A stretch of 64,000 nucleotides of DNA from a virus: positions 36,523 through 100,522 of IMG/VR virus record IMGVR_UViG_3300035565_000044; one strand, given 5' to 3'. Position numbers and translations under genes: made by a program. The notes under the pieces are model-generated. The model did no database searches. It was not told the origin of the DNA and saw nothing but the letters and a program-made list of their open reading frames with translations. Below, piece after piece: positions 1 through 64,000 of this stretch; positions within the stretch are counted from its first letter, which is position 1, and the number at the start of each line of letters is the position of its first letter.

Positions 1-147
1 GGTTCTGGTGCTATTTATTATGTTGGCCATATTCGTTCTGGCTATCATGGCGCCAGTATAGGAACCATGAGCGAGCTCCTAGGAAGTATGGGAACCATCA
101 TCAGCCTACGCGCCTCCCGTTTCAAACGGGATGCTGGAACCAAATAA
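1..147 (+). CDS. C-terminal fragment of a protein, probably a virion gene
   Basis: An open frame enters from the left edge and ends with TAA at 145-147, leaving 48 residues that include VGHIRSGYHGAS and a basic tail RASRFKRD. The start lies outside the window. The structural genes run rightward off the other end of the window, so if the genome is circular or permuted this could be the last gene of that operon; that is inference. It converges with and overlaps the next leftward gene by about 40 bases. The product cannot be named from this fragment. Confidence 0.5.
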   Translation, partial: GSGAIYYVGHIRSGYHGASIGTMSELLGSMGTIISLRASRFKRDAGTK

Positions 148-378
148 GATATCAAGCTCTGCAACGCCATATCTCTTCTCCTGAATTGTCAGCCCATTCC
201 ACCCTCTTACCCACCGCCTTGGGTTTCCGCATCCTAGACAACTGCATATCTGCAAGTTATCTGCGGACCTTTGCACGCGCCACAGCAGGTTAGTGGGTTT
301 AGACGTAGAGTTTTGCTTTATTATCCGTTCAGCTTTTCTGCGCATACGCTGTTTGTGGTGGCGCCTCAGGGCTCTCAT
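106..378 (-). CDS. small Cys-motif protein (CSCLGCGNPRRW type)
   Basis: A 90-residue basic protein. The N-terminus MRALRRHHKQRMRRKAERI and a central CSCLGCGNPRRW resemble a widespread family of short bacterial proteins that start with RRHH and carry a CSC-x2-CGNPRR knuckle. Their function is unknown to me; zinc binding by the three cysteines is inference. It is the last gene of a leftward run and overlaps the preceding gene (329-712) by 50 bases. Confidence 0.65.
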   Translation of the reverse strand: MRALRRHHKQRMRRKAERIIKQNSTSKPTNLLWRVQRSADNLQICSCLGCGNPRRWVRGWNGLTIQEKRYGVAELDILFGSSIPFETGGA

Positions 379-712
379 TGATCCATTCCGTCATAACGTT
401 GGTTGTCATGACGCGCCTCCCAGATCCTATTTTGAAGTAGGCGGGGGTTTCCACATTACGCCTTCCCCATAACTTTGGTACAATAATAATTTCATAACCC
501 ACCCATCCCTCGCGTTGAGCCGTTTGTAGGGCTAGGTGTACATTGGCGATAGAGAGGTGATGACCGTACATCCTCTCAAGCTCCCGTAATATGACCATAG
601 ACCGTTTTGAGCTAGTGTAGCTAAGGACGGATGGGAGGCTGTTGATGATATCATCTTGGTTAGGTCCACTGGAGACGGCCTTTATCATCCCTACTGCATC
701 TTTCCAGCTCAT
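329..712 (-). CDS. hypothetical protein
   Basis: About 127 residues from the start MSWKDAVGMIK. I chose this ATG over one 8 codons upstream because CAGGAG lies 6 bases before it and TAATG couples it to the stop of the vWA gene. No recognised domain. The middle (ILRELERMYGHHLSIANVHLAL) reads like a small helical, possibly winged-helix, domain, followed by a charged tail. Role unknown. Confidence 0.65.
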   Translation of the reverse strand: MSWKDAVGMIKAVSSGPNQDDIINSLPSVLSYTSSKRSMVILRELERMYGHHLSIANVHLALQTAQREGWVGYEIIIVPKLWGRRNVETPAYFKIGSGRRVMTTNVMTEWINESPEAPPQTAYAQKS

Positions 713-1740
713 TACATTCTCCTGACTAGAGTCCATATCATAAGTTTAGAGTTTATAGGAAGCTTACGATTATTGCTTGTACTCTGGATATATATCTCAT
801 AACCCCCATGGTCTCCAGGGGACAGGGATATGTTACCCTGATGCGGCAAACCAAGTAGGTCACGGGCAGCTATGCCGCTGTAGACGCTCCCTGTGGCTTT
901 GTCCCTTATGCAGATAACCTTATGATCCTGAACAACTTTTTCGTATTTAACCAACTCATACAAAGAAGTTCCCTTACGGAAATCTCCAGTCTTATCCCTG
1001 CAAAAACTCTCTATGTTGTTCGGCACGTCAACAGGAATAATGCGCACTTCACTAGAGATATCCACCAGGGCCGCTTTAACGTCCTCAGCCTTGACGTTCT
1101 TCAGGTTCGAGTAGAAGCTCGTGGTAGAGCGTCCGCCGCTGGCTCTGAGGCTGAAATACTCATTCACAGCCAAATCGTTGGCCGCTGTAGCCGCTTTGAA
1201 ACCGCTCTCAGTCTGCACCCACTCCAGGATATTCCCTTCGTGGACGCCAAGCTTAACCAGAGCTGATTTATAGCCCTTGGGAACTCTAAAGACAAAGCTC
1301 CACCTATCCGTAGCGTGAAGACGCTCCATCTCGGAGGCCAGCCCTCTTTTCCATTTCTCTGACGAGCTGTTCTCTTGCCCATCAGTTGTAACCATAACAA
1401 GAAATGAAACGTCTAGACTATCAGCGTCTGGAACGCTAGACAATAGAGTTATAGCTTCTCCAACAGAGTCAAAAAGTGGAGTGCTGGCTCCATTGGTGAT
1501 ATATGATTTTTCCTCAATAGGTTTAAGAACGTGAACACTAGAGTTGATGTGTTCTCTAACAACCTTGCCCTCACCGGGGCCAATTCCGCACTTTATAGTG
1601 CTGACGATTGTGTCGATATTATTTATGGTTGCGGCGTTCTTTATAGACGCTATGTTAGCGTTATAATCGCGAGCGGCGGGGGCAGCTATCCGACCCATGG
1701 AATAGCTATGATCACGGATAAAGGCGATGTACTGCTTCAT
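712..1740 (-). CDS. von Willebrand factor A (vWA) domain protein
   Basis: 342 residues. The N-terminal half is a vWA fold with a readable MIDAS metal site: DHSYS (residues 10-14) as the DxSxS motif, T in NGASTPLFD, and D in VTTDGQENSS. The C-terminal third is unassigned. vWA proteins bind partners through the MIDAS metal and often pair with AAA+ ATPases. An AAA+ gene lies about 1 kb upstream on the same strand (2713-4353), so a functional pair is possible but not shown. RBS AGAAAGGAAATAGC precedes the ATG; the stop overlaps the next start as TAATG. Confidence 0.8.
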   Translation of the reverse strand: MKQYIAFIRDHSYSMGRIAAPAARDYNANIASIKNAATINNIDTIVSTIKCGIGPGEGKVVREHINSSVHVLKPIEEKSYITNGASTPLFDSVGEAITLLSSVPDADSLDVSFLVMVTTDGQENSSSEKWKRGLASEMERLHATDRWSFVFRVPKGYKSALVKLGVHEGNILEWVQTESGFKAATAANDLAVNEYFSLRASGGRSTTSFYSNLKNVKAEDVKAALVDISSEVRIIPVDVPNNIESFCRDKTGDFRKGTSLYELVKYEKVVQDHKVICIRDKATGSVYSGIAARDLLGLPHQGNISLSPGDHGGYEIYIQSTSNNRKLPINSKLMIWTLVRRM

Positions 1741-1801
1741 GCTATTTCCTTTCTAGCAAAGACGCCGCCCAGAGCGGGGGCTCACTGGACGGCGTCAACT
1801 T

Positions 1802-2242
1802 CTACAACTTCTTTAGTACGTTAAGGATGCATCTGCCAGTATCAGCTCTTGTATGGGGATATGCGCCAAGGTTGTACTGGTCATCTGCATAAAGCCAATC
1901 GCACAACTTTTCGGTAAAAGCGGTTTTATCGTACACGCCTAGAGTGCTGCGTCCGTACTTGTAGGAGAGACGTCCAATTTCACCGAAATCAGGGTCAACA
2001 AAACACTTGTGCTCAACTGAAACTCTGCTCTTACCTCTAATAAACGCATACGCTAAGAAAGAGCTACGCAACGCAGACTTCACCACGCGTACTCTGTGAT
2101 CGTGAAGGCCGAAGTTAAGTTCACTGCGTTTCTCATGATTTTTGAAACGCCCATGAACTGTGTATTTCTTTTCCTCACATCTAATGATGCGCGCCTCTTC
2201 AGAGAGGCTTTTTATTTTAATCTTAAGATAAACTTTAGACAT
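1802..2242 (-). CDS. hypothetical protein
   Basis: 146 residues, unrecognised. It is basic, with mixed beta/alpha character (KVYLKIKIKSL at the N-terminus) and a Tyr/Asp-rich C-terminus. CAGGAGAAACGA precedes the ATG, and a perfect parS-type palindrome (2260-2275) lies 18 bases upstream. It lies between the vWA gene and the first tRNA cluster. Confidence 0.6.
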   Translation of the reverse strand: MSKVYLKIKIKSLSEEARIIRCEEKKYTVHGRFKNHEKRSELNFGLHDHRVRVVKSALRSSFLAYAFIRGKSRVSVEHKCFVDPDFGEIGRLSYKYGRSTLGVYDKTAFTEKLCDWLYADDQYNLGAYPHTRADTGRCILNVLKKL

Positions 2243-2259
2243 TCGTTTCTCCTGATGTT

Positions 2260-2275
2260 TGTTTCACGTGGAACA
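2260..2275. promoter_or_regulatory. parS-type palindrome (perfect)
   Basis: TGTTTCACGTGGAACA. Its reverse complement is the classic chromosomal parS sequence bound by ParB. It is one of about 15 such sites in the window and lies 18 bases upstream of the leftward gene ending at 1802. Confidence 0.7.
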
Positions 2276-2339
2276 TGAAAGCAAATACAGGAGGTGGACG
2301 AGGTGCATATTCACGTCATTGAATGTTTCCTAAAGTTGG

Positions 2340-2412
2340 TAGCGGGAGCCAGATTCGAACTGACGACCTCCTGGTTATGAGCCAGACGGGCTTACCTCTG
2401 CCCTATCCCGCA
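2340..2412 (-). tRNA. tRNA-Met-type (CAT)
   Basis: Full cloverleaf: acceptor TGCGGGA/TCCCGCT with a mismatch at 1-72, D stem GGGC/GCCC, anticodon loop CTCATAA on stem TCTGG/CCAGG, T arm GTCAG-TTCGAAT-CTGGC. The anticodon is CAT. The 1-72 mismatch is an initiator-like trait, but the anticodon stem lacks the three G-C pairs of an initiator, so elongator Met or a lysidine Ile tRNA is equally possible. Confidence 0.8.
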
Positions 2413-2417
2413 TTATT

Positions 2418-2503
2418 GGTCACGGACTGCGGACTTGAACCGAAGACTTCCACCTAATAGATTGCTCTAGGGCGGTGGCGTTCTACCATTAAACTACCCG
2501 CAA
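2418..2503 (-). other. degenerate or oversized tRNA-like sequence
   Basis: The 5' half matches a tRNA (GCGGG then TAGTTTAATGGTAGAAC, typical of a Gly-type D arm). The anticodon stem CCACC/GGTGG closes a 19-base loop instead of 7. A T-like arm with GGTTCAAGT follows, but the acceptor strands do not pair as 7 bp. It lies between two better tRNAs. It could be a decaying tRNA gene or one carrying about 12 extra bases in the anticodon loop. Confidence 0.4.
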
Positions 2504-2509
2504 CAATGG

Positions 2510-2578
2510 CGCTCCTACACAGGATCGAACTGTGATTTTCAGGATTGAAAGCCTTATCCCTCACCAGAGGATAGGAGC
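2510..2578 (-). tRNA. tRNA-type gene, likely Glu (TTC)
   Basis: Perfect 7-bp acceptor GCTCCTA/TAGGAGC and 5-bp T arm CACAG-TTCGATC-CTGTG. The D arm is short (CCTC-TGGT-GAGG). The anticodon stem TAAGG/CCTGA has one mismatch and closes an 8-base loop, CTTTCAAT, so the anticodon is probably TTC. An 8-base loop and 4-base D loop are unusual; function is likely but not certain. Confidence 0.55.
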
Positions 2579-2583
2579 ATATA

Positions 2584-2645
2584 CTACTCGTTACGTCACG
2601 TCAAGTTACGGGGCAAAGCGTCAAGACACGATACGATGCATCATG
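2584..2645 (-). promoter_or_regulatory. pentamer-repeat leader
   Basis: On the minus strand this stretch reads as consecutive degenerate 5-mers such as CGTAA, CTTGA, CGTGA, CGTAA, CGAGT. It precedes the three leftward tRNA genes. It belongs to a family of six leaders in this window that share the 5-base period and a TAACG-like unit in the sense direction. Confidence 0.5.
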
Positions 2646-2654
2646 GAAACATAA

Positions 2655-2693
2655 TACTAGAGGGAAATGGATGGGGTCCACTCCCCTCTAGTA
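2655..2693 (-). terminator. hairpin after the AAA+ gene
   Basis: TACTAGAGGG pairs with CCCTCTAGTA (10 bp) around a 19-base loop, just past the stop of the AAA+ gene (2713). A second perfect hairpin (GTTCTCTA/TAGAGAAC, 2702-2721) overlaps the gene end. There is no long U-tract. Confidence 0.6.
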
Positions 2694-2712
2694 CGGCCAC
2701 GGTTCTCTACAG

Positions 2713-4353
2713 TTAGAGAACGTGATGGGCAATCTTCTCTACTATTTCCTTCAATGCCTTGAGCTCGTCATCTACGTTCGAGCTCTTATCGAGCATGGCT
2801 GTAAACTGACGACCAGCATGCTGATTAGGAGACACAGTCTCCGCATCACCGCCACTGGCGAACTCATGATGATGCTTCATTCCGATAGCTGCATCAGCAA
2901 TGTCTTGACCGATCAGTACAGAACGACCATCCATGATAGCGCTCAGCTTGGCGGACTTGCAAACCTCAGCAATAGTAGCTGGAGTGAAGCTATTCATGAT
3001 GCGAACTGCGTCAGAAATATCTTCACCATTCCCCAGAAGTTCACCAGAGAACGCCCGGATCATACGATCCATGGTCTTGGCGTCAGGCAAGCTAACGTTG
3101 ACGATAACGTCGAGACGCCCAGCGCGCCGAACAGCAGGTGTGATCTTTTCAGCGTGGTTCGTTGTAAATACGCTGATAATCTGGTCATTCTTGCTCAAAA
3201 CGCCGTCAAGCGTATTGAGAAGATCGTTCGTCAAATCTTGACCACGGTCATTCGTAACGCGGTCAATGTCTTCAACAAATACAAGGCAAGGCTGGAAACG
3301 CTTGGCAAACTCCAGGGTTTCACGAAGACCCTTAGGGTTATCAACCAGAATGAAAGTCCAACCGTTCTGCACAGCAAGGGCGGCGGCGGCGCGTCCGGTA
3401 AGAGACTTACCCATGCCGTATTTGCTGCTGAGAAGAACCTTGCGGCTCAAACTAATTCCAGCCTTAACGCACTCAACGCGCTTACGGATTGGAGTGAAGA
3501 GAGACATATTCAACAGACGAGTAACGTCTTCGTTGAAAATCAAATCATCAACACTGATGCCGCTAACGTCAATAAACTTGGGCTCGCTTCCCTCGATAAT
3601 GTTACCATTACCGTTGATGGAAAGGCGCAACGCCTTGGCCTTGTAGATAGACTCGCTGGCGATAAGCTTTTTCGTAAGAGCGATGAGGTCAAGAACGGCC
3701 TTGCGGTCCTTCGTCTTAACTTCAGCGTTCACATAGAATGAAAACTTTCCTGTACGACGATCCCTATCAAATCCAGTAGTGACGTTTCCGTCAATGCCAG
3801 GGAGATCGTAACGTCCAACCGGAACCATCACAGAGTCTTCTGGCTTATGGCTCAACTGCACGGTGCGCCATTCAGGCTTAACCTTGACAGGTCCGAAGAA
3901 ACCCTGGACAGTGTACGACTTAACGTCGCTAAGGTGATAAGTCTGACGCAGAGCCTTCACGAACGCCACAGCGGCGTCATAGGGATATGCGTCAAAATAC
4001 TCTTCAACTTCACACTCTTCGTTCTGCGCCCTAGCATGGTCAGCGAGAATCTTGGATGCGGCTTCCGAGGTCATCTTAATCGGAAGTCCAGGAAGCGTAA
4101 TGCCCTTGCTGTCCATGTCATGGACGATAGCAGGTTCAACCTTGTTCCACAGCATTTCCGCAAATACAGCCTTATCGCTGTCGGGAAGAGCGTCGTAAAA
4201 AGCGCTGGCGTCAGTGTGGACGCCGTTGGCGTGTCCATTAGAAAATGAATTTGCCGCAGAGGCCATAGTATTAATGTTTGCCACTCCAACTTTCCTTTCG
4301 TTACCGTACTTCTTATTCAGTCTTTCAATGATCTGAGCGTCGGTTTCAGCCAT
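2713..4353 (-). CDS. AAA+ ATPase (FtsH/CDC48-like domain)
   Basis: 546 residues. The first ~300 residues are family-specific and unassigned. The C-terminal AAA+ module has Walker A SKYGMGKS, Walker B CLVFVEDIDR, sensor 1 FTTNHAEK, and RRAGRLD, the arginine-finger region typical of FtsH/CDC48-type ATPases. It probably remodels or unfolds a protein substrate in the cytoplasm; no protease motif (HExxH) is visible. Its promoter (4371-4399) carries the ATCCG-N3-CGGAT operator, and AAGAGGAGAAAG precedes the ATG. A vWA gene lies downstream in the same direction. Confidence 0.85.
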   Translation of the reverse strand: MAETDAQIIERLNKKYGNERKVGVANINTMASAANSFSNGHANGVHTDASAFYDALPDSDKAVFAEMLWNKVEPAIVHDMDSKGITLPGLPIKMTSEAASKILADHARAQNEECEVEEYFDAYPYDAAVAFVKALRQTYHLSDVKSYTVQGFFGPVKVKPEWRTVQLSHKPEDSVMVPVGRYDLPGIDGNVTTGFDRDRRTGKFSFYVNAEVKTKDRKAVLDLIALTKKLIASESIYKAKALRLSINGNGNIIEGSEPKFIDVSGISVDDLIFNEDVTRLLNMSLFTPIRKRVECVKAGISLSRKVLLSSKYGMGKSLTGRAAAALAVQNGWTFILVDNPKGLRETLEFAKRFQPCLVFVEDIDRVTNDRGQDLTNDLLNTLDGVLSKNDQIISVFTTNHAEKITPAVRRAGRLDVIVNVSLPDAKTMDRMIRAFSGELLGNGEDISDAVRIMNSFTPATIAEVCKSAKLSAIMDGRSVLIGQDIADAAIGMKHHHEFASGGDAETVSPNQHAGRQFTAMLDKSSNVDDELKALKEIVEKIAHHVL

Positions 4354-4370
4354 GGATCACTTTCTCCTCT

Positions 4371-4399
4371 TGTCTATCCGAACCGGATGCTTTCGTCAA
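4371..4399 (-). promoter_or_regulatory. sigma70-type promoter with operator for the AAA+ gene
   Basis: On the minus strand: TTGACG, 17-base spacer, TAGACA. The palindrome ATCCG-GTT-CGGAT (4376-4388) fills the spacer next to the -10, a classic repressor position. The gene starts 18 bases downstream of the -10. Confidence 0.6.
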
Positions 4400-4428
4400 C
4401 CACTAATTTGCAGAAAATTCGTTAATAA

Positions 4429-4782
4429 TTAGTTAACATGAGCCATTGGCGGCGGAGCTAACCAGAACCCTGTTTCCTCCATAAAATTGTCCCGCTGCTC
4501 AAGCGTCGCATGACAACGGACCAGGACAGCGCACTGTTTATATCTAGCATCAAATGCGTAAACTCTGCTGATGCCCATCCTATGGCGCAAGGCGGCCTCG
4601 AAAAACGTTCCTAGGCTTGCCTTAGACAGATTGAGAGACCTATGCGGCCTCCCGTCTCTGGGGTATTCTCCAGCGTCCCAAGGGAATTGGCCATAGACGT
4701 TTGGATTGTATTTGTTTCCAATCTCTATGGCTCTTTCGATTTCGGCGCTGAATTTCTTATTTAAAGTTTCTTGAATGGACAT
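4429..4782 (-). CDS. hypothetical protein
   Basis: 117 residues, unrecognised. The N-terminus looks helical (IQETLNKKFSAEIERAIEIG), and the rest holds an RVYAFDARYKQCAVLVR strand-like segment. It follows a pentamer-repeat leader (4783-4841). It sits in the leftward operon that runs from the promoter near 5390. Confidence 0.55.
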   Translation of the reverse strand: MSIQETLNKKFSAEIERAIEIGNKYNPNVYGQFPWDAGEYPRDGRPHRSLNLSKASLGTFFEAALRHRMGISRVYAFDARYKQCAVLVRCHATLEQRDNFMEETGFWLAPPPMAHVN

Positions 4783-4841
4783 AAGACGTTGCGTTATGTT
4801 GTGATGCGAGACGTAACGGCGAGTTACGATACGACGTGGTG
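4783..4841 (-). promoter_or_regulatory. pentamer-repeat leader
   Basis: Minus strand: a run of 5-mers ending CATAACGCAACGTCTT directly before the ATG of the 4429-4782 gene. It has the same period and sense orientation as the leaders at 5297 and 40592. Confidence 0.55.
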
Positions 4842-5120
4842 TTACTCAGGCGGGCGCCATCCTTCTTTGGTAAGCGCCGCCATAGCCAATCTAGCGTACT
4901 CTTCAGCTAAAACTCTACATCCATCAATGACATCTTCACCACGGTAATGGATATCTGGCCTGGACCTTGGGCATAATTCGCATGTTTTCTTATCTCCAAT
5001 CTGTCCATTGTTGCGGCATAAATGCCTACACATGGTCCAGGTTAAGAGATCACTCGGGCGTGGTTGCCTGCACATGTCCCGGATCGTTATCGGGATGAAT
5101 TCCTCTTTCGTCTTCGTCAT
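4842..5120 (-). CDS. hypothetical Cys-rich protein
   Basis: About 92 residues from MTKTKEEFIPI, chosen because GAGGA lies 8 bases upstream; an ATG 8 codons earlier has no RBS. Cysteines occur as DMCRQ, WTMCRHLCRNN and KKTCELCPRSRP, a spacing that fits metal binding. It overlaps the upstream gene (5050-5280) by 71 bases. Function unknown. Confidence 0.6.
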   Translation of the reverse strand: MTKTKEEFIPITIRDMCRQPRPSDLLTWTMCRHLCRNNGQIGDKKTCELCPRSRPDIHYRGEDVIDGCRVLAEEYARLAMAALTKEGWRPPE

Positions 5121-5280
5121 TGAGATATTCCTCAAGGATAACAATACCTTTACGTAGAGAAGCGGCGGCTACGTCTGTTTTGCAGCCGTTGAATGTAGAA
5201 CCACGCCCACACTGAGATAGCATGGTGGCTAATTTTCTAATTTTGGTTAAATCTTCTTGAGAGAAGTGGCTTTGCGGCAT
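5050..5280 (-). CDS. hypothetical protein
   Basis: About 76 residues if translation starts at MPQSHFSQEDL, an ATG placed 3 bases after a parS-type site. A longer frame reaches 5334 but would read through that site and the pentamer leader. The product has a short helical N-terminus and an acidic tail (EEYLNDEDERG). First gene of the leftward operon. Confidence 0.55.
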   Translation of the reverse strand: MPQSHFSQEDLTKIRKLATMLSQCGRGSTFNGCKTDVAAASLRKGIVILEEYLNDEDERGIHPDNDPGHVQATTPE

Positions 5281-5282
5281 TT

Positions 5283-5296
5283 GTTCCACGTGAAAA
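5283..5296. promoter_or_regulatory. parS-type palindrome (one mismatch)
   Basis: GTTCCACGTGAAAA differs from the parS consensus GTTCCACGTGAAAC only at the last base. It ends 3 bases before the probable start codon at 5280. Confidence 0.6.
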
Positions 5297-5357
5297 TACG
5301 TTGCGTTATGATGCGGAGAGATACGATGCGCCACGTGACGTCAAGTTGCGCTGCGTC
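5297..5357 (-). promoter_or_regulatory. pentamer-repeat leader
   Basis: Minus strand 5-mers ending CATAACGCAACGTA. It lies between the operator-bearing promoter at 5358-5394 and the parS-type site before the first gene, so it is the transcribed leader of this operon. Confidence 0.55.
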
Positions 5358-5394
5358 ATCCGATTCAGATAGTCCACCTAGCGGGAGGAGTCAA
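5358..5394 (-). promoter_or_regulatory. sigma70-type promoter with operator
   Basis: Minus strand: TTGACT (5389-5394), 17-base spacer, TATCTG (5366-5371). The palindrome ATCTG-AAT-CGGAT (one mismatch to the ATCCG-N3-CGGAT family) overlaps the -10 and the start site. Confidence 0.6.
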
Positions 5395-5452
5395 CCCTCA
5401 AAAATTGTCCACACCCCCTTTCAAAAAAAGTCCAACATGTTACGTTTTCGTA

Positions 5453-5481
5453 TTGACTTCCAACCGGGCGCGTTGTAAAAT
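5453..5481 (+). promoter_or_regulatory. sigma70-type promoter for the replication operon
   Basis: TTGACT, exactly 17 bases, TAAAAT. It faces right toward dnaB and is back to back with the leftward promoter at 5358-5394. Confidence 0.65.
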
Positions 5482-5959
5482 TTTTACTATGCTGCTATTG
5501 GCAGGCCCAGACAGAGATAACTCCCTAAAATCGAAGAATATCGCAACCAGATAGGTGAAAACCTTCCTGGTTTTCCGTGTTTATCACTCATTTGGTTAAA
5601 AATCGATGCCAGGACAGAATGTATGGATTGCTTCCATTTTTTCTGAAGCAAACGGCCATGCGCAGAATCATCTAGACTTCGGCGCCGCGAATCGTTTAAG
5701 GTCCGGAAACGAACAAAGGCCGGTGCTCCCTGAGAAAGAGCAACCGGCCTTCAAAAAGCATAAATCTGAACAGTGCCCCTCGCAAGAGCAATTCAGAAAG
5801 GAACTTTAGAAACCAAGCTTGGGCTATCTAGCTTCAGCTAAAGGCGGCTTTTGCCGTTCCAGGCGCCAACTTTACTTCTGGCGTCAACCAATGTCCGCTC
5901 CGAACGCGTCAGGTCGCCTTGACGTGTAACGGACCTATGCGCTCCAGTCAAGGAAAAAT
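5482..5959 (+). other. long structured leader before dnaB
   Basis: About 480 bases without a convincing gene. It contains a small hairpin (GAAAACC/GGTTTTC, 5556-5574) and a strong one at 5716-5752 (AAGGCCGGT with GCTC pairing to GAGC with ACCGGCCTT). A 67-codon frame at 5606-5809 spans the strong hairpin and has no good RBS. The hairpins could control transcription into dnaB, but no U-tract follows. Confidence 0.5.
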
Positions 5960-7321
5960 ATGACAAACTTTAAAAATAGCGTTGCCGTCGCCCCTCTCGC
6001 CAACCATGAGCTGGAGAAGGCGCTGCTCAGCTCCATACTTAACACCCCTGATATATTTGATAAAATTGGGGACTCTATCCTCCCTGAATTCTTTAGCTCC
6101 CCCCTCCACCGGGCTCTGTACACGCGCCTGTCTGCGTTCCTTATGCGGGGAGAGCGGGTCAATCCACTCTTGCTGACTAAAGATATGAATGATGAAAGTA
6201 AGAAAGAGGTAAAGGAAATATCTGATTACCACTCAGATGGTTCTCTTGCCGAAAGTAACCTGGAAGCCCTTCGGGAGCTATGGCAAAGGCGCGAGCTCCA
6301 GAGAATGTGCGATGAGGGAGCGGCGCTTGCTTCTACGGACATGGCACCTGAAGCGTTGATCAACAAGCTTGAGGAGAAATTATATAAAATAGCTATTCCC
6401 GTGGAAAGCGAAATGGTTTCTTCTGCTCAAGCTTATAAAGAGCTTATGGATGAAATTAAGGCGCGTGTTGATAAGGCTAATGAGACTTTTCCCCGCACTC
6501 CCATTCTCCCAGGTCTAAGAAGTGGCTTCGAACAGCTAGATGACATGTTAGGTGGCCTCCAAGAAGGACACTGTATACTTCTTGGAGCTCGTCCGTCTAT
6601 GGGAAAAACGGCCTTATTAGGGAACATATCCCATAACGTAGCTGCTGCTGGAGACCCTGTTGGATTTATAACCTATGAAATGACTGTTGAGCAGTTACTC
6701 TTACGGGCGGCGGCGTCTGAGGCAAGTGTTAGCTCAGACGCACTCAACCGTGGAGACCTCAGCGATCCACAACTTATCAAGTTCCAAGAAGATTCTGGTT
6801 GCTTGGCGCATCTCCCCATACACTACGTATACAACCCAGGTAACATTGACAAGCTACTGACAGTCATGAGGAAGCTTGTTAGAGTTAAGAAATGCAAGCT
6901 TATCATCATAGATTACGTTAATCTTATACCTGGAGGTATAGGAAGAGATGCTACAGAGAAGCTTGGAAACATCTCTGCTTCTCTGAAAATGGCGGCTGGA
7001 CGCCTTGGAATTCCAATTATCATAGCTTGTCAGCTCAATAGAAACCTAGAGTCTAGAGACGACCAAAGACCACAGCTCTCTGATCTAAAGCAGTCTGGTA
7101 ATCTAGAACAGGATGCTGACGCTGTTATTTTTCTTCACAGAGAAATATACTTTGTTGAGCGTAGGCGCCCAGATGTTTCTGATCCAAAATTTTCAGCTTG
7201 GCAGGCTGATTGCAACAGATGGCGTGGAAGGGCTGAGATCCTTCTTAGAAAAAACCGCCATGGCCGTATAGGAGAATCCGAAATAAACTTTAACGAGTCC
7301 ACCACCAAATTCTCTAATTGA
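5960..7321 (+). CDS. dnaB: replicative DNA helicase, DnaB family
   Basis: 453 residues, the usual DnaB length. The N-terminal helical domain includes EKALLSSILNTPDIFDKI. The RecA-like C-terminal domain has Walker A GARPSMGKT, Walker B KLIIIDYVNL, and DLKQSGNLEQDADAVIFLHR near the end. It would form the hexamer that unwinds DNA at the phage fork. It is the first gene of the replication operon, followed by a terminator at 7387 and then the organiser and primase genes. Confidence 0.95.
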   Translation: MTNFKNSVAVAPLANHELEKALLSSILNTPDIFDKIGDSILPEFFSSPLHRALYTRLSAFLMRGERVNPLLLTKDMNDESKKEVKEISDYHSDGSLAESNLEALRELWQRRELQRMCDEGAALASTDMAPEALINKLEEKLYKIAIPVESEMVSSAQAYKELMDEIKARVDKANETFPRTPILPGLRSGFEQLDDMLGGLQEGHCILLGARPSMGKTALLGNISHNVAAAGDPVGFITYEMTVEQLLLRAAASEASVSSDALNRGDLSDPQLIKFQEDSGCLAHLPIHYVYNPGNIDKLLTVMRKLVRVKKCKLIIIDYVNLIPGGIGRDATEKLGNISASLKMAAGRLGIPIIIACQLNRNLESRDDQRPQLSDLKQSGNLEQDADAVIFLHREIYFVERRRPDVSDPKFSAWQADCNRWRGRAEILLRKNRHGRIGESEINFNESTTKFSN

Positions 7322-7386
7322 GAAAAATAAGAGAAAAATAAGAAGAACATAAGAATTGATCTTCTTTCTCACACAGTTTAAAATAA

Positions 7387-7416
7387 AAAAAGGAGGCTGT
7401 AAGCAAGCCTCCTTTT
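7387..7416 (+). terminator. rho-independent terminator after dnaB
   Basis: AAAGGAGGCT pairs with AGCCTCCTTT (10 bp), 7-base loop, then TTTAATAAA. An A-tract on the 5' side makes it possibly bidirectional. Confidence 0.85.
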
Positions 7417-7454
7417 AATAAAGAATAGAAACCCTAACCCATAAGGGACTTCCT

Positions 7455-8807
7455 ATGGCCGATTCTACTGCACAAAAAAATAATGTCAATAAGTTTTTGC
7501 CAGAGTACGAATCACAGAGTGTTTTCCGCTCAGACGGGGCTGACTACGCATACACACTGGTATCTAACAGACTGCTCCAAGACTCTGGCATTGATTGGGA
7601 AACCAGGGGAATGATTGCGGACCTGCTGAGCAGGCCAAAGGACTGGGATATTAGCGTTATGGGGCTGGTGGCTATGGCCAATGGCCTAACTAAGAAAGCA
7701 AAAATTTATAGGATGATAAACGCCGCTATGGCGAGTGGGTACATCCGACGCTTTACCAAGCGTGGCGCCGATGGACGTGTGGCTGGATATACGTATGTCG
7801 TATCAGACAACCCTTCTCGCCTTGCACTGCTTTCCGATTTTCAGGAAACTGCTAAGCAGGAAGCTGAAAAACAGCCACAACAAAGTAAAGATCTTAAAAA
7901 AGTAAAAACAGAAAAAAAATACACAGCGCCAACATCGCATTTCCCACATTTTGAAGAGGACATGGAAACAAAAACTCCCCCCATCCCCCAAGGGGGGAGT
8001 GGTCATTCCTGCGTCATGACCGTTCGTGAAAACGCCGAGCCTACAAGCCAACCATCCCAACCAACGTGGGAGGACGAGGAAGGGTTTGTTAACCATATTA
8101 AGATAGACGACTCCGCTACTCATTCCACTTCAATGGTATCCAGCCTTGAGGAAACGCCAGAAGCGGTGAAAGCTGAAACCCTGGTCCTGACGCCCCCAGA
8201 GCCAGAAGCGCCGTCTGTGACGCGTAAGAAGGCCAAGAAAGCGCCTTCTACGAAGCTGGACCACAATACCGACCCTGAGTTTGGAAAATTCTGGGATAAA
8301 TACCCAAATAAGAAAGGAAAGGCTGGCTCTTACGCCCATTGGAAGAGATTTTGTAAGGATAAACCGGAGCTGGCTTCTCTTTTGCCACAGGCCGCTATGG
8401 AATACGAGAGCGATCTTCGTAGGCAGTACAAGAGCGCTTCTGAGGCTAAGCAGCGCACCTGCTGTGGATATAATTGGTTCAACAAAGGTCTCCATGAGTA
8501 CTATGTTGATGTTATAATTGAGAGAAGTAAGCCACAGCCTGTGGAAAATTCAGAAAGCCAATTAGAGCAACGTGCACGCGAAGAACGCGAGAGAGTCGCT
8601 AGGGTAGCTGAAGCATGTTCTGAAACTAAGCGGGCTAGGTTCGTTGAATTCTTGTCAAAGGTGTACTCCAACGTTAAAGACGCATGGAACGAAAAGGTTA
8701 TTGAATATTTCCATGCCCGTAAGTACTGGGATATCGACGCCCTTATCCCAGTTGATGTGAAGAATGAAGCCAGGGCTGCTATCGGAGCTCCACTTCTGGC
8801 TTGTTAG
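7455..8807 (+). CDS. phage replication organiser/initiator-like protein
   Basis: 450 residues in three parts. Residues ~35-120 form a winged-helix domain of the phage replication type (VSNRLLQDSGIDWETRGMI, then MINAAMASGYIRRF). A low-complexity linker with many Pro, Glu and Lys follows. The C-terminal part (~270-440) has FGKFWDKYPNKKGKAGSYAH, a signature often seen at the end of phage replication proteins. The position between helicase and primase fits a lambda-O/DnaD-like role loading DnaB at the origin; the exact role is inferred. Confidence 0.75.
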   Translation: MADSTAQKNNVNKFLPEYESQSVFRSDGADYAYTLVSNRLLQDSGIDWETRGMIADLLSRPKDWDISVMGLVAMANGLTKKAKIYRMINAAMASGYIRRFTKRGADGRVAGYTYVVSDNPSRLALLSDFQETAKQEAEKQPQQSKDLKKVKTEKKYTAPTSHFPHFEEDMETKTPPIPQGGSGHSCVMTVRENAEPTSQPSQPTWEDEEGFVNHIKIDDSATHSTSMVSSLEETPEAVKAETLVLTPPEPEAPSVTRKKAKKAPSTKLDHNTDPEFGKFWDKYPNKKGKAGSYAHWKRFCKDKPELASLLPQAAMEYESDLRRQYKSASEAKQRTCCGYNWFNKGLHEYYVDVIIERSKPQPVENSESQLEQRAREERERVARVAEACSETKRARFVEFLSKVYSNVKDAWNEKVIEYFHARKYWDIDALIPVDVKNEARAAIGAPLLAC

Positions 8808-8822
8808 AAAGGAAAGATTACC

Positions 8823-9731
8823 ATGTCCGAAAGGTTTACCGACGCCGCCCGCTCCAGGGGCTTGCTTATACAAACTCCCATTGCTGATGGGACTGTTCAC
8901 CGAGTACGCACTTCTGACAAACCCCACTCCCGAAATGGCGCCTACGTGCTCTTTACCAACGGCCGGGGATGGTTCGAAAACCACGCTGACGGCATGGGGC
9001 GTCAGGAATACGCTCCAGAGTCTAAGGGCGGGCTCACAGCGGCCGAAAGGTATGAGGCTAGGATTAGGGTAGCCGAAGAGAGAAAGCGGTTCCAGGAGGC
9101 TCGCACAGAGGAATACAGAGCGGCTGCGCTGGAGGCCAAGGATCTCTTTGGCAGAGGGCTTATGGTCAAGGCGCATGGCTATCTGAGCGCTAAAGGCGTC
9201 CTCCCTCACGGACTGCGCGTTTTGGACGGCGCATTGCTTGTCCCAGTTCGAGACGCGAATGGGAACTGGCAGAGCTTGCAAAGGATTTTTTTAAATGGTT
9301 CAAAAACCTTTCTAAAGGGCGGGAGACTTGAAGGGGGGATGTTTGTCATTGGCAACATATACCCTGAAGGGGCGGCGCTGGTTGCCGAGGGTTACAGTAC
9401 TGGGGCGACTATCTATGAGGCGACGGGTTGCGCTACGATTGTGGCGTTCAACTGTGGAAACCTTACAAAGGTGGCTAGGTCCCTTAGGAAGAGATATCCT
9501 AAGTTGAAAATAATCATTTGCGCTGACGATGACCGGAACACGCGTGGAAACCCAGGACTGACAAGCGCGAGCGAAGCGGCTAGGGCGGTGGGTGGTTATC
9601 TGGCCAAACCAAATGTTAAAAAAGGTAGCGACTTCAACGATATGTGTGCTGAACTAGGCATGCAAGAGGTTAGGCGCGCGCTTATGGCGGTAGTGAAAGG
9701 TTGCATGGCAGAGCCGGATCGTGGTAAGTAG
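8823..9731 (+). CDS. TOPRIM-domain DNA primase-like protein
   Basis: 302 residues. The TOPRIM signature is clear: VAEGYSTGATIYEA with the catalytic Glu, then IICADDDRNT with the DxD pair. No zinc-finger CxxC pairs are visible, so it resembles plasmid/phage primases of the TraC or DUF7146 type rather than full DnaG. It lies 12 bases after the replication organiser. Likely makes primers or acts as a primase subunit. Confidence 0.85.
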   Translation: MSERFTDAARSRGLLIQTPIADGTVHRVRTSDKPHSRNGAYVLFTNGRGWFENHADGMGRQEYAPESKGGLTAAERYEARIRVAEERKRFQEARTEEYRAAALEAKDLFGRGLMVKAHGYLSAKGVLPHGLRVLDGALLVPVRDANGNWQSLQRIFLNGSKTFLKGGRLEGGMFVIGNIYPEGAALVAEGYSTGATIYEATGCATIVAFNCGNLTKVARSLRKRYPKLKIIICADDDRNTRGNPGLTSASEAARAVGGYLAKPNVKKGSDFNDMCAELGMQEVRRALMAVVKGCMAEPDRGK

Positions 9732-9737
9732 GAGCAT

Positions 9738-9796
9738 TAACGTTTCGCCTCGTAACGCATCATAACACGCCTCTCCTCTTCGCACCATAACGTAAC
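9738..9796 (+). promoter_or_regulatory. pentamer-repeat array
   Basis: Consecutive 5-mers (GTAAC, GCATC, ATAAC ... ATAAC, GTAAC) ending directly at the parS-type site. Unlike most family members it lies upstream of a promoter (9822), between the primase gene and the next gene. Confidence 0.5.
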
Positions 9797-9810
9797 GTTT
9801 CATGTGAAAC
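9797..9810. promoter_or_regulatory. parS-like palindrome (CATGTG core)
   Basis: GTTTCATGTGAAAC, which differs from the perfect parS palindrome by one base in the core. It is 11 bases upstream of a -35 element. Confidence 0.6.
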
Positions 9811-9821
9811 AATGCGCTACC

Positions 9822-9850
9822 TTGACAAAATCGTTGAGATAGCGCATTGT
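9822..9850 (+). promoter_or_regulatory. probable promoter
   Basis: A perfect -35 TTGACA (9822-9827) and a weak -10 CATTGT after 17 bases, just downstream of the parS-like site and 32 bases before the next start codon. Confidence 0.45.
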
Positions 9851-9881
9851 GCTTTTGTATGCAAAATTGAAAGGGATGAAT

Positions 9882-10235
9882 ATGTCTGAAGGGAATCAGT
9901 ACAACTCTGGCGCCCGACCACGGGCTAACAGACTTTTACTCGGAAAGTTATACGAAAAGACTAGTCAGAGTGGACAAAAGTATTTTCAAGGCGTTCTTGG
10001 ATTTCTAAAAGTCCTTGTTTTTCATGATGATAACGCGGAAGCGGGCAACGAATGGAATTTTTTCGTTGTAGAACGTGATCCTTCAGAAACTAAGCCTCGT
10101 CAGATTAGTGGTCCACCTCAGCACCAGCCCAACGCTGTAGGCCAAGGCGGCGGATATGGCGCTCAGACGGCCCCCCGCCCCATACGCCAGCCGCGACAGT
10201 TGCCTCCAGAAGGTGGGAGCAATGACCCTTTCTAA
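9882..10235 (+). CDS. small protein with SSB-like C-terminal tip
   Basis: 117 residues from MSEGNQYN, chosen for GAAAGGGATGAAT upstream. The first ~65 residues (LLGKLYEKTSQSGQKYFQGV) look like a compact beta domain common in phage small proteins. A Pro/Gly/Gln-rich linker follows, and the chain ends GGSNDPF. Bacterial SSBs end in an acidic tip with a terminal PF, and this tail layout is similar. Its place in the replication operon supports a ssDNA-binding role, but an OB fold is not proven. Confidence 0.55.
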   Translation: MSEGNQYNSGARPRANRLLLGKLYEKTSQSGQKYFQGVLGFLKVLVFHDDNAEAGNEWNFFVVERDPSETKPRQISGPPQHQPNAVGQGGGYGAQTAPRPIRQPRQLPPEGGSNDPF

Positions 10236-10776
10236 GCCTCCTAGAGGGTTCCTGACGCCTAGATGGGCGACAGAGGCTTTACTGTCCCATGTCGAACATT
10301 TGGTCAATGGCCTGGAGCCTGCGGCTGGTCAGGGGGGAATATCGAGAGTCTTGAAAGAAAGTGGTAAAAAAGTCGAATCTTTTGATATTTACGAGCACAA
10401 GGACGATGGAATAACGGTTAACCGGCGTAACTTCCTCAGTCAGCATTGGGACGTTAAATATTCAAACTTTCGAATGAAACTGAAAGCTTCGGATGGCGGG
10501 ATTATCTGCCATCCACCCCAGCATCTATTCAAACAGTTTATCAAGAAAGCATTGACGCTAACCGAGCACCACGGGACAGTGGCGTTCTGGCTTAGTCATT
10601 CAATTGACACAGAGCTCTGCTACCAGGAGTTCTTCCATGGAAGCGACGCATTTTATAAAAAGATCGTTCCAATTCAAAGACTAAGACTATCGGATGATAC
10701 TCTGGAGCCAATGGCGTGGTATATCTGGAGACATGGATATGGGGGAGTTCCGACTCTTCATTATGAAATAATTTAG
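10222..10776 (+). CDS. methyltransferase-like protein with altered catalytic motif
   Basis: 184 residues from MTLSKPPRGFLTP (overlaps the previous gene by 14 bases). LEPAAGQGGISRVLKESG and SFDIYEH match the SAM-binding motif I and acidic loop of N6-adenine-type methyltransferases. The catalytic NPPF/Y position instead reads IICHPPQHLFKQF. In known enzymes the Asn (or Asp) of this motif holds the target amine, so activity may be lost or changed. It sits among replication genes. Confidence 0.65.
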   Translation: MTLSKPPRGFLTPRWATEALLSHVEHLVNGLEPAAGQGGISRVLKESGKKVESFDIYEHKDDGITVNRRNFLSQHWDVKYSNFRMKLKASDGGIICHPPQHLFKQFIKKALTLTEHHGTVAFWLSHSIDTELCYQEFFHGSDAFYKKIVPIQRLRLSDDTLEPMAWYIWRHGYGGVPTLHYEII

Positions 10777-10783
10777 GTGAGTA

Positions 10784-11041
10784 ATGGGGCGTATGAGGAA
10801 TAGAGCGGTTGATGGAGTGCGCCGCCATAGGCGTAAATTTTCAATTGACCGTGAGAAGGCTATTGAAAGCACTATAGAGGAAATGATATCCATCATGAAT
10901 AGACTGATTATTTTAGTAAGAAGTGATGAGGATGGACTTGACTCTAATGAGGCAAATAGAGGAAACGGCAGTAGAGATATCAATGGAGCCACGGTGGCAA
11001 GACGCTACGGCCGAAAGGATAATGAAAGCCAAGAAGGCTGA
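10784..11041 (+). CDS. hypothetical basic protein
   Basis: 85 residues. AGGTGAGTA gives it a good RBS. The N-terminus is Arg-rich (GRMRNRAVDGVRRHRRKFS), followed by a helix, then a polar tail that overlaps the next gene by 116 bases out of frame. Coding is likely on RBS grounds; function unknown. Confidence 0.5.
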   Translation: MGRMRNRAVDGVRRHRRKFSIDREKAIESTIEEMISIMNRLIILVRSDEDGLDSNEANRGNGSRDINGATVARRYGRKDNESQEG

Positions 11042-11573
11042 ACGGCAGGTCCATGAAAATATAGTATATGGTACAAACGGTTTTCCTACTGGTGAGAATC
11101 GTAGAGAAATTTATTCTGCTTTGGACACTCTTTACAGGCGTAACCCACCGATGATCTTAAAAGAAGAGTGGGAAGCTGGTTGCCATTTCTTATTTATATA
11201 TAGAAAATCAGAACAGCATACAAGAACTACAATGAAATGGGTAGCTCAAGTGGATGGAGGCGTTTATGCGCCAGACCCGCTAGAGTTTAAAGAGTTCTCA
11301 ATTAAAGAACTCTATTCAGCTAGCAAGTCAGTCCATCCCCAGGGGCGTACAGCCCTTACATGGCTTATAGAAAACGAATGGCATGATATGAGCCTCGTTG
11401 ACCTTGGAAGCCAATACCCTGGACCACAGGGAAGGGACGCCCAAAGAGAACGAGGCCGAGTCTATCTGCGGCTGGCGCTTAACGATTTAGGGAAGTACTT
11501 CGGATTTATTTCCCCCAATAACGCTTGGGATACCAGGAGGTTTCTGGAGCAATTATTGGGGAAGAGGCGTTAG
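10926..11573 (+). CDS. conserved phage hypothetical protein
   Basis: 215 residues. The start is uncertain; ATG 10926 follows AAGAAG weakly, and ATG 10932 is also possible. The C-terminal segment (GRDAQRERGRVYLRLALNDLGKYFGF) resembles the end of helix-rich regulators found in phages of alphaproteobacteria. It converges with the leftward gene 11570-11935, whose stop overlaps its own. Confidence 0.6.
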   Translation: MRMDLTLMRQIEETAVEISMEPRWQDATAERIMKAKKAERQVHENIVYGTNGFPTGENRREIYSALDTLYRRNPPMILKEEWEAGCHFLFIYRKSEQHTRTTMKWVAQVDGGVYAPDPLEFKEFSIKELYSASKSVHPQGRTALTWLIENEWHDMSLVDLGSQYPGPQGRDAQRERGRVYLRLALNDLGKYFGFISPNNAWDTRRFLEQLLGKRR

Positions 11574-11935
11574 CGGTTCTTGTTCCTATTATATATGGTT
11601 TCTAGCGCAGTTATAGATTCGCTAGATAAGGCTTCTTTGAAAATCTCAATAAGCTTTTCATTGTTAGGAGTTTCCTTTTCGGTAGGGGCTGAGTCCCTGA
11701 GCGACACAGCCACCTTTGCCACCACGCCCCCAGCATAGTAGCACAGAGCGCAAATAACTTCGTTGTAGTCGCTCCCCCTTCTCTCCTCAGAATCAAGCCA
11801 CCTAAGGGCAGACTCTAGCATGTGTTTACGGGCGCGTCCTACGAGCGCGACCTGTTCGCTATCGCTGAGGCTATCTTGGTGGGCTGACTCCACCGCCGCA
11901 ACGATCATTTCATCAAGCTGCTTTTCAATGTCCAT
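11570..11935 (-). CDS. hypothetical helical protein
   Basis: 121 residues from MDIEKQLDEMIVAAVE, chosen for GAGGAGAAAAAT directly upstream; the frame extends further 5' only through a parS-type site. Almost entirely helical. A parS-type palindrome lies 57 bases upstream. Confidence 0.6.
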   Translation of the reverse strand: MDIEKQLDEMIVAAVESAHQDSLSDSEQVALVGRARKHMLESALRWLDSEERRGSDYNEVICALCYYAGGVVAKVAVSLRDSAPTEKETPNNEKLIEIFKEALSSESITALETIYNRNKNR

Positions 11936-11991
11936 ATTTTTCTCCTCTAACCCCTTGTATCCGTTACGGACGTTCGTTGCAAATGAGAAAA

Positions 11992-12005
11992 GTTTCACGT
12001 GGAGC
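11992..12005. promoter_or_regulatory. parS-type palindrome (one mismatch)
   Basis: GTTTCACGTGGAGC, one base off the perfect motif, upstream of the leftward gene 11570-11935. Confidence 0.55.
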
Positions 12006-12058
12006 ATTTTCCTCGTTGACATGGGGTTAATTAGGGCTTAATTATCTCTTCACAGCCG

Positions 12059-12302
12059 GTGGCTAGGAAGTCGATTACAACGTCTTGTGAACGCTAACAT
12101 CGCCTCCGCTTTCCCCCGGCGTCTGAATTTTTGTGTCGTGGCTAGGGATACGATTACATCTTCTATAGACAAGAAGACTTGCTTGGTTCGATTCCGAGCT
12201 CCCCCACCATCTACGGGGGAGTGTCCAGGGTGGACAGTCGTTATCGTCCCCGCTTTTTCCCGACGCAACTTAATTCAGTGGAGTGGCTAGATTTCCGATT
12301 AC
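12059..12302 (+). repeat. three copies of a GTGGCTAG-N5-CGATTACA element
   Basis: GTGGCTAG, five variable bases, CGATTACA occurs at 12059, 12138 and 12282. The second copy forms the 5' strand of the Y-RNA-like RNA's terminal stem. The third runs into the tRNA at 12301, where GATTT and GATTAC pair with AAATC and GTAATC beyond the tRNA 3' end. The region 11936-12553 has no protein gene. Confidence 0.6.
12135..12252 (+). ncRNA. Y-RNA-like RNA (YrlA type) upstream of the Ro60 gene
   Basis: About 118 bases that fold as bacterial Y RNAs do. The ends pair: GGG-AT-ACGAT (12145-12154) with ATCGT-C-CCC (12243-12251), leaving a small asymmetric internal loop. Inside, the order is a T-arm (CTTGG-TTCGATT-CCGAG), an acceptor-like hairpin (TCCCCC/GGGGGA, 12200-12220) and a D-arm-like hairpin (TGTCC-AGGG-TGGACA). 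This is the permuted tRNA mimic known from YrlA RNAs, which dock on Ro60. A TROVE/Ro60 gene follows 300 bases downstream. The exact Ro60 contact bases are not confirmed. Confidence 0.65.
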
Positions 12303-12373
12303 AACGATAGCTCAGTTGGTAGAGCAACAGACTTCATATCTGTAAGTCGTAGGTTCAAACCCTACTCGTTATC
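12301..12373 (+). tRNA. tRNA with predicted anticodon TCA
   Basis: 73 bases: acceptor ACAACGA/TCGTTAT (one mismatch), D arm GCTC-AGTTGGTA-GAGC, anticodon stem ACAGA/TCTGT, T arm GTAGG-TTCAAAC-CCTAC. The 7-base loop CTTCATA puts TCA at 34-36, which would read UGA; U37 is unusual. Flanking sequences GATTT..GATTAC and GTAATC..AAATC pair across it. UGA is used as a normal stop throughout the window, so wholesale recoding is excluded. Confidence 0.65.
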
Positions 12374-12426
12374 CCGTAAGGGGTAATCCATCGTAAATCG
12401 TTTTTCCCTCCACTGCTTTAAACAGG

Positions 12427-12462
12427 CGCCGGTTCCTTCGCAAGAGGGGATCGGCGTTTTTT
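12427..12462 (+). terminator. rho-independent terminator
   Basis: CGCCGGTTCC pairs imperfectly with GGGGATCGGCG around TTCGCAAGA, followed by TTTTTT. It ends the Y-RNA/tRNA transcript before the Ro60 gene. Confidence 0.8.
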
Positions 12463-12469
12463 GTTTGTA

Positions 12470-12540
12470 ATGCGTAATTTACGTCTCGCTTCATAGCGTG
12501 TCGTGACGTGCCGCAACTCACCGTAACGTAACGTCTTGTA
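12470..12540 (+). promoter_or_regulatory. pentamer-repeat leader of the Ro60 gene
   Basis: Twelve or more 5-mers (TTACG, TCTCG ... CACCG, TAACG, TAACG, TCTTG) end just before GAAAGGAAAG and the Ro60 ATG. Confidence 0.55.
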
Positions 12541-12553
12541 GAAAGGAAAGAAA

Positions 12554-13960
12554 ATGGCTCGTACTAATACTAGGACCAGAGCGCCACGCCCTCTGACGCA
12601 TGAAGGCGCTCCAGCCGATAGGATCACAAAAGAGCAAGAGTTGCGCCGCTCTGTGTCTTGCTGCCTGCTTTGGGAGAATGAATTCTATGAAAGCGGTGAA
12701 GACATTGCTAGCCGCATCAGGCGTCTCGCGCTGGAATGTTCTCCTCAATTTGTGTCTAATCTTGCTATTGATGTTCGCAATCGTCTTCACCTTCGTCACG
12801 TTCCTCTTTGGCTGCTTTGCGCTTTGGCTAAAACTGGAACTGGAATTCCGGGGCTTGTGGGGAATACTGTAGCACAAACCATCCAACGCCCAGACGAAAT
12901 TCCTGAGCTTTTGGCGCAGTATTACAAGGCCAATGGCGTTGCTATTAAGGATAAGGGCGGAAAGATCAACAAGATCAAGATGCCTAAGCAATTCAAGAAT
13001 GGTATCGCGCGAGCCTTCACTAAGTTCAACGAGTACTCGCTGGATAAGTGGAACAAAGACGGCGATATCTCCTTGAAATACGCCATGCGCGGCGTCCATC
13101 CAAAGCCAAAGGATGAGGCTCAGGCTCAGTTGTGGGCTAAGCTTTTGGGTAAGGAAGATAAGGAAACTGGCAAGTCTCAGAAGCTTAAGACGGCAGATAC
13201 AGTCATGTCCGCCTTGAGCGCTGGAAAAGAAAAGAAAACAGCAGAAGATAAGAAAACTGTTTTCGAGCGCCAGTTGCGTGAAGGAAAGATTGGATATTTC
13301 GCGTTATTGAAGAACTTGCGCGGGATGGTTGATGCTGGCGTTGACAGGCAGCTCGTTATTGACGCATTGCGCGCTAGGAAGGGAGACAAGGGAATTTTGC
13401 CGTTTCGCTATGTTTCCGCTGCGCGGGCGGCGCCAACGTATGAACCATATGTTGATGAAGCTCTTCAGCACGCGATTAAGAGCAGCAGGGAACTTCCAGG
13501 GCATACTTGGGTGCTTGTTGACGTTAGCGGCTCCATGGACGCCAGTATCTCTGCAAAGAGTGATCTTAGCCGGATAGACGCCGCTGCGGCTCTGGCGTCT
13601 CTGATTCACGGAGACAGAACAGTTATTACGTTCAGCAATGAAATAAAAGTTGTTCCAAGTCGCCACGGTATGGCTGGAATTGAGGCTATTCTCAAGAGCC
13701 AGATTCATAGCGGTACTGAGATGGGAAGGGCCATAAAGTATGTGAATGATCGCGCCAAGCCCCAAGATCGGCTTATCGTGATCACTGACGAACAGAGCGG
13801 GGATGTCGTCCCTGATCCAGTTTGCCAGAACGCATACGTCATAAATGTTGCGTCCTACCGCAATGGCGTCAGTTACGGCCATGGATGGAACCATATTGAC
13901 GGTTGGAGCGAAGCCGTGATAGATTACATTCATGAGCATGAGGCTACGCTTAAATTGTAG
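12554..13960 (+). CDS. rsr: Ro60-like TROVE/vWA RNA-binding protein
   Basis: 468 residues. Residues ~1-280 are a TROVE-type helical-repeat ring (HLRHVPLWLLCALAKT, AFTKFNEYSLDKW, KYAMRGVHPKPKD). Residues ~290-468 are the vWA domain with an intact MIDAS (LVDVSGSMD, T in SGTEMGRAI, D in IVITDEQSGD). Bacterial Ro60/Rsr binds Y RNAs and misfolded or structured RNA and links them to nucleases. The Y-RNA-like gene just upstream completes the pair. RBS GAAAGGAAAGAAA. A parS-like palindrome overlaps the stop codon. Confidence 0.9.
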   Translation: MARTNTRTRAPRPLTHEGAPADRITKEQELRRSVSCCLLWENEFYESGEDIASRIRRLALECSPQFVSNLAIDVRNRLHLRHVPLWLLCALAKTGTGIPGLVGNTVAQTIQRPDEIPELLAQYYKANGVAIKDKGGKINKIKMPKQFKNGIARAFTKFNEYSLDKWNKDGDISLKYAMRGVHPKPKDEAQAQLWAKLLGKEDKETGKSQKLKTADTVMSALSAGKEKKTAEDKKTVFERQLREGKIGYFALLKNLRGMVDAGVDRQLVIDALRARKGDKGILPFRYVSAARAAPTYEPYVDEALQHAIKSSRELPGHTWVLVDVSGSMDASISAKSDLSRIDAAAALASLIHGDRTVITFSNEIKVVPSRHGMAGIEAILKSQIHSGTEMGRAIKYVNDRAKPQDRLIVITDEQSGDVVPDPVCQNAYVINVASYRNGVSYGHGWNHIDGWSEAVIDYIHEHEATLKL

Positions 13961-13973
13961 TTTCATGTGAAAC
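13960..13973. promoter_or_regulatory. parS-like palindrome (CATGTG core)
   Basis: GTTTCATGTGAAAC, sharing the last base of the Ro60 stop codon. Confidence 0.55.
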
Positions 13974-13999
13974 TGCTACGCCCATAGCATGCTGATAGG

Positions 14000-14030
14000 C
14001 CCGCCCCTTGATCGCACCAGGGGGCGGGTT
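14000..14030 (+). terminator. rho-independent terminator after Ro60
   Basis: CCCGCCCCT pairs with AGGGGGCGGG, then TTTATTTTATTT. It also lies where leftward transcription from 14035 ends. Confidence 0.85.
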
Positions 14031-14034
14031 TATT

Positions 14035-14247
14035 TTATTTGTTGATGTTTATAGCTGGAGAATTTTGTCCCTTGGTGATAGCCACCTGAGCCTTTCTTCC
14101 GCTAGTTATATTGATATTCGTATAGCCGTCTTCTGTTGTTATGGTTATCTGAGCCTTGTCTATGATAAACCAAAGTATGAAGCTAATCACAGCTATAGCA
14201 ACTAGACCAGCAACGTACAGGTTGATTGTTGATATGATATCTATCAT
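14035..14247 (-). CDS. small membrane protein
   Basis: 70 residues: one N-terminal membrane helix (LYVAGLVAIAVISFILWFII) and a short polar tail outside it. It starts directly at the stop of the upstream gene (TAAATG). Last of a three-gene leftward set. Confidence 0.6.
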   Translation of the reverse strand: MIDIISTINLYVAGLVAIAVISFILWFIIDKAQITITTEDGYTNINITSGRKAQVAITKGQNSPAININK

Positions 14248-14523
14248 TTATTCTGTCACTCCAGCCTTAAACTCTTCAAGACACTGCCCCTTTTCCTTAA
14301 AATAAAATGGATACGGAGGATGGCAACCATATGGCTGCGGTACGTTATTGCATCCCTTCCGGTTCCATTCATCTATATTGTAATATAGATTAGAATCCGC
14401 TTGGGCCACACAGAGTTTGTATCTCTGATTAGCCGCCTTTCTCTCGTCAGGAGTAAGACAATCGGCATGGGCGACTCCGCAGAGCCGCGCCAGAAGAGCC
14501 ATTATGATTACGGTTCTATTCAT
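14248..14523 (-). CDS. exported Cys-rich protein
   Basis: 91 residues from MNRTVIIMALLARLCG with a signal peptide ending near GVAHA-DC. The mature part has six cysteines spread through ~70 residues, suggesting disulfides in the periplasm. ATGA overlap with the upstream gene. Could act in the host envelope (entry exclusion or lysis), which is inference. Confidence 0.6.
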   Translation of the reverse strand: MNRTVIIMALLARLCGVAHADCLTPDERKAANQRYKLCVAQADSNLYYNIDEWNRKGCNNVPQPYGCHPPYPFYFKEKGQCLEEFKAGVTE

Positions 14524-15116
14524 TTCGCCCACTTGATTTGAACTGGTTTTCCCATACGCAGAAGCGTTATTGCTCTGCGCTCTATGCCGTCTTCAGATAC
14601 GAACTTAGCCTCCTCTTTCCACCTTCCATCTTCAAGAGTCCACAGAACATGCGTGCTCGGTACTGGATGCATTTGCGCAAACAGTTTTCCAAGCGTGGCC
14701 ATGGGATCGGTGTCTAAACGAGTGGGGGAGGCGTCTGGAGCCTCTACGGCCTTGGCCTTGCCGAACAGGGTTAATTTCTCCCTTGCTGGCTTCTTGACCG
14801 TCACAACAGGACGTGGCGCTGTTGACTTCTTTATTTGGGCTATGCCGCGAACGTAGGGAACGCCTAGCGCGTCCTTAAGGTCATTCACTGCTCTTACTAG
14901 GTCAGCCTTGCCGTTCGTGTGAGCTCTTGAGTCTGTTGTGTTGAGCGTCACATCGATTTCAACTTTGTGCTCAACATCTTGATAGGTGTAGACGCCGCTG
15001 AATTTGGCGGATGCGCCGCGACGTTCGATTATAACTTTGGTTAAATCAAGCTTGTCCTTAGCGTATGAAATTAATTCTCTCATATGCTTCAGGCTTGAAA
15101 CGTCAGATTTGGCCAT
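14520..15116 (-). CDS. hypothetical protein
   Basis: 198 residues from MAKSDVSSLKHMRELIS, chosen for GAAAGGGATGATC before the ATG. A compact N-terminal alpha/beta domain is followed by a Lys/Pro linker (KKSTAPRPVVTVKKPAR) and a C-terminal segment ending MGKPVQIKWAK. No family recognised. Divergent from 15234. Confidence 0.6.
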   Translation of the reverse strand: MAKSDVSSLKHMRELISYAKDKLDLTKVIIERRGASAKFSGVYTYQDVEHKVEIDVTLNTTDSRAHTNGKADLVRAVNDLKDALGVPYVRGIAQIKKSTAPRPVVTVKKPAREKLTLFGKAKAVEAPDASPTRLDTDPMATLGKLFAQMHPVPSTHVLWTLEDGRWKEEAKFVSEDGIERRAITLLRMGKPVQIKWAK

Positions 15117-15172
15117 GATCATCCCTTTCGGACTGTGTTGCACTCTTTCTGTTCGATGTGTAGCCTACGGCA

Positions 15173-15231
15173 TAACGGTTAAGAAACCGTTACCAATTCC
15201 CATTGACCACAACGTTCGTATCGGATATACA
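15173..15231. promoter_or_regulatory. divergent control region with palindrome
   Basis: TAACGGTT-AAGA-AACCGTTA is a perfect 8-bp dyad (15173-15192) between the divergent genes 15116 and 15234. Rightward, TTGACC-17-TATACA (15203-15231) carries GTTCG-TAT-CGGAT, a half-conserved copy of the ATCCG-N3-CGGAT operator, in its spacer. The -10 is only 3 bases from the ATG at 15234. Confidence 0.5.
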
Positions 15232-15233
15232 TT

Positions 15234-15599
15234 ATGTCTAAGTTAAAAGGAAGGGGACTTGTAGAGGAACAGCTCCTCAAATTAGCCCCTAGCGTAAACG
15301 ATAGGTTTCGATCCACGTTTGAAGAATCTGAGCTTGGCGCCCGGCGCTTCGCTCACCTCGTGAGATGGAAGATTGAGCCTAGAGTTCATGTCTCAAAGAA
15401 TGGATGCGTCACGTTTCGTTTTATAGACATAGGCGTGTCAATGACGGCGTTCATTTTTTTAGATAACAGCGCCTTAGATTACAGAGCTAGCATGGAAAGA
15501 GAAGGATTTAAATATACTCCGTATTGCCAGGGGATAGACACAATGGTTAATTCATTGTCTATTATTAAGGCGTTTGGGGTAGATTTATTTACCATATAA
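15234..15599 (+). CDS. hypothetical protein
   Basis: 121 residues, unrecognised. Beta-rich centre (VHVSKNGCVTFRFIDIGVS). The ATG lies almost at the predicted transcription start with no Shine-Dalgarno, so it may be leaderless or the promoter call is wrong. First of four rightward genes ending at the terminator at 17211. Confidence 0.6.
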   Translation: MSKLKGRGLVEEQLLKLAPSVNDRFRSTFEESELGARRFAHLVRWKIEPRVHVSKNGCVTFRFIDIGVSMTAFIFLDNSALDYRASMEREGFKYTPYCQGIDTMVNSLSIIKAFGVDLFTI

Positions 15600-15612
15600 G
15601 AAAGGAAAGATA

Positions 15613-16215
15613 GTGAAGATTTGTACAGTCATGCTTGAGGGCATTTCCCATTACTCTCAATCTCGCATGCATTCAGAGCCAGCGTTGGAACAGGAAAGCG
15701 CTGACGAGTACGCCAAGCGCACAGCCCTAGACCATTTGCATTTCGACAGCAAAGGGCATGTGTTTATCCCCCCTATGTCTATCAAGCAAAGCATTGATAA
15801 CGCTGCGAAATATATGCAGCAAAAGGTTCCTGGAAAGGGACAGGCGACATATACAAAGCATTTTAAAAGCGGATTGGCGGTTGTTGAGCCTCTTATGCTT
15901 TTTGACAGTGAAGGAAACCCTGTCATGAAGAGCGCATCCCCCGTTGAAAAACTATGGCTCAACTCCGATGGAGTCAGGGGAGGCGGAAAGCGCGTATGGA
16001 AGTATTGCCCATATATCCCTTCTGGATGGACAGCCGAGCTTCAGGCTCATATTCTTGACGACACCATAGGCGAAGAAGTTTTTTTAAATACTCTCGTGAA
16101 CGCAGGAAGGTTTATTGGGCTTGGAAGGTTCCGCCCCGCTAGTGGGGGATACTATGGACGCTTCACATATAAGCCTGATAGCGTCAATTGGGAAGTTCTT
16201 AGAAACTTCTTGTAA
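15613..16215 (+). CDS. conserved phage protein of unknown function
   Basis: 200 residues, GTG start after AGAAAGGAAAGATA. The layout (YSQSRMHSEP near the start, HVFIPPMSIKQSIDNAAKY, VRGGGKRVWKYCPYIP, and NAGRFIGLGRFRPASGGYYG at the end) matches a protein I recall from many phages and prophages, always hypothetical. The Gly-rich end is reminiscent of RAMP-type RNA-binding folds, but nothing else supports that. It forms a pair with 16225-16755. Confidence 0.65.
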   Translation: MKICTVMLEGISHYSQSRMHSEPALEQESADEYAKRTALDHLHFDSKGHVFIPPMSIKQSIDNAAKYMQQKVPGKGQATYTKHFKSGLAVVEPLMLFDSEGNPVMKSASPVEKLWLNSDGVRGGGKRVWKYCPYIPSGWTAELQAHILDDTIGEEVFLNTLVNAGRFIGLGRFRPASGGYYGRFTYKPDSVNWEVLRNFL

Positions 16216-16224
16216 GGGCGGACC

Positions 16225-16755
16225 ATGAAAATAGAAGACGAAGACGGTAAGTATAATTATTACGCCGATATCTATGTTATACGTGATTTGTTTTCCAAGG
16301 TGGAGATTGGGGATACAATAACGTTTTCTCAAATAGAAGAAGTTATGAAGAAACCCGTTGACGGCTCTGTCTACTCCGCTATTCATCAGGCAAAGATTTT
16401 GCTTGAAAGCGAAGATAGAATGGTGTTTGGCAACGTGCGCAGCGTAGGATACAAGCGGCTAACCGATAGCGAAATTATAGAATCTTTCGAGCTCGACCGC
16501 CGCCGCCTCCGCCGAAGGGCTCAAAGGGCTGCGCGCAGATTGACTAATATAAATGACTACGCCAGCCTCAGCAATGTGCAGAAGATAACGCATCAGGCGG
16601 GGCTAGGCGTCCTAGCGGCAATATCTAGAGTGGCTATGCCTAGGACGGTTGAGGACGTTAAGAAGTCCGTAGCTACGCTGGAGGCTCCTACTAAGTCAAC
16701 TCATGCCCCGATTGGGAAGATTTTGGATATCATGAGGGGAAACGTAAAAGATTAG
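16225..16755 (+). CDS. hypothetical protein, partner of the preceding gene
   Basis: 176 residues. The N-terminal ~85 residues form a small helical, winged-helix-like unit (GDTITFSQIEEVMKKPVDG), then an Arg-rich helix (RRRLRRRAQRAARRL) suited to nucleic-acid contact, then a helical tail. It follows its neighbour by 9 bases. A perfect parS site starts at its last base. Confidence 0.6.
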   Translation: MKIEDEDGKYNYYADIYVIRDLFSKVEIGDTITFSQIEEVMKKPVDGSVYSAIHQAKILLESEDRMVFGNVRSVGYKRLTDSEIIESFELDRRRLRRRAQRAARRLTNINDYASLSNVQKITHQAGLGVLAAISRVAMPRTVEDVKKSVATLEAPTKSTHAPIGKILDIMRGNVKD

Positions 16756-16768
16756 TTTCACGTGAAAC
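16755..16768. promoter_or_regulatory. parS-type palindrome (perfect)
   Basis: GTTTCACGTGAAAC, 8 bases upstream of the ATG of the next gene and overlapping the last base of the preceding stop codon. Confidence 0.7.
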
Positions 16769-16776
16769 GGTGGCAT

Positions 16777-17205
16777 ATGAACTTTTTCGATGGATTCGAT
16801 AGCCAGGATCGGGCTAAGATAACGAATATCTCATCTAGCCTAGTTGGCTTGATGGTAAAGATTAATGGTTTGGTTAGGCAACTATCCAACTTTCGGCCAG
16901 AGGGACTTATGTCAGCAATTGAAGACCTGCGCGAAGGCGTAAAGAATGCAGTTGGCAAGATCGAAGCGCTTACAAGCCAGCTTGGTTCCGTGAGTTCGCA
17001 CGTTGAGACTTTGTTTAAGGAAAACTCAGAGCTCAAAATCCAGCTTGCTGACGCCAATACTCAGCTAGCGGCGCTCAAGGGAGCGGCTACAGCCCCCGCT
17101 GAGGCTCATAGTGAGGTTGAGTTGCAAGACTTAGCCAATCAGCTTAAGGCGGCTGTGACGCCTGCTGTAACAGCTCCTGATGTCAATCCAGCGCCACAGG
17201 CTTAA
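16777..17205 (+). CDS. coiled-coil protein
   Basis: 142 residues from MNFFDGFDSQDR; a longer frame would run back through the parS site. Residues ~10-105 are coiled coil (VKNAVGKIEALTSQLGSVSS, LKIQLADANTQLAALKG), followed by an Ala/Pro-rich end. Possibly a structural adaptor; no family recognised. Confidence 0.6.
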   Translation: MNFFDGFDSQDRAKITNISSSLVGLMVKINGLVRQLSNFRPEGLMSAIEDLREGVKNAVGKIEALTSQLGSVSSHVETLFKENSELKIQLADANTQLAALKGAATAPAEAHSEVELQDLANQLKAAVTPAVTAPDVNPAPQA

Positions 17206-17210
17206 TGAAA

Positions 17211-17241
17211 AGGGCGCGGTCTCTTGATGGAGCCGCGCCCT
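17211..17241. terminator. bidirectional terminator between convergent genes
   Basis: AGGGCGCGGTCTC pairs with GAGCCGCGCCCT (12 bp, one bulge) between the rightward operon ending at 17205 and the leftward gene ending at 17246. Confidence 0.85.
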
Positions 17242-17245
17242 TGCT

Positions 17246-17506
17246 TTATGATACTTTCTCAAATAGGTGAGCCACCCACCAGCCATCATCTAAAAGAAGA
17301 GTTCCTATATAATCGTATCCGTCTTCTATGGGCTTTCCTGTTTCAATAAAAGAGAATATTCTTTCTTCCTTGGGCTGTTCATCGTCTACGAGAGCCCACA
17401 TGCAGCCAATGCCGTGTTGTATTCCTAGTTTTATCACCTTAGCCCCTTTGGGCATGGATAAGGTGTTATGCTCATTTCCTAATTTATATTTTAGTATGGT
17501 TTTCAT
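17246..17506 (-). CDS. DUF7352-like small protein
   Basis: 86 residues. MKTILKYKL, MPKGAKVIKLGIQHG, CMWALVD and ETGKPI...YIGTLL match, by memory, a short phage and bacterial family annotated DUF7352. Function unknown. RBS GAAAGGAAAG. Confidence 0.65.
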   Translation of the reverse strand: MKTILKYKLGNEHNTLSMPKGAKVIKLGIQHGIGCMWALVDDEQPKEERIFSFIETGKPIEDGYDYIGTLLLDDGWWVAHLFEKVS

Positions 17507-17518
17507 CGTCTTTCCTTT

Positions 17519-17773
17519 CTATCTATGGTCATACATATGATAGCGCTGTCTTGTATAATTTGGCTTTGCCTTGAACGTATTTAGACCGTTCCTATTCCAA
17601 GGCAAAATCCATGCTGGGAGCCAGCGCCAACCTTCCGCCTGACGCCCACGCCATACGCTCCTATCATATAGGTCTGTCATGACGCATTCCCACATAGGAA
17701 AAACTTCATCTTTCCTATTGCAGTAATCGTCAGATAGTTGATCAGCAATATGCGTAGGAAGGCGCACTCTCAT
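17519..17773 (-). CDS. hypothetical protein
   Basis: 84 residues from MRVRLPTHIADQLSDD; the ATG overlaps the upstream stop as ATGA. The start resembles a ribbon-helix-helix strand and helix, but the Trp/Arg-rich remainder fits no family I know. Confidence 0.55.
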   Translation of the reverse strand: MRVRLPTHIADQLSDDYCNRKDEVFPMWECVMTDLYDRSVWRGRQAEGWRWLPAWILPWNRNGLNTFKAKPNYTRQRYHMYDHR

Positions 17774-17952
17774 TTCTTTTCCTGTCTTTCGTACTGGCAT
17801 ACGCACTTCATTCGTGGACGCGTAGCCTTAGGGTCTTTCCCGGCGCCATCGATGCAAGCTGAATAGGAAATGTATTTGTGAATGAGCTCTGGGGGAATGT
17901 AGCCTTCAGGCGAGCAATAGAGCGCGTAGGCGACAAGAAGTTCCTTCATCAT
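17770..17952 (-). CDS. hypothetical protein
   Basis: 60 residues with an N-terminal hydrophobic segment (ELLVAYALYCSPEGYIPPEL) and a basic Cys-bearing tail. Overlaps both neighbours by 4 bases, so it is translationally coupled. Confidence 0.5.
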   Translation of the reverse strand: MMKELLVAYALYCSPEGYIPPELIHKYISYSACIDGAGKDPKATRPRMKCVCQYERQEKK

Positions 17953-18311
17953 CTTCCCTTTCTGGTTACAAGTTTTTCTAAGGCTTCGTGTAGATAGCGT
18001 ATCACAAACTCTCTAGGCTTCCCTCCCCATAAACACCCCTCCCTAGCCTCTATAGCGGCCTCTAGAGCCTCTTGAAAGGTAGGGCGCGGCTCCCCTAGCC
18101 TGGACCACCTAGGACGCCCAGGACCGCCCGCATAGTGAGCTCTGAGCACCTTCCTAGTCCACACCTGATATGGGCCAGTTTTTCCCTTAGCCCATACCTC
18201 AAATGTATATTTATTCTCATGGGTAGACCAAGAAATTAGCCGTATTCCATCCGGGGCGGATAGGTCAATCTCAACGCCGCTAGGCATTGACGATAATAAT
18301 TTGAGGGCCAT
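17949..18311 (-). CDS. hypothetical protein
   Basis: 120 residues. Beta-rich first half (GIRLISWSTHENKYTFEVWA) and a helical second half. First gene after the regulatory region at 18312-18525. Unrecognised. Confidence 0.55.
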   Translation of the reverse strand: MALKLLSSMPSGVEIDLSAPDGIRLISWSTHENKYTFEVWAKGKTGPYQVWTRKVLRAHYAGGPGRPRWSRLGEPRPTFQEALEAAIEAREGCLWGGKPREFVIRYLHEALEKLVTRKGR

Positions 18312-18525
18312 TTACTAATATCTCATGTATCCGCGACAGTGAAGCTGTCGCTTCAGCGAACATGAGAAAAATTTTTACATTTTTTTGAAAAAAAGTCAAA
18401 AAAAGTGTTGACTCTACCTGTGAAACACACTATATGTTGTTTCACGAGAGTTCTTTGACAATTTGTTTCTCTGATGACTGGGGCCACTAATCCGTTTGGA
18501 TCAGTGGCCGCAATGCGTTGTGGGG
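18312..18525. promoter_or_regulatory. divergent promoter region with parS half-site dyad
   Basis: Rightward: TTGACT (18408-18413), 17 bases, TATATG (18431-18436). GTGAAAC (18420-18426) and GTTTCAC (18439-18445), two parS half-sites turned outward 12 bases apart, flank that -10. Leftward: TTGACT-17-AAAAAT on the minus strand reads toward 18311. Hairpins at 18331-18348 (GCGACAG/CTGTCGC) and 18483-18510 (GGCCACT/AGTGGCC) follow. No gene lies rightward, so the rightward promoter would make a short antisense or small RNA. Confidence 0.5.
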
Positions 18526-18993
18526 TTAGTGTTCTATGCTACACACGCTAAACATGGCGTAGCCAGTAGCGATAACGTCTAACAGCTCCGCTGTCTTCTG
18601 GTTGTGGCCACGCCTTTTCCAGAAGTCGCTAAGGTTTGGGGAAAACGACATGCGGTGATAAATTTTGTTTTTTATATCAACGCTTTGTCTGATTTTTTCT
18701 TGCTCATTCTCAACTTCGCGTGGAATTTGCGAAAGTTTTTCTTCAAACATCCTGGCATCTTCAGGATTATCTAGAAACCTGTCAAAAGACTCTATGATAT
18801 CTGGTAAATGCATAACGTCTGAGCCATCAATCATAACGATTGACGCCATGGGGATAACCTTTAGAAGGTCGTCAGCGTCGGCTCGCTCCATGGGCATGGC
18901 TTTATCTTTGGTTCTACTCATGCTAAGCGCCACGTCGTCAAACGACACCATGTAGGCGCCTTGCGCCATGATAAAACAGTCTTTCTCGCTCAC
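18526..18993 (-). CDS. hypothetical protein
   Basis: 155 residues. Beta start (FIMAQGAYMVSFDDVALSM) and a long helical middle (EEKLSQIPREVENEQEKIRQ). Unrecognised. Confidence 0.55.
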   Translation of the reverse strand: MSEKDCFIMAQGAYMVSFDDVALSMSRTKDKAMPMERADADDLLKVIPMASIVMIDGSDVMHLPDIIESFDRFLDNPEDARMFEEKLSQIPREVENEQEKIRQSVDIKNKIYHRMSFSPNLSDFWKRRGHNQKTAELLDVIATGYAMFSVCSIEH

Positions 18994-19004
18994 TTAATTT
19001 CCTT

Positions 19005-19328
19005 TCAGTTAGAAACTCTCAAACGGCTTTCGATAATCTGCTCTGTGCTCATTCTGCGACGATTGGCAGTTGATAGCACCGCCGCCGCCTTTGTGCGGAA
19101 CTTACGCGCCGTGCGCTTCATTCCCTCCTGGATAATGATGATTTTGCGCCAGACTTCAAGCTGATTGTCGGCTTCCGCCTTAGCCATGCGCCATGCCGTC
19201 TTGCGATGGGCGTAGACGCCAACCACCTTAACGCGTTCATCAACCGTGACAATCGCCTCAAATGTCCCATCTTGGCGCTTGTGGGTTTGCCATTTGAATT
19301 CATGACCAAAGTAATTGAGCGTTCCCAT
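19005..19328 (-). CDS. hypothetical protein
   Basis: 107 residues. A small beta sheet (FEAIVTVDERVKVVGVYA) then helices with a basic stretch (EGMKRTARKFRTKAAAV). Unrecognised; tightly packed with its neighbours. Confidence 0.55.
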   Translation of the reverse strand: MGTLNYFGHEFKWQTHKRQDGTFEAIVTVDERVKVVGVYAHRKTAWRMAKAEADNQLEVWRKIIIIQEGMKRTARKFRTKAAAVLSTANRRRMSTEQIIESRLRVSN

Positions 19329-19347
19329 CATGGTATCCCTTCCCTTT

Positions 19348-19542
19348 CTAATCTAAAATTCCCATCCTCTTACGGCAGATGGGGCATAGTCCGCTAATAA
19401 TCTTTATTCTCTTGTAGACTCCACCACAAGTTATGCAACGTAGGTGATAGTAGTCCAGAGCACGACGTTTCTTCTTCTTCTCAAACGCCACTGTCCCACG
19501 CTTCAGTCTAGCCTTATGGTTGTCTCTGTGTCCTTTCCCCAT
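19348..19542 (-). CDS. small zinc-ribbon protein
   Basis: 64 residues. A very basic N-terminus (KGHRDNHKARLKRG) and a CITCGG...CPICRK pair of CxxC knuckles 17 residues apart, a typical zinc ribbon. Likely binds nucleic acid or a protein partner; the role is unknown. Confidence 0.65.
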   Translation of the reverse strand: MGKGHRDNHKARLKRGTVAFEKKKKRRALDYYHLRCITCGGVYKRIKIISGLCPICRKRMGILD

Positions 19543-19572
19543 CAGTTTACCTCTTAAAGGTTAACAAAATGA

Positions 19573-19599
19573 AAACGCCCAGGAGTTACCCCAGGCGTT
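19573..19599 (-). terminator. hairpin between leftward genes
   Basis: Minus strand AACGCCTGGGG / TCCTGGGCGTT (11 bp with wobbles, 5-base loop) followed by TTCATTTTG. Confidence 0.65.
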
Positions 19600-19601
19600 T
19601 C

Positions 19602-19615
19602 GTTTCACGTGGAAC
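19602..19615. promoter_or_regulatory. parS-type palindrome (perfect)
   Basis: GTTTCACGTGGAAC, ending on the first base of the stop codon of the leftward gene 19615-20139. Confidence 0.65.
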
Positions 19616-20139
19616 TATTCATCAACCTTGAAAGGTTTAGACCAAACGTCTCGCTCAAAGCTTCTGGATAGGGCGTCAACTAGATTGGCGTCTACAGGAC
19701 GGTCATCGCTATGGTTATGTTCCATGCTGGTTAGGGAAACGCCGTCATTAATCATCTCCGCCGCCGCTTCTTCGAAGCTAACCTTGCACTTTTCCCCCTT
19801 ACGTGGCGTGTATGTCTCTAGCTCTGGTTCTTCTCCCAAAAGATATCTGGCTCTTTCAGGAGTTATGATTTCATGGGCTAGATGACACTGACTAAGCGGT
19901 GGAAGGTCAATACTCTCTACAGGCGTGCGCCCATCCTCCCAGTGCAGCCCCTCAGCTCCACATGGCTCTGTTACCTTGCTGTGGTAGATCACCGAGCCAT
20001 CTGTTTTAAGCGCGACACGGACCACAGAAGCGTGAGCATCATTTCCATTAATGGCGTATACAGCGAGATTACACTTGCAGTCTATGCCATATGGTTGCCC
20101 ATGTACACAATTTGGGCAAGTCTTTTTCATTCCGTCCAT
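19615..20139 (-). CDS. hypothetical Cys-containing protein
   Basis: 174 residues. An N-terminal knuckle CPNCVHGQPYGIDCKC suggests metal binding. The C-terminal half includes a helical segment with SFEEAAAEMINDGVSL. AGAAAGG precedes the ATG. Unrecognised. Confidence 0.55.
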   Translation of the reverse strand: MDGMKKTCPNCVHGQPYGIDCKCNLAVYAINGNDAHASVVRVALKTDGSVIYHSKVTEPCGAEGLHWEDGRTPVESIDLPPLSQCHLAHEIITPERARYLLGEEPELETYTPRKGEKCKVSFEEAAAEMINDGVSLTSMEHNHSDDRPVDANLVDALSRSFERDVWSKPFKVDE

Positions 20140-20152
20140 GGCATTAGCCTTT

Positions 20153-20485
20153 CTACTTAATAGGAAACATGCGAGCTATTATTTCTTCGTCTGTTTCCTT
20201 CTCTATCGCTTTAGTAGCGCTACGCGTCTTTGCTATTTCTGCAAATGCGCGTATGTCTCCTAGATGCGCAATCCTCTCCACCTCCATCAGCGCGTTACAG
20301 ATGTAAGGCGCCAGCGTTACAAAATCTTGGTATTCTTCCATTCCGTACATGCGAAATTCTGAATTTATTGGACCTTGATAGTATTTGTAACACTGAGAAA
20401 TATATTCAATGGCTACGCGCGCAACGCGCATATGATGCTCGTTGGGGGTAACGCTCTGAATTGGCTCAGCTTCTTTGTGTTTCAC
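20153..20485 (-). CDS. hypothetical helical protein
   Basis: 110 residues from a GTG after GAAAGGAAAGACT. All-helical pattern with EKETDEEIIARMFP at the end. Unrecognised. Confidence 0.55.
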   Translation of the reverse strand: MKHKEAEPIQSVTPNEHHMRVARVAIEYISQCYKYYQGPINSEFRMYGMEEYQDFVTLAPYICNALMEVERIAHLGDIRAFAEIAKTRSATKAIEKETDEEIIARMFPIK

Positions 20486-20509
20486 AGTCTTTCCTTTCGT
20501 ACAGGGAAG

Positions 20510-20535
20510 GGCGAGCTAGCCTAAGCTAACCCGCC
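20510..20535 (-). terminator. intergenic hairpin
   Basis: Minus strand GGCGGGTTAGC / GCTAGCTCGCC, 11 bp with two wobbles and a 4-base loop, between genes 20545 and 20485. No U-tract. Confidence 0.45.
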
Positions 20536-20544
20536 GTATTGTTT

Positions 20545-21159
20545 TTACAGTCCTTCTGCGTCTTCGTACACGTCATATGGGTTGCAAAGTTCAGGCTCGG
20601 CAATCACATTCCCATAAACATCATGAGTAATATCAGCTCTACTCATGAACTCAGGAATAATTTCCAGTACACTACGTATGCATACTTCTTTCTGCCTAAG
20701 CTTTTTTACAAAGCTTTCTTCAATATCATGAATAGCGTCTTCGTAGTTTCTATTAGCCCTAGTGTGGGCGTCTTCACGTCTGCGCAAATTTTCACGGTTC
20801 TTTATAAAATCTTCTGTTCCGTGTTCTCTGTTGTAGATATTAAAGTCTAGTTCTGCGGCCTTGGCGTTGTCGTCCCTGTTTCTCTCAGCTTGAGTCATTT
20901 CAAGGTCTTTTATATAGTGCTCTTCTAGGGTAAGAGTTGGATAAGGCGGAACCTTTATGTCATGGATAGTGCGCCAGTTAACGCCAAGGCGCACGTTCGC
21001 CATTTTCTTCTGAAAAAAATTCAGAAATTCAAACGCTTGCTTATGATTTATAACTTCTTCCCAATTCTTACACTCAATAAGCGCTCGATAAGTTCCGCAG
21101 CTTTGGGTAGCTCCTACGTACTGCGCCCATGCCGCCATTTGTTTGACTGTGACTGCCAT
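20545..21159 (-). CDS. hypothetical protein
   Basis: 204 residues, charged and helical; the middle (RRREDAHTRANRNYEDAIHD) looks like coiled coil. Unrecognised. RBS GAAAGGAAAGAC. Confidence 0.55.
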   Translation of the reverse strand: MAVTVKQMAAWAQYVGATQSCGTYRALIECKNWEEVINHKQAFEFLNFFQKKMANVRLGVNWRTIHDIKVPPYPTLTLEEHYIKDLEMTQAERNRDDNAKAAELDFNIYNREHGTEDFIKNRENLRRREDAHTRANRNYEDAIHDIEESFVKKLRQKEVCIRSVLEIIPEFMSRADITHDVYGNVIAEPELCNPYDVYEDAEGL

Positions 21160-21220
21160 ATTAGTCTTTCCTTTCGTCAGTGACGCCCTTGGCGCCTGTG
21201 TTAGGGTATGATAGAGAAAC

Positions 21221-21430
21221 TTAATTATTAGTTACCTTTCCGCTTATTTTCACCTCGCCTTCCGCTATTTCGCGAAGCGTGCTTACATCTACGTCAAAGC
21301 CAACAACGATACGCAAGTTATTGTTATAATTGCGTAATACGTAGTCCCACGCTTCGATTGCGTTCTCTAAGCCAAACTCTTTAACGCGCGCACGGTCAAC
21401 ATCATCAGTTTCGAATATATGAATTTTCAT
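21221..21430 (-). CDS. hypothetical protein
   Basis: 69 residues with an alternating alpha/beta pattern (MKIHIFETDD, NLRIVVGFDVDV). Start overlaps the stop of the upstream small gene as ATGA. Confidence 0.55.
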   Translation of the reverse strand: MKIHIFETDDVDRARVKEFGLENAIEAWDYVLRNYNNNLRIVVGFDVDVSTLREIAEGEVKISGKVTNN

Positions 21431-21603
21431 TTCTTTCCCTTCTCGTATCGTTCGATCTTAGCGCGGTTAGCAGCTCTAAGCGATGCTGCACGTATGGCTT
21501 GGGTTACGCCTGTGCGCCCGTTAGACGCTAGCGCCACTCTCAACGACAAATCTATTGAAATGGCCATGCGTTCGTCAAACACCTTTGCGAATTTGATATC
21601 CAT
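21427..21603 (-). CDS. small hypothetical protein
   Basis: 58 residues (MDIKFAKVFDERMA at the start, RYEKGKK at the end). GAAGGGG precedes the ATG, and the stop overlaps the next start as ATGA. The density of genes here supports real coding. Helical; unknown role. Confidence 0.6.
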   Translation of the reverse strand: MDIKFAKVFDERMAISIDLSLRVALASNGRTGVTQAIRAASLRAANRAKIERYEKGKK

Positions 21604-21655
21604 GCTACACCCCTTCTAAAACCGCCTACGTTGGGCCGTGGCGGCTTTAAGAGAG

Positions 21656-21676
21656 GGGCAGGCTCTACACCTGCCC
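21656..21676 (-). terminator. intergenic hairpins
   Basis: GGGCAGG/CCTGCCC, 7 bp, with a second hairpin (AACCGCC/GGCGGCTT region) at 21618-21648. They separate the 336-residue gene from the next leftward genes. Confidence 0.55.
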
Positions 21677-21682
21677 ATGATG

Positions 21683-22693
21683 CTAATTGCCGTGTACAAG
21701 CGCCCTTGTGACGTTGTCAAAGAAACTCAACTCAAGGCCAAGCTCCCTTGCAATCCTTACGCTTTCAGCGCGTTCAATCAAATGACAACCGGCCTTTATG
21801 TCGCCATTGGGATAAACGCAATTGACGGTAAAAGAACCTACGCGTTTATTGATCTCGAACGTACTAACGATTCTCATAGAGCTTAGAAGCTTGTCCGTGG
21901 TTTTAAACAGCTCCACAGCTTCACTAAGAGGGACACGGGCGCCGAGTGATGTTTCTAACGTGTCGCCCTTCACTCTGAGATATGCGCCGCCGCTTGGCGT
22001 CTTGAAGCCTTCCCAAGGCAACCTGACGTGAGCGCCTTTCATCCATTCCGTTAACGCCTCAAGTTGCGACAGCCTAAGCAGGCGCTCTTGTTCGGTCTTG
22101 GCATCCAGTCGTTTCTTCTCACGCTTAGCGCGGGCAGCAACCTTCTTTGGATCGTTCGCCGCAAGGGCTAGGCGCTCAAATCTGGCGTTAATACGCGCCC
22201 AGTCGGCGCCGTAGTCGATTGCAGGTTCTTCAAGGTCGAATATGAGACAATATCCGGAAACGTCTCCACGGGAGCGCAAAAGAAAATTCCGCCCGTATTG
22301 GTTCCATTCGTCAGATTTTATCGCGCGTTCATATCTGTTAACGCCTGCTCTGTATTGACTTACAAGGTAATCAATGTTTTCCTTGTGCCTTATCCTGCTA
22401 TCTCCGAAATCTGGCTCAATCCAAGGGACGACATAGCTGTGAACAAGATGCTTAGTCGCCACTTGTGCAAGGCCGAAATGTTTACTTGTAGAGTTAGACC
22501 GATTGCGCGCTGCAATGTTAAGAAGTACAACTGATATATCATCTTTTTTTATGATATTTGCTATATTCATTGCGTATGAATATAATTTTGTTCCTAAAAA
22601 AGATATTGTGTTTTTAGCGTTGTTCGCTTCATCCTGCGTTTGCGCCGCCCACAAATGCGCAACCATTGCTGAGTTAACTACTTTACGAGTCAT
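21683..22693 (-). CDS. conserved phage hypothetical protein
   Basis: 336 residues. The start (MTRKVVNSAMVAHLWAAQTQ, then TISFLGTKLYSYAMNIA) is a pattern I have seen in phage proteins of unknown function. A long charged helix (ARAKREKKRLDAKTEQERLL) lies in the middle and a beta-rich C-terminus follows. RBS GAAAGGAAAGACT. Confidence 0.6.
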   Translation of the reverse strand: MTRKVVNSAMVAHLWAAQTQDEANNAKNTISFLGTKLYSYAMNIANIIKKDDISVVLLNIAARNRSNSTSKHFGLAQVATKHLVHSYVVPWIEPDFGDSRIRHKENIDYLVSQYRAGVNRYERAIKSDEWNQYGRNFLLRSRGDVSGYCLIFDLEEPAIDYGADWARINARFERLALAANDPKKVAARAKREKKRLDAKTEQERLLRLSQLEALTEWMKGAHVRLPWEGFKTPSGGAYLRVKGDTLETSLGARVPLSEAVELFKTTDKLLSSMRIVSTFEINKRVGSFTVNCVYPNGDIKAGCHLIERAESVRIARELGLELSFFDNVTRALVHGN

Positions 22694-22727
22694 AGTCTTT
22701 CCTTTCTTGAGTTAACGTCTACACGCT

Positions 22728-22754
22728 AGCAGCCACAGCGGCGCCATGGCTGCT
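22728..22754 (-). terminator. intergenic hairpin
   Basis: AGCAGCCA/TGGCTGCT, 8 bp perfect, 11-base loop, between genes 22774 and 22693. Confidence 0.5.
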
Positions 22755-22773
22755 AACATTTAGGCATTATCTC

Positions 22774-23007
22774 TTATTCCCATCCTTCCGGATTCTGCGC
22801 CTTTTCCGCTGTCATAACGTCAATAATATTCTGCAACATGCTTATTAGCAGTTTAATCTCGTCAATTTTTATAGGTATTGATTGAGACTCATGCGAAAAT
22901 TCATTTGCTTCTAGATACGCGCATTTCCTATAATTTTCGTATGAAATTGAAATGTAGTCGTCATAATATGTATGAAGTGTATGTTTTACTTCATCCTTTC
23001 CTTTCAT
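22774..23007 (-). CDS. hypothetical protein
   Basis: 77 residues with a Tyr-rich N-terminal half and a helical end (EIKLLISMLQNIIDVMTAEK). The start overlaps the upstream stop by 4 bases. It resembles 23715 and 23932 in ending with a single amphipathic helix. Confidence 0.5.
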   Translation of the reverse strand: MKGKDEVKHTLHTYYDDYISISYENYRKCAYLEANEFSHESQSIPIKIDEIKLLISMLQNIIDVMTAEKAQNPEGWE

Positions 23008-23255
23008 CTTTTCCTTACCTTTATCGAATTTCCAGGCGAGAAAAAGTTCTGCTCAAACTTGGGATGCTTCCAAGCTGTTTCGCGCCTCATAAGGTTCTCT
23101 GCGCTTTTCTTCGCTTGCGCCGCAGTCTCTAATACGCCCCATGCGCCGCCTACGGACTGCTTAGCCAAAACTTCGCCGCTAGCGGTTATCTTTATGGCGT
23201 GATACGTCCATTTCCAATATGAACGCAGTAGCGCCTTTTCCTTAGCTGACAGCAT
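23004..23255 (-). CDS. hypothetical protein
   Basis: 83 residues, basic, helix-rich, with HAIKITASGEVLAK as the one clear strand pair. Overlaps both neighbours. Confidence 0.5.
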   Translation of the reverse strand: MLSAKEKALLRSYWKWTYHAIKITASGEVLAKQSVGGAWGVLETAAQAKKSAENLMRRETAWKHPKFEQNFFSPGNSIKVRKR

Positions 23256-23631
23256 TGTCCTTCCTTTGCGCCGCCTTCAACATCAACTCAGCGAAAAATT
23301 CTTCCATATTTTTCCTATATTTTTTCTCTTCTCTCACTTTCCTTAAGCGCTGCGCCTTTGTCGCTGGCGCCTTCTTATATTCTCCCCTAACAGCGTCGTC
23401 TAATTCCTTTAATAAATAGTTAATTAGCTTATGCTGCTCATCATGCCAAGCCTGATACTCCACATTATTTTCAGCAATAACGCTTGCGAGTTGCCCCACT
23501 TCAGGCATGGGTTTATATGGGTTGTCGTAATGGTGGAGACTGGCGCTTGTGAGAATTGATTTGATATCTCTGTATGGTATCCCTGATATGGTAACGTTTC
23601 CGTCCTTATGGAGTTTGACGCGTAGGCTCAT
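23242..23631 (-). CDS. hypothetical protein
   Basis: 129 residues from MSLRVKLHKDGNVTISG (GGAAAGGGT before the ATG); the frame continues 5' only through a parS-like site. The C-terminal half is a charged helix (QRLRKVREEKKYRKNMEEFF). Confidence 0.55.
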   Translation of the reverse strand: MSLRVKLHKDGNVTISGIPYRDIKSILTSASLHHYDNPYKPMPEVGQLASVIAENNVEYQAWHDEQHKLINYLLKELDDAVRGEYKKAPATKAQRLRKVREEKKYRKNMEEFFAELMLKAAQRKDNAVS

Positions 23632-23645
23632 ACCCTTTCCTTTCC

Positions 23646-23659
23646 GTTTCACATGAAAC
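23646..23659. promoter_or_regulatory. parS-like palindrome (CACATG core)
   Basis: GTTTCACATGAAAC, 14 bases upstream of the start at 23631. Confidence 0.55.
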
Positions 23660-23670
23660 AAAACCATGCT

Positions 23671-23696
23671 AACGCCCATGCCACGGCATAGGCGTT
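23671..23696 (-). terminator. intergenic hairpin
   Basis: AACGCCCATGCC/GGCATAGGCGTT, 12 bp with one mismatch and a 2-base loop, between genes 23715 and 23631. Confidence 0.5.
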
Positions 23697-23714
23697 AACA
23701 TTGTTCTGTTACCT

Positions 23715-23918
23715 TTATCTTATTTCCATGGCTGACTCTATTAGAGTCTTAAGCATTAAAATTTCACCACTATCCATTTTCGCGTATATTTCCCCGCCAT
23801 CCTCAATCTGTATGGTTAAGGTAAATTCTTTTGTACCATTAACATGTCTAATTGACATTTTCTCTTTGTCGTCAATGGTGAATTTATGAATTGCTATTTC
23901 CTCAATCTTGTAAGTCAT
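23715..23918 (-). CDS. hypothetical protein
   Basis: 67 residues: four predicted strands (IHKFTIDDKEKMSIRHV, FTLTIQIEDG) and one helix (ILMLKTLIESAMEI). It shares this strand-strand-helix plan with the next gene upstream, 23932-24150, so the two may be paralogues. Confidence 0.5.
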   Translation of the reverse strand: MTYKIEEIAIHKFTIDDKEKMSIRHVNGTKEFTLTIQIEDGGEIYAKMDSGEILMLKTLIESAMEIR

Positions 23919-23931
23919 GCGTTTTACCTTC

Positions 23932-24150
23932 CTATCTGTTGAGCATAGCTCTCATGGCGTCAATAGTTTCTGAAAGTTTACGCAAATCGTCTGCGTAAAG
24001 ACTCATAACAAAGAACTTCTTTTCCCCCTCTATTCCATGGGTTATTGAAAAGCGCACACATGGCGATGTTTCGTTGTCATAGTTAATCTTTACAAATTCA
24101 CCTGTTGACGCTTCAAAGCTGACTTGAGTTGTTATTCTAACCTCACCCAT
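23932..24150 (-). CDS. hypothetical protein, possible paralogue of 23715-23918
   Basis: 72 residues with the same plan: strands (VRITTQVSFEAS, CVRFSITHG) and a C-terminal helix (LRKLSETIDAMRAMLN). Unrecognised. RBS GAAAGGAAAG. Confidence 0.5.
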   Translation of the reverse strand: MGEVRITTQVSFEASTGEFVKINYDNETSPCVRFSITHGIEGEKKFFVMSLYADDLRKLSETIDAMRAMLNR

Positions 24151-24178
24151 GCGCTTTCCTTTCTTGCTAGGGTTACTA

Positions 24179-24201
24179 AATTGGGCGAATTTCGCCCAAT
24201 T
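24179..24201 (-). terminator. perfect intergenic hairpin
   Basis: AATTGGGCG-AATTT-CGCCCAATT, 9 bp, 10 bases after the stop of 24214-24441. Confidence 0.6.
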
Positions 24202-24213
24202 GGATAATCCCAG

Positions 24214-24441
24214 CTATTCAGGTAACGCCCTAAGCGCCTTGTACGTAGGCTTACCTTTGCCGCCTATAGCCTTCCATGCGGCGTCTGCGGCGTCTCCATC
24301 CTTGCACCAGTTATTCCCTACGCCTGTTATGGTATCCCTGACGCCACCCATAAAGCGCTCTAGACGCATGGCGTCTTGCGCCCATGGATAACGTTTTAGG
24401 AGTTCTGCACGTAGGGCGACTAAAAATCCTGTTCTGGTCAT
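24214..24441 (-). CDS. hypothetical protein
   Basis: 75 residues, helical start (TGFLVALRAELLKRYPWAQD) and a Gly/Asp-rich centre. Unrecognised. RBS GAAAGGAAAGCG. Confidence 0.5.
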   Translation of the reverse strand: MTRTGFLVALRAELLKRYPWAQDAMRLERFMGGVRDTITGVGNNWCKDGDAADAAWKAIGGKGKPTYKALRALPE

Positions 24442-24495
24442 ACGCTTTCCTTTCTAGCTTGGTTAAATGAGCTTATTTCTGTGGGCTGGCGCCTG

Positions 24496-24747
24496 TTACA
24501 ACTGAAAATAGTTGTGCGGTTTATATTCTGGATTAACTTCGTTTTGCATAAACGCGCACCACGTATCAGCATCGCGCAGAAGTCCTATGCGCTCAATAAC
24601 ACTAGCTGTGTCACAGAGCACGCGAGCTTTATCCGCGCTAGGCGCTTCTGCCATCTCCTCAATGGTCCGCATGTAGAGCGGACAAACAAATTCCTTTAAT
24701 GGCTTAACCATTGCTAGAATTACGATGGCTTTAACAACTTCATCCAT
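24496..24747 (-). CDS. hypothetical protein
   Basis: 83 residues; ATG overlaps the upstream stop (TGATG). The N-terminus MDEVVKAIVILAMVKP may be a short hydrophobic helix. Stop codon 2 bases from the left arm of module A. Confidence 0.5.
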   Translation of the reverse strand: MDEVVKAIVILAMVKPLKEFVCPLYMRTIEEMAEAPSADKARVLCDTASVIERIGLLRDADTWCAFMQNEVNPEYKPHNYFQL

Positions 24748-25241
24748 CACAGAACCAATTCCCCATCTGCATCAACAATGTTAGTCAAACATGTAAGAAA
24801 CGTATCTGCTATGTACTCTTTTATGTCTCTGTAGTTTTTACCAGTGACTTTTATGTTAATTTCGCCAAAGCATGGCGTTACTATTACTGTGTGGTCCGTC
24901 CATCCACAGTAATAACCGTTGCTATTCATGTGATGAAATGCAGTGATAAAGATAAGCTTGTCATCTGTTGACTTGTCAAAGTTAAACTGCGTTCCCTTGT
25001 CAAAACCACTACCGCTAGGCATATGCGCCTTGCATGCGTGCTCAATGGCGTGTAAGTGGCCATGAAAGTTTTGATATAAATGCTCAGCTTGCTTTTGCGT
25101 TTGCTTGGCGTTGTAGTTATCGCCTTTGGCTTCATATGCCTTGCTTCTGCATTCCGCTTCTGCCTCTAACTTTCCGCAGTTGCGCATGGCGTTAGCCTTC
25201 AGCGCCATGTAATAGTACAGCGGTTTGTTATGGAGTATCAT
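24747..25241 (-). CDS. hypothetical His/Cys-containing protein
   Basis: 164 residues. Helical N-terminal half rich in Gln/Glu (AEAECRSKAYEAKGDNYNA); beta-rich end (HTVIVTPCFGEINIKV). Cys and His residues are scattered. Unrecognised. Confidence 0.5.
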   Translation of the reverse strand: MILHNKPLYYYMALKANAMRNCGKLEAEAECRSKAYEAKGDNYNAKQTQKQAEHLYQNFHGHLHAIEHACKAHMPSGSGFDKGTQFNFDKSTDDKLIFITAFHHMNSNGYYCGWTDHTVIVTPCFGEINIKVTGKNYRDIKEYIADTFLTCLTNIVDADGELVL

Positions 25242-25473
25242 AGGTTACTAATCCTTTCTTGCGCGGCCTTCCATGATACCAATAATAAGCCTGTTGGCCC
25301 AATGGGCCACGCGTGACTTTGAACTTACAATCAGGCTCATTTTTCCGATATATTTTAAGCCATATTTCTGTTGTTCCATCGGTTAGCGTCATGACTAGAC
25401 GCCAACAGTTAGGCTTGGGCGCACGGGGATTGTAGCGCCATAGCCTTTCATAACTGGCGTATTCTATCGCCAT
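25228..25473 (-). CDS. hypothetical protein
   Basis: 81 residues, Tyr/Trp/Arg-rich, one beta hairpin (WRLVMTLTDGTTEIWLKI). First gene of module A, 20 bases after the right arm. Confidence 0.5.
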   Translation of the reverse strand: MAIEYASYERLWRYNPRAPKPNCWRLVMTLTDGTTEIWLKIYRKNEPDCKFKVTRGPLGQQAYYWYHGRPRKKGLVTYDTP

Positions 25474-25520
25474 GGCTTGCCTTCCTTAGCGTAAGGCGCC
25501 GCCCACAGAAATAAGCTCAT

Positions 25521-26926
25521 ATCTAGGCATGCAATCTTAGAGCCTCATTGCGCTAGGCTAGTTAGATGTTAGTCTGAGAACTTGGCAAGAAGTGAATAAG
25601 CAGCAAACTCGTATTCGCGGCGTTTTTCCTGAATACGAATAGTTTTTGCAGCTTCTGTTAACGCCTCATGCGCATCAAACACAGTTTCTATTGGATGCTG
25701 ATTAGCATTGAAACCAATCTGCATAATCTTCTGCGTTTCTCCCTTGCCAATGGCTCTAACAAAAAGGCGCTGCAAGAAATGCATTCTCGCCTCGTCTTTG
25801 TCATCATTCTTTTTGGAGTCAGTGATAGCCTTAATTCTTTCATTCTTCATTCCAGTTACCTGTTTAATGAAGGATGAAATTTCTAGAGCGCTATCAAATA
25901 TCTCGTCAGATTGACGGTTAATGCGCAGATTACCATTTTTGGTATGGTTAATCCGATGGGTTTTCTTCCCCATGACGCCACGCAAAGAAAGATTACAGCA
26001 TACGCCTTGCAGCATCATACCTGTGAACCACGTAGACTGTGATTTTACCTCACTTCCACCAAACATTAAGCCTGGAAAGAATATATCAGGTAAACCACGA
26101 CGCGTTTTTCCTATCTCTATAGGGTGGCCGTCTTGACATACAAAACACTGCATATCTTCCGGCCCCATAAAGAGACTGTTCTGCGCGTCCATATCATAGG
26201 GGTTATGCTCCATTGTTCCCCAGTTGATTTTTCCTGGAGTTTTCCACTTGAGCGGATTATTAGCCGTCAAATCACCTAGCAATGGGCGCAGCGCCCGCAA
26301 GAGTTGGGCGTTTGTCGTCCGTGTTTCTGGCGTAAACGCCAGCGAGCGCAATTCCCGTATGTCACCTTCGCCCCCATCCGCCGTGTACGCCGTTATTTTA
26401 GCGTCGGGCGCCAAATCCTTTAAACCTTCACGCAGAATTCTAGCCGCCCGTTTTGCATCGGGCAGCTTACGTAAATAGTTAGCTGGGATAGGCGTTTCCG
26501 CCGCTGCACATAACTGTGTAAACGCTAAATGCGTTGGATCGACGGGGATATATTCCCCCCTATGATTTGGAATAATAATTTCCATGCTATCTGACACGAC
26601 AATGTTGTGAATGTTCACTGTGTTGTCGTGGGAAATGCTTTCCCAATGCTCAGCGGCGTTTAAAAGTTCGTCAAACGATGAAAACGTTTCATCGTCAGGA
26701 CGCGTCGCCCATTGCTTAGACATGCTCCAGTCTACATCACCCATACGGTCAGGATTGACCTTATAAGCTCCAGATACACGGCGCCCGTCATAGACAGGCT
26801 TAGTGTCCGCAACAACGTCAAACTTAGCGTCAATGATGGCTGGATTGTTGTTAGTCATGATTGCATTTCCTCTTGTGATAGATTGTGAGAAAGAAACGCA
26901 ATGAGGCTATAGGATTGCATGCTAGG
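25521..26926 (-). repeat. inverted-repeat-bracketed module B
   Basis: The left arm 25521-25556 and right arm 26897-26926 share GCAATGAGGCT and GATTGCATGC cores in inverted order, about 27 of 30 bases matching. They bracket the DUF932-like gene. The last bases of the right arm double as the start of the module C left arm. Confidence 0.8.
25569..26858 (-). CDS. DUF932 family phage/plasmid-like protein
   Basis: 429 residues. Features I associate with DUF932: HIVVSDSMEIIIPNHRGEY, HLAFTQLCAAAETPIPANYL, a mid-domain with LRSLAFTPETRTTNAQLLRA, and a GSEVKSQSTWFTGMMLQGVCC segment. The family is common in phages and plasmids; its biochemical role is unknown, and an anti-restriction or DNA-binding role has been guessed from context. 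Sole gene of module B. Confidence 0.75.
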   Translation of the reverse strand: MTNNNPAIIDAKFDVVADTKPVYDGRRVSGAYKVNPDRMGDVDWSMSKQWATRPDDETFSSFDELLNAAEHWESISHDNTVNIHNIVVSDSMEIIIPNHRGEYIPVDPTHLAFTQLCAAAETPIPANYLRKLPDAKRAARILREGLKDLAPDAKITAYTADGGEGDIRELRSLAFTPETRTTNAQLLRALRPLLGDLTANNPLKWKTPGKINWGTMEHNPYDMDAQNSLFMGPEDMQCFVCQDGHPIEIGKTRRGLPDIFFPGLMFGGSEVKSQSTWFTGMMLQGVCCNLSLRGVMGKKTHRINHTKNGNLRINRQSDEIFDSALEISSFIKQVTGMKNERIKAITDSKKNDDKDEARMHFLQRLFVRAIGKGETQKIMQIGFNANQHPIETVFDAHEALTEAAKTIRIQEKRREYEFAAYSLLAKFSD

Positions 26927-26963
26927 CTAGATACGGACTTGCTATTGCTGGCGCCAGTGTGGG

Positions 26964-27152
26964 TTATTTCTCAAGAATTTTATGCAATGGCTTCATTACA
27001 TGCTTAACCAATTCATTCTTTGCCATCACAAGATTTGTACGGCAAAGCAATGGCAATCCAGGTATTTGTAACACCTGTTCTATCATGTAGGTTGAACGCT
27101 CAACCCACTTGATAACCATGGATATTTGCGCCCGTTCTTCGCCGTCTATCAT
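26964..27152 (-). CDS. hypothetical helical protein
   Basis: 62 residues, two predicted helices (ERAQISMVIKWVERSTYM, NLVMAKNELVKHVMKPLHK). Start overlaps the upstream stop by 4 bases. Confidence 0.5.
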   Translation of the reverse strand: MIDGEERAQISMVIKWVERSTYMIEQVLQIPGLPLLCRTNLVMAKNELVKHVMKPLHKILEK

Positions 27153-27625
27153 TGGCTTTTCTTCCTAGCAACTTTACACATGCGCGCGCTATTGTTTTCG
27201 CTGACGCTGCACTCAATAAGAAAACTCATATACTTAGCTTTCCTATGGATAATTAACTCTAAATGGTCGCAGTGAAGGCCAGATTTTTTAGTGCAACCGT
27301 TATTACCGGCGCCTGCTTTCCAGAATAGGGTTAATTCATCGCCAGTCTTAAGCAGTGATACCACGGTTGACCATACGCTATCACAGCGTGATGCATGGTT
27401 CATTTCGAATGCATTCTCTATTTCATAGTCATAATTATACATTCCGTCATAATTATAACCATAAATAACAGTACTGGTATTGCACTCTATTATATGTATT
27501 TGCTCGAATGGATTAGTATCGCTTTGTCTCTTAATTGCTTCGATTGTTGATGTTCCGTTAATATAGCGGAACACTACATCATTGCATTGTTTAAGAGCGA
27601 TTAAATCCGCTTTACTTACTTCCAT
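27149..27625 (-). CDS. hypothetical protein
   Basis: 158 residues from MEVSKADLIALKQCND; GGAAAGGACGCCAGAA precedes the ATG and a parS-type site lies 20 bases upstream. Beta-rich middle (IHIIECNTSTVIYGYNYDG). Unrecognised. Confidence 0.55.
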   Translation of the reverse strand: MEVSKADLIALKQCNDVVFRYINGTSTIEAIKRQSDTNPFEQIHIIECNTSTVIYGYNYDGMYNYDYEIENAFEMNHASRCDSVWSTVVSLLKTGDELTLFWKAGAGNNGCTKKSGLHCDHLELIIHRKAKYMSFLIECSVSENNSARMCKVARKKSQ

Positions 27626-27644
27626 TTCTGGCGTCCTTTCCTGT

Positions 27645-27658
27645 GTTTCACGTGAATT
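27645..27658. promoter_or_regulatory. parS-type palindrome (two mismatches)
   Basis: GTTTCACGTGAATT: perfect left half and core, the last two bases differ. Confidence 0.5.
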
Positions 27659-27889
27659 CTCACTACGTGAGGGAAAAGGCGCCAGCAATAGCAAGCCCAT
27701 ATCTAGCCTATTAAGCTAGATACAAGCTTATAAGTCACCTATCCCCTTATCGCACAAGAGGATAGGCAATCGTTTACGATATCAATGATCGATATATGGG
27801 GAATTTTCCTGTTGATTTATGCAGAAAAGTGTTGCTTTTCTTAGACTTATACCACATTGCGCGGTATAATTGCGTAACAACACAAGATA

Positions 27890-27919
27890 ACGTCTATACC
27901 TATGGCATAGGCGTTATCG
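27890..27919 (-). terminator. intergenic hairpin in module D
   Basis: GATAACG-T-CTAT pairs with ATAG-G-CGTTATC, about 11 bp, 8 bases past the stop of 27928-28101 on the minus strand. Confidence 0.5.
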
Positions 27920-27927
27920 TTTTGTTG

Positions 27928-28101
27928 TCATGCTAATTTGGTTTTGTCTATGAGATAGAACACTGTGAACTTATCACTTATGGTTCTATTCCTAGCTCTT
28001 CTGTTGAGTAACCAACAGATTAACCTTGCGACGCGAGAATTTCTATATTCTGAGTACAGATATTCTGTGTCGTTTTCGTAGGCTATAATCATGTATCTCA
28101 T
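27928..28101 (-). CDS. small basic protein
   Basis: 57 residues: MRYMIIAYENDTEYLYSEYR at the start, then a basic middle (RVARLICWLLNRRARNR) and DKFTVFYLIDK. AGGTGATAAT precedes the ATG. Supported by its fit in module D. Confidence 0.5.
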   Translation of the reverse strand: MRYMIIAYENDTEYLYSEYRNSRVARLICWLLNRRARNRTISDKFTVFYLIDKTKLA

Positions 28102-28109
28102 ATTATCAC

Positions 28110-28196
28110 CTATGCCAGAATGATAATTGCGCTAAAGAACGCAAAGGCGCTTAGCAATACGCCTATAGTGGCGCACAACAGGCAATCAATAATCAT
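28110..28196 (-). CDS. possible single-span membrane micro-protein
   Basis: 28 residues, nearly all hydrophobic (CLLCATIGVLLSAFAFFSAI). The ATG lies 8 bases inside the end of the preceding gene. A longer frame to 28406 in the same phase overlaps the real gene 28186-28545 and is less likely. Weakly supported. Confidence 0.35.
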   Translation of the reverse strand: MIIDCLLCATIGVLLSAFAFFSAIIILA

Positions 28197-28545
28197 ATCT
28201 AACCCTATCCCCAAAATACCTAGCGTTTTTATGAGTCGCCTTACGCGTCGCTCTGAATACGTCCTTACGGACCATGCGTTGTCTAACGTATGGCCTAGGA
28301 TATGAGCGCTTTCGCCTAGGTTTAGGCTTAGGATAGTATCGCCAAGGCTTAGGCTTAGGGAGGCATAGGACGGGCGCCGGTCTGGAGCGTTTGATATCGT
28401 CAACAAGCCAAATTATGATATATATCATAATCGCTGGATAGATAATGATAACCGCGTATGGCGCCGTTTCAATTATACCGCCTAGGATGAAAAAGCCTAT
28501 AAAGCCTGTCGTCACATAGGACAGTATTTTTGGAATATCGTTCAT
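28186..28545 (-). CDS. membrane protein with basic cytoplasmic tail
   Basis: 119 residues. Two N-terminal membrane helices (ILSYVTTGFIGFFILGGI and YAVIIIYPAIMIYIIIWLV), then a strongly basic Pro/Arg/Lys tail (PKPKPRRKRSYPRPYVRQR). RBS AGGAGAAATGAC. Topology suggests an inner-membrane protein with a nucleic-acid or membrane-surface-binding tail. Confidence 0.65.
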   Translation of the reverse strand: MNDIPKILSYVTTGFIGFFILGGIIETAPYAVIIIYPAIMIYIIIWLVDDIKRSRPAPVLCLPKPKPWRYYPKPKPRRKRSYPRPYVRQRMVRKDVFRATRKATHKNARYFGDRVRYDY

Positions 28546-28625
28546 GTCATTTCTCCTATATTGGTTAACCGCATAGCCTACTATATGCAGACTATGAAGT
28601 TAACCAACAAAGGAAAATTCCCCAT

Positions 28626-29074
28626 GGACACTAGCGCCTTAGATTGTACGCCATTGGCGTTTGTTATCTTAAACCATACCACACTTTAACGGAATAACCG
28701 CTATGTTTAGTCGCTTTAACCTTCTCTTTAAATTCCTCTATAGCTGACTCTCTACAATTAGCTTTAGAGTTAACAAGCTTAGGCGTTGCATATCTGTCGT
28801 CAAACTTTAACATTTCAGTGAATAATGCAGGTGACCCTAAAGCAGTATTCAAGCTAAGCGTTGTTAAGCGCGGTTGCTTTCTTGGCTCAATAACCATAAT
28901 GGCAGTTGCAGGTTTAGGTATGCATGTATTCCATTCCCTTGTCGGAGCATGGCCGTCAAATATGACTGTCACCATATACTCACCAACAGGCAAGGCGCCT
29001 TTAGTCCATTCTGTTAAGCTCATTGTATCGCCTTTCTATACGCGCATGGCGTACAGTCAAAGGCGCTAGTGTCC
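28626..29074 (-). repeat. inverted-repeat-bracketed module E
   Basis: Left arm 28626-28659 and right arm 29041-29074, 34 bases each, about 30 matching in inverted order; the core is GGACACTAGCGCCTT and its complement. They bracket a single gene. Both ends abut neighbouring arms (D and F) with zero spacing. Confidence 0.85.
28664..29023 (-). CDS. hypothetical protein
   Basis: 119 residues, beta-rich start (VGEYMVTVIFDGHAP) and a helical, Lys-rich end. Only gene of module E; its stop is 4 bases from the left arm. Unrecognised. Confidence 0.55.
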   Translation of the reverse strand: MSLTEWTKGALPVGEYMVTVIFDGHAPTREWNTCIPKPATAIMVIEPRKQPRLTTLSLNTALGSPALFTEMLKFDDRYATPKLVNSKANCRESAIEEFKEKVKATKHSGYSVKVWYGLR

Positions 29075-29117
29075 ACAACGTATCAGGCTTATCAATGGGC
29101 GCCGGGGGATTACATTA

Positions 29118-29381
29118 TTATGGTATTTCCACGTAGTCTCTATATGGAAATGATGGGGTTATGATTTCCCCCTCATAATCGCTAAACCTTTCTGCATACA
29201 ACATGGCGCTATCTTTATTTTCATAGCGCGCAACCTTGTATGTTATTTCTCCATTTGGGTTGCTTATATGCCATACGCCTAGCGGCGTATTGGCATTAAA
29301 GCCTAACGGAGGCGTTTTACTTCCATAGAATGAACCATGATTAGATTCTCTATGTTGCGAGTTGCATAGATAATATGACAT
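29118..29381 (-). CDS. hypothetical protein
   Basis: 87 residues from MSYYLCNSQHRESN (AAGGCGCC before the ATG, 10 bases after the upstream stop); a longer start at 29426 would overlap the upstream gene. Beta-rich, with TPLGVWHISNPNGEITYKV. Unrecognised. Confidence 0.5.
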   Translation of the reverse strand: MSYYLCNSQHRESNHGSFYGSKTPPLGFNANTPLGVWHISNPNGEITYKVARYENKDSAMLYAERFSDYEGEIITPSFPYRDYVEIP

Positions 29382-29391
29382 GTCGGGCGCC

Positions 29392-29955
29392 TTAACTATG
29401 TTGAATACTTTCCCACAAGTTAACAATGCGATTTTTAGCGTTTAAGGCGTAATCAAGCCTATACGCTTCCGCCATGCTTAGGGACTTAAGGTTGTTTGTG
29501 GTATAAATTCCGTGGTCCAAAAGTTTTATTTTGACTAGAGCGTTTATTTCCAATCCTTCGAAATTTGGTTCTACGCGTTTAAACCACCACAGGCGCCGCT
29601 TTGCGATGACATGTAACAACATTTGAATTGCATGTTCTGGCGTATCGCCAAAACCAACGCCCATACTACTCATGGACGTTGCTTTCCATATGCCATCAAA
29701 CGTTGTTTTTATGTCTATGTCTCTATTTTCTTCAGGATGCGGAAACCATGGCTCAAATGGACTTGTATCAAGATACATACATTCCATATCGAATAGTCTA
29801 GTATCCCCGCAATAGTTGCAATCTTTGCCATCTACCTGTGAAATTTGCACGTTGCCTATTTCAACTTCGATATATGGATAGTTTTCATTTATCCACTTGG
29901 CGAAATCTTCGACACGTGTCATGTCATCAGATAGAACTATCTTCGATATTTTCAT
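29392..29955 (-). CDS. hypothetical protein
   Basis: 187 residues. The N-terminal half includes DCNYCGDTRLFDMECMY and SMSSMGVGFGDTPEHAIQML, the latter resembling the end of small conserved phage proteins. RBS GGAAAGGTTTTGAT. Unrecognised. Confidence 0.55.
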   Translation of the reverse strand: MKISKIVLSDDMTRVEDFAKWINENYPYIEVEIGNVQISQVDGKDCNYCGDTRLFDMECMYLDTSPFEPWFPHPEENRDIDIKTTFDGIWKATSMSSMGVGFGDTPEHAIQMLLHVIAKRRLWWFKRVEPNFEGLEINALVKIKLLDHGIYTTNNLKSLSMAEAYRLDYALNAKNRIVNLWESIQHS

Positions 29956-30061
29956 ATCAAAACCTTTCCTTAGGCTATGGCGCCCATAGAAAAGCCTGAT
30001 ACGTTGTAAACTCGTTAGCCGTTATAGCGATTGATGCTTACATCTAGGCGCTAGGTTGAGC

Positions 30062-30286
30062 CTATATGCCGTATGTGTCGCGCCTTAGGCGGCGCAGCAT
30101 AACCATAGTGTAGAATGAATTGCGTTCACTAAACGCCGCATGACGCGCATGAAGGTCAAATAAGCGTCCATCATTACGAGCACGTAGCGCGCGCATGACG
30201 CGTAGTCTAATGGTTAGACGCCTTTCTTGCGCCGCCATTATTTCATGCGTGCGCGTGGCATAGGCGCTAGGATTAGATAAACCCAT
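30062..30286 (-). CDS. small Arg-rich protein
   Basis: 74 residues from MGLSNPSAYATRTHE (AAAAGGGCG before the ATG). Very basic (RRLTIRLRVMRALRARN, LRRLRRDTYGI). Overlaps its neighbour by 14 bases. Nucleic-acid binding is plausible only from charge. Confidence 0.5.
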   Translation of the reverse strand: MGLSNPSAYATRTHEIMAAQERRLTIRLRVMRALRARNDGRLFDLHARHAAFSERNSFYTMVMLRRLRRDTYGI

Positions 30287-30497
30287 CGTAAACGCCCTTT
30301 TCACGCCAGAATTTATGAAGATTAAGCCAATGCCTTGCCATGTCTTTGGCGCCGCTTAGCCGTGCTTCGTGCGCATACTGGATTAGTCTAAACGCTTGCG
30401 CCCTTACATTCTCTGTAGGGTTTTTACGCAAGTTGTAGCGTGTACAGCGTTTATACCAATCGCTGTAAACCCCATCTTCAGGATTATATGAGTACAT
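30273..30497 (-). CDS. hypothetical protein
   Basis: 74 residues, Tyr/Arg-rich with a helical end (GAKDMARHWLNLHKFWREKG). First gene of module G. Confidence 0.5.
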   Translation of the reverse strand: MYSYNPEDGVYSDWYKRCTRYNLRKNPTENVRAQAFRLIQYAHEARLSGAKDMARHWLNLHKFWREKGVYDGFI

Positions 30498-30582
30498 TCT
30501 AGTCGCCTGTCTTGAGTTAAGCGCCTAGGTGAAAGCATCAATCACATTTGGGGTTTACATCTATACGCCAATGGCGTGTTAG

Positions 30583-30813
30583 TTAGTCTAGTATTTGTGG
30601 ATTGGCGGCAATCAGCGCCTTAGCGTAAGCCTTGCGCGCTTTATGCAAGTTAGAAGTTAATATTTGCGCGTCAACACATAGGCGCTGTTTAGATGTAAGG
30701 AATGAACCTTCCGGATTATCACCAAAAGAGTCAATAGCTCTTATTGTGTTGCGCAAATCTACATGCAATCGCACAAGATTTTCTTCTAATTCCCACAATG
30801 GAGTGTTTATCAT
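30583..30813 (-). CDS. hypothetical helical protein
   Basis: 76 residues, two or three helices (LEENLVRLHVDLRNTIRAID). ATG overlaps the upstream stop as ATGA. Unrecognised. Confidence 0.5.
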   Translation of the reverse strand: MINTPLWELEENLVRLHVDLRNTIRAIDSFGDNPEGSFLTSKQRLCVDAQILTSNLHKARKAYAKALIAANPQILD

Positions 30814-31049
30814 TTACCGCGACCATTATTAGGCTTAAGCGTTATCCATCCGTCTAGATCAATGCCTTGCGCATATTCATCGAATAGCGCTTGCATCAAT
30901 TCTTGGCGTAGCTTGTGGCGCGTAGCTTGCAAAGCGCAACTGGCGTTATATGCTCCAATTGCAACGTTGCTAAGCTCACTCAGCGCTTTATTGATAGCGC
31001 ATAAGTCAGCTTCTACTAAGTGTATTAGGCGTATATCTCTATCTCTCAT
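30810..31049 (-). CDS. hypothetical helical protein
   Basis: 79 residues, helical (DLCAINKALSELSNVAIGAY) with a polar end. First gene of module H. It may be distantly related to its neighbour by general plan, but identity is not evident. Confidence 0.5.
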   Translation of the reverse strand: MRDRDIRLIHLVEADLCAINKALSELSNVAIGAYNASCALQATRHKLRQELMQALFDEYAQGIDLDGWITLKPNNGRGK

Positions 31050-31156
31050 AATTTACCCCTTACGCGCGTGGCGTATAGGTGAAAACCCCAAATGCTAGCC
31101 GTGATTAATAAGCGATTGATCTAGTAATGAGCCTAGAATTGCTGGCGTATGTTAAA

Positions 31157-31483
31157 CTAACGGACGCCACCACGTAGAAAAGACGGAAGAAACGATGATA
31201 TGAACGGAGGCTCATACCAATCTAAATTTCCCGGTTTTTTCCAGGAAAGGCTATGCTTTCCTTCTGCCAAAGCGCGCTTTAGACGCTTTAGGCGCTTTTT
31301 ACAAACGCGTGGCGTATGTTGACGCCATGCGCGTTTAGCGGCTTTCTTTGCTCTGTTCTGGTTTTTATTCCAGAATTCCGCCAATGGTTCGTCACACATT
31401 TGCGCATAGTCATCCACATAGATGCTATATCCATGCAACATTCCATCGAACTTAGGAGCTCTGTATTCAAGTATGTAAGCCAT
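31157..31483 (-). CDS. hypothetical basic protein
   Basis: 108 residues from MAYILEYRAPKFDG, coupled to the upstream stop as TAATG. Middle is strongly basic (NRAKKAAKRAWRQHTPRV, KKRLKRLKRALAEGK). Confidence 0.5.
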   Translation of the reverse strand: MAYILEYRAPKFDGMLHGYSIYVDDYAQMCDEPLAEFWNKNQNRAKKAAKRAWRQHTPRVCKKRLKRLKRALAEGKHSLSWKKPGNLDWYEPPFISSFLPSFLRGGVR

Positions 31484-31749
31484 TATAACCACCTATTAAC
31501 TTTGGCGTTATAACCGTGCGCTAATCTTGTGTATAACTCTTCTTTTTTACGCCAAACATTGCGGCGCACGCGCTTTTCTGATACTATACCCTTTGTGCAA
31601 TCTCGGACTACGCGAGTTTCTACATAGTCTAGATTGCCCCAATAGTCGCGATAAACGCGCCACATAACTTTGTTATTAGGGCGTATTCTCGCATAATCCT
31701 TAGCATAGTACGACAGAAGCGGATTATTCATTCTCATGTTTTCTATCAT
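31483..31749 (-). CDS. hypothetical protein
   Basis: 88 residues, Arg/Tyr-rich (VMWRVYRDYWGNLDYVETRV). AAGAAAGACT precedes the ATG. First gene of the leftward bracketed series. Confidence 0.5.
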   Translation of the reverse strand: MIENMRMNNPLLSYYAKDYARIRPNNKVMWRVYRDYWGNLDYVETRVVRDCTKGIVSEKRVRRNVWRKKEELYTRLAHGYNAKVNRWL

Positions 31750-31823
31750 TGCTTAGTCTTTCTTGAGACGCCAGCAATTCAAGACTCATTACAGCTTAAG
31801 CCACGGATTAGCCGCTTAATACA

Positions 31824-31876
31824 TTTGGTTAACTCGCTGGCGCCCACACAAGACGCGTTCGGCATTGTTAACCAAA
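31824..31876. repeat. large perfect hairpin
   Basis: TTTGGTTAAC (31824-31833) and GTTAACCAAA (31867-31876), 10 of 10 bp around a 33-base loop, just outside module I. A similar GTTAACC dyad (28561-28606) precedes the right arm of module D. Confidence 0.6.
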
Positions 31877-33056
31877 GATTAAAAGCATACGGATCATTGA
31901 CAAGAGAATGACGGGATAGAGATTGCCACGGGCAACGCCTCACACGGCGCCGACAGCATAGTGACAATCCGCCCCATAGCACACATTCCCTAGTGTGGCT
32001 TTAGCTGGATCAATCGCCCATTAACCTAAACGGCTAACGAGTCATATTAACGATGTCAAAGAATGCAGGTGTTAACGTGACAAGTTGCGCTAATCTGGCG
32101 CTGCCACTACAGTTAAGAGACAATGGGTTGCGTTAGAGTTATCGCCAGTCTTGGGGCTTTCCATCCCTATTGGCGATTATGGGCTAGGCGCTGCTTACGC
32201 TCTGATACTGGCCTAAGCCTAGCTCGGAGCTTGGTTCTGACACTAGGCGCTTCGCAGCGGCTTTTGCCAATCTCGCCAGCGACGTTTGCCGTCTGACAAA
32301 AACCAGAAACGGCTTTTTCAGCTTCGCTTCAAGGAAAAAACATCCGAATCGGATGAAAAAGAAACAGAGCTGTGGATAACTTGTGGTCAAAAGCGGAACA
32401 TTTTTCAAAGATGAATGTTCGCGTCGCTCAGAGCTCGGAAAAATAGGCGCGCTTTGCGGTGTAAAGTGGAAAAAAGTTGGCGCGCAAGTTATTGATTTGG
32501 TTGATGCGGAAAAGCGGAGTTCATGATGCGTTTAGCATATGTCTGACAGGCAAGCGGCGCATTGGGGATAAGACGGCGCAAGGCGCGTAGTCGATGCACA
32601 GAGCGAGCGGAGCAAGGCCAAAGGCGGCGCACACAAGGCAAAAGCTGCATGCTACGTAGAACGCCGTTCAAGGCATGCTACACAGGCGAAAGCTCATAGA
32701 GCTATGTCACCATAGCTAAAGGCGCAAACGCCAGTGTGGGCGCAAATGTGGAGTGAACCATATGAAGGTGGACGCGAGCGCAGCAAGACAAGCGCAGACT
32801 GCGGCAAAGGCGTAGGCGATTGAAGAACGCGAGCGCATGACGCGCATGTTCATTATACATATGGTATGCATCAGTAAATGCGAATGTTTTCAAGCGTGAT
32901 AAAAGCGTGAATACGAATGTGTGAATATGTAAACGTTTGTGTTTTTGAATGCGCGCAGCGCGGTCTAGGCGCTTTCTAAGAGACACATAGACATACGGAA
33001 CTTAGAAAGCGCTGATACTCTAATATCTAAACATATGAGAATGATGATATGTGATT

Positions 33057-33070
33057 GTTTCATGTGAAAC
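33057..33070. promoter_or_regulatory. parS-like palindrome (CATGTG core)
   Basis: GTTTCATGTGAAAC, the only site of this family in the gene-free region, about 40 bases from the AT-rich repeats. Confidence 0.55.
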
Positions 33071-33094
33071 GCTAAAGGCGCAGATAGAAGCAAG

Positions 33095-33180
33095 GTATGC
33101 AGATATGCGAAAATGCATATGTTAATGTGTTAAGATATGCAGATATGCATAGTTTAGTATGTTAAGATGTGTAAGTGTTT
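33095..33180. repeat. AT-rich short direct repeats
   Basis: TATGCAGATATGC occurs at 33096 and 33135; ATGTTAA(T)GTGTTAAGAT and ATGTTAAGATGTG occur beside them. Short iterated AT-rich words in a divergent region are typical of replication origins, but no initiator-binding motif is known for this phage. Confidence 0.5.
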
Positions 33181-33708
33181 GAAAATTAATGAGTTTGCAT
33201 GTTTTTGGGAGGGGAAATTTGGGGGGAACATGCGCACGACACTCTGGATTGTACCGTTCGGTACAGTGAACCAATGTAATAACATAACATCGCAAACCTT
33301 TGATATTACATAATAAAGCTTATGCGAATTGGGCATTTAGGTCAGCATTACTGACCTATTTTCTGGTATGGCCCATGATTCTACCCGGATAGAATTGCTT
33401 ATATCGTACAATCTAGATATGTAGATGTATTAATAACTTACTAATAGTTGCGTGTATTGCTATTACACTTCTATCTAAAGCTGAGCTGTGCACCTATAAG
33501 TTACATTCAGGACCCGTAATGTAACCTGTGGTGGGTGGGGGGTGGTTGCGCAACGCCGGGACCCAGTGCCAGGAGTCCCATCCCCTATACGACAAAAACC
33601 CTTCCGAGGCATCCGATTCGGATAGACATCCCCCTTCAAATCTGCTAGTCTCCACCCTTCCAAGCACTCCTGCTCGTTTCTCCAGAGGCGCTGTTAGAAG
33701 AAAAATTC

Positions 33709-34302
33709 ATGAAAATCAACATGATAGGTAATAGATTTGGCCTTTTAACCGTTATCGCTGTTTCAACCGAACGCATACACGGCAATATAAGCTGGGACTG
33801 TGTTTGTGACTGTGGCGGCGCCAAGACTTGCCCTGGGAATGCGCTAAGAAGCGGGACTATCAAGTCATGTGGCTGCATAAATGGCAGTTTTCACCCTGAC
33901 CACGGGCGTACTTTACGCATATGGCGGGGAATGCGTCAGCGTTGTTACAATCCAAAAAACCAAAACTATCACAGATATGGAGGGATAGGTGTAACTGTAT
34001 GTTTTGAATGGGAAAAATTTCAAAATTTTCTTTCCGACATGGGATATGCGCCGCCAGGGTTCCAGATAGATCGCATCAACAACGACCGTGGGTATGAGCC
34101 TGGGAATTGTAGATGGACGACACGTCTTAAACAAGCCAGGAACAAAAGAACTAATCGCATGCTCAGTTACAAAGGCGAGACAAGATGCATATCCGAGTGG
34201 TGCGAGAAACTAGACTTAAAGTATGCCACGGTCTTAGACAGATCGCATAGATACGACAATCCCCACTGGATACTGCTTGGAAAGCCAAAGGAAGCTCCGT
34301 GA
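33709..34302 (+). CDS. HNH/AP2-type homing-endonuclease-like protein
   Basis: 197 residues. GNRFGLLTVIAVSTERI with WDCVCDCGG and SCGC near the start, then RIWRGMRQRCYNPKNQNYHR and IDRINNDRGYEPGNCRWTTR match a family of phage/prophage proteins related to HNH homing endonucleases that carry a Cys4 N-terminal unit. Free-standing copies usually spread by cutting homologous sites. First gene of the rightward operon, about 85 bases after an ATCCG-N3-CGGAT operator. Confidence 0.65.
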   Translation: MKINMIGNRFGLLTVIAVSTERIHGNISWDCVCDCGGAKTCPGNALRSGTIKSCGCINGSFHPDHGRTLRIWRGMRQRCYNPKNQNYHRYGGIGVTVCFEWEKFQNFLSDMGYAPPGFQIDRINNDRGYEPGNCRWTTRLKQARNKRTNRMLSYKGETRCISEWCEKLDLKYATVLDRSHRYDNPHWILLGKPKEAP

Positions 34303-34336
34303 CGGCCTAAACAACTTTTTAGCTAGGTAGGTAGCC

Positions 34337-34579
34337 ATGTCAGATTACCCCTGTCCAGAGATCATCTGGCGCGTTTTTAGCATAGGTTCTGGAAAAGAGC
34401 GTCATGAAGGCTCCTACACCACGGCCCTGGGCGTTTGGACTCATCCCCTGGACGCTGAACGGGCATATTTTGTCGAATTCAATGGCAAGCGATTCTCTTA
34501 TGGGGAGTTCCTTTGCATGTTCGTCAGCATGCAGACTATCAAGCGGCGCCACGCTAGAAAACATCCTGGTTTCACGTGA
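34337..34579 (+). CDS. hypothetical protein
   Basis: 80 residues, Trp/Tyr/His-containing alpha/beta (AYFVEFNGKRFSYGEFL) with a basic end. A perfect parS site overlaps its stop codon. Confidence 0.5.
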   Translation: MSDYPCPEIIWRVFSIGSGKERHEGSYTTALGVWTHPLDAERAYFVEFNGKRFSYGEFLCMFVSMQTIKRRHARKHPGFT

Positions 34580-34582
34580 AAC
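34569..34582. promoter_or_regulatory. parS-type palindrome (perfect)
   Basis: GTTTCACGTGAAAC across the stop codon of 34337-34579 and upstream of promoter 34645-34673. Confidence 0.7.
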
Positions 34583-34644
34583 AGGGCTAAAAATATTCAG
34601 TCTTGACAGAAAATGCCAAGAAACACCGGGAAAACACTTTTTCC

Positions 34645-34673
34645 TTGACGAAAATACCCTGTTTGTGTACTAG
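34645..34673 (+). promoter_or_regulatory. probable promoter
   Basis: TTGACG, 17 bases, TACTAG. A second candidate, TTGACT-17-AACTAT, lies about 60 bases further. Either would drive the HTH gene and the long operon after it. Confidence 0.5.
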
Positions 34674-34750
34674 ATGCCAAAACGGTGACAACACGCTTAT
34701 CGGATAGTATCTTGACTTGCACAATCAGACTACGAACTATCAAAGAGAAA

Positions 34751-34999
34751 ATGGAGCTTGACCCTGCTGAAAGGGAAAGGCGCCAGAAGGAAGCCGCTCT
34801 ATTCAAACAAGCACTAAAAAAGTACGGAGTGACGGCGAAAAGGTTTGCGGTATGGACGGGAACGCCTCTCAGTACAGTGTACGCCTGGACGCGAAAATCT
34901 AGGTGCATACCGCCTCCAAAGTGGGCATGGCGCATCTTGGAATTAGCTTCAAGGGTTCCTGACGCCAGGGTCTACCTTGATAACAATTGGATGGAGTAA
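34751..34999 (+). CDS. helix-turn-helix DNA-binding protein
   Basis: 82 residues from MELDPAERERRQKEA. HTH region FKQALKKYGVTAKRFAVWTG then TPLSTVYAWTRKSRCIPPPK, a Cro/CI-like short regulator. Related in plan to 41391-41759 and 41934-42266. It sits right after a promoter and parS site, so it may regulate this operon. Confidence 0.65.
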   Translation: MELDPAERERRQKEAALFKQALKKYGVTAKRFAVWTGTPLSTVYAWTRKSRCIPPPKWAWRILELASRVPDARVYLDNNWME

Positions 35000-35232
35000 T
35001 GAGAATAATCCTCATACTGATGATCATGCTTCTCACCGGCTGTCGAGACTACGAGAAGACCTACGCCCCTGACGGCTCCAAAGAGTTTCGCGTGAAATGC
35101 GGCGTACCCGATGAAGACGCCTGTGACATACGCGCTGGCCAACTTTGCAAGAAAGGCGGATACCAAATATCTAACCATCGCGACTCCGAGGGAAACGTCA
35201 TCGTCACATGCAATCAGAGGAGACGCCGGTGA
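34999..35232 (+). CDS. small lipoprotein
   Basis: 77 residues. N-terminus MRIILILMIMLLTGC has a lipobox LTGC, so it would be lipidated and anchored in the membrane. The mature part has five more cysteines (KCGVPDEDACDIRAGQLC). ATG overlaps the HTH stop (TAATGA). Similar Cys-bearing lipoproteins occur in many proteobacteria and phages without known role. Confidence 0.65.
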   Translation: MRIILILMIMLLTGCRDYEKTYAPDGSKEFRVKCGVPDEDACDIRAGQLCKKGGYQISNHRDSEGNVIVTCNQRRRR

Positions 35233-35420
35233 ACCATTACATCGAGCTCGCCACAGGCGTCCTTCACGGCGTCCTGTTCACCTTAACCACCATCGCCACG
35301 CCCGTCTACCAGGAGCATGGGCTCCACGCCACGAACTACGACTTTGGCCTGCTCGCCATATCATTCAGCGTACTGATATTCGTTAACGCAACCATGGGAT
35401 GGGACTATGAACCCTACTGA
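35229..35420 (+). CDS. small membrane protein
   Basis: 63 residues from a GTG after GAGGAG, overlapping the upstream stop (GTGA). One or two membrane spans (ATGVLHGVLFTLTTIATPV and DFGLLAISFSVLIFVNATMG). Holin-like in shape only. Confidence 0.55.
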   Translation: MNHYIELATGVLHGVLFTLTTIATPVYQEHGLHATNYDFGLLAISFSVLIFVNATMGWDYEPY

Positions 35421-35601
35421 CAGAAGAGAACTGGAAACGGCCTTGGCGTTGCTATCTTCTATGGTTCAAGGCGCTAAGTTAGCCCTTGACGGCGCGGTGC
35501 GAACCGGGGACCTCAAGGACACACAAGCCTTCGCTGATAAGGCGCATACCGCCGCTGGCCTGTTCCTGGAACTCGTTGACGCTATAGTGGAGGGAAAATG
35601 A
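35407..35601 (+). CDS. hypothetical helical protein
   Basis: 64 residues, all helical (ETALALLSSMVQGAKLALD). Overlaps both neighbours by 4-14 bases. Part of a string of similar coupled genes (35407-37247) whose products are small, acidic and helical. Confidence 0.5.
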   Translation: MNPTDRRELETALALLSSMVQGAKLALDGAVRTGDLKDTQAFADKAHTAAGLFLELVDAIVEGK

Positions 35602-35837
35602 TAGCAGAGTCCGATAAGTTATACAACAAGCTTCTTATTTTTATCGCAGAAGAAGCTGGTTCTAGCGCAATTTCCCTTGTGCGCGCCTTCTCCAAGGCGA
35701 CGAACATGGCGCTGAGGATACTTCCTGAAGACAAACAGCCCACGGCTCTTAAACTGGCCAAGTCCGAAGTAGAGTACAAAGTTAAGGACGAGGGCGGCCT
35801 TGCTGAGGTGTTATTGAAAGAAAGTGGACACCTATGA
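35598..35837 (+). CDS. hypothetical helical protein
   Basis: 79 residues, helical (YNKLLIFIAEEAGSSAISLV). ATGA coupling at both ends. Confidence 0.5.
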   Translation: MIAESDKLYNKLLIFIAEEAGSSAISLVRAFSKATNMALRILPEDKQPTALKLAKSEVEYKVKDEGGLAEVLLKESGHL

Positions 35838-36130
35838 GCCTGAACGAAAACGAAGCCATAGCCCTGGAGCGAATAGCCTTGAGCGCCCGCAACCTGCTTA
35901 ACGCCGTAGCGCAGAACCCCAACCTCCTAGGCGTCGGCCTCAAACGCGAGCTGGCCAATCTGGGGCAGGACATTGGTTTCCTGGATATGATCCGCAAGGT
36001 GGAGCCTGTCCCCACGGCCAAAGATGTCATAGCCAAGGTCATTGACGACAATTGGGCTATTGGCTCTGGTTCTGTAGACAAATTAGCTGGTGATATTCAC
36101 GAAGCGCTTATGGAGGCGGGATACCTATGA
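35834..36130 (+). CDS. hypothetical helical protein
   Basis: 98 residues (NEAIALERIALSARNLLNAV). Its end, VIDDNWAIGSGSVDKLAGDIHE, resembles the end of 36840-37247 (IIQDNFDNYGI ... LIASILYDLEKVG), hinting at shared ancestry. Confidence 0.5.
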   Translation: MSLNENEAIALERIALSARNLLNAVAQNPNLLGVGLKRELANLGQDIGFLDMIRKVEPVPTAKDVIAKVIDDNWAIGSGSVDKLAGDIHEALMEAGYL

Positions 36131-36447
36131 CGGCTAAATTAATAAAGGACAATCTGGACGGATGGAAGGGCCATGCGGCGCTCTATTCCGTAGAAAACCC
36201 GCCCCGCCCTGAGTGCTCCATGCTCAAGGCGGGGATATGCGACCATTGTCTAACTGAGCCTCCCGCCTATATCATCATAAGCTCCGTGGAGAAGGCCATA
36301 GCCAGCGCCCACGGCGGCCCTGAGGCTAAGGCGTTTCCCGCCAATGAGCATGGGGAGCCAGAGTGCATGGCGACGTTTGCCGAAGTCATAGGAACGCAGA
36401 GCCACCAGGAGCTTCTGCAAAAGATGGGGTTAGCATGGAAACAATAG
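36127..36447 (+). CDS. hypothetical protein
   Basis: 106 residues with CSMLKAGICDHC in the middle (three Cys, one His, possible metal site) and an alpha/beta end. Unrecognised. Confidence 0.5.
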   Translation: MTAKLIKDNLDGWKGHAALYSVENPPRPECSMLKAGICDHCLTEPPAYIIISSVEKAIASAHGGPEAKAFPANEHGEPECMATFAEVIGTQSHQELLQKMGLAWKQ

Positions 36448-36659
36448 TCCTTCTCCAGCTTGAGAAGCATGTGCGTAATCTTATGAAGGCGGTTTACGCA
36501 AGCAATGGCGAGACGAATTTCAGACATGCCGCATCTTATCTTATGGTTATAGAGCAGGATTTGAGCGCTCTCACCGCCATTAGAGAAGTGAACGAAGCTA
36601 TGGACGTCACAGACGCCGAAAACCCGTTGATAAGGAAGCATAATGTCGGAGAAGAATGA
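36435..36659 (+). CDS. hypothetical helical protein
   Basis: 74 residues from METIVLLQLEKHVRNL, inside the end of the previous gene (13-base overlap). Helical, like others in this operon. Confidence 0.5.
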   Translation: METIVLLQLEKHVRNLMKAVYASNGETNFRHAASYLMVIEQDLSALTAIREVNEAMDVTDAENPLIRKHNVGEE

Positions 36660-36843
36660 ACTTGGATTTGTCGAGGTTCCGTATCCTGAGGTTCAACTTC
36701 TCATCGAAAACGGGGCCAGACGCCTTTGCCTTATATTGGAGCAGAGAGAGCCGTGGAATGATATCAAAGACCCTGAGGTAAGGGCTTTGGTTAACAGCCT
36801 TGGTTTAGTATTTGAATGTCTTGATAAATGGAGGGCTAAGTGA
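36643..36843 (+). CDS. hypothetical protein
   Basis: 66 residues (FVEVPYPEVQLLIENGARRL). GGAG precedes the ATG. Unrecognised. Confidence 0.5.
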   Translation: MSEKNELGFVEVPYPEVQLLIENGARRLCLILEQREPWNDIKDPEVRALVNSLGLVFECLDKWRAK

Positions 36844-37247
36844 GCGATACGGAAAAGGGACTTCTCATGGCGCTGGAGTCTGACGCCAAGGCCATGGTCC
36901 GAGAACTTGAGAATGTTCTTATATGCAATCCTCTCATCTATGTTTCTATGCAAGAAAATACAGAAATTATTCATAGAATGGTTATGATTAAGGCCAAATT
37001 ATCTAAGTTGGAGACTGAACGTCAGGTGCAGACGGATAAAGATAGCATTTCTGATATTATCCAGGATAATTTCGATAATTACGGAATTCTAGACTCAGAC
37101 GATGAAGAAGATAATTCAACGCGTCGAGACCTTATAGCTTCTATATTATATGACCTTGAGAAGGTAGGCTTTGCATTTGTCAGGGTCAAAAGGACAGACT
37201 TCGTTGAAGAAGGGCCTGTGCTCCCAGATGGAGGGGTGACGGATTGA
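36840..37247 (+). CDS. hypothetical helical protein
   Basis: 135 residues from a GTG overlapping the upstream stop. Helical first half, acidic centre (DSDDEEDNSTRRD). See 35834-36130 for a possible relation. Confidence 0.5.
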   Translation: MSDTEKGLLMALESDAKAMVRELENVLICNPLIYVSMQENTEIIHRMVMIKAKLSKLETERQVQTDKDSISDIIQDNFDNYGILDSDDEEDNSTRRDLIASILYDLEKVGFAFVRVKRTDFVEEGPVLPDGGVTD

Positions 37248-37555
37248 TAAGCAAGGAAGCCTTGGAGTGGTGGGCGCACTGTAACAAGGTAGGAGCTCAA
37301 CATATGAGCAACTATTTGGCGCAGCAGCAGAATGCGTATGCGTTCAGCAATTACAATCTTCAAATGCAGGAGTTGCAGAATGTTTATATGAATAAACTCC
37401 AAGGTCTTTCTCCAGTTCATTACCACTACCTGACAACTGAGACAAATAGGGAGAAGAACACATCCCATTGGGAAGAGATGACGGAACTGCTGCTGTCGCT
37501 TCCCCAGCCTCCAGCGCCGCCTCCTAAGAAATGTTTCTGGAGAAAATGGTTGTGA
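37244..37555 (+). CDS. hypothetical protein
   Basis: 103 residues from a TTG overlapping the upstream stop. Gln/Asn/Tyr-rich centre (QQQNAYAFSNYNLQMQELQ) and a Pro-rich tail (PQPPAPPPKKCFWRKWL). Confidence 0.5.
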   Translation: MISKEALEWWAHCNKVGAQHMSNYLAQQQNAYAFSNYNLQMQELQNVYMNKLQGLSPVHYHYLTTETNREKNTSHWEEMTELLLSLPQPPAPPPKKCFWRKWL

Positions 37556-37728
37556 AATTCACGCTCAAACGTAAGCCGAAGTATGAAGCCTGGGGCGTCT
37601 CCGTAGATGGAGAAGAACCAATGGTTTACTTCAAGGACAAACCCTTAGCCAAGAAATGGCTTGGCTACTGCACCGGGCGCAGAGGCGCTAATATGCGGAA
37701 ACACCCAATGAGGAGAGAGGTTATATGA
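37546..37728 (+). CDS. hypothetical basic protein
   Basis: 60 residues from MVVKFTLKRKPKYEAWG, overlapping the previous gene by 10 bases. Basic C-terminus. Confidence 0.5.
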   Translation: MVVKFTLKRKPKYEAWGVSVDGEEPMVYFKDKPLAKKWLGYCTGRRGANMRKHPMRREVI

Positions 37729-38000
37729 CTGGATTTACAACCAATGGTTATATTGAAGCTCTTGAGGATCGTATAGGCATGCTTAAAGAGATCATTAAGA
37801 TTAAGGACCATAAGATAGCGGAGATGGAGGTCAACGCCAATCCCGCTACGTCGCGCATGGCTCTGGTGTTTGAGGAGCCAGATGAGAAAATGCTTATTGC
37901 GGCGGCAAACGCCCTCATGACATTCAAGGACTTGGAGCAAACTCCATACAGCGAGATAGCTAGGAAGGTATGGAAAGCTATGTTAGAGGCGAGTCAGTGA
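37725..38000 (+). CDS. hypothetical coiled-coil protein
   Basis: 91 residues with a coiled-coil start (EALEDRIGMLKEIIKIKDHK). The C-terminal part has PYSEIARKVWKAMLEA, a short pattern also seen in small phage proteins. Coupled at both ends. Confidence 0.5.
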   Translation: MTGFTTNGYIEALEDRIGMLKEIIKIKDHKIAEMEVNANPATSRMALVFEEPDEKMLIAAANALMTFKDLEQTPYSEIARKVWKAMLEASQ

Positions 38001-38089
38001 ATGAGATAGATGATTATTTTTCATTTCTCATTCTTGCATTCCTGGTACTGTCGTTCTTTGTCTACGCGCTAATAAATATGAGGAGATGA
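37997..38089 (+). CDS. membrane micro-protein 1
   Basis: 30 residues from a GTG (GTGA overlap with the upstream stop): MNEIDDYFSFLILAFLVLSF then VYALINMRR. One membrane span with an acidic N-side and basic C-side; the stop overlaps the next start as ATGA. First of seven such ORFs. Confidence 0.5.
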   Translation: MNEIDDYFSFLILAFLVLSFFVYALINMRR

Positions 38090-38337
38090 TGAAAAAGATA
38101 ATCCCTGGAGACGAATTATTAGACGCCATTTGGGAAGCTATATATAAAGAGTTGTGCGCTTGTGGCGTCACCCATCTTACGAGTGATCTTGAGGTTGTAG
38201 ATGGCCTCAGCTTTGACCAGGATCAGGCCCATGCCGTCGCCAGGGCCGCATGGGACGCATCTAAGCAGCATCTTGAGGACGTTATAGCGCCTCTGGCGAA
38301 AAGGATCGTGGCTCTGGAGCGCGATAGGGACGAGTAA
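38086..38337 (+). CDS. hypothetical protein
   Basis: 83 residues, helical, with Cys pair ELCACG and a C-terminal helix (DVIAPLAKRIVALERDRD). GAGGAG before the ATG. Lies between membrane micro-ORFs 1 and 2. Confidence 0.5.
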   Translation: MMKKIIPGDELLDAIWEAIYKELCACGVTHLTSDLEVVDGLSFDQDQAHAVARAAWDASKQHLEDVIAPLAKRIVALERDRDE

Positions 38338-38399
38338 TGCTGTCAATCATTGTGGCTATCTGCATTGTTATCATCTTAATAGCAATATGGAGCAAGTGA
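38337..38399 (+). CDS. membrane micro-protein 2
   Basis: 20 residues: MLSIIVAICIVIILIAIWSK. TAATG at its start, GTGATG at its end. Just long enough for one membrane span. Confidence 0.4.
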   Translation: MLSIIVAICIVIILIAIWSK

Positions 38400-38473
38400 T
38401 GCAGGGGCATTTAACGTTGGCGTTTATAATTGGCATGGTCATAGCAATTCTATTCTTATCGAGGACAAGATGA
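38399..38473 (+). CDS. membrane micro-protein 3
   Basis: 24 residues (LTLAFIIGMVIAILFLSRTR at the end). ATG overlaps the previous stop; the stop overlaps the next start (ATGA). Confidence 0.4.
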   Translation: MQGHLTLAFIIGMVIAILFLSRTR

Positions 38474-38550
38474 CAATGGAGTCAGCGATTGTTGGCGTCG
38501 GCCTGTGCGTCGCAATTTTAGTTATCACTTGGCTATTAGCGAGGATATGA
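38470..38550 (+). CDS. membrane micro-protein 4
   Basis: 26 residues (ESAIVGVGLCVAILVITWLL). GAGGACAAG lies just upstream; ATGA coupling at both ends. Confidence 0.4.
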   Translation: MTMESAIVGVGLCVAILVITWLLARI

Positions 38551-38642
38551 TGGAAATAGATGCAAACACCATAGCCGGTTTTGCTGGAATGGCGTTATTC
38601 GCCATCGGATTGATAGTGTGTATTTATATATGTCTAAAATAG
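38547..38642 (+). CDS. membrane micro-protein 5
   Basis: 31 residues (IAGFAGMALFAIGLIVCIYI as the span). GCGAGGAT just upstream serves as RBS; coupled to micro-protein 4. Confidence 0.45.
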   Translation: MMEIDANTIAGFAGMALFAIGLIVCIYICLK

Positions 38643-38944
38643 GAGGAAGAAATGGATGGAAGCAGCTTGCCTCTGCTCTTCTTGAGCGCAGCGGTGATAA
38701 TTCTAGCGCTACTGATGATGAAGAAAAGGTAGTCCAGGCTAGATATAAGACAGAAGCGGCGTTGAGAGACGCCGTTTCTAGGCAGAGAAGGGAGCACACG
38801 GCGTTAATCCATCGCCATATGGAGGAAATGAACCAGATACAGCAGGAATGCGAAAAGGTAGGACACGAATTTATTTATAGCAATAATGCGTTTCTTGGCC
38901 GCTGTAGGTGGTGTGGAGCGCCAGAGAAAGGAAAGAAAGGGTAA
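38630..38944 (+). CDS. hypothetical charged protein with Cys pair
   Basis: Up to 104 residues; the start is uncertain because the 5' third overlaps micro-proteins 5 and 6 in other frames. The firm part is the helical stretch (TEAALRDAVSRQRREHTAL, MEEMNQIQQECEKVG) and an end with GRCRWCGAPEKGKKG, a CxxC metal-like knuckle. Confidence 0.45.
   Translation: MSKIGGRNGWKQLASALLERSGDNSSATDDEEKVVQARYKTEAALRDAVSRQRREHTALIHRHMEEMNQIQQECEKVGHEFIYSNNAFLGRCRWCGAPEKGKKG
38652..38732 (+). CDS. membrane micro-protein 6
   Basis: 26 residues (SLPLLFLSAAVIILALLMMK). Has the strongest RBS of the series: AGGAGG, 6 bases before the ATG. Confidence 0.5.
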   Translation: MDGSSLPLLFLSAAVIILALLMMKKR

Positions 38945-39018
38945 TGTTAGTCGCGTTGTTAATTATAATATTGGTTTGCGCAGCGGCGCTCTATACAAGC
39001 GGGGGCTGCTGGAAATGA
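38944..39018 (+). CDS. membrane micro-protein 7
   Basis: 24 residues (MLVALLIIILVCAAALYTSG then GCWK). TAATG at its start; the stop overlaps the next start as ATGA. GAAAGGAAAG lies about 10 bases upstream. Confidence 0.5.
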   Translation: MLVALLIIILVCAAALYTSGGCWK

Positions 39019-39362
39019 CGGAAGCGCAGAAGGCGGCTATCAGGAGACAGATAGAAGAGCTTGAGGTTCAGGTGGAAGTCCTTAAGCTTAACGTCACCAT
39101 ATGGCCGGGAGTGAATGTTTCACGTGAAAGAGATAGGGCTGAACGTGAGGGGTTCGAGAGGCAAATAGGGAAGATTAATCATTTGGTTTCATCCATCGAG
39201 CTTAGCATAAAGAATATGCTGCCCGTGGTTGAGAGAGAGCGCCCGCCCCACCCGGATTGCAGTGTGTGTGATGGCAATGGTTGGGTATGGGGAGGGGAGC
39301 GCGGGGAACAGCCTGAAAACTGCGAATGCGAAGACGCTTATGATGAGGAAAGATGCCCATAA
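39015..39362 (+). CDS. coiled-coil protein with zinc-finger-like end
   Basis: 115 residues from MTEAQKAAIRRQIEEL. Coiled coil to ~80, then CSVCDGNGW...ENCECED, like half a DnaJ-type cysteine-rich repeat. A parS-type palindrome lies inside the coding sequence (39117-39130), where it encodes VSRER. Confidence 0.55.
   Translation: MTEAQKAAIRRQIEELEVQVEVLKLNVTIWPGVNVSRERDRAEREGFERQIGKINHLVSSIELSIKNMLPVVERERPPHPDCSVCDGNGWVWGGERGEQPENCECEDAYDEERCP
39117..39130. promoter_or_regulatory. parS-type palindrome inside a gene (one mismatch)
   Basis: GTTTCACGTGAAAG within 39015-39362. An intragenic site shows the family is not only promoter-linked. Confidence 0.5.
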
Positions 39363-39604
39363 CATCTAAGGAAGCATTCTTATCGAAGCAAATAATGGAA
39401 GATAAAGGCCATGATTTGTTTCAGAAACAGTGGAAGCGCGGTTCCTCAGCCAGGACTAAGCGTCGCGCCACGGCAAAGCTCACAAGGCAGAAAGAATCTC
39501 TGGCGGAGGCGTTGGAGATCGTACAAGACGATAAGCGTCATGAAGAATTGATGAAGCGTATGGAGTTCATCAATAAAGAGTTGGAAAGGAACGAGTGTGA
39601 CTGA
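39353..39604 (+). CDS. hypothetical helical protein
   Basis: 83 residues, basic helical (WKRGSSARTKRRATAKL) then an acidic coiled coil. Overlaps the previous gene by 10 bases. Confidence 0.5.
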   Translation: MPITSKEAFLSKQIMEDKGHDLFQKQWKRGSSARTKRRATAKLTRQKESLAEALEIVQDDKRHEELMKRMEFINKELERNECD

Positions 39605-39830
39605 AGACCAAGAAAAGATAGCTATGCACCAGCTCCATCAAGCTTGCTGGGAGACTATCCTGGAAGTGAACGCTGTTCAGAAGGAACTCTGGAGCGCCAT
39701 ATACAATAATCTTTCCCCTGACTTCAATAAGATTATGCTGGCGGCAGGAGAAGCAGAGCGTAGGGTTATTTCTCTGCGCAAAATGGCTGAAGAGATGCGT
39801 GTTCAGGGGCTAGAAATCGATGCCGGATAA
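39597..39830 (+). CDS. hypothetical helical protein
   Basis: 77 residues from a GTG. Helical (TILEVNAVQKELWSAIYNNL). Coupled to both neighbours. Confidence 0.5.
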   Translation: MTEDQEKIAMHQLHQACWETILEVNAVQKELWSAIYNNLSPDFNKIMLAAGEAERRVISLRKMAEEMRVQGLEIDAG

Positions 39831-40470
39831 TTTTAAGGATGTGGCGTATTCTCTTAGGGCGACTGCGGATAGGATATTCCAGCTTGCAGAAAGCATAGAG
39901 CGTAAAAAGCCAGAAAAGAATTTGGTTTCTTTAACATATGATCTAAATATGCTTGACGAAGAAATCAGTTCAGCTCTAAAGTCTGCAAGGTATCTTAGAG
40001 ATTGCGTTATGAGCGCAACGTATCCATATGTTATATCTGCACATGACTTCGGCTATAGTGGTAGACACAGCGTAGGATGCGTAACCTATGTTGCCAACGG
40101 AGGCGGTGGAGGAGGTGGATCATACACCGGGGGCAACGGACAGGCAATTGGTCTAAGCGGAGCAGGCGGCGGTGGCGGCACGTACTCGCCACAGACCACC
40201 GTCACAGTAACGACTATGCCGAAGCATCATACGCTGAGCGCAGAAGAGCTCTCTACTGCGTCCGCCAAAGCTCCAGAGGGTAGCGAAGCTACGCTTCCGC
40301 CAGACGCGCCGGGGACACGCTATCTTCGTCCTGGGTGGAAAGTTGAGGTTATAGACCTCACAGAGGTCGCGAAGGAAGCCGCAGCGCCATTGGCGATGGA
40401 CATGGCGGCTGAAGCCGTGGAGGAAACATCATACGGCTTGACGGATTGGGCGCTTAACGCCTATAAATGA
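39820..40470 (+). CDS. glycine-rich protein
   Basis: 216 residues. Helical N-terminal ~75 residues, a Gly-run centre (NGGGGGGGSY and GAGGGGGTYS), then an Ala/Pro region. Gly-run linkers of this kind occur in virion proteins and silk-like phage proteins; the role is unknown. Last gene before the terminator at 40504. Confidence 0.55.
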   Translation: MPDNFKDVAYSLRATADRIFQLAESIERKKPEKNLVSLTYDLNMLDEEISSALKSARYLRDCVMSATYPYVISAHDFGYSGRHSVGCVTYVANGGGGGGGSYTGGNGQAIGLSGAGGGGGTYSPQTTVTVTTMPKHHTLSAEELSTASAKAPEGSEATLPPDAPGTRYLRPGWKVEVIDLTEVAKEAAAPLAMDMAAEAVEETSYGLTDWALNAYK

Positions 40471-40503
40471 TCCGCGATGCAACGATAGCTTATGCTGAGA
40501 GAA

Positions 40504-40537
40504 AGCCCTGGGAAGCACGAGTCCTGGGGCTTTTTTG
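40504..40537 (+). terminator. rho-independent terminator
   Basis: AGCCCTGGGA/TCCTGGGGCT (10 bp with two wobbles), then TTTTTT. Ends the 33.7-40.5 kb operon. Confidence 0.85.
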
Positions 40538-40548
40538 CGTTTAAGGGC

Positions 40549-40591
40549 TTGACGCCGTCCCCCCATAGCGCATATAACATCCGTATCGGAT
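40549..40591 (+). promoter_or_regulatory. sigma70-type promoter with operator
   Basis: TTGACG (40549-40554), 18 bases, TATAAC (40573-40578), followed at once by the perfect palindrome ATCCGTATCGGAT (40579-40591) over the start site. Confidence 0.65.
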
Positions 40592-40650
40592 GATGTGTCG
40601 CACCGTAACTTGCCACAGCGCGCCGCTCCATAACGTCACATAACGCAACG
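40592..40650 (+). promoter_or_regulatory. pentamer-repeat leader
   Basis: Starts right after the operator and ends CATAACGCAACGCAACGA, 13 bases before the ATG at 40664. The clearest member of the family in layout: promoter, operator, pentamer leader, gene. Confidence 0.6.
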
Positions 40651-40663
40651 CAACGAGTTCCAA

Positions 40664-41065
40664 ATGCAAAATTGCCTAAATTGCAATAATCCTATCCATG
40701 AAGACGATATGGCGCAGATTGAGCTTAGGGATGGACATAAGGTTATAGTCCACTCTCATTGTCCAGAGCAGCGCACGGCGCGGGGGAAGCTGGAGCCAAA
40801 GCCTAATCTTAAGTACAGCAAGCCTGTTTCGTACAAGGACGTATGTTTCCAGGTTAGGATAGACCAAGACGGAAACTATGTGATCTGTGATGATGAGACA
40901 GGGGATGACATGGATGAAAAGTGGGAAGAATCTGACCTTAGCAATCCAGAATCTTGTCAGACATATAGCTTTACCATCAAGATTCCAGTACCAAAAAATA
41001 TCTCTGTAAATCATACAGTTGACGCTGAAGAAACTGTAGAAGTAGAAGTTTCCGCAACGTTCTAA
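40664..41065 (+). CDS. hypothetical zinc-binding-like protein
   Basis: 133 residues. N-terminal CLNCNNPIHEDD with HSHCPEQ gives a CxxC...HxC metal-like site; the rest is acidic and beta-rich (VCFQVRIDQDGNYVICDD). First gene of the 40.5-48.4 kb operon. Confidence 0.55.
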   Translation: MQNCLNCNNPIHEDDMAQIELRDGHKVIVHSHCPEQRTARGKLEPKPNLKYSKPVSYKDVCFQVRIDQDGNYVICDDETGDDMDEKWEESDLSNPESCQTYSFTIKIPVPKNISVNHTVDAEETVEVEVSATF

Positions 41066-41079
41066 GGGGGATGCTCCAC

Positions 41080-41448
41080 ATGGAAGAAGATGAAGAGATT
41101 GCAGAGTTTGACGTAAAGCAATTGAAGGGTATGATAATTACCTATGCAGTTATAAAAGTTGTATTCTTATTCCTATTCATGGGAAGCGTATTTATTTTCC
41201 CATATGAGATCATAGTCGATCATAGTTTTGGTTTGGGAAAGGCGTTTCTCCTGGTGTTCTGGGGAGGCGCGTGTCTATTTTTCGGCTTGGGCGCTGGCGA
41301 ACATCAACATAAACTAAGGAAGCGCATCAAAGAGTTGCAGAGCAATAGCTCTGAGGGCGACGACTCCGGGGCGTCTAACGGCCAGGATACATGGACAAAA
41401 CAGACTACCATGGCGAAGAAAGTTTCAGAGAAAGACTCGTCAGACTAG
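41080..41448 (+). CDS. membrane protein
   Basis: 122 residues. Two membrane spans (IKVVFLFLFMGSVFIFPY and FLLVFWGGACLFFGLG), an acidic N-terminus and a long polar tail. GGGGG before the ATG. Unknown role. Confidence 0.55.
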   Translation: MEEDEEIAEFDVKQLKGMIITYAVIKVVFLFLFMGSVFIFPYEIIVDHSFGLGKAFLLVFWGGACLFFGLGAGEHQHKLRKRIKELQSNSSEGDDSGASNGQDTWTKQTTMAKKVSEKDSSD

Positions 41449-41759
41449 GAATAAGCCAGACTGAATTTGCAAAAATGGTTAGCGCGGGGATTAGCACAGT
41501 CCAGCACTGGGCTCAAGGAAAACACAAGGTTCCCGCGCTAATAATGGACATACTGGATATGATAGAAGGCGTAGGGGCGGCAAAAGGCGTTACCGGCGCC
41601 AGAAAATTTTTTGAATGGAAAGTCAATGGCAATGGAAGAAAAACCAGCAAGGGAAATAAAGACATACGAGGAGATGTCGCAAGCCGCAGTGGATATGACA
41701 AAAGTGCTCTATCCATACGTAAACGAAAAATCAGGCCGGGATATAGTTCTGGCGATTAG
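41391..41759 (+). CDS. helix-turn-helix regulator
   Basis: 122 residues. FRERLVRLGISQTEFAKMVS with AGISTVQHWAQGKHKVPA is a Cro/CI-type HTH. The last ~45 residues overlap the next gene out of frame and look like low-complexity read-through, so the functional part is residues 1-75. Overlaps the upstream membrane gene by 58 bases. Confidence 0.6.
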   Translation: MDKTDYHGEESFRERLVRLGISQTEFAKMVSAGISTVQHWAQGKHKVPALIMDILDMIEGVGAAKGVTGARKFFEWKVNGNGRKTSKGNKDIRGDVASRSGYDKSALSIRKRKIRPGYSSGD

Positions 41760-41937
41760 GGGCATGGCGTACACCCTTGGCCTTCTAATATCCGACCTTC
41801 CGCTCAATGTCAGGGATATCGCCCTGGAGGCGGTGATAAAGGACGCCAGGGAGACGGAGAAGAGTATATCCGCCGCTGGGATGGGTGGTAGGTGTAACTT
41901 TGTAGAGGTTAAGTCTAAAGAAGGAAAGTTGTGGTGA
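41626..41937 (+). CDS. hypothetical helical protein
   Basis: 103 residues from MAMEEKPAREIK (GGAAAGTCA before the ATG). Helical (YVNEKSGRDIVLAIRGMAYT). Overlaps the HTH gene by 134 bases. Confidence 0.55.
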   Translation: MAMEEKPAREIKTYEEMSQAAVDMTKVLYPYVNEKSGRDIVLAIRGMAYTLGLLISDLPLNVRDIALEAVIKDARETEKSISAAGMGGRCNFVEVKSKEGKLW

Positions 41938-42266
41938 CGTATCACGATTTCCTCAACATTCTTAAGAAGGCGAAGGTTAGCCAGCACGATTTCTTTAGAG
42001 TGCATGGACGCTCAGCCGCGTCAGCCAAGGTCATATGGGGCGGGAAAGGCGTCGTCCCCCCATGGGTGGAGAAGCACGCCACAGCCCTGTTAGAAGTTCC
42101 TGGTTACAGAGACTATATCATGGATCAGGACATGGAAAGTTTGAAAGGAAAGCCTAAAAATGGCGGACAAAACCCGTTCTGGCTCCACAGAAAGAAACAT
42201 AACGGTGATCCTGTCGGAGGAAGAATTGATCTGGTTGGTCCAGATGATGGCTCAGGTGAAAGTTAA
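41934..42266 (+). CDS. HTH-like protein
   Basis: 110 residues from a GTG after AAGGAAAG. FLNILKKAKVSQHDFFRVHG with SAASAKVIWGGKGVVPPW resembles the HTH of 34751 and 41391. As with 41391, its tail overlaps the next gene (107 bases). Confidence 0.5.
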   Translation: MTYHDFLNILKKAKVSQHDFFRVHGRSAASAKVIWGGKGVVPPWVEKHATALLEVPGYRDYIMDQDMESLKGKPKNGGQNPFWLHRKKHNGDPVGGRIDLVGPDDGSGES

Positions 42267-42429
42267 CACCACCTGTCCCCATTGTGAAGACGAAGCTGTA
42301 GACAAGGGATGTCTATTTCTTTCCGCAATATCTCCAGAAGCTAGAGAGCATGCGGTGGAGGTAGCGCGTATGGGGGCCGAGCGCGTTACTATGATGAAGA
42401 GCATGGTCACAAGCGATACTATCAATTAG
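42160..42429 (+). CDS. hypothetical Cys-containing protein
   Basis: 89 residues. GAAAGGAAAGCCTAAAA precedes the ATG. TCPHCEDEAVDKGCLF holds CxxC plus one Cys. Otherwise helical. Confidence 0.5.
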   Translation: MADKTRSGSTERNITVILSEEELIWLVQMMAQVKVNTTCPHCEDEAVDKGCLFLSAISPEAREHAVEVARMGAERVTMMKSMVTSDTIN

Positions 42430-42437
42430 GCCGTCCA

Positions 42438-42737
42438 ATGCAAATGCATGCCCCACTATGGAATGGGAAGAAGCTTGGTAAGGTTTCGTCAATACACACC
42501 ACAACCTATGTCAGGGAACTGGGTTTCTTCCATGATAGGCTGGTAGAGACCGGAGGAGTTGCGATATACGCCGTATACGTCAGGAAGAATAGGGAGGTAT
42601 GGATACCTCTCTTGAAGAGCTCGATAGACTACTTGAACCAGCTATGTGTCCTGATAAACGACATTGCTCTGGTTTCGGGGCTGGCGCAGTCAGACGTATA
42701 CGAAGCAATTACGCAGCTAAGCGAAGATGCCGAATAG
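42438..42737 (+). CDS. hypothetical protein
   Basis: 99 residues, alpha/beta (GVAIYAVYVRKNREVWIPLL). Unrecognised. Confidence 0.5.
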   Translation: MQMHAPLWNGKKLGKVSSIHTTTYVRELGFFHDRLVETGGVAIYAVYVRKNREVWIPLLKSSIDYLNQLCVLINDIALVSGLAQSDVYEAITQLSEDAE

Positions 42738-43179
42738 AAAAGCTATTGAAGAGCTTGCGCAAAGGACTGGAGCCCCATTCACCTGGGGCTCCATAGTCGA
42801 AATAGATGGTTTCACCGGAGTAGTCGTTGAAGCCAAAGGAAAATACATTGGCGTTATATTCAAAGAAGACGCTGCGGAAGTAGTTAAGTTCTTTCACCCT
42901 CATGACCCTAAGATAATCTATCGAAGGGTGATCGATCCTGGAAAACTCCGGGAGTGGTGGGTAAAACACCCAAGCGGAACCTGGGACGATATTGAAAACC
43001 TGACTATCGTATGCGCCTCAACGTATATGAAGGCCAGATATAAGGGGTGGAAGAAGTTTGACGATAGTGAATGCGTAACAAGAGAAGACTTATTATTAAG
43101 CAGAGCAAGAAGGAAATACAGCAGTGACGACAGAAGACGATGGAATGACGTCAGAGATAATGTACCACGGGAAAAATAG
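42727..43179 (+). CDS. hypothetical protein
   Basis: 150 residues. The N-terminal ~75 residues form a small beta barrel-like pattern (SIVEIDGFTGVVVEAKGKYI); the C-terminus is basic. Unrecognised. Confidence 0.5.
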   Translation: MPNRKAIEELAQRTGAPFTWGSIVEIDGFTGVVVEAKGKYIGVIFKEDAAEVVKFFHPHDPKIIYRRVIDPGKLREWWVKHPSGTWDDIENLTIVCASTYMKARYKGWKKFDDSECVTREDLLLSRARRKYSSDDRRRWNDVRDNVPREK

Positions 43180-43522
43180 GGAGGTTTTTGAGAAGGTTAT
43201 CAGAAACAAGTTCGGGGGAGACGATAGCGTTAAGTCTAAGACTGCTATAATTTCTTACCTTGCTATGTTCGATCTTATGGAAGTTATTGAGCCTACTGTC
43301 GTTAGCGGCGAAACGGCCATGAGGGCGTCAGAGGCCATCTCTGAAAACTTTTCTAATGTTATTACGTCTCTGGTGGTCAACTTATTCCCTAGTGAAATCA
43401 GGGATGACGTTCTTAAATACATTTTGATGGATATGGTCACGACCATACCAGGGTTTTTCAAGAAATGCCTTGAGACCCAGAAGGAAGAAGAAGAAAGAAT
43501 TAAGAACGGATTGAAGAACTGA
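43124..43522 (+). CDS. hypothetical helical protein
   Basis: 132 residues from a GTG, overlapping the previous gene by 56 bases; ATG 43142 is an alternative start. Helical throughout. Confidence 0.5.
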   Translation: MTTEDDGMTSEIMYHGKNREVFEKVIRNKFGGDDSVKSKTAIISYLAMFDLMEVIEPTVVSGETAMRASEAISENFSNVITSLVVNLFPSEIRDDVLKYILMDMVTTIPGFFKKCLETQKEEEERIKNGLKN

Positions 43523-43533
43523 AAGGAAAGAGT

Positions 43534-44049
43534 ATGGCGAGTTATCCTGAACTTAGCGAAGCTATCAGCTCATGGCTCACGCACATGGCGCAGAGGGGAA
43601 AGGCTCCCCTGGAAATAGACAGGCGCATGGACATGATGTGGCGCGTGACCGACTATCTTGATCGCCAGATGCTTAGGTATTATTCGGGTAATACATCGCC
43701 ATACATCTCCGTATACGACATAGCGACTGCTCACTATGGTAATTACGAGATTATGATAGAAGAGCAACGCATGGATGTGGGTGATGTGGAGCTTCTTTAT
43801 AACACAGTCAATGGTTTCTTAGCATTTATAGCCAATGAATATAGAGTGTCGCCAACGCTGTTGAGGATTATAAAGGACAACGTTGGGAAAAATAGGAAGG
43901 GGATTACGGAGAAACATCTTAATTTGGTTAATATTTTGAGGAATATGGAGCGTAAGCAGCGCCGTAATCTCCTGGGAGTCCTCATGGAGCGCCACCGGGA
44001 ACTGAAAGAGACGGACGACTTTATCAGGAGGTATTGGGGTGACTGGTAA
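43534..44049 (+). CDS. hypothetical protein
   Basis: 171 residues, helical (IDRRMDMMWRVTDYLDRQML, LNLVNILRNMERKQRRNLLG). GAAAGGAAAGAGT precedes the ATG. Unrecognised. Confidence 0.55.
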   Translation: MASYPELSEAISSWLTHMAQRGKAPLEIDRRMDMMWRVTDYLDRQMLRYYSGNTSPYISVYDIATAHYGNYEIMIEEQRMDVGDVELLYNTVNGFLAFIANEYRVSPTLLRIIKDNVGKNRKGITEKHLNLVNILRNMERKQRRNLLGVLMERHRELKETDDFIRRYWGDW

Positions 44050-44230
44050 GAGGTGGAGCAAGACGAATAAACGCCGGACTGTGCGCCGAATTATGAAGCG
44101 CTGCGCTCTCCATAGCTACGGAAATAAGCGTATATACCGTATGCATTGGGGAGACGGAGGCGGACTGTGCGATTTCCGCTATACCATAAGGAACGATAGC
44201 AGAAATGAGCTTCAGGTTCAGGGACATTGA
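44039..44230 (+). CDS. hypothetical basic protein
   Basis: 63 residues from a GTG. Arg/Lys-rich (KRWSKTNKRRTVRRIMKRC). Overlaps both neighbours. Confidence 0.45.
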   Translation: MTGKRWSKTNKRRTVRRIMKRCALHSYGNKRIYRMHWGDGGGLCDFRYTIRNDSRNELQVQGH

Positions 44231-44444
44231 CTACTACGATACCCTTCCCCCATGGCTGCGCAAGATGATAAGGGATTCTGAATTTCCTATATCTTCCATA
44301 GTTGTGGGGGAGAAGCTTAAGAGATTGAATATAGAAGACGAAATTTACAAAGTTCAAGCCGCTGAGTCTATAATATCTGGAGAAGAGAACGCCATGCGCG
44401 AAGCTATCAGGTGGAAAGACGAAATGGAGGCGCGTAGAAAGTGA
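44205..44444 (+). CDS. hypothetical protein
   Basis: 79 residues (YYDTLPPWLRKMIRDSEFPI), helical. Unrecognised. Confidence 0.5.
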   Translation: MSFRFRDIDYYDTLPPWLRKMIRDSEFPISSIVVGEKLKRLNIEDEIYKVQAAESIISGEENAMREAIRWKDEMEARRK

Positions 44445-44875
44445 TAGGGAGCAGAGAAGCCATTCTTGGAGCCATGTGTTTGCGTCCGAATATGACGATG
44501 ACTATTCATCATATTCAAAGGGCTGTATTTCTCGTAGAGGTTGGCTTCTATGGTGATCCGATTGCAAACACTACTGGATTTGGTTTTCATCCTGGGGCGT
44601 ATGGCCCCGTAAGTCATGAGGTTTTCAATGAAGTTTGTCAACTGGCAAGTGGGAGAAGCATAGCCGCCCTCTCCGGGATTGGATTATCGACGTATATCCC
44701 GCTTGAAAGCGGATATGCTGAAGGTCTTTCGATCCTAAGCTCTTTATCTCCCGTGCGTCGTCATGGGTTTATAGAGACTGTGACCTGGGTAAATAACAGC
44801 ACAATCGAGGAGATGGCGGCCTCGTTTAGGCAATGTTACCCGGAATTTATCACAAATGAACTTCAGGAGAAATAA
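44441..44875 (+). CDS. Panacea/SocA-like (DUF4065-like) domain protein, tentative
   Basis: 144 residues from a GTG. The middle GFGFHPGAYGPVSHEVFNEV resembles the YGPxxxxVy signature of the DUF4065 (Panacea) domain, preceded by a helix in the expected place (HHIQRAVFLVEVGFYGD). That domain occurs in antitoxins and proteolytic adaptors, so a phage copy could neutralise a host toxin. The match is by eye and moderate. Confidence 0.45.
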   Translation: MIGSREAILGAMCLRPNMTMTIHHIQRAVFLVEVGFYGDPIANTTGFGFHPGAYGPVSHEVFNEVCQLASGRSIAALSGIGLSTYIPLESGYAEGLSILSSLSPVRRHGFIETVTWVNNSTIEEMAASFRQCYPEFITNELQEK

Positions 44876-45152
44876 GCCAAGGCTTAGAACTGTCAAAACA
44901 GGATGGTCCAGGAACTCTTGGCGCAAGCGTAACGGCCTCGTGGTGAAACAGGGAGTGTTTCCCTACGGACCTGAGGACTGGAACACCTACAAGAGCATGA
45001 TGAGCTCTAACCCTGCGTGGTGGGATAGAATGCACCACACACGGCCCTGGAGGGCTAAATCAGACAGGGTTACGAGAATGGTTATGAAGGGCTACGATCC
45101 GGATGAACTGGCGTGGCCGGTCAACCATAAGCCTCATATCTACTACTGGTGA
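44856..45152 (+). CDS. hypothetical basic protein
   Basis: 98 residues, Arg/Trp-rich (RRNKPRLRTVKTGWSRNSWR). Overlaps the previous gene by 20 bases. Confidence 0.5.
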   Translation: MNFRRNKPRLRTVKTGWSRNSWRKRNGLVVKQGVFPYGPEDWNTYKSMMSSNPAWWDRMHHTRPWRAKSDRVTRMVMKGYDPDELAWPVNHKPHIYYW

Positions 45153-45176
45153 AGCGTAGCTTCGCTACTGAAGTGA

Positions 45177-45203
45177 GGGTGGGGCGCAGAGCCCTGCCCA
45201 TTT
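45177..45203 (+). terminator. terminator-like hairpin
   Basis: GGGTGGGGC/GCCCTGCCC, 9 bp with one mismatch, 5-base loop, then ATTTTTG. Confidence 0.6.
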
Positions 45204-45221
45204 TTGTGAAAGGGGACAGAC

Positions 45222-45413
45222 GTGCTATATGCAGACAATTGCGCCAGGGGATATTACTGGGTTAGGCATAAAAATAAGACTCTTGGAAAGAAGCCGTGGA
45301 TAATGGAGAAGCGAGATGGCAATACGTGGTGGTTCATGGGGTGGGATTGCCACTGTCAAGACATGGATCAGTACGTTATCCTAGGTGAAGTTGAACCATA
45401 TAAGAGTAAGTAG
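45222..45413 (+). CDS. hypothetical protein
   Basis: 63 residues from a GTG after GAAAGGGGACAGAC. Trp/Cys/His-rich (NTWWFMGWDCHCQDMDQYV). Confidence 0.5.
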   Translation: MLYADNCARGYYWVRHKNKTLGKKPWIMEKRDGNTWWFMGWDCHCQDMDQYVILGEVEPYKSK

Positions 45414-45417
45414 GGGT

Positions 45418-45431
45418 GTTTCACGTGAAAA
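45418..45431. promoter_or_regulatory. parS-type palindrome (one mismatch)
   Basis: GTTTCACGTGAAAA, spanning the probable GTG start of the phosphoesterase gene. Confidence 0.6.
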
Positions 45432-46288
45432 TCCATTGCATGAGCGATTTGCATCTTGAGCATGGGGACTTAAAGCTTCCTGGTGGGGATATCCTGGTGT
45501 TGGCGGGGGATATCTGGGTGGCTAAGCACATGCTGTTAAGTTCAGATGAGCATTTTATTAAGTTGCGCGGGAGATACGTGCGTTTTGTTGAGGAAGAGCT
45601 AAAGAAATATAAGCAAGTGCTTGTGGTTAAGGGGAACCATGAATGTTATGGTTCAATTATTGAGGAAACGTCTGAGATTATCAAGGATTTTGTGGTAAGA
45701 TTCTCCCATAGAGTGGCGCTTTTGGACGATGAGGCCGCAATAATTGACGGCGTGGCGTTCATTGGCTCAACCATGTGGGCAACCTATGGAGCCAGCGACG
45801 TTTTGGGCGAGATTCGCGTCAGAAACAGCATGAACGACTGCCGTGTCATCATGACGCATACAGAGCCGAAGGACGGCTGGGGACGGCTCCCTCCCCATTC
45901 CCGCGCTATGCTCCCTTCTGACTTTGAAAAGATTCATAAACAGAGTAGGAAGCGGGTTCTTGATCTATTAAAGAAGCATGCGGATAAGCCGTGCGTCCTA
46001 ATTACGCACCATGCGCCCACCTACGCCAGCGGGAAATATGATCCTCATTGGGGTAAAGGGTTAGATGAAGCTTATTATTCTAATTTCCTCGATTATGCTG
46101 TTCGAAAGCACAAAAATATTGTTGCGGCGGTCCACGGTCACACTCATATTAAGGTCAGATTCGAACACCATGGGGTGCTGGTGGTGTCCAATCCTAGGGG
46201 ATACGCAGGCCACGAGCCTATGGCGAACGAATTTGACCCAGAAGCAGGCGATTTTGAGATAACCAAGGAAGGAAAGATAGCAGAATGA
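45425..46288 (+). CDS. calcineurin-like metallophosphoesterase
   Basis: 287 residues from GTG 45425 (AGTAGGGG 8 bases upstream; GTG 45416 is an alternative). All five metal motifs are present: SDLHLEHGD (DxH), LAGDIW (GD), KGNHECYG (GNHE), LITHHAP (H), and AVHGHTHI (GHxH). It hydrolyses phosphomono- or diesters with two metal ions; the substrate is unknown. The start codon sits inside a parS-type palindrome. Confidence 0.9.
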   Translation: MKIHCMSDLHLEHGDLKLPGGDILVLAGDIWVAKHMLLSSDEHFIKLRGRYVRFVEEELKKYKQVLVVKGNHECYGSIIEETSEIIKDFVVRFSHRVALLDDEAAIIDGVAFIGSTMWATYGASDVLGEIRVRNSMNDCRVIMTHTEPKDGWGRLPPHSRAMLPSDFEKIHKQSRKRVLDLLKKHADKPCVLITHHAPTYASGKYDPHWGKGLDEAYYSNFLDYAVRKHKNIVAAVHGHTHIKVRFEHHGVLVVSNPRGYAGHEPMANEFDPEAGDFEITKEGKIAE

Positions 46289-46686
46289 GCACGTATATTG
46301 ATGATAAAGCTTATATAAAGCAATTGCAGGAAGCAAATTATAAGCTTAAGGATGAAATGGCGGAGTTTAGGGTACAATTTGACGCTGTGAGAAGGCTTGT
46401 GGACAGAGCTGTTATATTTTCCATAGGATATGATGAAAGAAATTGCGAAATTACGGTTGAAAAGAGATCAGAAGGAAGGTGGGCCGTGTGCCAGCATGGC
46501 CTTTGCCTTAATAATGAAGATGGATGGGAGTTTGAAAGACTTGCCACCAGCCGTGGTGAAGACTTTCTTGCTAGAACACGGTTCAGCTTCGATGTAGCTA
46601 TGCGTTTGGCGTCGGAGAAGGTTGTTTCACAAGAGCGTATTGTCAGAAAGCCTAAGATGATAGAGGAAGTTATTATAGATGTGTAA
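46285..46686 (+). CDS. hypothetical protein
   Basis: 133 residues: N-terminal coiled coil (YIKQLQEANYKLKDEMAEFR), then an alpha/beta domain (ITVEKRSEGRWAVCQHGLCL). Coupled to the phosphoesterase (ATGA). Confidence 0.55.
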   Translation: MSTYIDDKAYIKQLQEANYKLKDEMAEFRVQFDAVRRLVDRAVIFSIGYDERNCEITVEKRSEGRWAVCQHGLCLNNEDGWEFERLATSRGEDFLARTRFSFDVAMRLASEKVVSQERIVRKPKMIEEVIIDV

Positions 46687-46846
46687 TGGCGGAGAAGAGG
46701 AAGAGGCGCAGCCGGAACCGGCTCCAACTCCGGAGCCAGCTTGCCCTCTTTGCGAAGATACTGGATCATATGTTCCAGACGCAGAGGTTGGTTCTGGTTA
46801 TATGCCATGTCCTAATGGCTGTGACCCTCTAGACGAGGAAGAGTAA
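46679..46846 (+). CDS. small acidic Cys-motif protein
   Basis: 55 residues. Glu/Pro-rich start (EEEEAQPEPAPTPEPA), then CPLCEDTG and PCPNGCDP, a CxxC...CxxxC pair. ATG overlaps the previous stop. First of four coupled mini-genes ending at the HNH nuclease. Confidence 0.5.
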   Translation: MCNGGEEEEAQPEPAPTPEPACPLCEDTGSYVPDAEVGSGYMPCPNGCDPLDEEE

Positions 46847-46956
46847 TGGTTAAAAAGCCTGTGAGAACCGGCACCAGCAGTGGTACAAGGACTGGTGGTG
46901 CGCCGAAAAATCCTACAGATTACCCACGACCAAGCCCACCGAAGGAAAAGAAGTAA
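46846..46956 (+). CDS. small basic low-complexity protein
   Basis: 36 residues (VRTGTSSGTRTGGAPKNPTD), Gly/Thr/Pro/Lys-rich. TAATG coupling at both ends. Confidence 0.4.
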   Translation: MVKKPVRTGTSSGTRTGGAPKNPTDYPRPSPPKEKK

Positions 46957-47096
46957 TGGATGATATTGTAGAATCATTTCCAGGAGGTAATCCTAGGCCG
47001 GACCCAATTCCCCAGCCGTTGCCTTCTCCGCCTCCGGAGTCTCCGCCCCCGCTGCCGCCTGAACAGCCGCAGCCAGACGATAGGCCAATGCGGTAG
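46956..47096 (+). CDS. small proline-rich protein
   Basis: 46 residues, almost half proline (PPPESPPPLPPEQPQP). TAATG at the start, TAGTG at the end. Confidence 0.4.
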   Translation: MDDIVESFPGGNPRPDPIPQPLPSPPPESPPPLPPEQPQPDDRPMR

Positions 47097-47164
47097 TGAT
47101 AGAACGGCGGGTATGGCTATTACCTGAGGATCGGAAGCCGAAGATGACTGAGGAAGTTATATAG
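47096..47164 (+). CDS. 22-residue mini-gene, partial duplicate of the HNH start
   Basis: From GTG: IERRVWLLPEDRKPK... It repeats the first 14 residues of the next gene (TERRVWLLSEDRVPL), so the 5' end of the HNH gene seems to have been duplicated. It may be a coupling leader or a remnant. Confidence 0.35.
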   Translation: MIERRVWLLPEDRKPKMTEEVI

Positions 47165-47166
47165 GC

Positions 47167-47559
47167 GTGACTGAGAGACGCGTCTGGCTCTTATCTGAGG
47201 ATCGGGTTCCGCTTTCCAGGAAACAGAAGGCGGAACTTTTTATGCGTCAGGACGGAAAATGTCCCCAGTGTGGGCAGAAGTTGCATATTAAGGGCCATGA
47301 AGGCGTCACGATCATCGATGAACACGTCAATCCCCTCTGGCGCGGCGGCGCAAACGACCTTGCAAACCGGGAGCTGTGGTGCTCTAAATGCGCTTCTGAG
47401 AAGACGGCTCAGGAGGCCGCACAGCGGGGAAAGACGCTGCGGCAGAGAGATGGACACATCGGCGCAAAGCCCGCCAGCAAGCGTCCTATGCCCGGTGGAA
47501 AGGCGTCTGGTTGGAAGTGTCGTCTAGGGCCGAATGGGAAGGAATGGGTGAAGAGATGA
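47167..47559 (+). CDS. HNH endonuclease
   Basis: 130 residues from a GTG. CPQCGQKL (CxxC), IIDEHVNPLWRGGAND (the H of HNH with its N) and NRELWCSKCASEKT (N, CxxC) make a complete zinc-braced HNH motif. The tail is basic (AKPASKRPMPGGKASGWK). It could be a free-standing homing nuclease or a packaging-type HNH; it is far from terminase. Confidence 0.8.
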   Translation: MTERRVWLLSEDRVPLSRKQKAELFMRQDGKCPQCGQKLHIKGHEGVTIIDEHVNPLWRGGANDLANRELWCSKCASEKTAQEAAQRGKTLRQRDGHIGAKPASKRPMPGGKASGWKCRLGPNGKEWVKR

Positions 47560-47744
47560 GAAAAGATGATATCTGGCTCCTAACCCGTCGATACGTCTAT
47601 GGTCCACGAAAGTTTTTAAAAAGCGCCAGGATATTGAACCATAGGCTACAGTTGCCCCGTGGCTCCGGGTGTATAGTTAGTAAGTTTAAGTGGGGAAGAG
47701 AAGTTACTTTTATGAATGTGAGGATGGTGCGCTCATGGCAGTAG
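47556..47744 (+). CDS. hypothetical protein
   Basis: 62 residues (MRKDDIWLLTRRYVYGP...), basic and beta-rich. The DDIWLLTRR start is reminiscent of the RRVWLL start of the two preceding ORFs. ATGA coupling. Confidence 0.5.
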   Translation: MRKDDIWLLTRRYVYGPRKFLKSARILNHRLQLPRGSGCIVSKFKWGREVTFMNVRMVRSWQ

Positions 47745-48109
47745 AACCAGAAGACGTTATGAAACGTAATGCGTTGAAGGATGAATATAATCCATATGGT
47801 TACGTTATCAAGCGCCCAGAAGATGTGGCGCATCCTCCCTTTATGACAGAGGATGGAATGTTGATCGACAGCACCGATGACGCTCGTGTAAACAACAATC
47901 CATCTGAAAGAAGCGTCGCCAATGATCCTATGTGTATGAAGTATCGCGTTCTTACTGAAGCAGAGAAGGCGCAGATGGGGAGCCTGAAGCGGGACTATGC
48001 GGATATGTATGAGGTCCTTAACGCTCTAGGCTCCAGTCGTGAACTGTCGATAGCAAAGACGAAGTTGGAAGAATCGTGTATGTGGGCAGTCAAGCACATT
48101 ACGCGTTAG
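47735..48109 (+). CDS. acb2: Acb2/Tad1-type cyclic-oligonucleotide sponge (anti-CBASS), probable
   Basis: 124 residues. The C-terminal ~60 residues read YRVLTEAEKAQMGSLKRDY then NALGSSRELSIAKTKLEESC and MWAVKHITR, the helical hairpin I associate with Acb2/Tad1-domain proteins (tyrosine-led start, IAxTxLEE, MWAVKHIT end). Acb2 binds the cyclic di- or trinucleotides made by CBASS and stops abortive defence. The N-terminal ~60 residues are extra and unassigned. Near the Tad2-like gene at 49622, which supports an anti-defence neighbourhood. Confidence 0.75.
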   Translation: MAVEPEDVMKRNALKDEYNPYGYVIKRPEDVAHPPFMTEDGMLIDSTDDARVNNNPSERSVANDPMCMKYRVLTEAEKAQMGSLKRDYADMYEVLNALGSSRELSIAKTKLEESCMWAVKHITR

Positions 48110-48138
48110 ATGGAAGTGAAGAAAGGAAAGTGTACCAA

Positions 48139-48384
48139 ATGAAGAAAATTATCCTAGTCTCCATGCTCTTAGCCTCAATGTATACGCCTGTGGCGGCGCA
48201 GGAGTGCGAGCAAGGTCCATATTATGGTGATTGCAGCAGGAACAACCAGAACTACCGTCATGGTAGGTCGCGTTCAAGGGTTGAGCCGTATTACCATTTA
48301 AGCAATAGATACAAACTACACCAGCGCGCAGCCTCTAGAAGGCAAGGATACCACGAGCGCGCAGAGAGTTATAGAAGACGGTAA
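48139..48384 (+). CDS. exported small basic protein
   Basis: 81 residues from MKKIILVSMLLASMYTPVAA with a signal peptide (cleavage near VAA-QEC). Mature part has Arg/Tyr-rich repeats (RSRSRVEPYYHLSNRYKLH). GAAAGGAAAG precedes the ATG. Periplasmic; role unknown. Confidence 0.6.
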   Translation: MKKIILVSMLLASMYTPVAAQECEQGPYYGDCSRNNQNYRHGRSRSRVEPYYHLSNRYKLHQRAASRRQGYHERAESYRRR

Positions 48385-48392
48385 GGGTGGGG

Positions 48393-48416
48393 CGCCAGGA
48401 AGAAATTTCTGGCGCT
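48393..48416. terminator. terminator between convergent units
   Basis: GCGCCAG/CTGGCGC, 7 bp, then TTTATT. It ends the rightward operon and faces the end of the leftward tRNA cluster. Confidence 0.75.
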
Positions 48417-48423
48417 TTATTAA

Positions 48424-48499
48424 TGGTGCCAGTTGCAGGCTTCGAACCCACGACCCCCGTCTTACAAGGACGATGCTCTACCAACTGAGCTAAACTGGC
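48424..48499 (-). tRNA. tRNA-Thr (TGT)
   Basis: Complete cloverleaf: acceptor GCCAGTT/AACTGGC, anticodon loop CTTGTAA, T loop TTCGAAG, encoded CCA. Anticodon TGT. Confidence 0.92.
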
Positions 48500-48513
48500 A
48501 TTCCACGTGAAAT
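48500..48513. promoter_or_regulatory. parS-type palindrome (outer bases differ)
   Basis: ATTCCACGTGAAAT between tRNA-Thr and tRNA-Pro; the 12-base core TTCCACGTGAAA matches the consensus. Confidence 0.5.
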
Positions 48514-48589
48514 GGTCGGAGAAACAGGAATCGAACCTACAACCCCTAGCTCCCAAAGCTAGTGCTCTACCAGATTGAGCTATTCTCCG
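48513..48589 (-). tRNA. tRNA-Pro (TGG)
   Basis: Acceptor CGGAGAA/TTCTCCG, anticodon stem CTAGC/GCTAG with loop TTTGGGA, T loop TTCGATT, encoded CCA. Anticodon TGG. Confidence 0.92.
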
Positions 48590-48625
48590 CCTATGCTTAT
48601 TCTAAGTATACCAACAAAAATTTAG

Positions 48626-48697
48626 AAGTCCAGTGGAGAATCGAACTCCAATCAGGCGGTTATGAGCCGCCAGCTTTAACCGTTAAGCTACAGGACC
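48626..48697 (-). tRNA. tRNA-Met-type (CAT)
   Basis: Acceptor GGTCCTG/CTGGACT (one mismatch), D arm GCTT-AACGGTTA-AAGC, anticodon stem GGCGG/CCGCC with loop CTCATAA, T arm TGGAG-TTCGATT-CTCCA. Elongator Met or lysidine Ile; no CCA encoded. Confidence 0.85.
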
Positions 48698-48790
48698 ATA
48701 AGACTACGCTGAGAAGCAATTACAGCACCGAAACTCTATCAGAGCTAAGGCTATAGTAGGCTGTAACAACCCCTCAGCGTAAGATATGAG

Positions 48791-48894
48791 TGGTGATCAG
48801 GACTGGGTTTCCCCATTTTCTTGCTCTAGCCGTCCACCCGTATGACAGTCCTACATGGCGCACAGGTGCTGCAATTCCTCTTTCGAGCCTGATA
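48791..48894 (-). ncRNA. tRNA-like RNA with CCA end (oversized, degenerate)
   Basis: Minus strand, 104 bases: 5' TATCAGG pairs with CCTGATC (6 of 7) followed by A and CCA, as in a tRNA. Inside are two GAAA-type hairpins (CTC-GAAA-GAG and TGGG-GAAA-CCCA) instead of standard D and T arms. Extended pairing upstream (AGACTA/TAGTCT, GCGCCA/TGGCGC, 48905-48968) suggests a larger fold. Function unknown. Confidence 0.35.
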
Positions 48895-48989
48895 AAGCCA
48901 CTCTAGAAGCGCCAGACTAGGGTGAGATGGCGCCCGTCCGTCAATCACCGGAGTTCGCCCCTTAGTCTGTCGCTGCTACAATGGCTTGT

Positions 48990-49088
48990 AGCCCAGAGAA
49001 GGATTCTAACCTTCCTCCCCACCGTCAGGGTCAATTACTCCCTCGTGTGTCGCATGGGGACGCAACATTTCCAGCAGTTGCTCTGGAC
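48990..49088 (-). ncRNA. tRNA-like RNA with enlarged anticodon region
   Basis: Minus strand, 99 bases: perfect-pairing acceptor GTCCAGA/TCTGGGC (one wobble), D-like arm GCAAC/GTTGC with a GG-containing loop, T arm GAAGG-TTAGAAT-CCTTC. Between D and T arms are about 46 bases where 22 are normal, including GTCCCC/GGGGAG closure and GGG/CCC. T loop has A at the usual C56. Not a standard tRNA. Confidence 0.4.
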
Positions 49089-49150
49089 ATAAGCTGAATA
49101 CGTCAACGGCGTACTCGAATGCTACCTCTACACATGGCAGAGAAGACTGG

Positions 49151-49222
49151 CTGGCAAGACTGGATTCGAACCAGTAACCTACGCCTTAACAGGGCGACGC
49201 ACTACCATTGTGCTACTTGCCA
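49151..49222 (-). tRNA. tRNA-Asn (GTT)
   Basis: Acceptor TGGCAAG/CTTGCCA, D arm GCAC-AATGGTA-GTGC, loop CTGTTAA, T arm ACTGG-TTCGAAT-CCAGT. Anticodon GTT. Confidence 0.92.
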
Positions 49223-49308
49223 AAAGTAAGTAATACTGCTACAGCTAACATCATAATTAATAGCGCTATTATTATCCCAGCGCAACCCTGAACTTCTCTA
49301 TCTGGCAT
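49213..49308 (-). CDS. possible single-span membrane micro-protein
   Basis: 31 residues with one span (GIIIALLIMMLAVAVLLTFG). Weak AGAGA upstream. It overlaps the 5' end of tRNA-Asn by 10 bases. Coding is uncertain. Confidence 0.35.
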   Translation of the reverse strand: MPDREVQGCAGIIIALLIMMLAVAVLLTFGK

Positions 49309-49324
49309 TGTAATATCTCTTTTT

Positions 49325-49523
49325 TGGTGGAGCCGGGGGGATTCGAACCCCCATGAGCCGGAACCTTGGCCAAGCATCACTGCACTAACAGTCATACAAT
49401 TCCAAGGCATATAGTCTTATAAACTGCGTGCTTACCCAGTGAAATTGGGACTATAATTTAATCCAGCCTGTCTTTCGACACCGCTTCAGTTTAGCGGCGC
49501 ATTCACCGTTGTGCTGCGGCTCC
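49325..49523 (-). ncRNA. tRNA-like RNA of about 199 bases
   Basis: Minus strand. Perfect acceptor GGAGCCG/CGGCTCC, discriminator A, encoded CCA, canonical T arm GGGGG-TTCGAAT-CCCCC, and a D-like arm with AACGGTGAAT. About 120 extra bases lie between D and T arms, with stems CCGCT/AGCGG, GACAGG-region and TATAGTC/GACTATA. Options: a tRNA with an unusual insert, a tRNA-like regulatory RNA, or a tmRNA-like remnant (no tag ORF and no G3-U70 pair were seen). Confidence 0.45.
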
Positions 49524-49530
49524 GTATTGG

Positions 49531-49614
49531 TGGGCGCCGGTGGAATCGAACCACCCATGGACGCAATGCCTACGGATTTACAGTCCGTTCCCTTCTCCAG
49601 TTGGGTAGACGCCC
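49531..49614 (-). tRNA. tRNA-Tyr (GTA)
   Basis: 84 bases with a long variable arm as expected for Tyr: acceptor GGGCGTC/GGCGCCC, anticodon stem ACGGA/TCCGT with loop CTGTAAA, T arm GGTGG-TTCGATT-CCACC. Anticodon GTA. Confidence 0.92.
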
Positions 49615-49621
49615 TTATTCG

Positions 49622-49903
49622 TTAGTTCCGAATAACCCAGTCTTCAGAAAGCATATCTTCTTGGCTAGCAAGCCATCCCATCACGATTTCGCCATTAGCG
49701 TTTTTCATGATGATGGCTGGTTTTACGACTGCGGTTCCGCCATGCAGAAGGGCGTAACTTTGAGCTTGTTTGCTCCAGAACTTTTCAGCCTCAAGCGCTG
49801 GATTTCCAGGAGAAAGGGCAATCCACACTCCCTTGCCATTCCACCCCTCACGGGCGACGGCGTCTCCATTTTTCATAGCGCGAATAGCGTCACCAAAATC
49901 CAT
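49622..49903 (-). CDS. tad2: Tad2-type anti-Thoeris protein (DUF2829 family), probable
   Basis: 93 residues. MDFGDAIRAMKNGDAVAREG then WNGKGVWIALSPG, a central helix, and GEIVMGWLASQEDMLSEDWV follow the DUF2829/Tad2 pattern (FGxAIxxLKxGxxVaRxGWNGKG ... WxaSQxDmLaeDW). Tad2 captures the Thoeris signal molecule (a gcADPR-type nucleotide). It is promoter-proximal to the leftward tRNA cluster, downstream of an operator-bearing promoter (50008-50036). Confidence 0.85.
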   Translation of the reverse strand: MDFGDAIRAMKNGDAVAREGWNGKGVWIALSPGNPALEAEKFWSKQAQSYALLHGGTAVVKPAIIMKNANGEIVMGWLASQEDMLSEDWVIRN

Positions 49904-50007
49904 ATCATTTCCTTTCTTGAATAATTAGGTCCAGGGAAGACGAGGTCTTTTGGGAAAGGCGCCTTCCCTGGAGTTTCGCCCGATATGCATCGGGTTGATG
50001 CGTATTT

Positions 50008-50036
50008 GGTGTAGCCGATACGGATGCCTGTGTCAA
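50008..50036 (-). promoter_or_regulatory. sigma70-type promoter with operator
   Basis: Minus strand TTGACA (50031-50036), 17 bases, TACACC (50008-50013). The spacer carries ATCCG-TAT-CGGCT (50013-50025), one base off the operator consensus. It would drive Tad2 and the tRNA/tRNA-like cluster. Confidence 0.6.
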
Positions 50037-50084
50037 TCATATAATTTGGTTGAAACGAGCGGAGCCGGACCCTAGGTAGGGCGC

Positions 50085-50390
50085 ATGGCTGCAATCTTCA
50101 ACCACCGCCATCGTCAGCGCATGGCGGCGAAGCAGGTTCCCAATCTCAGGAATCTCTTCATAGCGCAGAACGGCCTTTGCTTTTACTGTAAATGCCAAAT
50201 GCAAATGTTCATTAGTGATGAAACGGAGGCTACACGTGATCATAGGACGCCAATATCCCGTGGCGGAGCCATGAGGGGAAGAAACGTGGTCGCAGCCTGC
50301 AATGGCTGTAACCATTTGAAGGGGGAAATGACGGAAGCGGAGTTCAGACTGGTGATGGAAATAATTAGAAATTTGTTGAAGCTTGGTTAA
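50085..50390 (+). CDS. HNH endonuclease
   Basis: 101 residues. CFYCKCQM, TRDHRTPISRGGAMRGRN and VAACNGCNHLKG give CxxC, the DH pair, the N and the second CxxC of a zinc-braced HNH nuclease. Free-standing, upstream of the antirepressor. Confidence 0.8.
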   Translation: MAAIFNHRHRQRMAAKQVPNLRNLFIAQNGLCFYCKCQMQMFISDETEATRDHRTPISRGGAMRGRNVVAACNGCNHLKGEMTEAEFRLVMEIIRNLLKLG

Positions 50391-50506
50391 TGAAAGGATA
50401 AGGTAGGGGTGCGCGGCTAGGGTAGCTACCGAACAGTGGTGTTTTTCCTGCCCTTTCCCACCACCGCCGCGCCCCTCTTATGGAAAGGCTGTCTGAAAGG
50501 CAGACT

Positions 50507-51310
50507 ATGACTAATAAGATTACTCTTTGCAAAGATGAGAGCGGCGAACCAATGGCGGATAGCCGCCATGTTGCAGAACGGCTTGGACGCCAGCATAAGC
50601 ACATTCTCGAAGCGATAAAGCTCTTGGATTTGTCTTTAGATTTCAAAGGCCGGAATTTCCGACCTTTGAGAATCAAAGACTTAGCAGGAGAAAGGTTGTC
50701 ACATATTTTGATGACCGAACGTGGATTTATGGGGCTGTGCAGATCACTCAAGGGTGGCGTCGCCTCAGAAATTTACGAGGCGTTTGTAAACGAGTTTTAC
50801 CGTATGCGCTGTGAGTTGGAAATGTTGCGGGGGAATGCTCCTGTTCCTCAACTGTCTCAGCTTGAAATCGCCAAAATGGCGGTTGCAGGCTGGGAGAAGG
50901 CAGAGCAAGAGAGAGACGCTGCTCGCGCCCAACTTGCCGCCTCAGAACAGAACGTCGGCCGTCTATCGAACGAAGTCCAGGAGCTAAAGCCATCAGCAGC
51001 GGCGCTGGCGCTCATCACATCAAGTCCAAAGTCTATTCTTCCCCGCGCAGCAGCCAAGGCGCTTGGCGTAGGGCCGAATTATCTGTTCCAATGGTTTCGT
51101 GAAAATAAATGGATTTACGATTCGTCCAGTGGCGTCCTGCCAAACCAGGATAAGATAAACTATGGGCTCATGGAGTTAAAGTACTACGACCGTGGGCTTG
51201 AAGAATACCTTTCTGTGGACGCTCCAGGGCGCCGTCCACAGGTTATGGTCACAGGACGTGGAATGCAGAAGCTAGCGAAGATATTCGTTAATAATGTTGT
51301 AGCTATCTGA
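50507..51310 (+). CDS. Rha-type antirepressor with C-terminal ANT (KilA-C) domain
   Basis: 267 residues from MTNKITLCKDESGEPMADSR (AAAGGCAGACT before the ATG). Rha-like N-terminus: HVAERLGRQHKHILEAIKLL, FKGRNFRPL, YLMTERGF-like ILMTERGFMGLC. A helical linker follows. The C-terminal ANT domain has ILPRAAAKALGVGPNYLFQW, LMELKYYDRGLEEY and VTGRGMQKLAKIF. Such proteins counter repressors or act in host takeover. Its presence alone does not prove lysogeny. Confidence 0.85.
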   Translation: MTNKITLCKDESGEPMADSRHVAERLGRQHKHILEAIKLLDLSLDFKGRNFRPLRIKDLAGERLSHILMTERGFMGLCRSLKGGVASEIYEAFVNEFYRMRCELEMLRGNAPVPQLSQLEIAKMAVAGWEKAEQERDAARAQLAASEQNVGRLSNEVQELKPSAAALALITSSPKSILPRAAAKALGVGPNYLFQWFRENKWIYDSSSGVLPNQDKINYGLMELKYYDRGLEEYLSVDAPGRRPQVMVTGRGMQKLAKIFVNNVVAI

Positions 51311-51767
51311 CATAACGCTCTATCCCACACTTCAAAACGCCGTGGGTCTCCAGCAGGGCCACGGCGTCATCTAGCGTATCAGCGCAATAAACCAGCCATC
51401 CTCTCTCAAACAGTCCTTCCAATATCTCACGCCTCTCTGGCGTAGGCGCTACACCAGCGCGTTTCAATTCTAAAAGAAATGGTTCTGCAATAACGCCTTC
51501 GCCTAAATAATCTGGATCACCTCTAAGCAAAAGGTCAGGAAATCCAGGCATGAGCCCCATTTTCTTTAGATTCCAAGTTTCACCAGCCCCTCTACTCCCT
51601 TCATTGGGAATATGAACGAAAGTGCTTTTAGGAGTGCCACGTAGGCGCCACTGGGTAAACAGCGCTCGTTGCATCTGGTCTTCTTTCATAGCTCTGTCAA
51701 TTGGATTTATCACACGCTTTGGACGCCATTTCTTTGGCGCCACGATCTTCTTAGCAACCGGAGACAT
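51303..51767 (-). CDS. VRR-NUC family nuclease
   Basis: 154 residues from MSPVAKKIVAPKKW. FVHIPNEGSRG, MPGFPDLLLRG (catalytic D), EPFLLELKRAG (ExK) and TPERREILEGLFERGWLVYC make a clear VRR-NUC core. These resolve branched DNA such as Holliday junctions. Its start codon lies 2 bases from the divergent start at 51770; it is the only leftward gene in this part. Confidence 0.88.
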   Translation of the reverse strand: MSPVAKKIVAPKKWRPKRVINPIDRAMKEDQMQRALFTQWRLRGTPKSTFVHIPNEGSRGAGETWNLKKMGLMPGFPDLLLRGDPDYLGEGVIAEPFLLELKRAGVAPTPERREILEGLFERGWLVYCADTLDDAVALLETHGVLKCGIERYVR

Positions 51768-51769
51768 AA

Positions 51770-52141
51770 ATGAGTAGACCTTCCCGTTCGAAACGCGCTG
51801 TATCTGAAGCCAGCGTCGGAACTTGCATGAGTTGCGGAATAAGTGTAAGACGCAGCTCACCTTTTGTGGTATTTGCTACAGAGAATATAATGCATGATCA
51901 TTGCTATGTAAATAGCAGAAAGAAAACACCTAATGAGCAACGATCCGGGGCAGTACCGCCCCCTAACTCCACAAGAAATATTGTCATTCTTTCAGGAGAT
52001 GAAAGAAAGGATAGTGTTGATAGAAGAACTAATATCGAATATATTGCGAAACAACGACCTCAAGGTGGAGGCGGAGCCCAAGAAGCGGAGCCAGAAAAAG
52101 GAGCGCGCAGTGGCAAAAAGACCGTCAAAAGAACCACATGA
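51770..52141 (+). CDS. hypothetical Cys-containing protein
   Basis: Up to 123 residues. Residues 1-50 include GTCMSCGISVRRS and HDHCYVN, a CxxC...HxxC metal-like set with GGAG 7 bases before the ATG. The last ~70 residues overlap the next gene out of frame and are low-complexity, so the real product may be judged by its first half. Confidence 0.45.
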   Translation: MSRPSRSKRAVSEASVGTCMSCGISVRRSSPFVVFATENIMHDHCYVNSRKKTPNEQRSGAVPPPNSTRNIVILSGDERKDSVDRRTNIEYIAKQRPQGGGGAQEAEPEKGARSGKKTVKRTT

Positions 52142-52289
52142 TGATGTGGAAGAAGACAAGGCGATGATTAATAAAGCAGTCGCCAAGCATACAGCTAAAG
52201 AGCATCCGGGTCATGCTCCTACAACAATCAAGAAGGGCGGACGCCCAGTGCCCAAACCATCTGCCAAGAAGGCAGGGCGCGGACGATAA
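51933..52289 (+). CDS. hypothetical Lys-rich protein
   Basis: 118 residues: a short helical start (LTPQEILSFFQEMKERIVLI) and a Lys/Pro/Ala-rich tail (KKRSQKKERAVAKRPSKEP). Overlaps 51770-52141 by 209 bases. Basic tails like this are common in DNA-contacting phage proteins. Confidence 0.5.
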   Translation: MSNDPGQYRPLTPQEILSFFQEMKERIVLIEELISNILRNNDLKVEAEPKKRSQKKERAVAKRPSKEPHDDVEEDKAMINKAVAKHTAKEHPGHAPTTIKKGGRPVPKPSAKKAGRGR

Positions 52290-52292
52290 TAA

Positions 52293-52342
52293 ATTAGTGC
52301 ATGGGTTGACATTAGCATATTATAATGTTATCATGCACTAAT
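52293..52342 (+). promoter_or_regulatory. promoter of the structural operon inside an inverted repeat
   Basis: TTGACA (52306-52311), exactly 17 bases, TATCAT (52329-52334). The dyad ATTAGTGCATG (52293-52303) and CATGCACTAAT (52332-52342), 11 of 11, flanks and overlaps the promoter; a regulator bound there would control late genes. Confidence 0.7.
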
Positions 52343-52443
52343 CATAACAATGCTGTTATGTGTCCTATTAACAAGCACGTAAGCAACATTGGATGCGCTA
52401 ATATAGGTCGCGACCAGACCTACTGCGTATGCAGACGCTAGAT

Positions 52444-52470
52444 AACCGTCATTTCTATGGCGGTTTTTTT
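52444..52470 (+). terminator. terminator/attenuator in the late leader
   Basis: ACCGTCAT/ATGGCGGT (8 bp with one G-T pair) and TTTTTTT, 110 bases downstream of the late promoter and before the first late gene. Read-through would need antitermination. Confidence 0.75.
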
Positions 52471-52497
52471 ATGCGTGCAAAAAACGGGAGCATTAAT

Positions 52498-52830
52498 ATG
52501 CCTCATCGTCATTTAGAGCGGGCTCATCATCACCTGTCGATGGCCGCGAAGAAAATTGGTCATGAAGCTGGTGGCGGCGTTCACGAGAAGACCACAGCTC
52601 ACCGTCACGGTGGCCATGCTAAGCATCATGAGGCGGGCGGGGGAACTCGTAAGCACCATGAAGCAGGCGGCGGCGCTCGCAAGTGCGGCGGTACTGCTAA
52701 GCACCACGAGGCGGGTGGCGGCGTTCGTCATCGTTCGCATCATGAAGCGGGCGGCGGCGCTCGTAAGTGTGGCGGCTCTGCCAAGCACCATGAAGCTGGC
52801 GGCGGCGTCCGCAAGCGTGGCAAGTGCTGA
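52498..52830 (+). CDS. His/Gly-repeat protein
   Basis: 110 residues from MPHRHLERAHHHLSMAA (GGGAG upstream). At least six copies of HEAGGG[ATV] appear, most as KHHEAGGGxR or RKxGG units, with three Cys. Very basic and His-rich, so it likely binds metal or nucleic acid. First gene after the attenuator of the late promoter. No family recognised. Confidence 0.6.
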   Translation: MPHRHLERAHHHLSMAAKKIGHEAGGGVHEKTTAHRHGGHAKHHEAGGGTRKHHEAGGGARKCGGTAKHHEAGGGVRHRSHHEAGGGARKCGGSAKHHEAGGGVRKRGKC

Positions 52831-52845
52831 TATAAACACAGATTA

Positions 52846-52938
52846 ATGGCATTGGCGGCCAATCCGAAAAGCAGGAAGACTGCTAAGGGGGCGCTGCCGC
52901 CTTTGTCTGTGAGTAAGAGTAAAAGAAAACTGAGATAG
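52846..52938 (+). CDS. small basic protein
   Basis: 30 residues (NPKSRKTAKGALPPLSVSKS), Lys/Arg-rich, between the repeat protein and TerS. RBS weak. Coding uncertain. Confidence 0.35.
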   Translation: MALAANPKSRKTAKGALPPLSVSKSKRKLR

Positions 52939-52957
52939 TCAAACCTAAAAAGAAAAA

Positions 52958-53593
52958 ATGAGCGAAATCGACAAGGTCGCAGATCGCAGCGTTGGTGAAC
53001 GGATAGCTAAAGAATTAGAAGGCATAGATCGTAAGCTATATAGGGGAGATGACCTGTACTGTCAGGAGATGATGGACAAGGTTTGCGAGCTTATATCAGT
53101 TGGTTATAGCATGAATGAGATAGCTAATATCACTGGAATAGCTACGAATACGATCTATAGATGGTGTTGGAAGAACAAAGCGTTCTCAGACTCCATGATT
53201 CTAGCTAGACGTAACCAAGCTCATGTACTTATGGACAGGGCGCATCAGGCGGCTGCGGATGGCGTTATCCACGAGAGAGAGAAAGACGCTAACTTCACCG
53301 TCAACGCCTATATTAAAATAGCTGAGAAGTTAAATCCTAGAAAATATGGTGTTAAGCTTGTCGAGTATAGTGGCGAGCAAGATATAAGGATAACCGATGA
53401 GCAAAGAACCCTCAGGATTCTTGAACTCCTCGCAAAGAACAATCCAGCCCTCATCGAACAAGCAGTCGAAGTTGACGCCCTCCCAGATTACTCAGATGTT
53501 GAAGAGTATGAGTCCGGAGAAGAGGAAGGCGCTCCTGACGAAGATTACTCCTACAGTAGACGATATTCGGGGCCTGGAGAAGACGGACGCTGA
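52958..53593 (+). CDS. terS: terminase small subunit (TerS), probable
   Basis: 211 residues. HTH ELISVGYSMNEIANITGIAT then NTIYRWCWKNKAF matches terminase small subunits, followed by a helical oligomerisation region (FTVNAYIKIAEKLNPRKYG) and an acidic tail. Binds pac/cos DNA for packaging. Directly upstream of, and overlapping, the large subunit frame. Confidence 0.75.
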   Translation: MSEIDKVADRSVGERIAKELEGIDRKLYRGDDLYCQEMMDKVCELISVGYSMNEIANITGIATNTIYRWCWKNKAFSDSMILARRNQAHVLMDRAHQAAADGVIHEREKDANFTVNAYIKIAEKLNPRKYGVKLVEYSGEQDIRITDEQRTLRILELLAKNNPALIEQAVEVDALPDYSDVEEYESGEEEGAPDEDYSYSRRYSGPGEDGR

Positions 53594-54296
53594 AGAGTTA
53601 TATCAGCAGGCCGAGGCGCAAGCCAATTTTTCTAAGCATAATAAGCTTCTTACCCTTTACCCAGAATATGGGCCGCTTAGGAGGGGATTGTATAAGAAGC
53701 ATATGCAGTTCTTCCGTGCAGGTAAAGAGTATAATGAAAGAGCAGTTATTGCCGCTAACCGTTCTGGTAAATCATTTGGTATAGGCGGATACGAGACTAC
53801 GCTCCATCTAACTGGATTATATCCTGAATGGTGGGAAGGGCGCCGCTTCCATGGGCCAACAGAAGCATGGGCGGCAGGCGACACCAGCGAAACGACACGC
53901 GATATTATTCAGCATATTATGTTAGGAAATCCAGGGGAATTTGGAACTGGATTAATACCAAAAGATTGTATTCTAGGAAATCCTACGCATAGAGCTGGCG
54001 TTGCGGCTGCGGTAGACACAGTAAGAGTTCGCCATACATCAGGTGGAACTAGCTGGCTTGGTTTTAAATCATATGACCAGGGCCGAGCAAAGTTTCAAGG
54101 TACTGCGAAAGACATAGTATGGCTTGATGAAGAGCCGCCATTAGATGTGTATACTGAGTGTTTAACGCGTTTGATGACAAGAAACGGTATAATACTTTGT
54201 ACATTTACGCCACTAAGCGGATTGTCTGACGTGGTGCTGATGTATATGCCAAGCATGGCTCCAGAGCCGGATACAATTGAGATGGAGGCGTTTTGA
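53397..54296 (+). CDS. terL: terminase large subunit, ATPase part (frame 1 of split TerL)
   Basis: 299 residues. Walker A IAANRSGKSFGIGG, Walker B DIVWLDEEPP, and the coupling motif CTFTPLSGLSDVV. It stops at TGA 54294-54296 after EMEAF, where homologues continue straight into the nuclease. The nuclease half continues in the -1 frame from 54293. The true start may be later (ATG 53493), as the first ~30 codons overlap terS. See the finding on the split. Confidence 0.88.
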   Translation: MSKEPSGFLNSSQRTIQPSSNKQSKLTPSQITQMLKSMSPEKRKALLTKITPTVDDIRGLEKTDAEELYQQAEAQANFSKHNKLLTLYPEYGPLRRGLYKKHMQFFRAGKEYNERAVIAANRSGKSFGIGGYETTLHLTGLYPEWWEGRRFHGPTEAWAAGDTSETTRDIIQHIMLGNPGEFGTGLIPKDCILGNPTHRAGVAAAVDTVRVRHTSGGTSWLGFKSYDQGRAKFQGTAKDIVWLDEEPPLDVYTECLTRLMTRNGIILCTFTPLSGLSDVVLMYMPSMAPEPDTIEMEAF

Positions 54297-55054
54297 CAAG
54301 CGGGCGCTTCACACTTCAAATTGGTTGGGCTGACTGTCCGCATTTATCCAAGGCGGATTGTGAGCGCATGCTCAGAGCGTTCCCCGTCCACGAAAGGGAC
54401 GCGCGCTCTCTTGGTGTTCCGATGCTTGGCGCCGGAAAGGTATACCCAGTGAGTGAAGACGAATTCGTTATTGATCCATTTAAAATGCCAACATATTGGC
54501 CCCGTGCTTATGCTCTTGACGTTGGTTGGAAACGTACAGCGGCGGTATGGGGAGCAATAGACAGAGATGATGATATTCTGTATATATACAGCGAATATTA
54601 TCAGGGACATCAACCTCCCGCTGTCCATGCTTATGCTATCAAGGCGCGTGGTGAAAACCTAATTGGTTGCGTAGACCCTGCGGCGGCTGGCGTCAGTCAG
54701 GTTGATGGTAAATCTCTTATTAACGAGTACCGCAAAGCTGGATTGAGACTGTTTCCTGCTAATAATAAGGTTACAGGTCAAGAGGGCGGAATACATAATA
54801 TTTTTACGAGATTAACTGAAGGTAGATTGAAAATCTTCAGAACGTGTGTTAATCTTATTAAAGAAATGCGCATATATCGACGTAATGACCGTGGCGCAAT
54901 CGTAAAAGAGAACGACCATTTGTGCGACGCGCTTAGATATTTGTCGATGAGTAACATGGTTCATGCCCAGAAGCTTCGTGGAGACGAAGATGAAGAGGAT
55001 GACGCCGACAATGTCATTTCAATGGCTGGTAGAAGCAAAATAACTGGATACTGA
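54293..55054 (+). CDS. terL: terminase large subunit, nuclease part (frame 2 of split TerL)
   Basis: 253 residues from a possible TTG overlapping the upstream stop (TTTTGA). FTLQIGWADCPHLSKADCE and VHERDARSLGVPMLGAGKVY are the typical link into the RNase-H-like nuclease; AYALDVGWKRTAAVWGAID and CVDPAAAG carry catalytic Asp residues. If one T is missing from the TTTT run the two halves would be one 550-residue TerL. Confidence 0.88.
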   Translation: MTSGRFTLQIGWADCPHLSKADCERMLRAFPVHERDARSLGVPMLGAGKVYPVSEDEFVIDPFKMPTYWPRAYALDVGWKRTAAVWGAIDRDDDILYIYSEYYQGHQPPAVHAYAIKARGENLIGCVDPAAAGVSQVDGKSLINEYRKAGLRLFPANNKVTGQEGGIHNIFTRLTEGRLKIFRTCVNLIKEMRIYRRNDRGAIVKENDHLCDALRYLSMSNMVHAQKLRGDEDEEDDADNVISMAGRSKITGY

Positions 55055-55055
55055 G

Positions 55056-55307
55056 ATGGCCAAGACCCCAGAGCACCACCGTTGGATACATTCCATGGCG
55101 AAGGATTTTATCGCTGCTGGCGGAGGCTCCACTCACAACTGGATTGCTGGCGCTACAAAGAACAAAGGCGCTCTGCACCGCGCTCTTGGCGTCCCACAAG
55201 GCCAGAAGATACCAGCATCTAAACTTGCTAAGGCTGCGCACAGCAAAAATCCAACTATGCGCAAGCGGGCGGCGCTGGCGAAGACACTTGCAGGTTTTCA
55301 TAAATAA
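55056..55307 (+). CDS. conserved small basic protein near terminase
   Basis: 83 residues (WIHSMAKDFIAAGGGSTHNW, KGALHRALGVPQGQKIP, KRAALAKTLAGFHK). Such a protein is common just after TerL in related phages. Basic, helical; may bind DNA. Stop overlaps the next start. Confidence 0.65.
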   Translation: MAKTPEHHRWIHSMAKDFIAAGGGSTHNWIAGATKNKGALHRALGVPQGQKIPASKLAKAAHSKNPTMRKRAALAKTLAGFHK

Positions 55308-56611
55308 TGCCTGAGGACGAAGGTTACTTAGACCAATTCGGAAGATACGTCAGAAATTCAGCGGAAGCGCTTGGTCGCATACCCAGAGATTTAAGAACGT
55401 ACTGGAATGATCTGCCTTCGTCCTCCGGGGACTACGCTAGCGCCATAACAGGCGGCCCTGTCTACGCCGCAGATCAAGCTACGCGATTGGCGACACGTGG
55501 TCAATATGGCTATGCAGATGTGGCCAAATCCCTAGGCGGGACAGGCGAAGCGGCGCAGCAGAGCATAGACCGATTTAAAGGGGCGTATGGCCCTGTAACG
55601 CAGGCTGCTGGAGACGTGGGAACGTTTCTAGGCGAGGGTAGTAGGGGCGGCGTAAAAGTCAGCCCTAGCGAAGCCTGGACGGCCACAGAGCCAGCCCGTA
55701 GCAGATACGCAGAAGCGGCTACGATGGCTGGCGCTAGACGGAATATCATGATCGGTCCTGTAGGGGTTGAGAATCTATTCCATGCTGGCCGTCCAGCCGC
55801 CAAGCAGGCGTTTCAGATGGCGGACGACATGGCCGCTAAGGGACATACCAGGGACGAAATATGGGAAGCTACGGCTAATCATTTCCGTCGCCACGACCCT
55901 GAGTTTGCAGGCGTCCATTATGGACCTGATGGATTGCCACGGGCAGAATTAAGTGACGCTGGCGTTCCGTGGGCGGGTGGAACGCCAGAGAATATGCCAG
56001 TTCATGGCGTAGATTTAACAGAACCAGAAAAAGCATGGCCACATGCTACTCTGTATCAAGCTTACCCAGAAATGGGAAATCGCGGTCTAATCGTTAGTAA
56101 TCCTCCGCCGTCCGCGACGAATACAATATATGGATCATATGATCCTAGAAGTAAATCTCTTGCTATTAACTTAAATAAGATATACCCTCCTGAAAGCGTT
56201 ATAGTCCACGAGTCTCAGCATGGCGTTCAAGGAACGGAGGGGATGCTAACTGGAAGTCACTGGCGTAATTTTCCAGTTAACTCGGTTAACGTTCAAAAAA
56301 CATTAAAAGACCCATCGCTTGACCCAAAACTTGCTAATGACATGATAGATGTCGCCCAAAGACACATGGGTTTCAAGGGAGACACGATGGATGAACTTAA
56401 TAAATTTGCAGAAGAAAAAGGAATGATTCCATCTGTATTTGCTATGAATTTAAGTGCAAAAATTCCTAGAGACAAATACAATAGGACATATGGAGAGACA
56501 GAGGCGCGCAACGCGCAGACTCGCTACCATATGAATGCAGAAGAGCGCAGACAGACGCCACCCTGGAAAACGTTTGATTATCCAGAGAATAAACTCATTA
56601 CGGAATACTGA
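55307..56611 (+). CDS. large polyvalent-protein-like domain protein with zincin-like motif
   Basis: 434 residues. N-terminal ~140 residues are helical. A central VIVHESQHGVQGTEG (HExxH-like HESQH) and a C-terminal end RTYGETEARNAQTRYHMN, then RRQTPPWKTFDYPE, follow the arrangement of phage polyvalent-protein peptidase-like domains. It might act as a virion-ejected protease, though activity is unproven. Confidence 0.65.
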   Translation: MPEDEGYLDQFGRYVRNSAEALGRIPRDLRTYWNDLPSSSGDYASAITGGPVYAADQATRLATRGQYGYADVAKSLGGTGEAAQQSIDRFKGAYGPVTQAAGDVGTFLGEGSRGGVKVSPSEAWTATEPARSRYAEAATMAGARRNIMIGPVGVENLFHAGRPAAKQAFQMADDMAAKGHTRDEIWEATANHFRRHDPEFAGVHYGPDGLPRAELSDAGVPWAGGTPENMPVHGVDLTEPEKAWPHATLYQAYPEMGNRGLIVSNPPPSATNTIYGSYDPRSKSLAINLNKIYPPESVIVHESQHGVQGTEGMLTGSHWRNFPVNSVNVQKTLKDPSLDPKLANDMIDVAQRHMGFKGDTMDELNKFAEEKGMIPSVFAMNLSAKIPRDKYNRTYGETEARNAQTRYHMNAEERRQTPPWKTFDYPENKLITEY

Positions 56612-56620
56612 GGAACCAAA

Positions 56621-56803
56621 ATGGCAGACGCCTCTGTTGGGATACGCAAAGACCCGAACTACGGACCAAATCCGGAGCAGATTTTCAATCATCAGAAAAG
56701 CGAACTTATCCGCTATAAAAAGTCTATGTCTATGCATATGCTTGGTGAAAAGCTTGAAAAGCCTAAGCATCCACGTGGCAATTCCGCTCCAAAGACAGAC
56801 TAA
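56621..56803 (+). CDS. hypothetical small protein
   Basis: 60 residues (VGIRKDPNYGPNPEQIFNHQ, then a Lys-rich helix). GAGGAACCAAA precedes the ATG. Between the peptidase-like gene and portal. Confidence 0.55.
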   Translation: MADASVGIRKDPNYGPNPEQIFNHQKSELIRYKKSMSMHMLGEKLEKPKHPRGNSAPKTD

Positions 56804-56816
56804 TTTCACGTGAAAC
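56803..56816. promoter_or_regulatory. parS-type palindrome (one mismatch)
   Basis: ATTTCACGTGAAAC between 56803 and the portal start at 56833. Confidence 0.6.
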
Positions 56817-56832
56817 ATGAGGGCGCCGCGTA

Positions 56833-58881
56833 ATGGCTGACAGCTTTCTTCCGGAACCACAGCCAGACGCACAACAGCCTATGCCGCCACAAGCGATGAA
56901 CGGCTCTGCGTTGCCTTCTATGGACGAAGGTAACGTGACGCCAGAGTACGGCGCTCCACGGGGCATGAATATCCCTGGACTTAACATGGCGCCAGGGCCA
57001 ATGCGTCCTCGTGAGCCGGAAGAGTTGCAGCAGCTTCGTAAATGGGCGGCGTCTCCCAATGTTGCAGAAGACATTGATGAGTTAGAACTAAATAGAATTG
57101 GTGGAAGAGTAGGCGAAGGCTACGAGATAGATAAGCGTTCTCGTGGCGACTGGGAAGATAGGGCGTACAAGGCGCTTGAAATAGCGAAACAGAAGCGCGA
57201 AGAGAAAAGTTATCCTTTCCCTGGAGCAGCCAATGTTAATTATCCCCTTCTTACTACAGCCAGCCTCCAATTCGCAGCTAGGGCTTATCCAGCTATCATA
57301 TCTGGCCGTGAAATTGTTAGGGCTAAACTGACAGGAGGAAATCTACAAGGCGAGTTAGCCGCCCGTGGCTCCAGAGTCGGCATGCACATGTCCCACCAGC
57401 TTCTAGAAGAGATGGAAGACTGGGAAGGCGAGACGGATATGATGCTCCACCAGATGCCGGTTGTCGGTGGCGCAGCGCGTAAGGTGTACTGGCGGTTTGA
57501 AGCAGACCGTCCAAGATCAACCTGGATTTCACTAATCAACCTAGTTGTAAACCAAAAAGTAAAATCTCTGGAGTCTGCGCCGCGTATCAGCCATTCTTTC
57601 CAGCTTTATCCTCAAGAGGTTGAGGAACGTAAGCGCTCTGGAATGTTCCTGGACGTGGACTTACACCCAGAGAGCGCAGAAGGAAATGATGACCAAGCTC
57701 CATTGGATTTTATCGAACAGCATTGTTATTATGACCTTGATGGCGACGATTTTGCAGAGCCTTGGATCATTACTATCCATGAGCAAAGTGAAAAAGTAGT
57801 ACGTATTACAGCAGGTTTCGACGTTAATGAAATACGTCACGATGGAACTAAAATAACAAGAATTCCACGTGAAGATTATTTTGTAATTTATCCATTCATT
57901 CCGGACCCAGAAGGTGGGTTCTACCCAATAGGGTTTGGGTTCCTTCTGGAAAGCATCACGTCTATCGTTGATACAACGATGAACCAAATGATTGACGCCG
58001 GTCACTTGCAGAACGCAGGCGGCGGCTTCATTGGTTCTGGCCTAACATTCAAGAAAACAGAACTGCGCTTTGAACCTGGAGTTTACCATACGGTAGACGC
58101 CCTTGGCCAGGACATACGCGCCGCCATCGTCAACATGGAGCATCCAGGGCCATCTATGGCTCTGTTTCAGCTATTAACCATGATGATAGATGCAGCAAAG
58201 CAGATAACATCTATCCAAGACATTCTAACTGGCGACATGACGCAAGACAACGTGGCGCCAACGACGATACTTGCCCTTATTGAGCAGGGACATAAGGTGT
58301 TTACTGCTATTTATAAGCGCATATTTAAGTCTCTATCTAAAGAATTTAAGATTATTTACAGGCTTAATAGGAAGTATCTGTCGGATAAGGCGTACAGCGA
58401 AATTATTGGGCAGCAGGCGGACGTAGGTTCTGATTATGCTGACGATAACATGATCGTATGCCCTATAGCTGATCCTACTTTGGTTACAGAGATGCAGCGC
58501 ATAGCGCGGGCGCAGATGCTTACACAGCTCCAGATGCAGCCCCCATACGATAAGCTTCTCGATCCAAACAAGACGTTGGTGCGTTTGCTGTCAGCAGCAG
58601 GTATCGACAACTACATGGAAGTCATACAGCAGAACCAGGGGCAGAATCCTGAGGACCAGATGAAGATGGCCATGATGCAGAAGCAGATAGAGAAACTGCA
58701 ATCTGAAATCGACTTCAATACCTCTAGGGCGTCGGCAAAACTCTCTGAAGCTCATACGCAGGGCATTAAGGCTCATGCGATGGCTGATGCTGCACAGTTT
58801 AAAGCTGCTGAGTCTGCAATGAAGAATGAAGACTCCAGCGCCGCAGACATGCATCTTACTAAGATAAAAGGCTTTGCATGA
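56833..58881 (+). CDS. portal protein
   Basis: 682 residues, fitting large portal proteins. A Pro/Gln-rich start, then NRIGGRVGEGYEIDKRSRGD, SYPFPGAANVNYPLLTTASL, and the long stem/crown region (LLESITSIVDTTMNQMIDAG, QITSIQDILTGDMTQDNVAP). The end is Gln/Ala-rich. Twelve copies would form the DNA channel at the capsid vertex. Between terminase and the scaffold/capsid genes as usual. Confidence 0.85.
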   Translation: MADSFLPEPQPDAQQPMPPQAMNGSALPSMDEGNVTPEYGAPRGMNIPGLNMAPGPMRPREPEELQQLRKWAASPNVAEDIDELELNRIGGRVGEGYEIDKRSRGDWEDRAYKALEIAKQKREEKSYPFPGAANVNYPLLTTASLQFAARAYPAIISGREIVRAKLTGGNLQGELAARGSRVGMHMSHQLLEEMEDWEGETDMMLHQMPVVGGAARKVYWRFEADRPRSTWISLINLVVNQKVKSLESAPRISHSFQLYPQEVEERKRSGMFLDVDLHPESAEGNDDQAPLDFIEQHCYYDLDGDDFAEPWIITIHEQSEKVVRITAGFDVNEIRHDGTKITRIPREDYFVIYPFIPDPEGGFYPIGFGFLLESITSIVDTTMNQMIDAGHLQNAGGGFIGSGLTFKKTELRFEPGVYHTVDALGQDIRAAIVNMEHPGPSMALFQLLTMMIDAAKQITSIQDILTGDMTQDNVAPTTILALIEQGHKVFTAIYKRIFKSLSKEFKIIYRLNRKYLSDKAYSEIIGQQADVGSDYADDNMIVCPIADPTLVTEMQRIARAQMLTQLQMQPPYDKLLDPNKTLVRLLSAAGIDNYMEVIQQNQGQNPEDQMKMAMMQKQIEKLQSEIDFNTSRASAKLSEAHTQGIKAHAMADAAQFKAAESAMKNEDSSAADMHLTKIKGFA

Positions 58882-59114
58882 TAACGGAAGACGAGTTTGA
58901 AGTTTGGAAAGTTCATCCAGTAACAGTAGCAATGGTAGAAAAAGCAAAGGCCCTTGCAAAGCAGAGTGAAAGACAGTGGGTTTCTCTTTTGGACGCCACT
59001 GGCGGAGTTGACCAGCAGAAGCTTATCATAACGTACCTTGATTTAAGAGCGCGCAGACAAGCTCTTGAGTCATTTATAGAGTTAAAACTAGAGGAAATTC
59101 AAGCAGATGCATAA
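58878..59114 (+). CDS. hypothetical protein
   Basis: 78 residues, helical (FEVWKVHPVTVAMVEKAKAL). Overlaps portal by 4 bases and the co-chaperonin by 8. A small gene of this sort often follows portal; role unknown. Confidence 0.6.
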   Translation: MITEDEFEVWKVHPVTVAMVEKAKALAKQSERQWVSLLDATGGVDQQKLIITYLDLRARRQALESFIELKLEEIQADA

Positions 59115-59535
59115 CGAAAATGACCTTGACGCAGGAACCGAGCCGAAGCGGCGCGGATGGCCAAAGGGCAAGCCACGGAAAGTAAATGGCGTGATCCATA
59201 CCAAGAAAGAAGACGACAGCCACCCATCTGGCGTTATTCCTTTTGAGTTTAAAGTTCTGGTTAAACAGGACATTATGGCTGAAAAGACCAAGGGTGGAAT
59301 TATCATACCAGAGCCAGCTCGTGATGACCAGCAGCGCGCGGTGATGAAGGGAGAAATCGTCTCCATGTCGCCAGCGGCGTTCAGCTATCACAACTGGGAT
59401 GAGAATACGCGAATTCCAAAGATTGGAGACCGTGTCGTCTACGCTCGGTACGCAGGAAGCGTCATCATCGGTAAAGATGAAGTTGAGTATCGCCTAATCA
59501 ATGACAAAGACATTGGCGCGATTATTGACTTCTAA
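59107..59535 (+). CDS. GroES-like co-chaperonin
   Basis: 142 residues. After a basic ~45-residue N-terminal extension (KRRGWPKGKPRKVNG), the rest is a Cpn10: FEFKVLVKQDIMAEKTKGGI (mobile-loop side), GEIVSMSP, KIGDRVVYARYAGS and YRLINDKDIGAIID. Phage GroES paralogues such as T4 gp31 help GroEL fold large capsid proteins; the position before scaffold and capsid supports the same job. Confidence 0.88.
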   Translation: MHNENDLDAGTEPKRRGWPKGKPRKVNGVIHTKKEDDSHPSGVIPFEFKVLVKQDIMAEKTKGGIIIPEPARDDQQRAVMKGEIVSMSPAAFSYHNWDENTRIPKIGDRVVYARYAGSVIIGKDEVEYRLINDKDIGAIIDF

Positions 59536-59546
59536 GGAAAACATAA

Positions 59547-60737
59547 ATGGTTAATAATTCAATGGCTGGCTTTATCGAGAGAAATCAAGGTAATATGCAG
59601 CAGAACGAGCAAGACTCACAGACTTCCTATGATCCTGACCTCGTAAGGCGAGCTAAGGAATTAGGATGGCGCGATAAGAACGAATACAAGGGTCCGGAAG
59701 ATCGTTGGGTTGAGCCAAACGAGTTTGTGCGCCGGGGAGAAGAAGTTCTTCCTATCGTTAAATCTCAGCTTGAGCGCGAACGTGAACGCGTTGCCGAGCT
59801 AGAGCGGCGCCAAGCTGAAACCCAGCGCCAGATTGACGAACGTCTCAAGCGTCAGAGCGAAGAGTGGGAGCAGCGTATAGCGCGCCAGGAGCGGGAGAAT
59901 AACGCCCGAGCCGAAGCCAGCGCTAAGGTGGCTCAGCTAGCCCTCCAGCGCCAGAGAGACCGCTTTATGGCGGAGCTGGACGCAGCCAAGCGCGCAGTCG
60001 TCCCTGAAGAGCAGCGGACTCAGTATGACGATTTGGTTCGTCGTGAACAAGAATTCTATCGGTCGGTGGCGCAGGAAGAGGAGCAGATACGAGCTCCTAT
60101 CCGGGAAATTGAGTCAGAACCAGAACGCCGGGAGACGCCACCCCCACAGCAAAACGGACAGCGCCAGCTTTCGCAAGACGAAATGGACACTGTTACGAAC
60201 TGGCGCAAGAGCAATCCTTGGTTTGATAATAGGATTGATGCAAATCGCATTGCCAATATGATTCACGTTAATCTTTTGGAAGAGCGTCCAAATATTAGCT
60301 TGAGGGAGAATCTTGATCTCGTCTCTGAAGAGATGAAGCGTAGGTTCCCTGAAAAGATTGGTTACAACCCTCAACAACAGCGCCAGGAATTCCAGAGCTC
60401 ACAACAGCAGGAGTTCCATGACAATGGTCGCGATAATAATAGACAGAATAACGAACAGCAGTGGGATAATGGGAACCAGCGCCGTGACGACAGGCAGCAG
60501 GATAACTACCAGTCCCAGCAAAATGATCGTACTCAGCGGCAGTATAGCTCTGTTGAAGGGGGGCAGTCTTTCAATAGCGCCGGGAGCCCTAGAAACAAGA
60601 AAGGATGGAGCCAGATCCATCCAAACGATAGACAAATGTTTGAGAACATGGTGTTCCCGACTGGAGTCTATGGAAACGATCTCGCCAAGGCGAGAGAACA
60701 ATGGGCTTCTGACTACCACACTATGTACGAGGAATGA
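59547..60737 (+). CDS. scaffolding protein, probable
   Basis: 396 residues. Long coiled coil (KSQLERERERVAELERRQAE, WEQRIARQERENNARAEASA), then a domain (DTVTNWRKSNPWFDNRIDAN) and a Gln/Asn-rich tail. Highly charged, no Cys. Its position right before the capsid genes and its composition fit a scaffold, lost on maturation. Confidence 0.75.
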   Translation: MVNNSMAGFIERNQGNMQQNEQDSQTSYDPDLVRRAKELGWRDKNEYKGPEDRWVEPNEFVRRGEEVLPIVKSQLERERERVAELERRQAETQRQIDERLKRQSEEWEQRIARQERENNARAEASAKVAQLALQRQRDRFMAELDAAKRAVVPEEQRTQYDDLVRREQEFYRSVAQEEEQIRAPIREIESEPERRETPPPQQNGQRQLSQDEMDTVTNWRKSNPWFDNRIDANRIANMIHVNLLEERPNISLRENLDLVSEEMKRRFPEKIGYNPQQQRQEFQSSQQQEFHDNGRDNNRQNNEQQWDNGNQRRDDRQQDNYQSQQNDRTQRQYSSVEGGQSFNSAGSPRNKKGWSQIHPNDRQMFENMVFPTGVYGNDLAKAREQWASDYHTMYEE

Positions 60738-60741
60738 TTAA

Positions 60742-61248
60742 ATGGCTTACGAGAAAAAGAACCCAATACCAACACCACCAGTAAATCAGGCAAGAGTAGA
60801 AAATACGCAGAAGGCTCGTAGACGGCGTGAAGAGTCGTTTGACGGTCTTGATTACAGACTTCACGTCCCTGAGGAATTAAAAGACCCTAGGTACGTGTAT
60901 CGCTGGATAAACGATGAGCCGGGTAGGATTTTCCAGCTTACAGAACAAGATGACTACGACTTTGTATATGATGAGCGTATCCGTTCAGAGGGAAAGGACG
61001 CCCATAAGAATACAGATGGTGGAACTAGAATCTCTCGTATTGTTGGACGCAGCAAAACTGGAGAACCATTAAGAGCGTATCTTTGCCGTAAGCTGAAAGA
61101 TTACTACGAAGAAGACCAGCGCAAGCGCCATGATCATTGGCAAAAAGTTACTGCGCAAGTTGAAATGGGCCGTGTCCCTGGGGCTGGCGGCTTATTCAAC
61201 AGTGACCCGGAACACGCCTACATTCCACGCGATGCGCGTAGGCGTTAA
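60742..61248 (+). CDS. conserved structural-operon protein
   Basis: 168 residues, charged (RRREESFDGLDYRLHVPEEL, RWINDEPGRIFQLTEQDDYD, RAYLCRKLKDYYEEDQRKRH). Sits between scaffold and capsid genes. I recall similar proteins in that place in other phages, without assigned role. Confidence 0.65.
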   Translation: MAYEKKNPIPTPPVNQARVENTQKARRRREESFDGLDYRLHVPEELKDPRYVYRWINDEPGRIFQLTEQDDYDFVYDERIRSEGKDAHKNTDGGTRISRIVGRSKTGEPLRAYLCRKLKDYYEEDQRKRHDHWQKVTAQVEMGRVPGAGGLFNSDPEHAYIPRDARRR

Positions 61249-61267
61249 AAAATATAGGATTTAACAA

Positions 61268-61912
61268 ATGGCTAACGTTAATGGACCGTTCGGCTTGCGG
61301 CCACTGCGGTACAGGAGCGGCTTGCCCTACAACGATGCGGCGACTCTCTACTATGTCCCATCGTCTAACGCAAGCAATCTCTTCATTGGAGACCCTGTTG
61401 TCAAGATTACTGGTGGTAATGCCGCTGCATATTACGGCAATCCTGTTGGTTCTCTTGCTCAAGTACAGATCGCTACCGCAGGCGTCGGTAATGCCATCAC
61501 AGGCGTTATCGTAGGGTTTTTCCCAGAGCAGGCTACTTCTCCAGTCTATCTACCTACTGGTACAGCGCGCGGCGTCTACATCGCTGATGACCCGAACCTT
61601 GTGTTCGCCATCCAGGACGACGGTGTTGTCGCTACAGACTATACCTGGACCTCAGCTAACGCGAACCTGCTTCTTACCACTGCGGGCAGCACGATCACCG
61701 GCCTTTCCGGCGCTCAGCTCTCGACAGCGACGAAGTATGTTGCGGCCACTGGCTCTTCTGCCACTGCGCAGCTCAAGATTCACCGTCTCCGTCCGGTTGT
61801 CAACAATAACACTGGTGCTAACGCAGTGTGGGAAGTCACCATTAACCAGCACACCGAAGGTTACGGCGCTGGGACTGGCACGACTATCACAACTGGCGCG
61901 CCAGGGTTCTAA
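61268..61912 (+). CDS. capsid decoration/head structural protein, probable
   Basis: 214 residues: MANVNGPFGLRPLRYRSGLP at the start, GDPVVKITGGNAAAYYGNPV, and a Thr/Ser/Ala-rich beta end. This composition and the place directly before the major capsid gene fit a head decoration or minor capsid protein. Confidence 0.7.
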   Translation: MANVNGPFGLRPLRYRSGLPYNDAATLYYVPSSNASNLFIGDPVVKITGGNAAAYYGNPVGSLAQVQIATAGVGNAITGVIVGFFPEQATSPVYLPTGTARGVYIADDPNLVFAIQDDGVVATDYTWTSANANLLLTTAGSTITGLSGAQLSTATKYVAATGSSATAQLKIHRLRPVVNNNTGANAVWEVTINQHTEGYGAGTGTTITTGAPGF

Positions 61913-61932
61913 GTAATCGGAGGGTATAGACC

Positions 61933-62841
61933 ATGGCTATTATTAACACTGGCGCACATCCAAAATCACTTTGGCCGGGTGTCCATAGGTTCTTCGGACA
62001 AATCTACGACGAGTATCCGAAGGAATATACTGAAATCTTCACAATTGAGAAGTCCCATCAGGCGTATGAGGAAGACGTAGCCAGCTCTGGCTTCGCGTTT
62101 GCTCAGAAGAAGCCTGAAGGTGGTTCTTTCACCTACGATTCCCACAATCAGGAATACGTCGTGCGCTATACGCATGACACCTGGGGCCTGGGTTACATCG
62201 TTACCATGGAAGAACTTCAGGATAACCTGTACCAGTCCCGTTCGTTTAAGCGCGCCCGTATGCTGGCGTTCTCTATGAACCAGACTAAGGAGTTTAACGG
62301 CTCCAATATCCTGAATAACGGCTTCTCTGCTAACTACCCTGGTGGCGACGGTCAGCCTCTCTTCTCGACAACTCACCCATCCGCCTCTGGCTCGCAGGCT
62401 AACCAGCTTTCGACCACAGCGGACCTCAGTGAAGCTGCTCTTGAAGATACCTGCATTGCAATCAGCCAGATCAAGACTTCTCGTGGTCTTATCTTCCACG
62501 CTTTGCCAGAACTGTTGATCGTTCATCCGAACGACATGTTCAATGCTGAGCGTATTCTGCACTCCCCACTCCAGAACGATACCGCTAACAACGCTATCAA
62601 TGCTCTGAAGTCCAAGGGAACTCTGCGGAAGGGCTATATCGTCAATCACTTCCTGACATCGCCCACGGCGTGGTTTGTGAAGACGAATGTCCCGGATGGT
62701 CTTACCATGTACGAACGTCATGAGATGACTTTCGAGCAGGATAACGACTTTACCACAAGCAACGCTCTGGCGAAAGCTTGGGAACGGTACAAGTTCGGCT
62801 TCAGTGACTGGCGCGGCGCTTGGGGCAACCCCGGCTTTTGA
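61933..62841 (+). CDS. major capsid protein
   Basis: 302 residues. HPKSLWPGVHRFFGQIYDEY, YTIEKSHQAYEEDV-like FTIEKSHQAYEED, DTWGLGYIVTMEELQDNLYQ, ELLIVHPNDMFNAERIL and LTMYERHEMTFEQDNDF match HK97-fold capsid proteins of the Mu-GpT-like group. It would self-assemble into the head shell. Strong GGAGGG before the ATG. Confidence 0.88.
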   Translation: MAIINTGAHPKSLWPGVHRFFGQIYDEYPKEYTEIFTIEKSHQAYEEDVASSGFAFAQKKPEGGSFTYDSHNQEYVVRYTHDTWGLGYIVTMEELQDNLYQSRSFKRARMLAFSMNQTKEFNGSNILNNGFSANYPGGDGQPLFSTTHPSASGSQANQLSTTADLSEAALEDTCIAISQIKTSRGLIFHALPELLIVHPNDMFNAERILHSPLQNDTANNAINALKSKGTLRKGYIVNHFLTSPTAWFVKTNVPDGLTMYERHEMTFEQDNDFTTSNALAKAWERYKFGFSDWRGAWGNPGF

Positions 62842-62898
62842 TTTTTGATAGTAATATCAATATCTTAGCTGGATATTTTAAGTCACTCCCTTATCTCG

Positions 62899-62939
62899 CC
62901 CAGAGACTTGGGACCGATAAAGGAACCCCCGAAAGGGGT
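62899..62939 (+). terminator. hairpins after the capsid gene
   Basis: CCCA-GAGACT-TGGG (62900-62913) and ACCCC-CGAAA-GGGGT (62925-62939) lie between capsid and the next gene. No U-tract, so they may stabilise the capsid mRNA or partly terminate. Confidence 0.45.
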
Positions 62940-62956
62940 GAATAAGGAGCATAAAT

Positions 62957-64000
62957 ATGGTTAATACACAGCCAGGATTTACGCAATTCCCTGGTGGATT
63001 CGCCAATGGCGTCTCCATCCGGGGCGTTCCTGTAGTCAATACTAATCCCGCACGCGTGTTCTGGGTTTCTAGCCTCATCGGCTCCGATGTTTATCGTGGA
63101 ACACAGCAGCGCCCATTCCGCACACTCGCCAAGGCCATCACAGCCACTACTTCTGCAAAGAACGACGTGATCTATGTGATGCCCGGTCATACCGAGACTG
63201 TGAGCACTGCGGCTGGCATTTTGATGAACACCACCAACGTCAAGGTTATCGGCCTTGGCGACGGCGATGATCGTCCTCAGTTCACATTCTCCACCATCAC
63301 CACAGCGTCTCTGCGCATCACTGCGGCGGGTTGCAGCATTTCCAATATCATTGGCATTGCTGGCATTAACGCCTTGACCGGACCAATCGATATCCGCGCT
63401 GCTGGCGCTTATGTTGACGTGGAATGGCGCGACGCCTCTGCGGCGGTTGCGGCTGTGTCTCCAGTCGTGACAACGGCGGCTGCGAACTATCTCCACCTTA
63501 ACCTGATTGTCAAGGGCTTCGCCGCTGGCGGAAGCAACACGGCTGGCGTAACGCTGGTTGGTGGAACTGGCGCGCGCATCAATCTTGACTATTATGGTTA
63601 TACAGGCGCAGCGGCTACCTCTGCGGTTATCGTCACATCAGGAACCACTGTTACCGATCTCGTGGTCTTTGGCGATGTGAATAATAACGGCGGCGCATTG
63701 TTCTATGATGGCGCTGGCAGCTCCACATGGGCTGTGCGCGTCATGGACGGCTATGCGGACGCTATGGTCACTGGTGGTGATCGTAACGCTCCATCTGCTA
63801 GCGGCGGCGCTGACTGGCGTTATTTCACTGTTACAGCAGACTTCACCTCTGCCACTTGGAATACGCAGGCTGCACATCGTATCGCTACAGTTAGCGGCCT
63901 TGTGGAAGTTCGTATTATCCCAGTGACAACTGCTACTGTTACTGCTGTTGGCGCTGCGACATTTGTTCTTGGTGATTCTGTAACGTCTAATAGTATTATA
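62957..64000 (+). CDS. beta-rich virion protein, 3' end outside the window
   Basis: Open for 348 codons to the last base with no stop. RBS AAGGAGCATAAAT. Start MVNTQPGFTQFPGG; then VSSLIGSDVYRGTQQRPFRT with LAKAITATTSAKNDVIYVMP and GHTETVSTAAGILMNTTNVK, a pattern of pectate-lyase-type beta-helix repeats with Gly/Ala/Thr turns. Likely a head fibre or other surface protein; the name is uncertain. Confidence 0.7.
   Translation, partial: MVNTQPGFTQFPGGFANGVSIRGVPVVNTNPARVFWVSSLIGSDVYRGTQQRPFRTLAKAITATTSAKNDVIYVMPGHTETVSTAAGILMNTTNVKVIGLGDGDDRPQFTFSTITTASLRITAAGCSISNIIGIAGINALTGPIDIRAAGAYVDVEWRDASAAVAAVSPVVTTAAANYLHLNLIVKGFAAGGSNTAGVTLVGGTGARINLDYYGYTGAAATSAVIVTSGTTVTDLVVFGDVNNNGGALFYDGAGSSTWAVRVMDGYADAMVTGGDRNAPSASGGADWRYFTVTADFTSATWNTQAAHRIATVSGLVEVRIIPVTTATVTAVGAATFVLGDSVTSNSII

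What the first reader, a model, noticed from the sequence alone, without database searches (positions are those of the whole stretch)
24467..31792. Nine consecutive leftward gene modules, each bracketed by its own private inverted repeat
Seen: modules A-I (arms 24467-24494/25494-25520, 25521-25556/26897-26926, 26925-26955/27678-27708, 27796-27810/28611-28625, 28626-28659/29041-29074, 29075-29103/29979-30007, 30029-30051/30521-30543, 30546-30570/31069-31093, 31124-31148/31768-31792). Arms are 15-36 bases, 87-100% complementary, different in every module, and enclose 1-3 whole genes. Arms of neighbours abut: A/B, D/E and E/F have no base between them, B/C overlap by 2 and G/H are 2 apart. So at these junctions no promoter fits, and the series must be read as one transcript. 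Each module's mRNA would then close into a panhandle, as 16S and 23S pre-rRNAs do before RNase III cutting. Known: RNase III cuts such stems in rRNA and phage T7 RNA. Inference: a phage operon that is cut or folded into separate closed mRNAs, giving each module its own stability or dosage. I know of no description of this. Alternative: module-swapping boundaries.
Basis: partly seen in the sequence, partly recalled or inferred. Interest (0 to 1): 0.92.

Follow-up and report, generated by a model that had tools for sequence, protein, structure and literature searches.

The report
Nine phage mRNAs with private panhandles
In one uncultivated phage, nine neighbouring groups of early genes are each framed by their own pair of complementary sequences, so the RNA copied from them should fold into nine closed loops whose stems almost all share one symmetric flaw; this looks like a new way for a phage to divide or protect its messages, though no experiment has shown it yet.

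Summary
All nine inverted-repeat pairs exist at the stated places, and they are almost the only long-distance inverted repeats in the whole 100.5-kb viral record. Eight score 18 or more; such a score appeared once in 60 shuffled genomes. Arms lie between genes: 5' arms just upstream of ribosome-binding sites, 3' arms usually 2-15 nt after stop codons. Predicted minimum-energy folds of the leftward transcript contain all nine stems.

The other two carry one small bulge. This supports selected RNA panhandles and argues against chance or recombination boundaries. The two-fold, 2-bp geometry matches RNase III cuts, but mapped RNase III sites are normally paired there, so the flaw could mark the cut or block it. 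The phage encodes no recognisable RNase III.

No relative carrying the region was found, and no comparable private array in 139 related loci (2.1 Mb) or 80 further early-region loci (1.27 Mb), so covariation could not be tested. The RNase III step, transcript continuity and function are inference.

The parts
31124..31792 (-). Module I: arms 31124-31148 / 31768-31792, two ORFs (31749-31483, 31492-31157)
   Evidence: 25 nt, weak pairs at positions 9 and 12 from outer end
30545..31094 (-). Module H: arms 30545-30577 / 31062-31094, two ORFs
   Evidence: core 26 nt, weak pairs at 13 and 16
30029..30543 (-). Module G: arms 30029-30052 / 30520-30543, two ORFs
   Evidence: 24 nt, weak pairs at 12 and 15
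29075..30007 (-). Module F: arms 29075-29103 / 29979-30007, two ORFs
   Evidence: 29 nt, weak pairs at 17 and 20
28625..29075 (-). Module E: arms 28625-28660 / 29040-29075, one ORF
   Evidence: core 30 nt, weak pairs at 17 and 20
27796..28625 (-). Module D: arms 27796-27810 / 28611-28625, two or three ORFs
   Evidence: 15 nt perfect, then a 2-nt bulge and 8 more pairs in RNA
26923..27710 (-). Module C: arms 26923-26955 / 27678-27710, two ORFs
   Evidence: 33 nt, G-U pairs at 12 and 15; fully paired as minus-strand RNA
25521..26926 (-). Module B: arms 25521-25556 / 26897-26926, one 429-aa ORF (DUF932-like relatives, phrog_1362)
   Evidence: core 26 nt, weak pairs at 11 and 14
24467..25520 (-). 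Module A: arms 24467-24494 / 25494-25520, three ORFs
   Evidence: 20 nt perfect, 1-nt bulge, 7 more pairs
23666..23701 (-). Terminator-like hairpin, a likely end of the leftward unit after modules I-A and three further genes
   Evidence: 16 pairs then T-rich tail; pattern match only
31793..33700 (.). About 1.9 kb with no convincing gene between leftward and rightward genes; likely start region of the leftward transcript
   Evidence: ORF list and GC-skew change near 32 kb; promoter not mapped

Best explanation
The nine arm pairs are RNA elements. The leftward early genes are copied from near 32 kb, and the RNA folds module by module so that the leader upstream of the first ribosome-binding site pairs with the segment just after the last stop codon. 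Genes then sit in closed loops with the ribosome-binding site just inside the stem. A double-strand-specific host nuclease, most likely RNase III, cuts in the middle of each stem, at the symmetric step in seven of them (weak pair, two normal pairs, weak pair). This would release nine short mRNAs whose two ends stay held together, and so protected, by the inner half of the stem. Shown by sequence and computation: arms, positions, flaw, predicted folding. Inferred: one transcript, formation in the cell, cutting, protection.
For: Eight pairs of score >=18, all in one 7.3-kb stretch of a 100.5-kb record, versus one in 60 shuffled genomes. Own 5'-3' arm pairing averages -42.2 kcal/mol versus -12.8 for swapped modules. 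All nine stems are in predicted minimum-energy folds of multi-module transcripts and in whole-module folds with the coding sequence competing. Two flaws spaced by three in seven of seven two-flaw stems: about 6e-9 if positions were random, a descriptive figure. All six like-with-like mismatches are U-U on the transcribed strand and none A-A. RNase III cutting of long-range mRNA duplexes with cuts 2 bp apart is documented (PMC11780869).
Against: Mapped RNase III sites in B. subtilis and E. coli are paired at the positions that are weak here (PMC11780869). The flaw is not general in the alphaproteobacterial pre-23S stems sampled. Total duplex energy is about equal for plus- and minus-strand RNA, so wobble pairs do not single out the transcript strand. 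No relative carrying the region was found, so covariation is untested. No transcript data.
Confidence: 0.5

Rival explanations
1. Uncut panhandles: the stems form but the central flaw keeps RNase III from cutting, so closed, stable mRNAs are the end product. In a variant, the 5' leader alone hides the ribosome-binding site in a local hairpin and the 3' arm displaces it, so only complete messages are translated.
For: 5' leaders alone fold onto the ribosome-binding site, most clearly in F, E, D and C. Predicted accessibility of that site rises when the 3' arm is present, strongly in F (0.13 to 0.74) and A (0.44 to 0.72), slightly in I, H and G. Own arm-site pairing beats swapped pairing, p about 0.006, driven largely by F and E. 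The weak pairs sit where known RNase III sites are paired (PMC11780869).
Against: The rise is small in most modules and partly trivial, since engaging a competing partner frees other bases; hairpin energies of I, H, G, A and B are not unusual against shuffles. The weak positions do not consistently pair with the binding site.
Confidence: 0.25
2. DNA-level boundaries: arms are recombination or module-exchange sites, or remnants of insertion of separate elements.
For: Arms coincide with gene-module borders and some abut exactly.
Against: Every pair has its own sequence, so no shared recombination site; all modules have one orientation; the same two-flaw spacing recurs in unrelated arms.
Confidence: 0.07
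3. Dispersed intergenic palindromes acting as DNA operators or promoters, as in other phages with the module A gene.
For: Several related early regions carry repeated palindromes between genes, for example GTTAACCTTAAC types in L166, L174, L188 and L205.
Against: Those repeats share one sequence within each phage and are palindromic; here arms are private and only complementary to their partner.
Confidence: 0.06
4. Chance or assembly artefact.
For: A single metagenomic record.
Against: Shuffle tests, gene-border placement and the shared flaw.
Confidence: 0.02

Closest known systems
Pre-16S and pre-23S rRNA processing stems
   Same: Long RNA segment closed by a long-distance stem that RNase III cuts
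   Different: Here mRNAs, nine in a row, each with private arms and mostly with a common symmetric flaw
Long-range RNase III sites in B. subtilis mRNAs (PMC11780869)
   Same: Intramolecular mRNA duplexes of 10-36 bp, up to 505 nt apart, cut at positions 2 bp apart
   Different: Those are scattered single sites, paired around the cut; here a contiguous array with weak pairs at that spacing and spans of 0.45-1.4 kb
S. aureus icaR 5'-3' UTR pairing (PMC3868564)
   Same: 3' UTR pairs with 5' UTR of one mRNA, affecting translation and RNase III cutting
   Different: There (own knowledge of that work) the 3' UTR covers the ribosome-binding site; here the arms stop short of it
T7 early mRNA processing by RNase III (R1.1 described in PMC8708148)
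   Same: Phage polycistronic RNA cut between genes
   Different: T7 sites are local hairpins between genes, not stems closing over genes

Membership tests
RNase III processing stems | Double-stranded RNA of about 20 bp or more | tested here: met
   Stems of about 22-36 pairs, -30 to -67 kcal/mol
RNase III processing stems | Paired positions around two cuts 2 bp apart | tested here: not met
   If the cut is at the flaw, flanking positions are mismatched or wobble against >90% paired near cuts in PMC11780869
RNase III processing stems | Cutting that depends on RNase III | not testable with these tools
   Needs RNA ends in host with and without the enzyme
RNase III processing stems | Conserved or covarying stem in relatives | tested here: inconclusive
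   No relative with the region found
Regulatory 5'-3' UTR pairing (icaR type) | 3' UTR pairs directly with the ribosome-binding site | tested here: not met
   Arms end upstream of the binding site
Recombination-site cassettes | Same site sequence at successive borders | tested here: not met
   Arms differ in every module; longest shared stretches are 9-10 nt, between H and G and between I and C

The most novel reading that the evidence does not exclude
A phage operon written as a string of self-closing mRNA modules, in which private 5'-3' stems with a symmetric two-pair step define where one message ends and the next begins, by cutting or by closure, independent of promoters and terminators.
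Probability: 0.35. Interest if true: 0.9.

Novelty: new variant of a known kind. Interest (0 to 1): 0.76.

Why it matters
If the stems form and are cut or kept closed, a phage has divided one transcript into separate, end-protected messages by RNA shape alone. The common flaw in otherwise unrelated stems points to a recognisable structural signal for a double-strand-specific nuclease or binding protein, which can be tested with short synthetic RNAs.

Tried and rejected
Searching for close relatives with module B, gene 21683-22693, portal, TROVE-like and module A proteins gave no locus with the array; a first alignment for module A was too diverse to search with. Scans of 139 related loci (2.1 Mb) and 80 further early-region loci (1.27 Mb) found only single pairs or families of shared palindromes. 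A phage RNase III was sought and not found; no RtcB was noticed among translated ORFs. Wobble-pair counting did not tell plus from minus strand. The idea that the weak positions exist to pair with the ribosome-binding site fits E and F only. The pre-23S comparison rested on few genomes and some uncertain ends. A folding run over the full transcript timed out and was replaced by three sections. Rfam gave nothing relevant.

Full report
What was checked. The window is part of a 100,522-base virus record (window = bases 36,523-100,522). On the assembled record (two fetched pieces plus the window) inverted pairs with score >=18 and 100-2500 nt spacing are eight in number, all inside 24.4-31.8 kb; module D, 15 of 15 perfect, scores 15. 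Sixty resampled genomes gave a score of 18 once and otherwise 16 or less. The record has two other pairs of score 15-16 outside the array.

Placement. Taking the longest sensible leftward frames, each module holds one to three genes. 3' arms begin 2-15 nt after the last stop codon, except D (about 118 nt). 5' arms end a short way upstream of the start codon, with the purine-rich ribosome-binding stretch just inside the stem; C, D and B have longer leaders, and in C and D the leader also holds a local hairpin. A/B, D/E and E/F abut, B/C overlap, G/H are 1-2 nt apart, and the remaining gaps are 20-90 nt. Most module proteins tested have no family match; module B resembles DUF932-type phage proteins, module C matches phrog_27970 and module A has an early-region protein with relatives in phages of alphaproteobacteria and Achromobacter.

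Folding. Duplexes of arm with arm are -30 to -67 kcal/mol. Whole-module folds with the coding sequence present keep the panhandle, and minimum-energy folds of three multi-module stretches contain all nine stems on the minus strand. The plus strand would fold as well, as complementarity dictates, so folding alone does not prove which strand matters.

The common flaw. Comparing each 5' arm with the reverse complement of its 3' arm, B, C, E, F, G, H and I differ at exactly two positions, three apart; the two bases between are paired. Positions from the outer end are 11/14, 12/15, 17/20, 17/20, 12/15, 13/16 and 9/12. The fourteen weak pairs on the transcribed strand are six U-U, four C-A, three G-U or U-G and one U-C; none is A-A, which is what the six U-U would be on the other strand. 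If the two positions fell at random, seven of seven at spacing three would have a chance near 6e-9; this is descriptive, since the pattern was seen before it was tested. A and D have a 1-nt and a 2-nt bulge instead. Arms G and H share a core, TTTCACCTA, and I and C share ATTGCTGGCG; otherwise arms are unlike. By inspection, the stems of G and H differ on both sides of the shared core with pairing kept, which is suggestive of compensatory change but is not an alignment-based test.

Meaning of the flaw. It has two-fold symmetry and a 2-bp core. RNase III cuts the two strands 2 bp apart; in B. subtilis 34 of 38 co-occurring mRNA sites follow this, in duplexes of 10-36 bp formed across up to 505 nt (PMC11780869). 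That makes a mid-stem cut attractive. In the same study, however, positions near the cuts are paired in over 90% of sites in B. subtilis, with similar pairing in E. coli, so a weak pair at each flank is unusual. E. coli RNase III is reported unable to process R. capsulatus pre-23S rRNA, which the R. capsulatus enzyme cuts (PMC8708148), so host-specific rules are possible; the primary papers were not held. I looked for the motif in pre-23S stems of a few alphaproteobacteria: Leisingera shows mismatch, two pairs, mismatch, the others do not. The test is small and does not settle the matter.

A possible second layer. Leader RNA alone tends to fold onto the ribosome-binding site, and own leader-site pairing is better than swapped pairing (mean -13.6 versus -10.3 kcal/mol, permutation p 0.006), mostly because of F and E. 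Adding the 3' arm raises predicted access to the site in all nine, strongly in F and A, hardly in I, H and G. This would suit a rule that only complete messages are translated, but the evidence is uneven.

Relatives. Two IMG/VR fragments have portal proteins about 77-83% identical, and another matches the TROVE-like gene at 96% over 91 residues, but none covers the array. More distant portal relatives lie in genome assemblies of Phenylobacterium, Leisingera, Sphingomonas and a Paracoccus MAG, among other taxa, which suggests but does not prove an alphaproteobacterial host. Early regions fetched through the module A protein (80 loci, 1.27 Mb) contain no private array, though several carry one palindrome repeated between genes. 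The array is therefore known from one genome.

Literature. Searches of the held library for phage genes each framed by mRNA panhandles found nothing; the library omits most subscription papers. The nearest precedents are listed under Closest known systems.

Verdict. A real, strongly non-random and highly regular feature, best read as RNA. Panhandle folding as a selected property I put at about 0.8; RNase III cutting at the flaw at about 0.4-0.5; a translation switch at about 0.2. Interest is held below 0.8 because there is one genome and no experiment.

Noticed in passing
window 24155-24225 and 22709-22773: Two local hairpins between further leftward genes, outside the array; the first lies between genes 24441-24214 and 24150-23932.
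   Followed up: partly
window 12554-13960: TROVE/Ro60-like RNA-binding protein with a vWA domain; relatives in Caulobacter, Brevundimonas and Xanthomonas phages.
   Followed up: partly
window 12301-12375 and 48424-49614: ARAGORN calls a selenocysteine-type tRNA (tca) at 12301 and five tRNAs on the minus strand at 48-49.6 kb; not examined.
   Followed up: no
L166 (Brevundimonas phage Kabachok), L174, L188, L205: Repeated intergenic palindromes of the type GTTAACCTTAAC in early regions of phages that share the module A gene.
   Followed up: partly
window 31793-33700: About 1.9 kb without convincing genes between divergent gene blocks, at a change of GC skew; possible early promoter region or replication origin.
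   Followed up: no
L171 (Brevibacillus phage Jenst) 13395-14822: A phage record with a module C relative also annotates an RtcB RNA ligase about 5 kb away.
   Followed up: no
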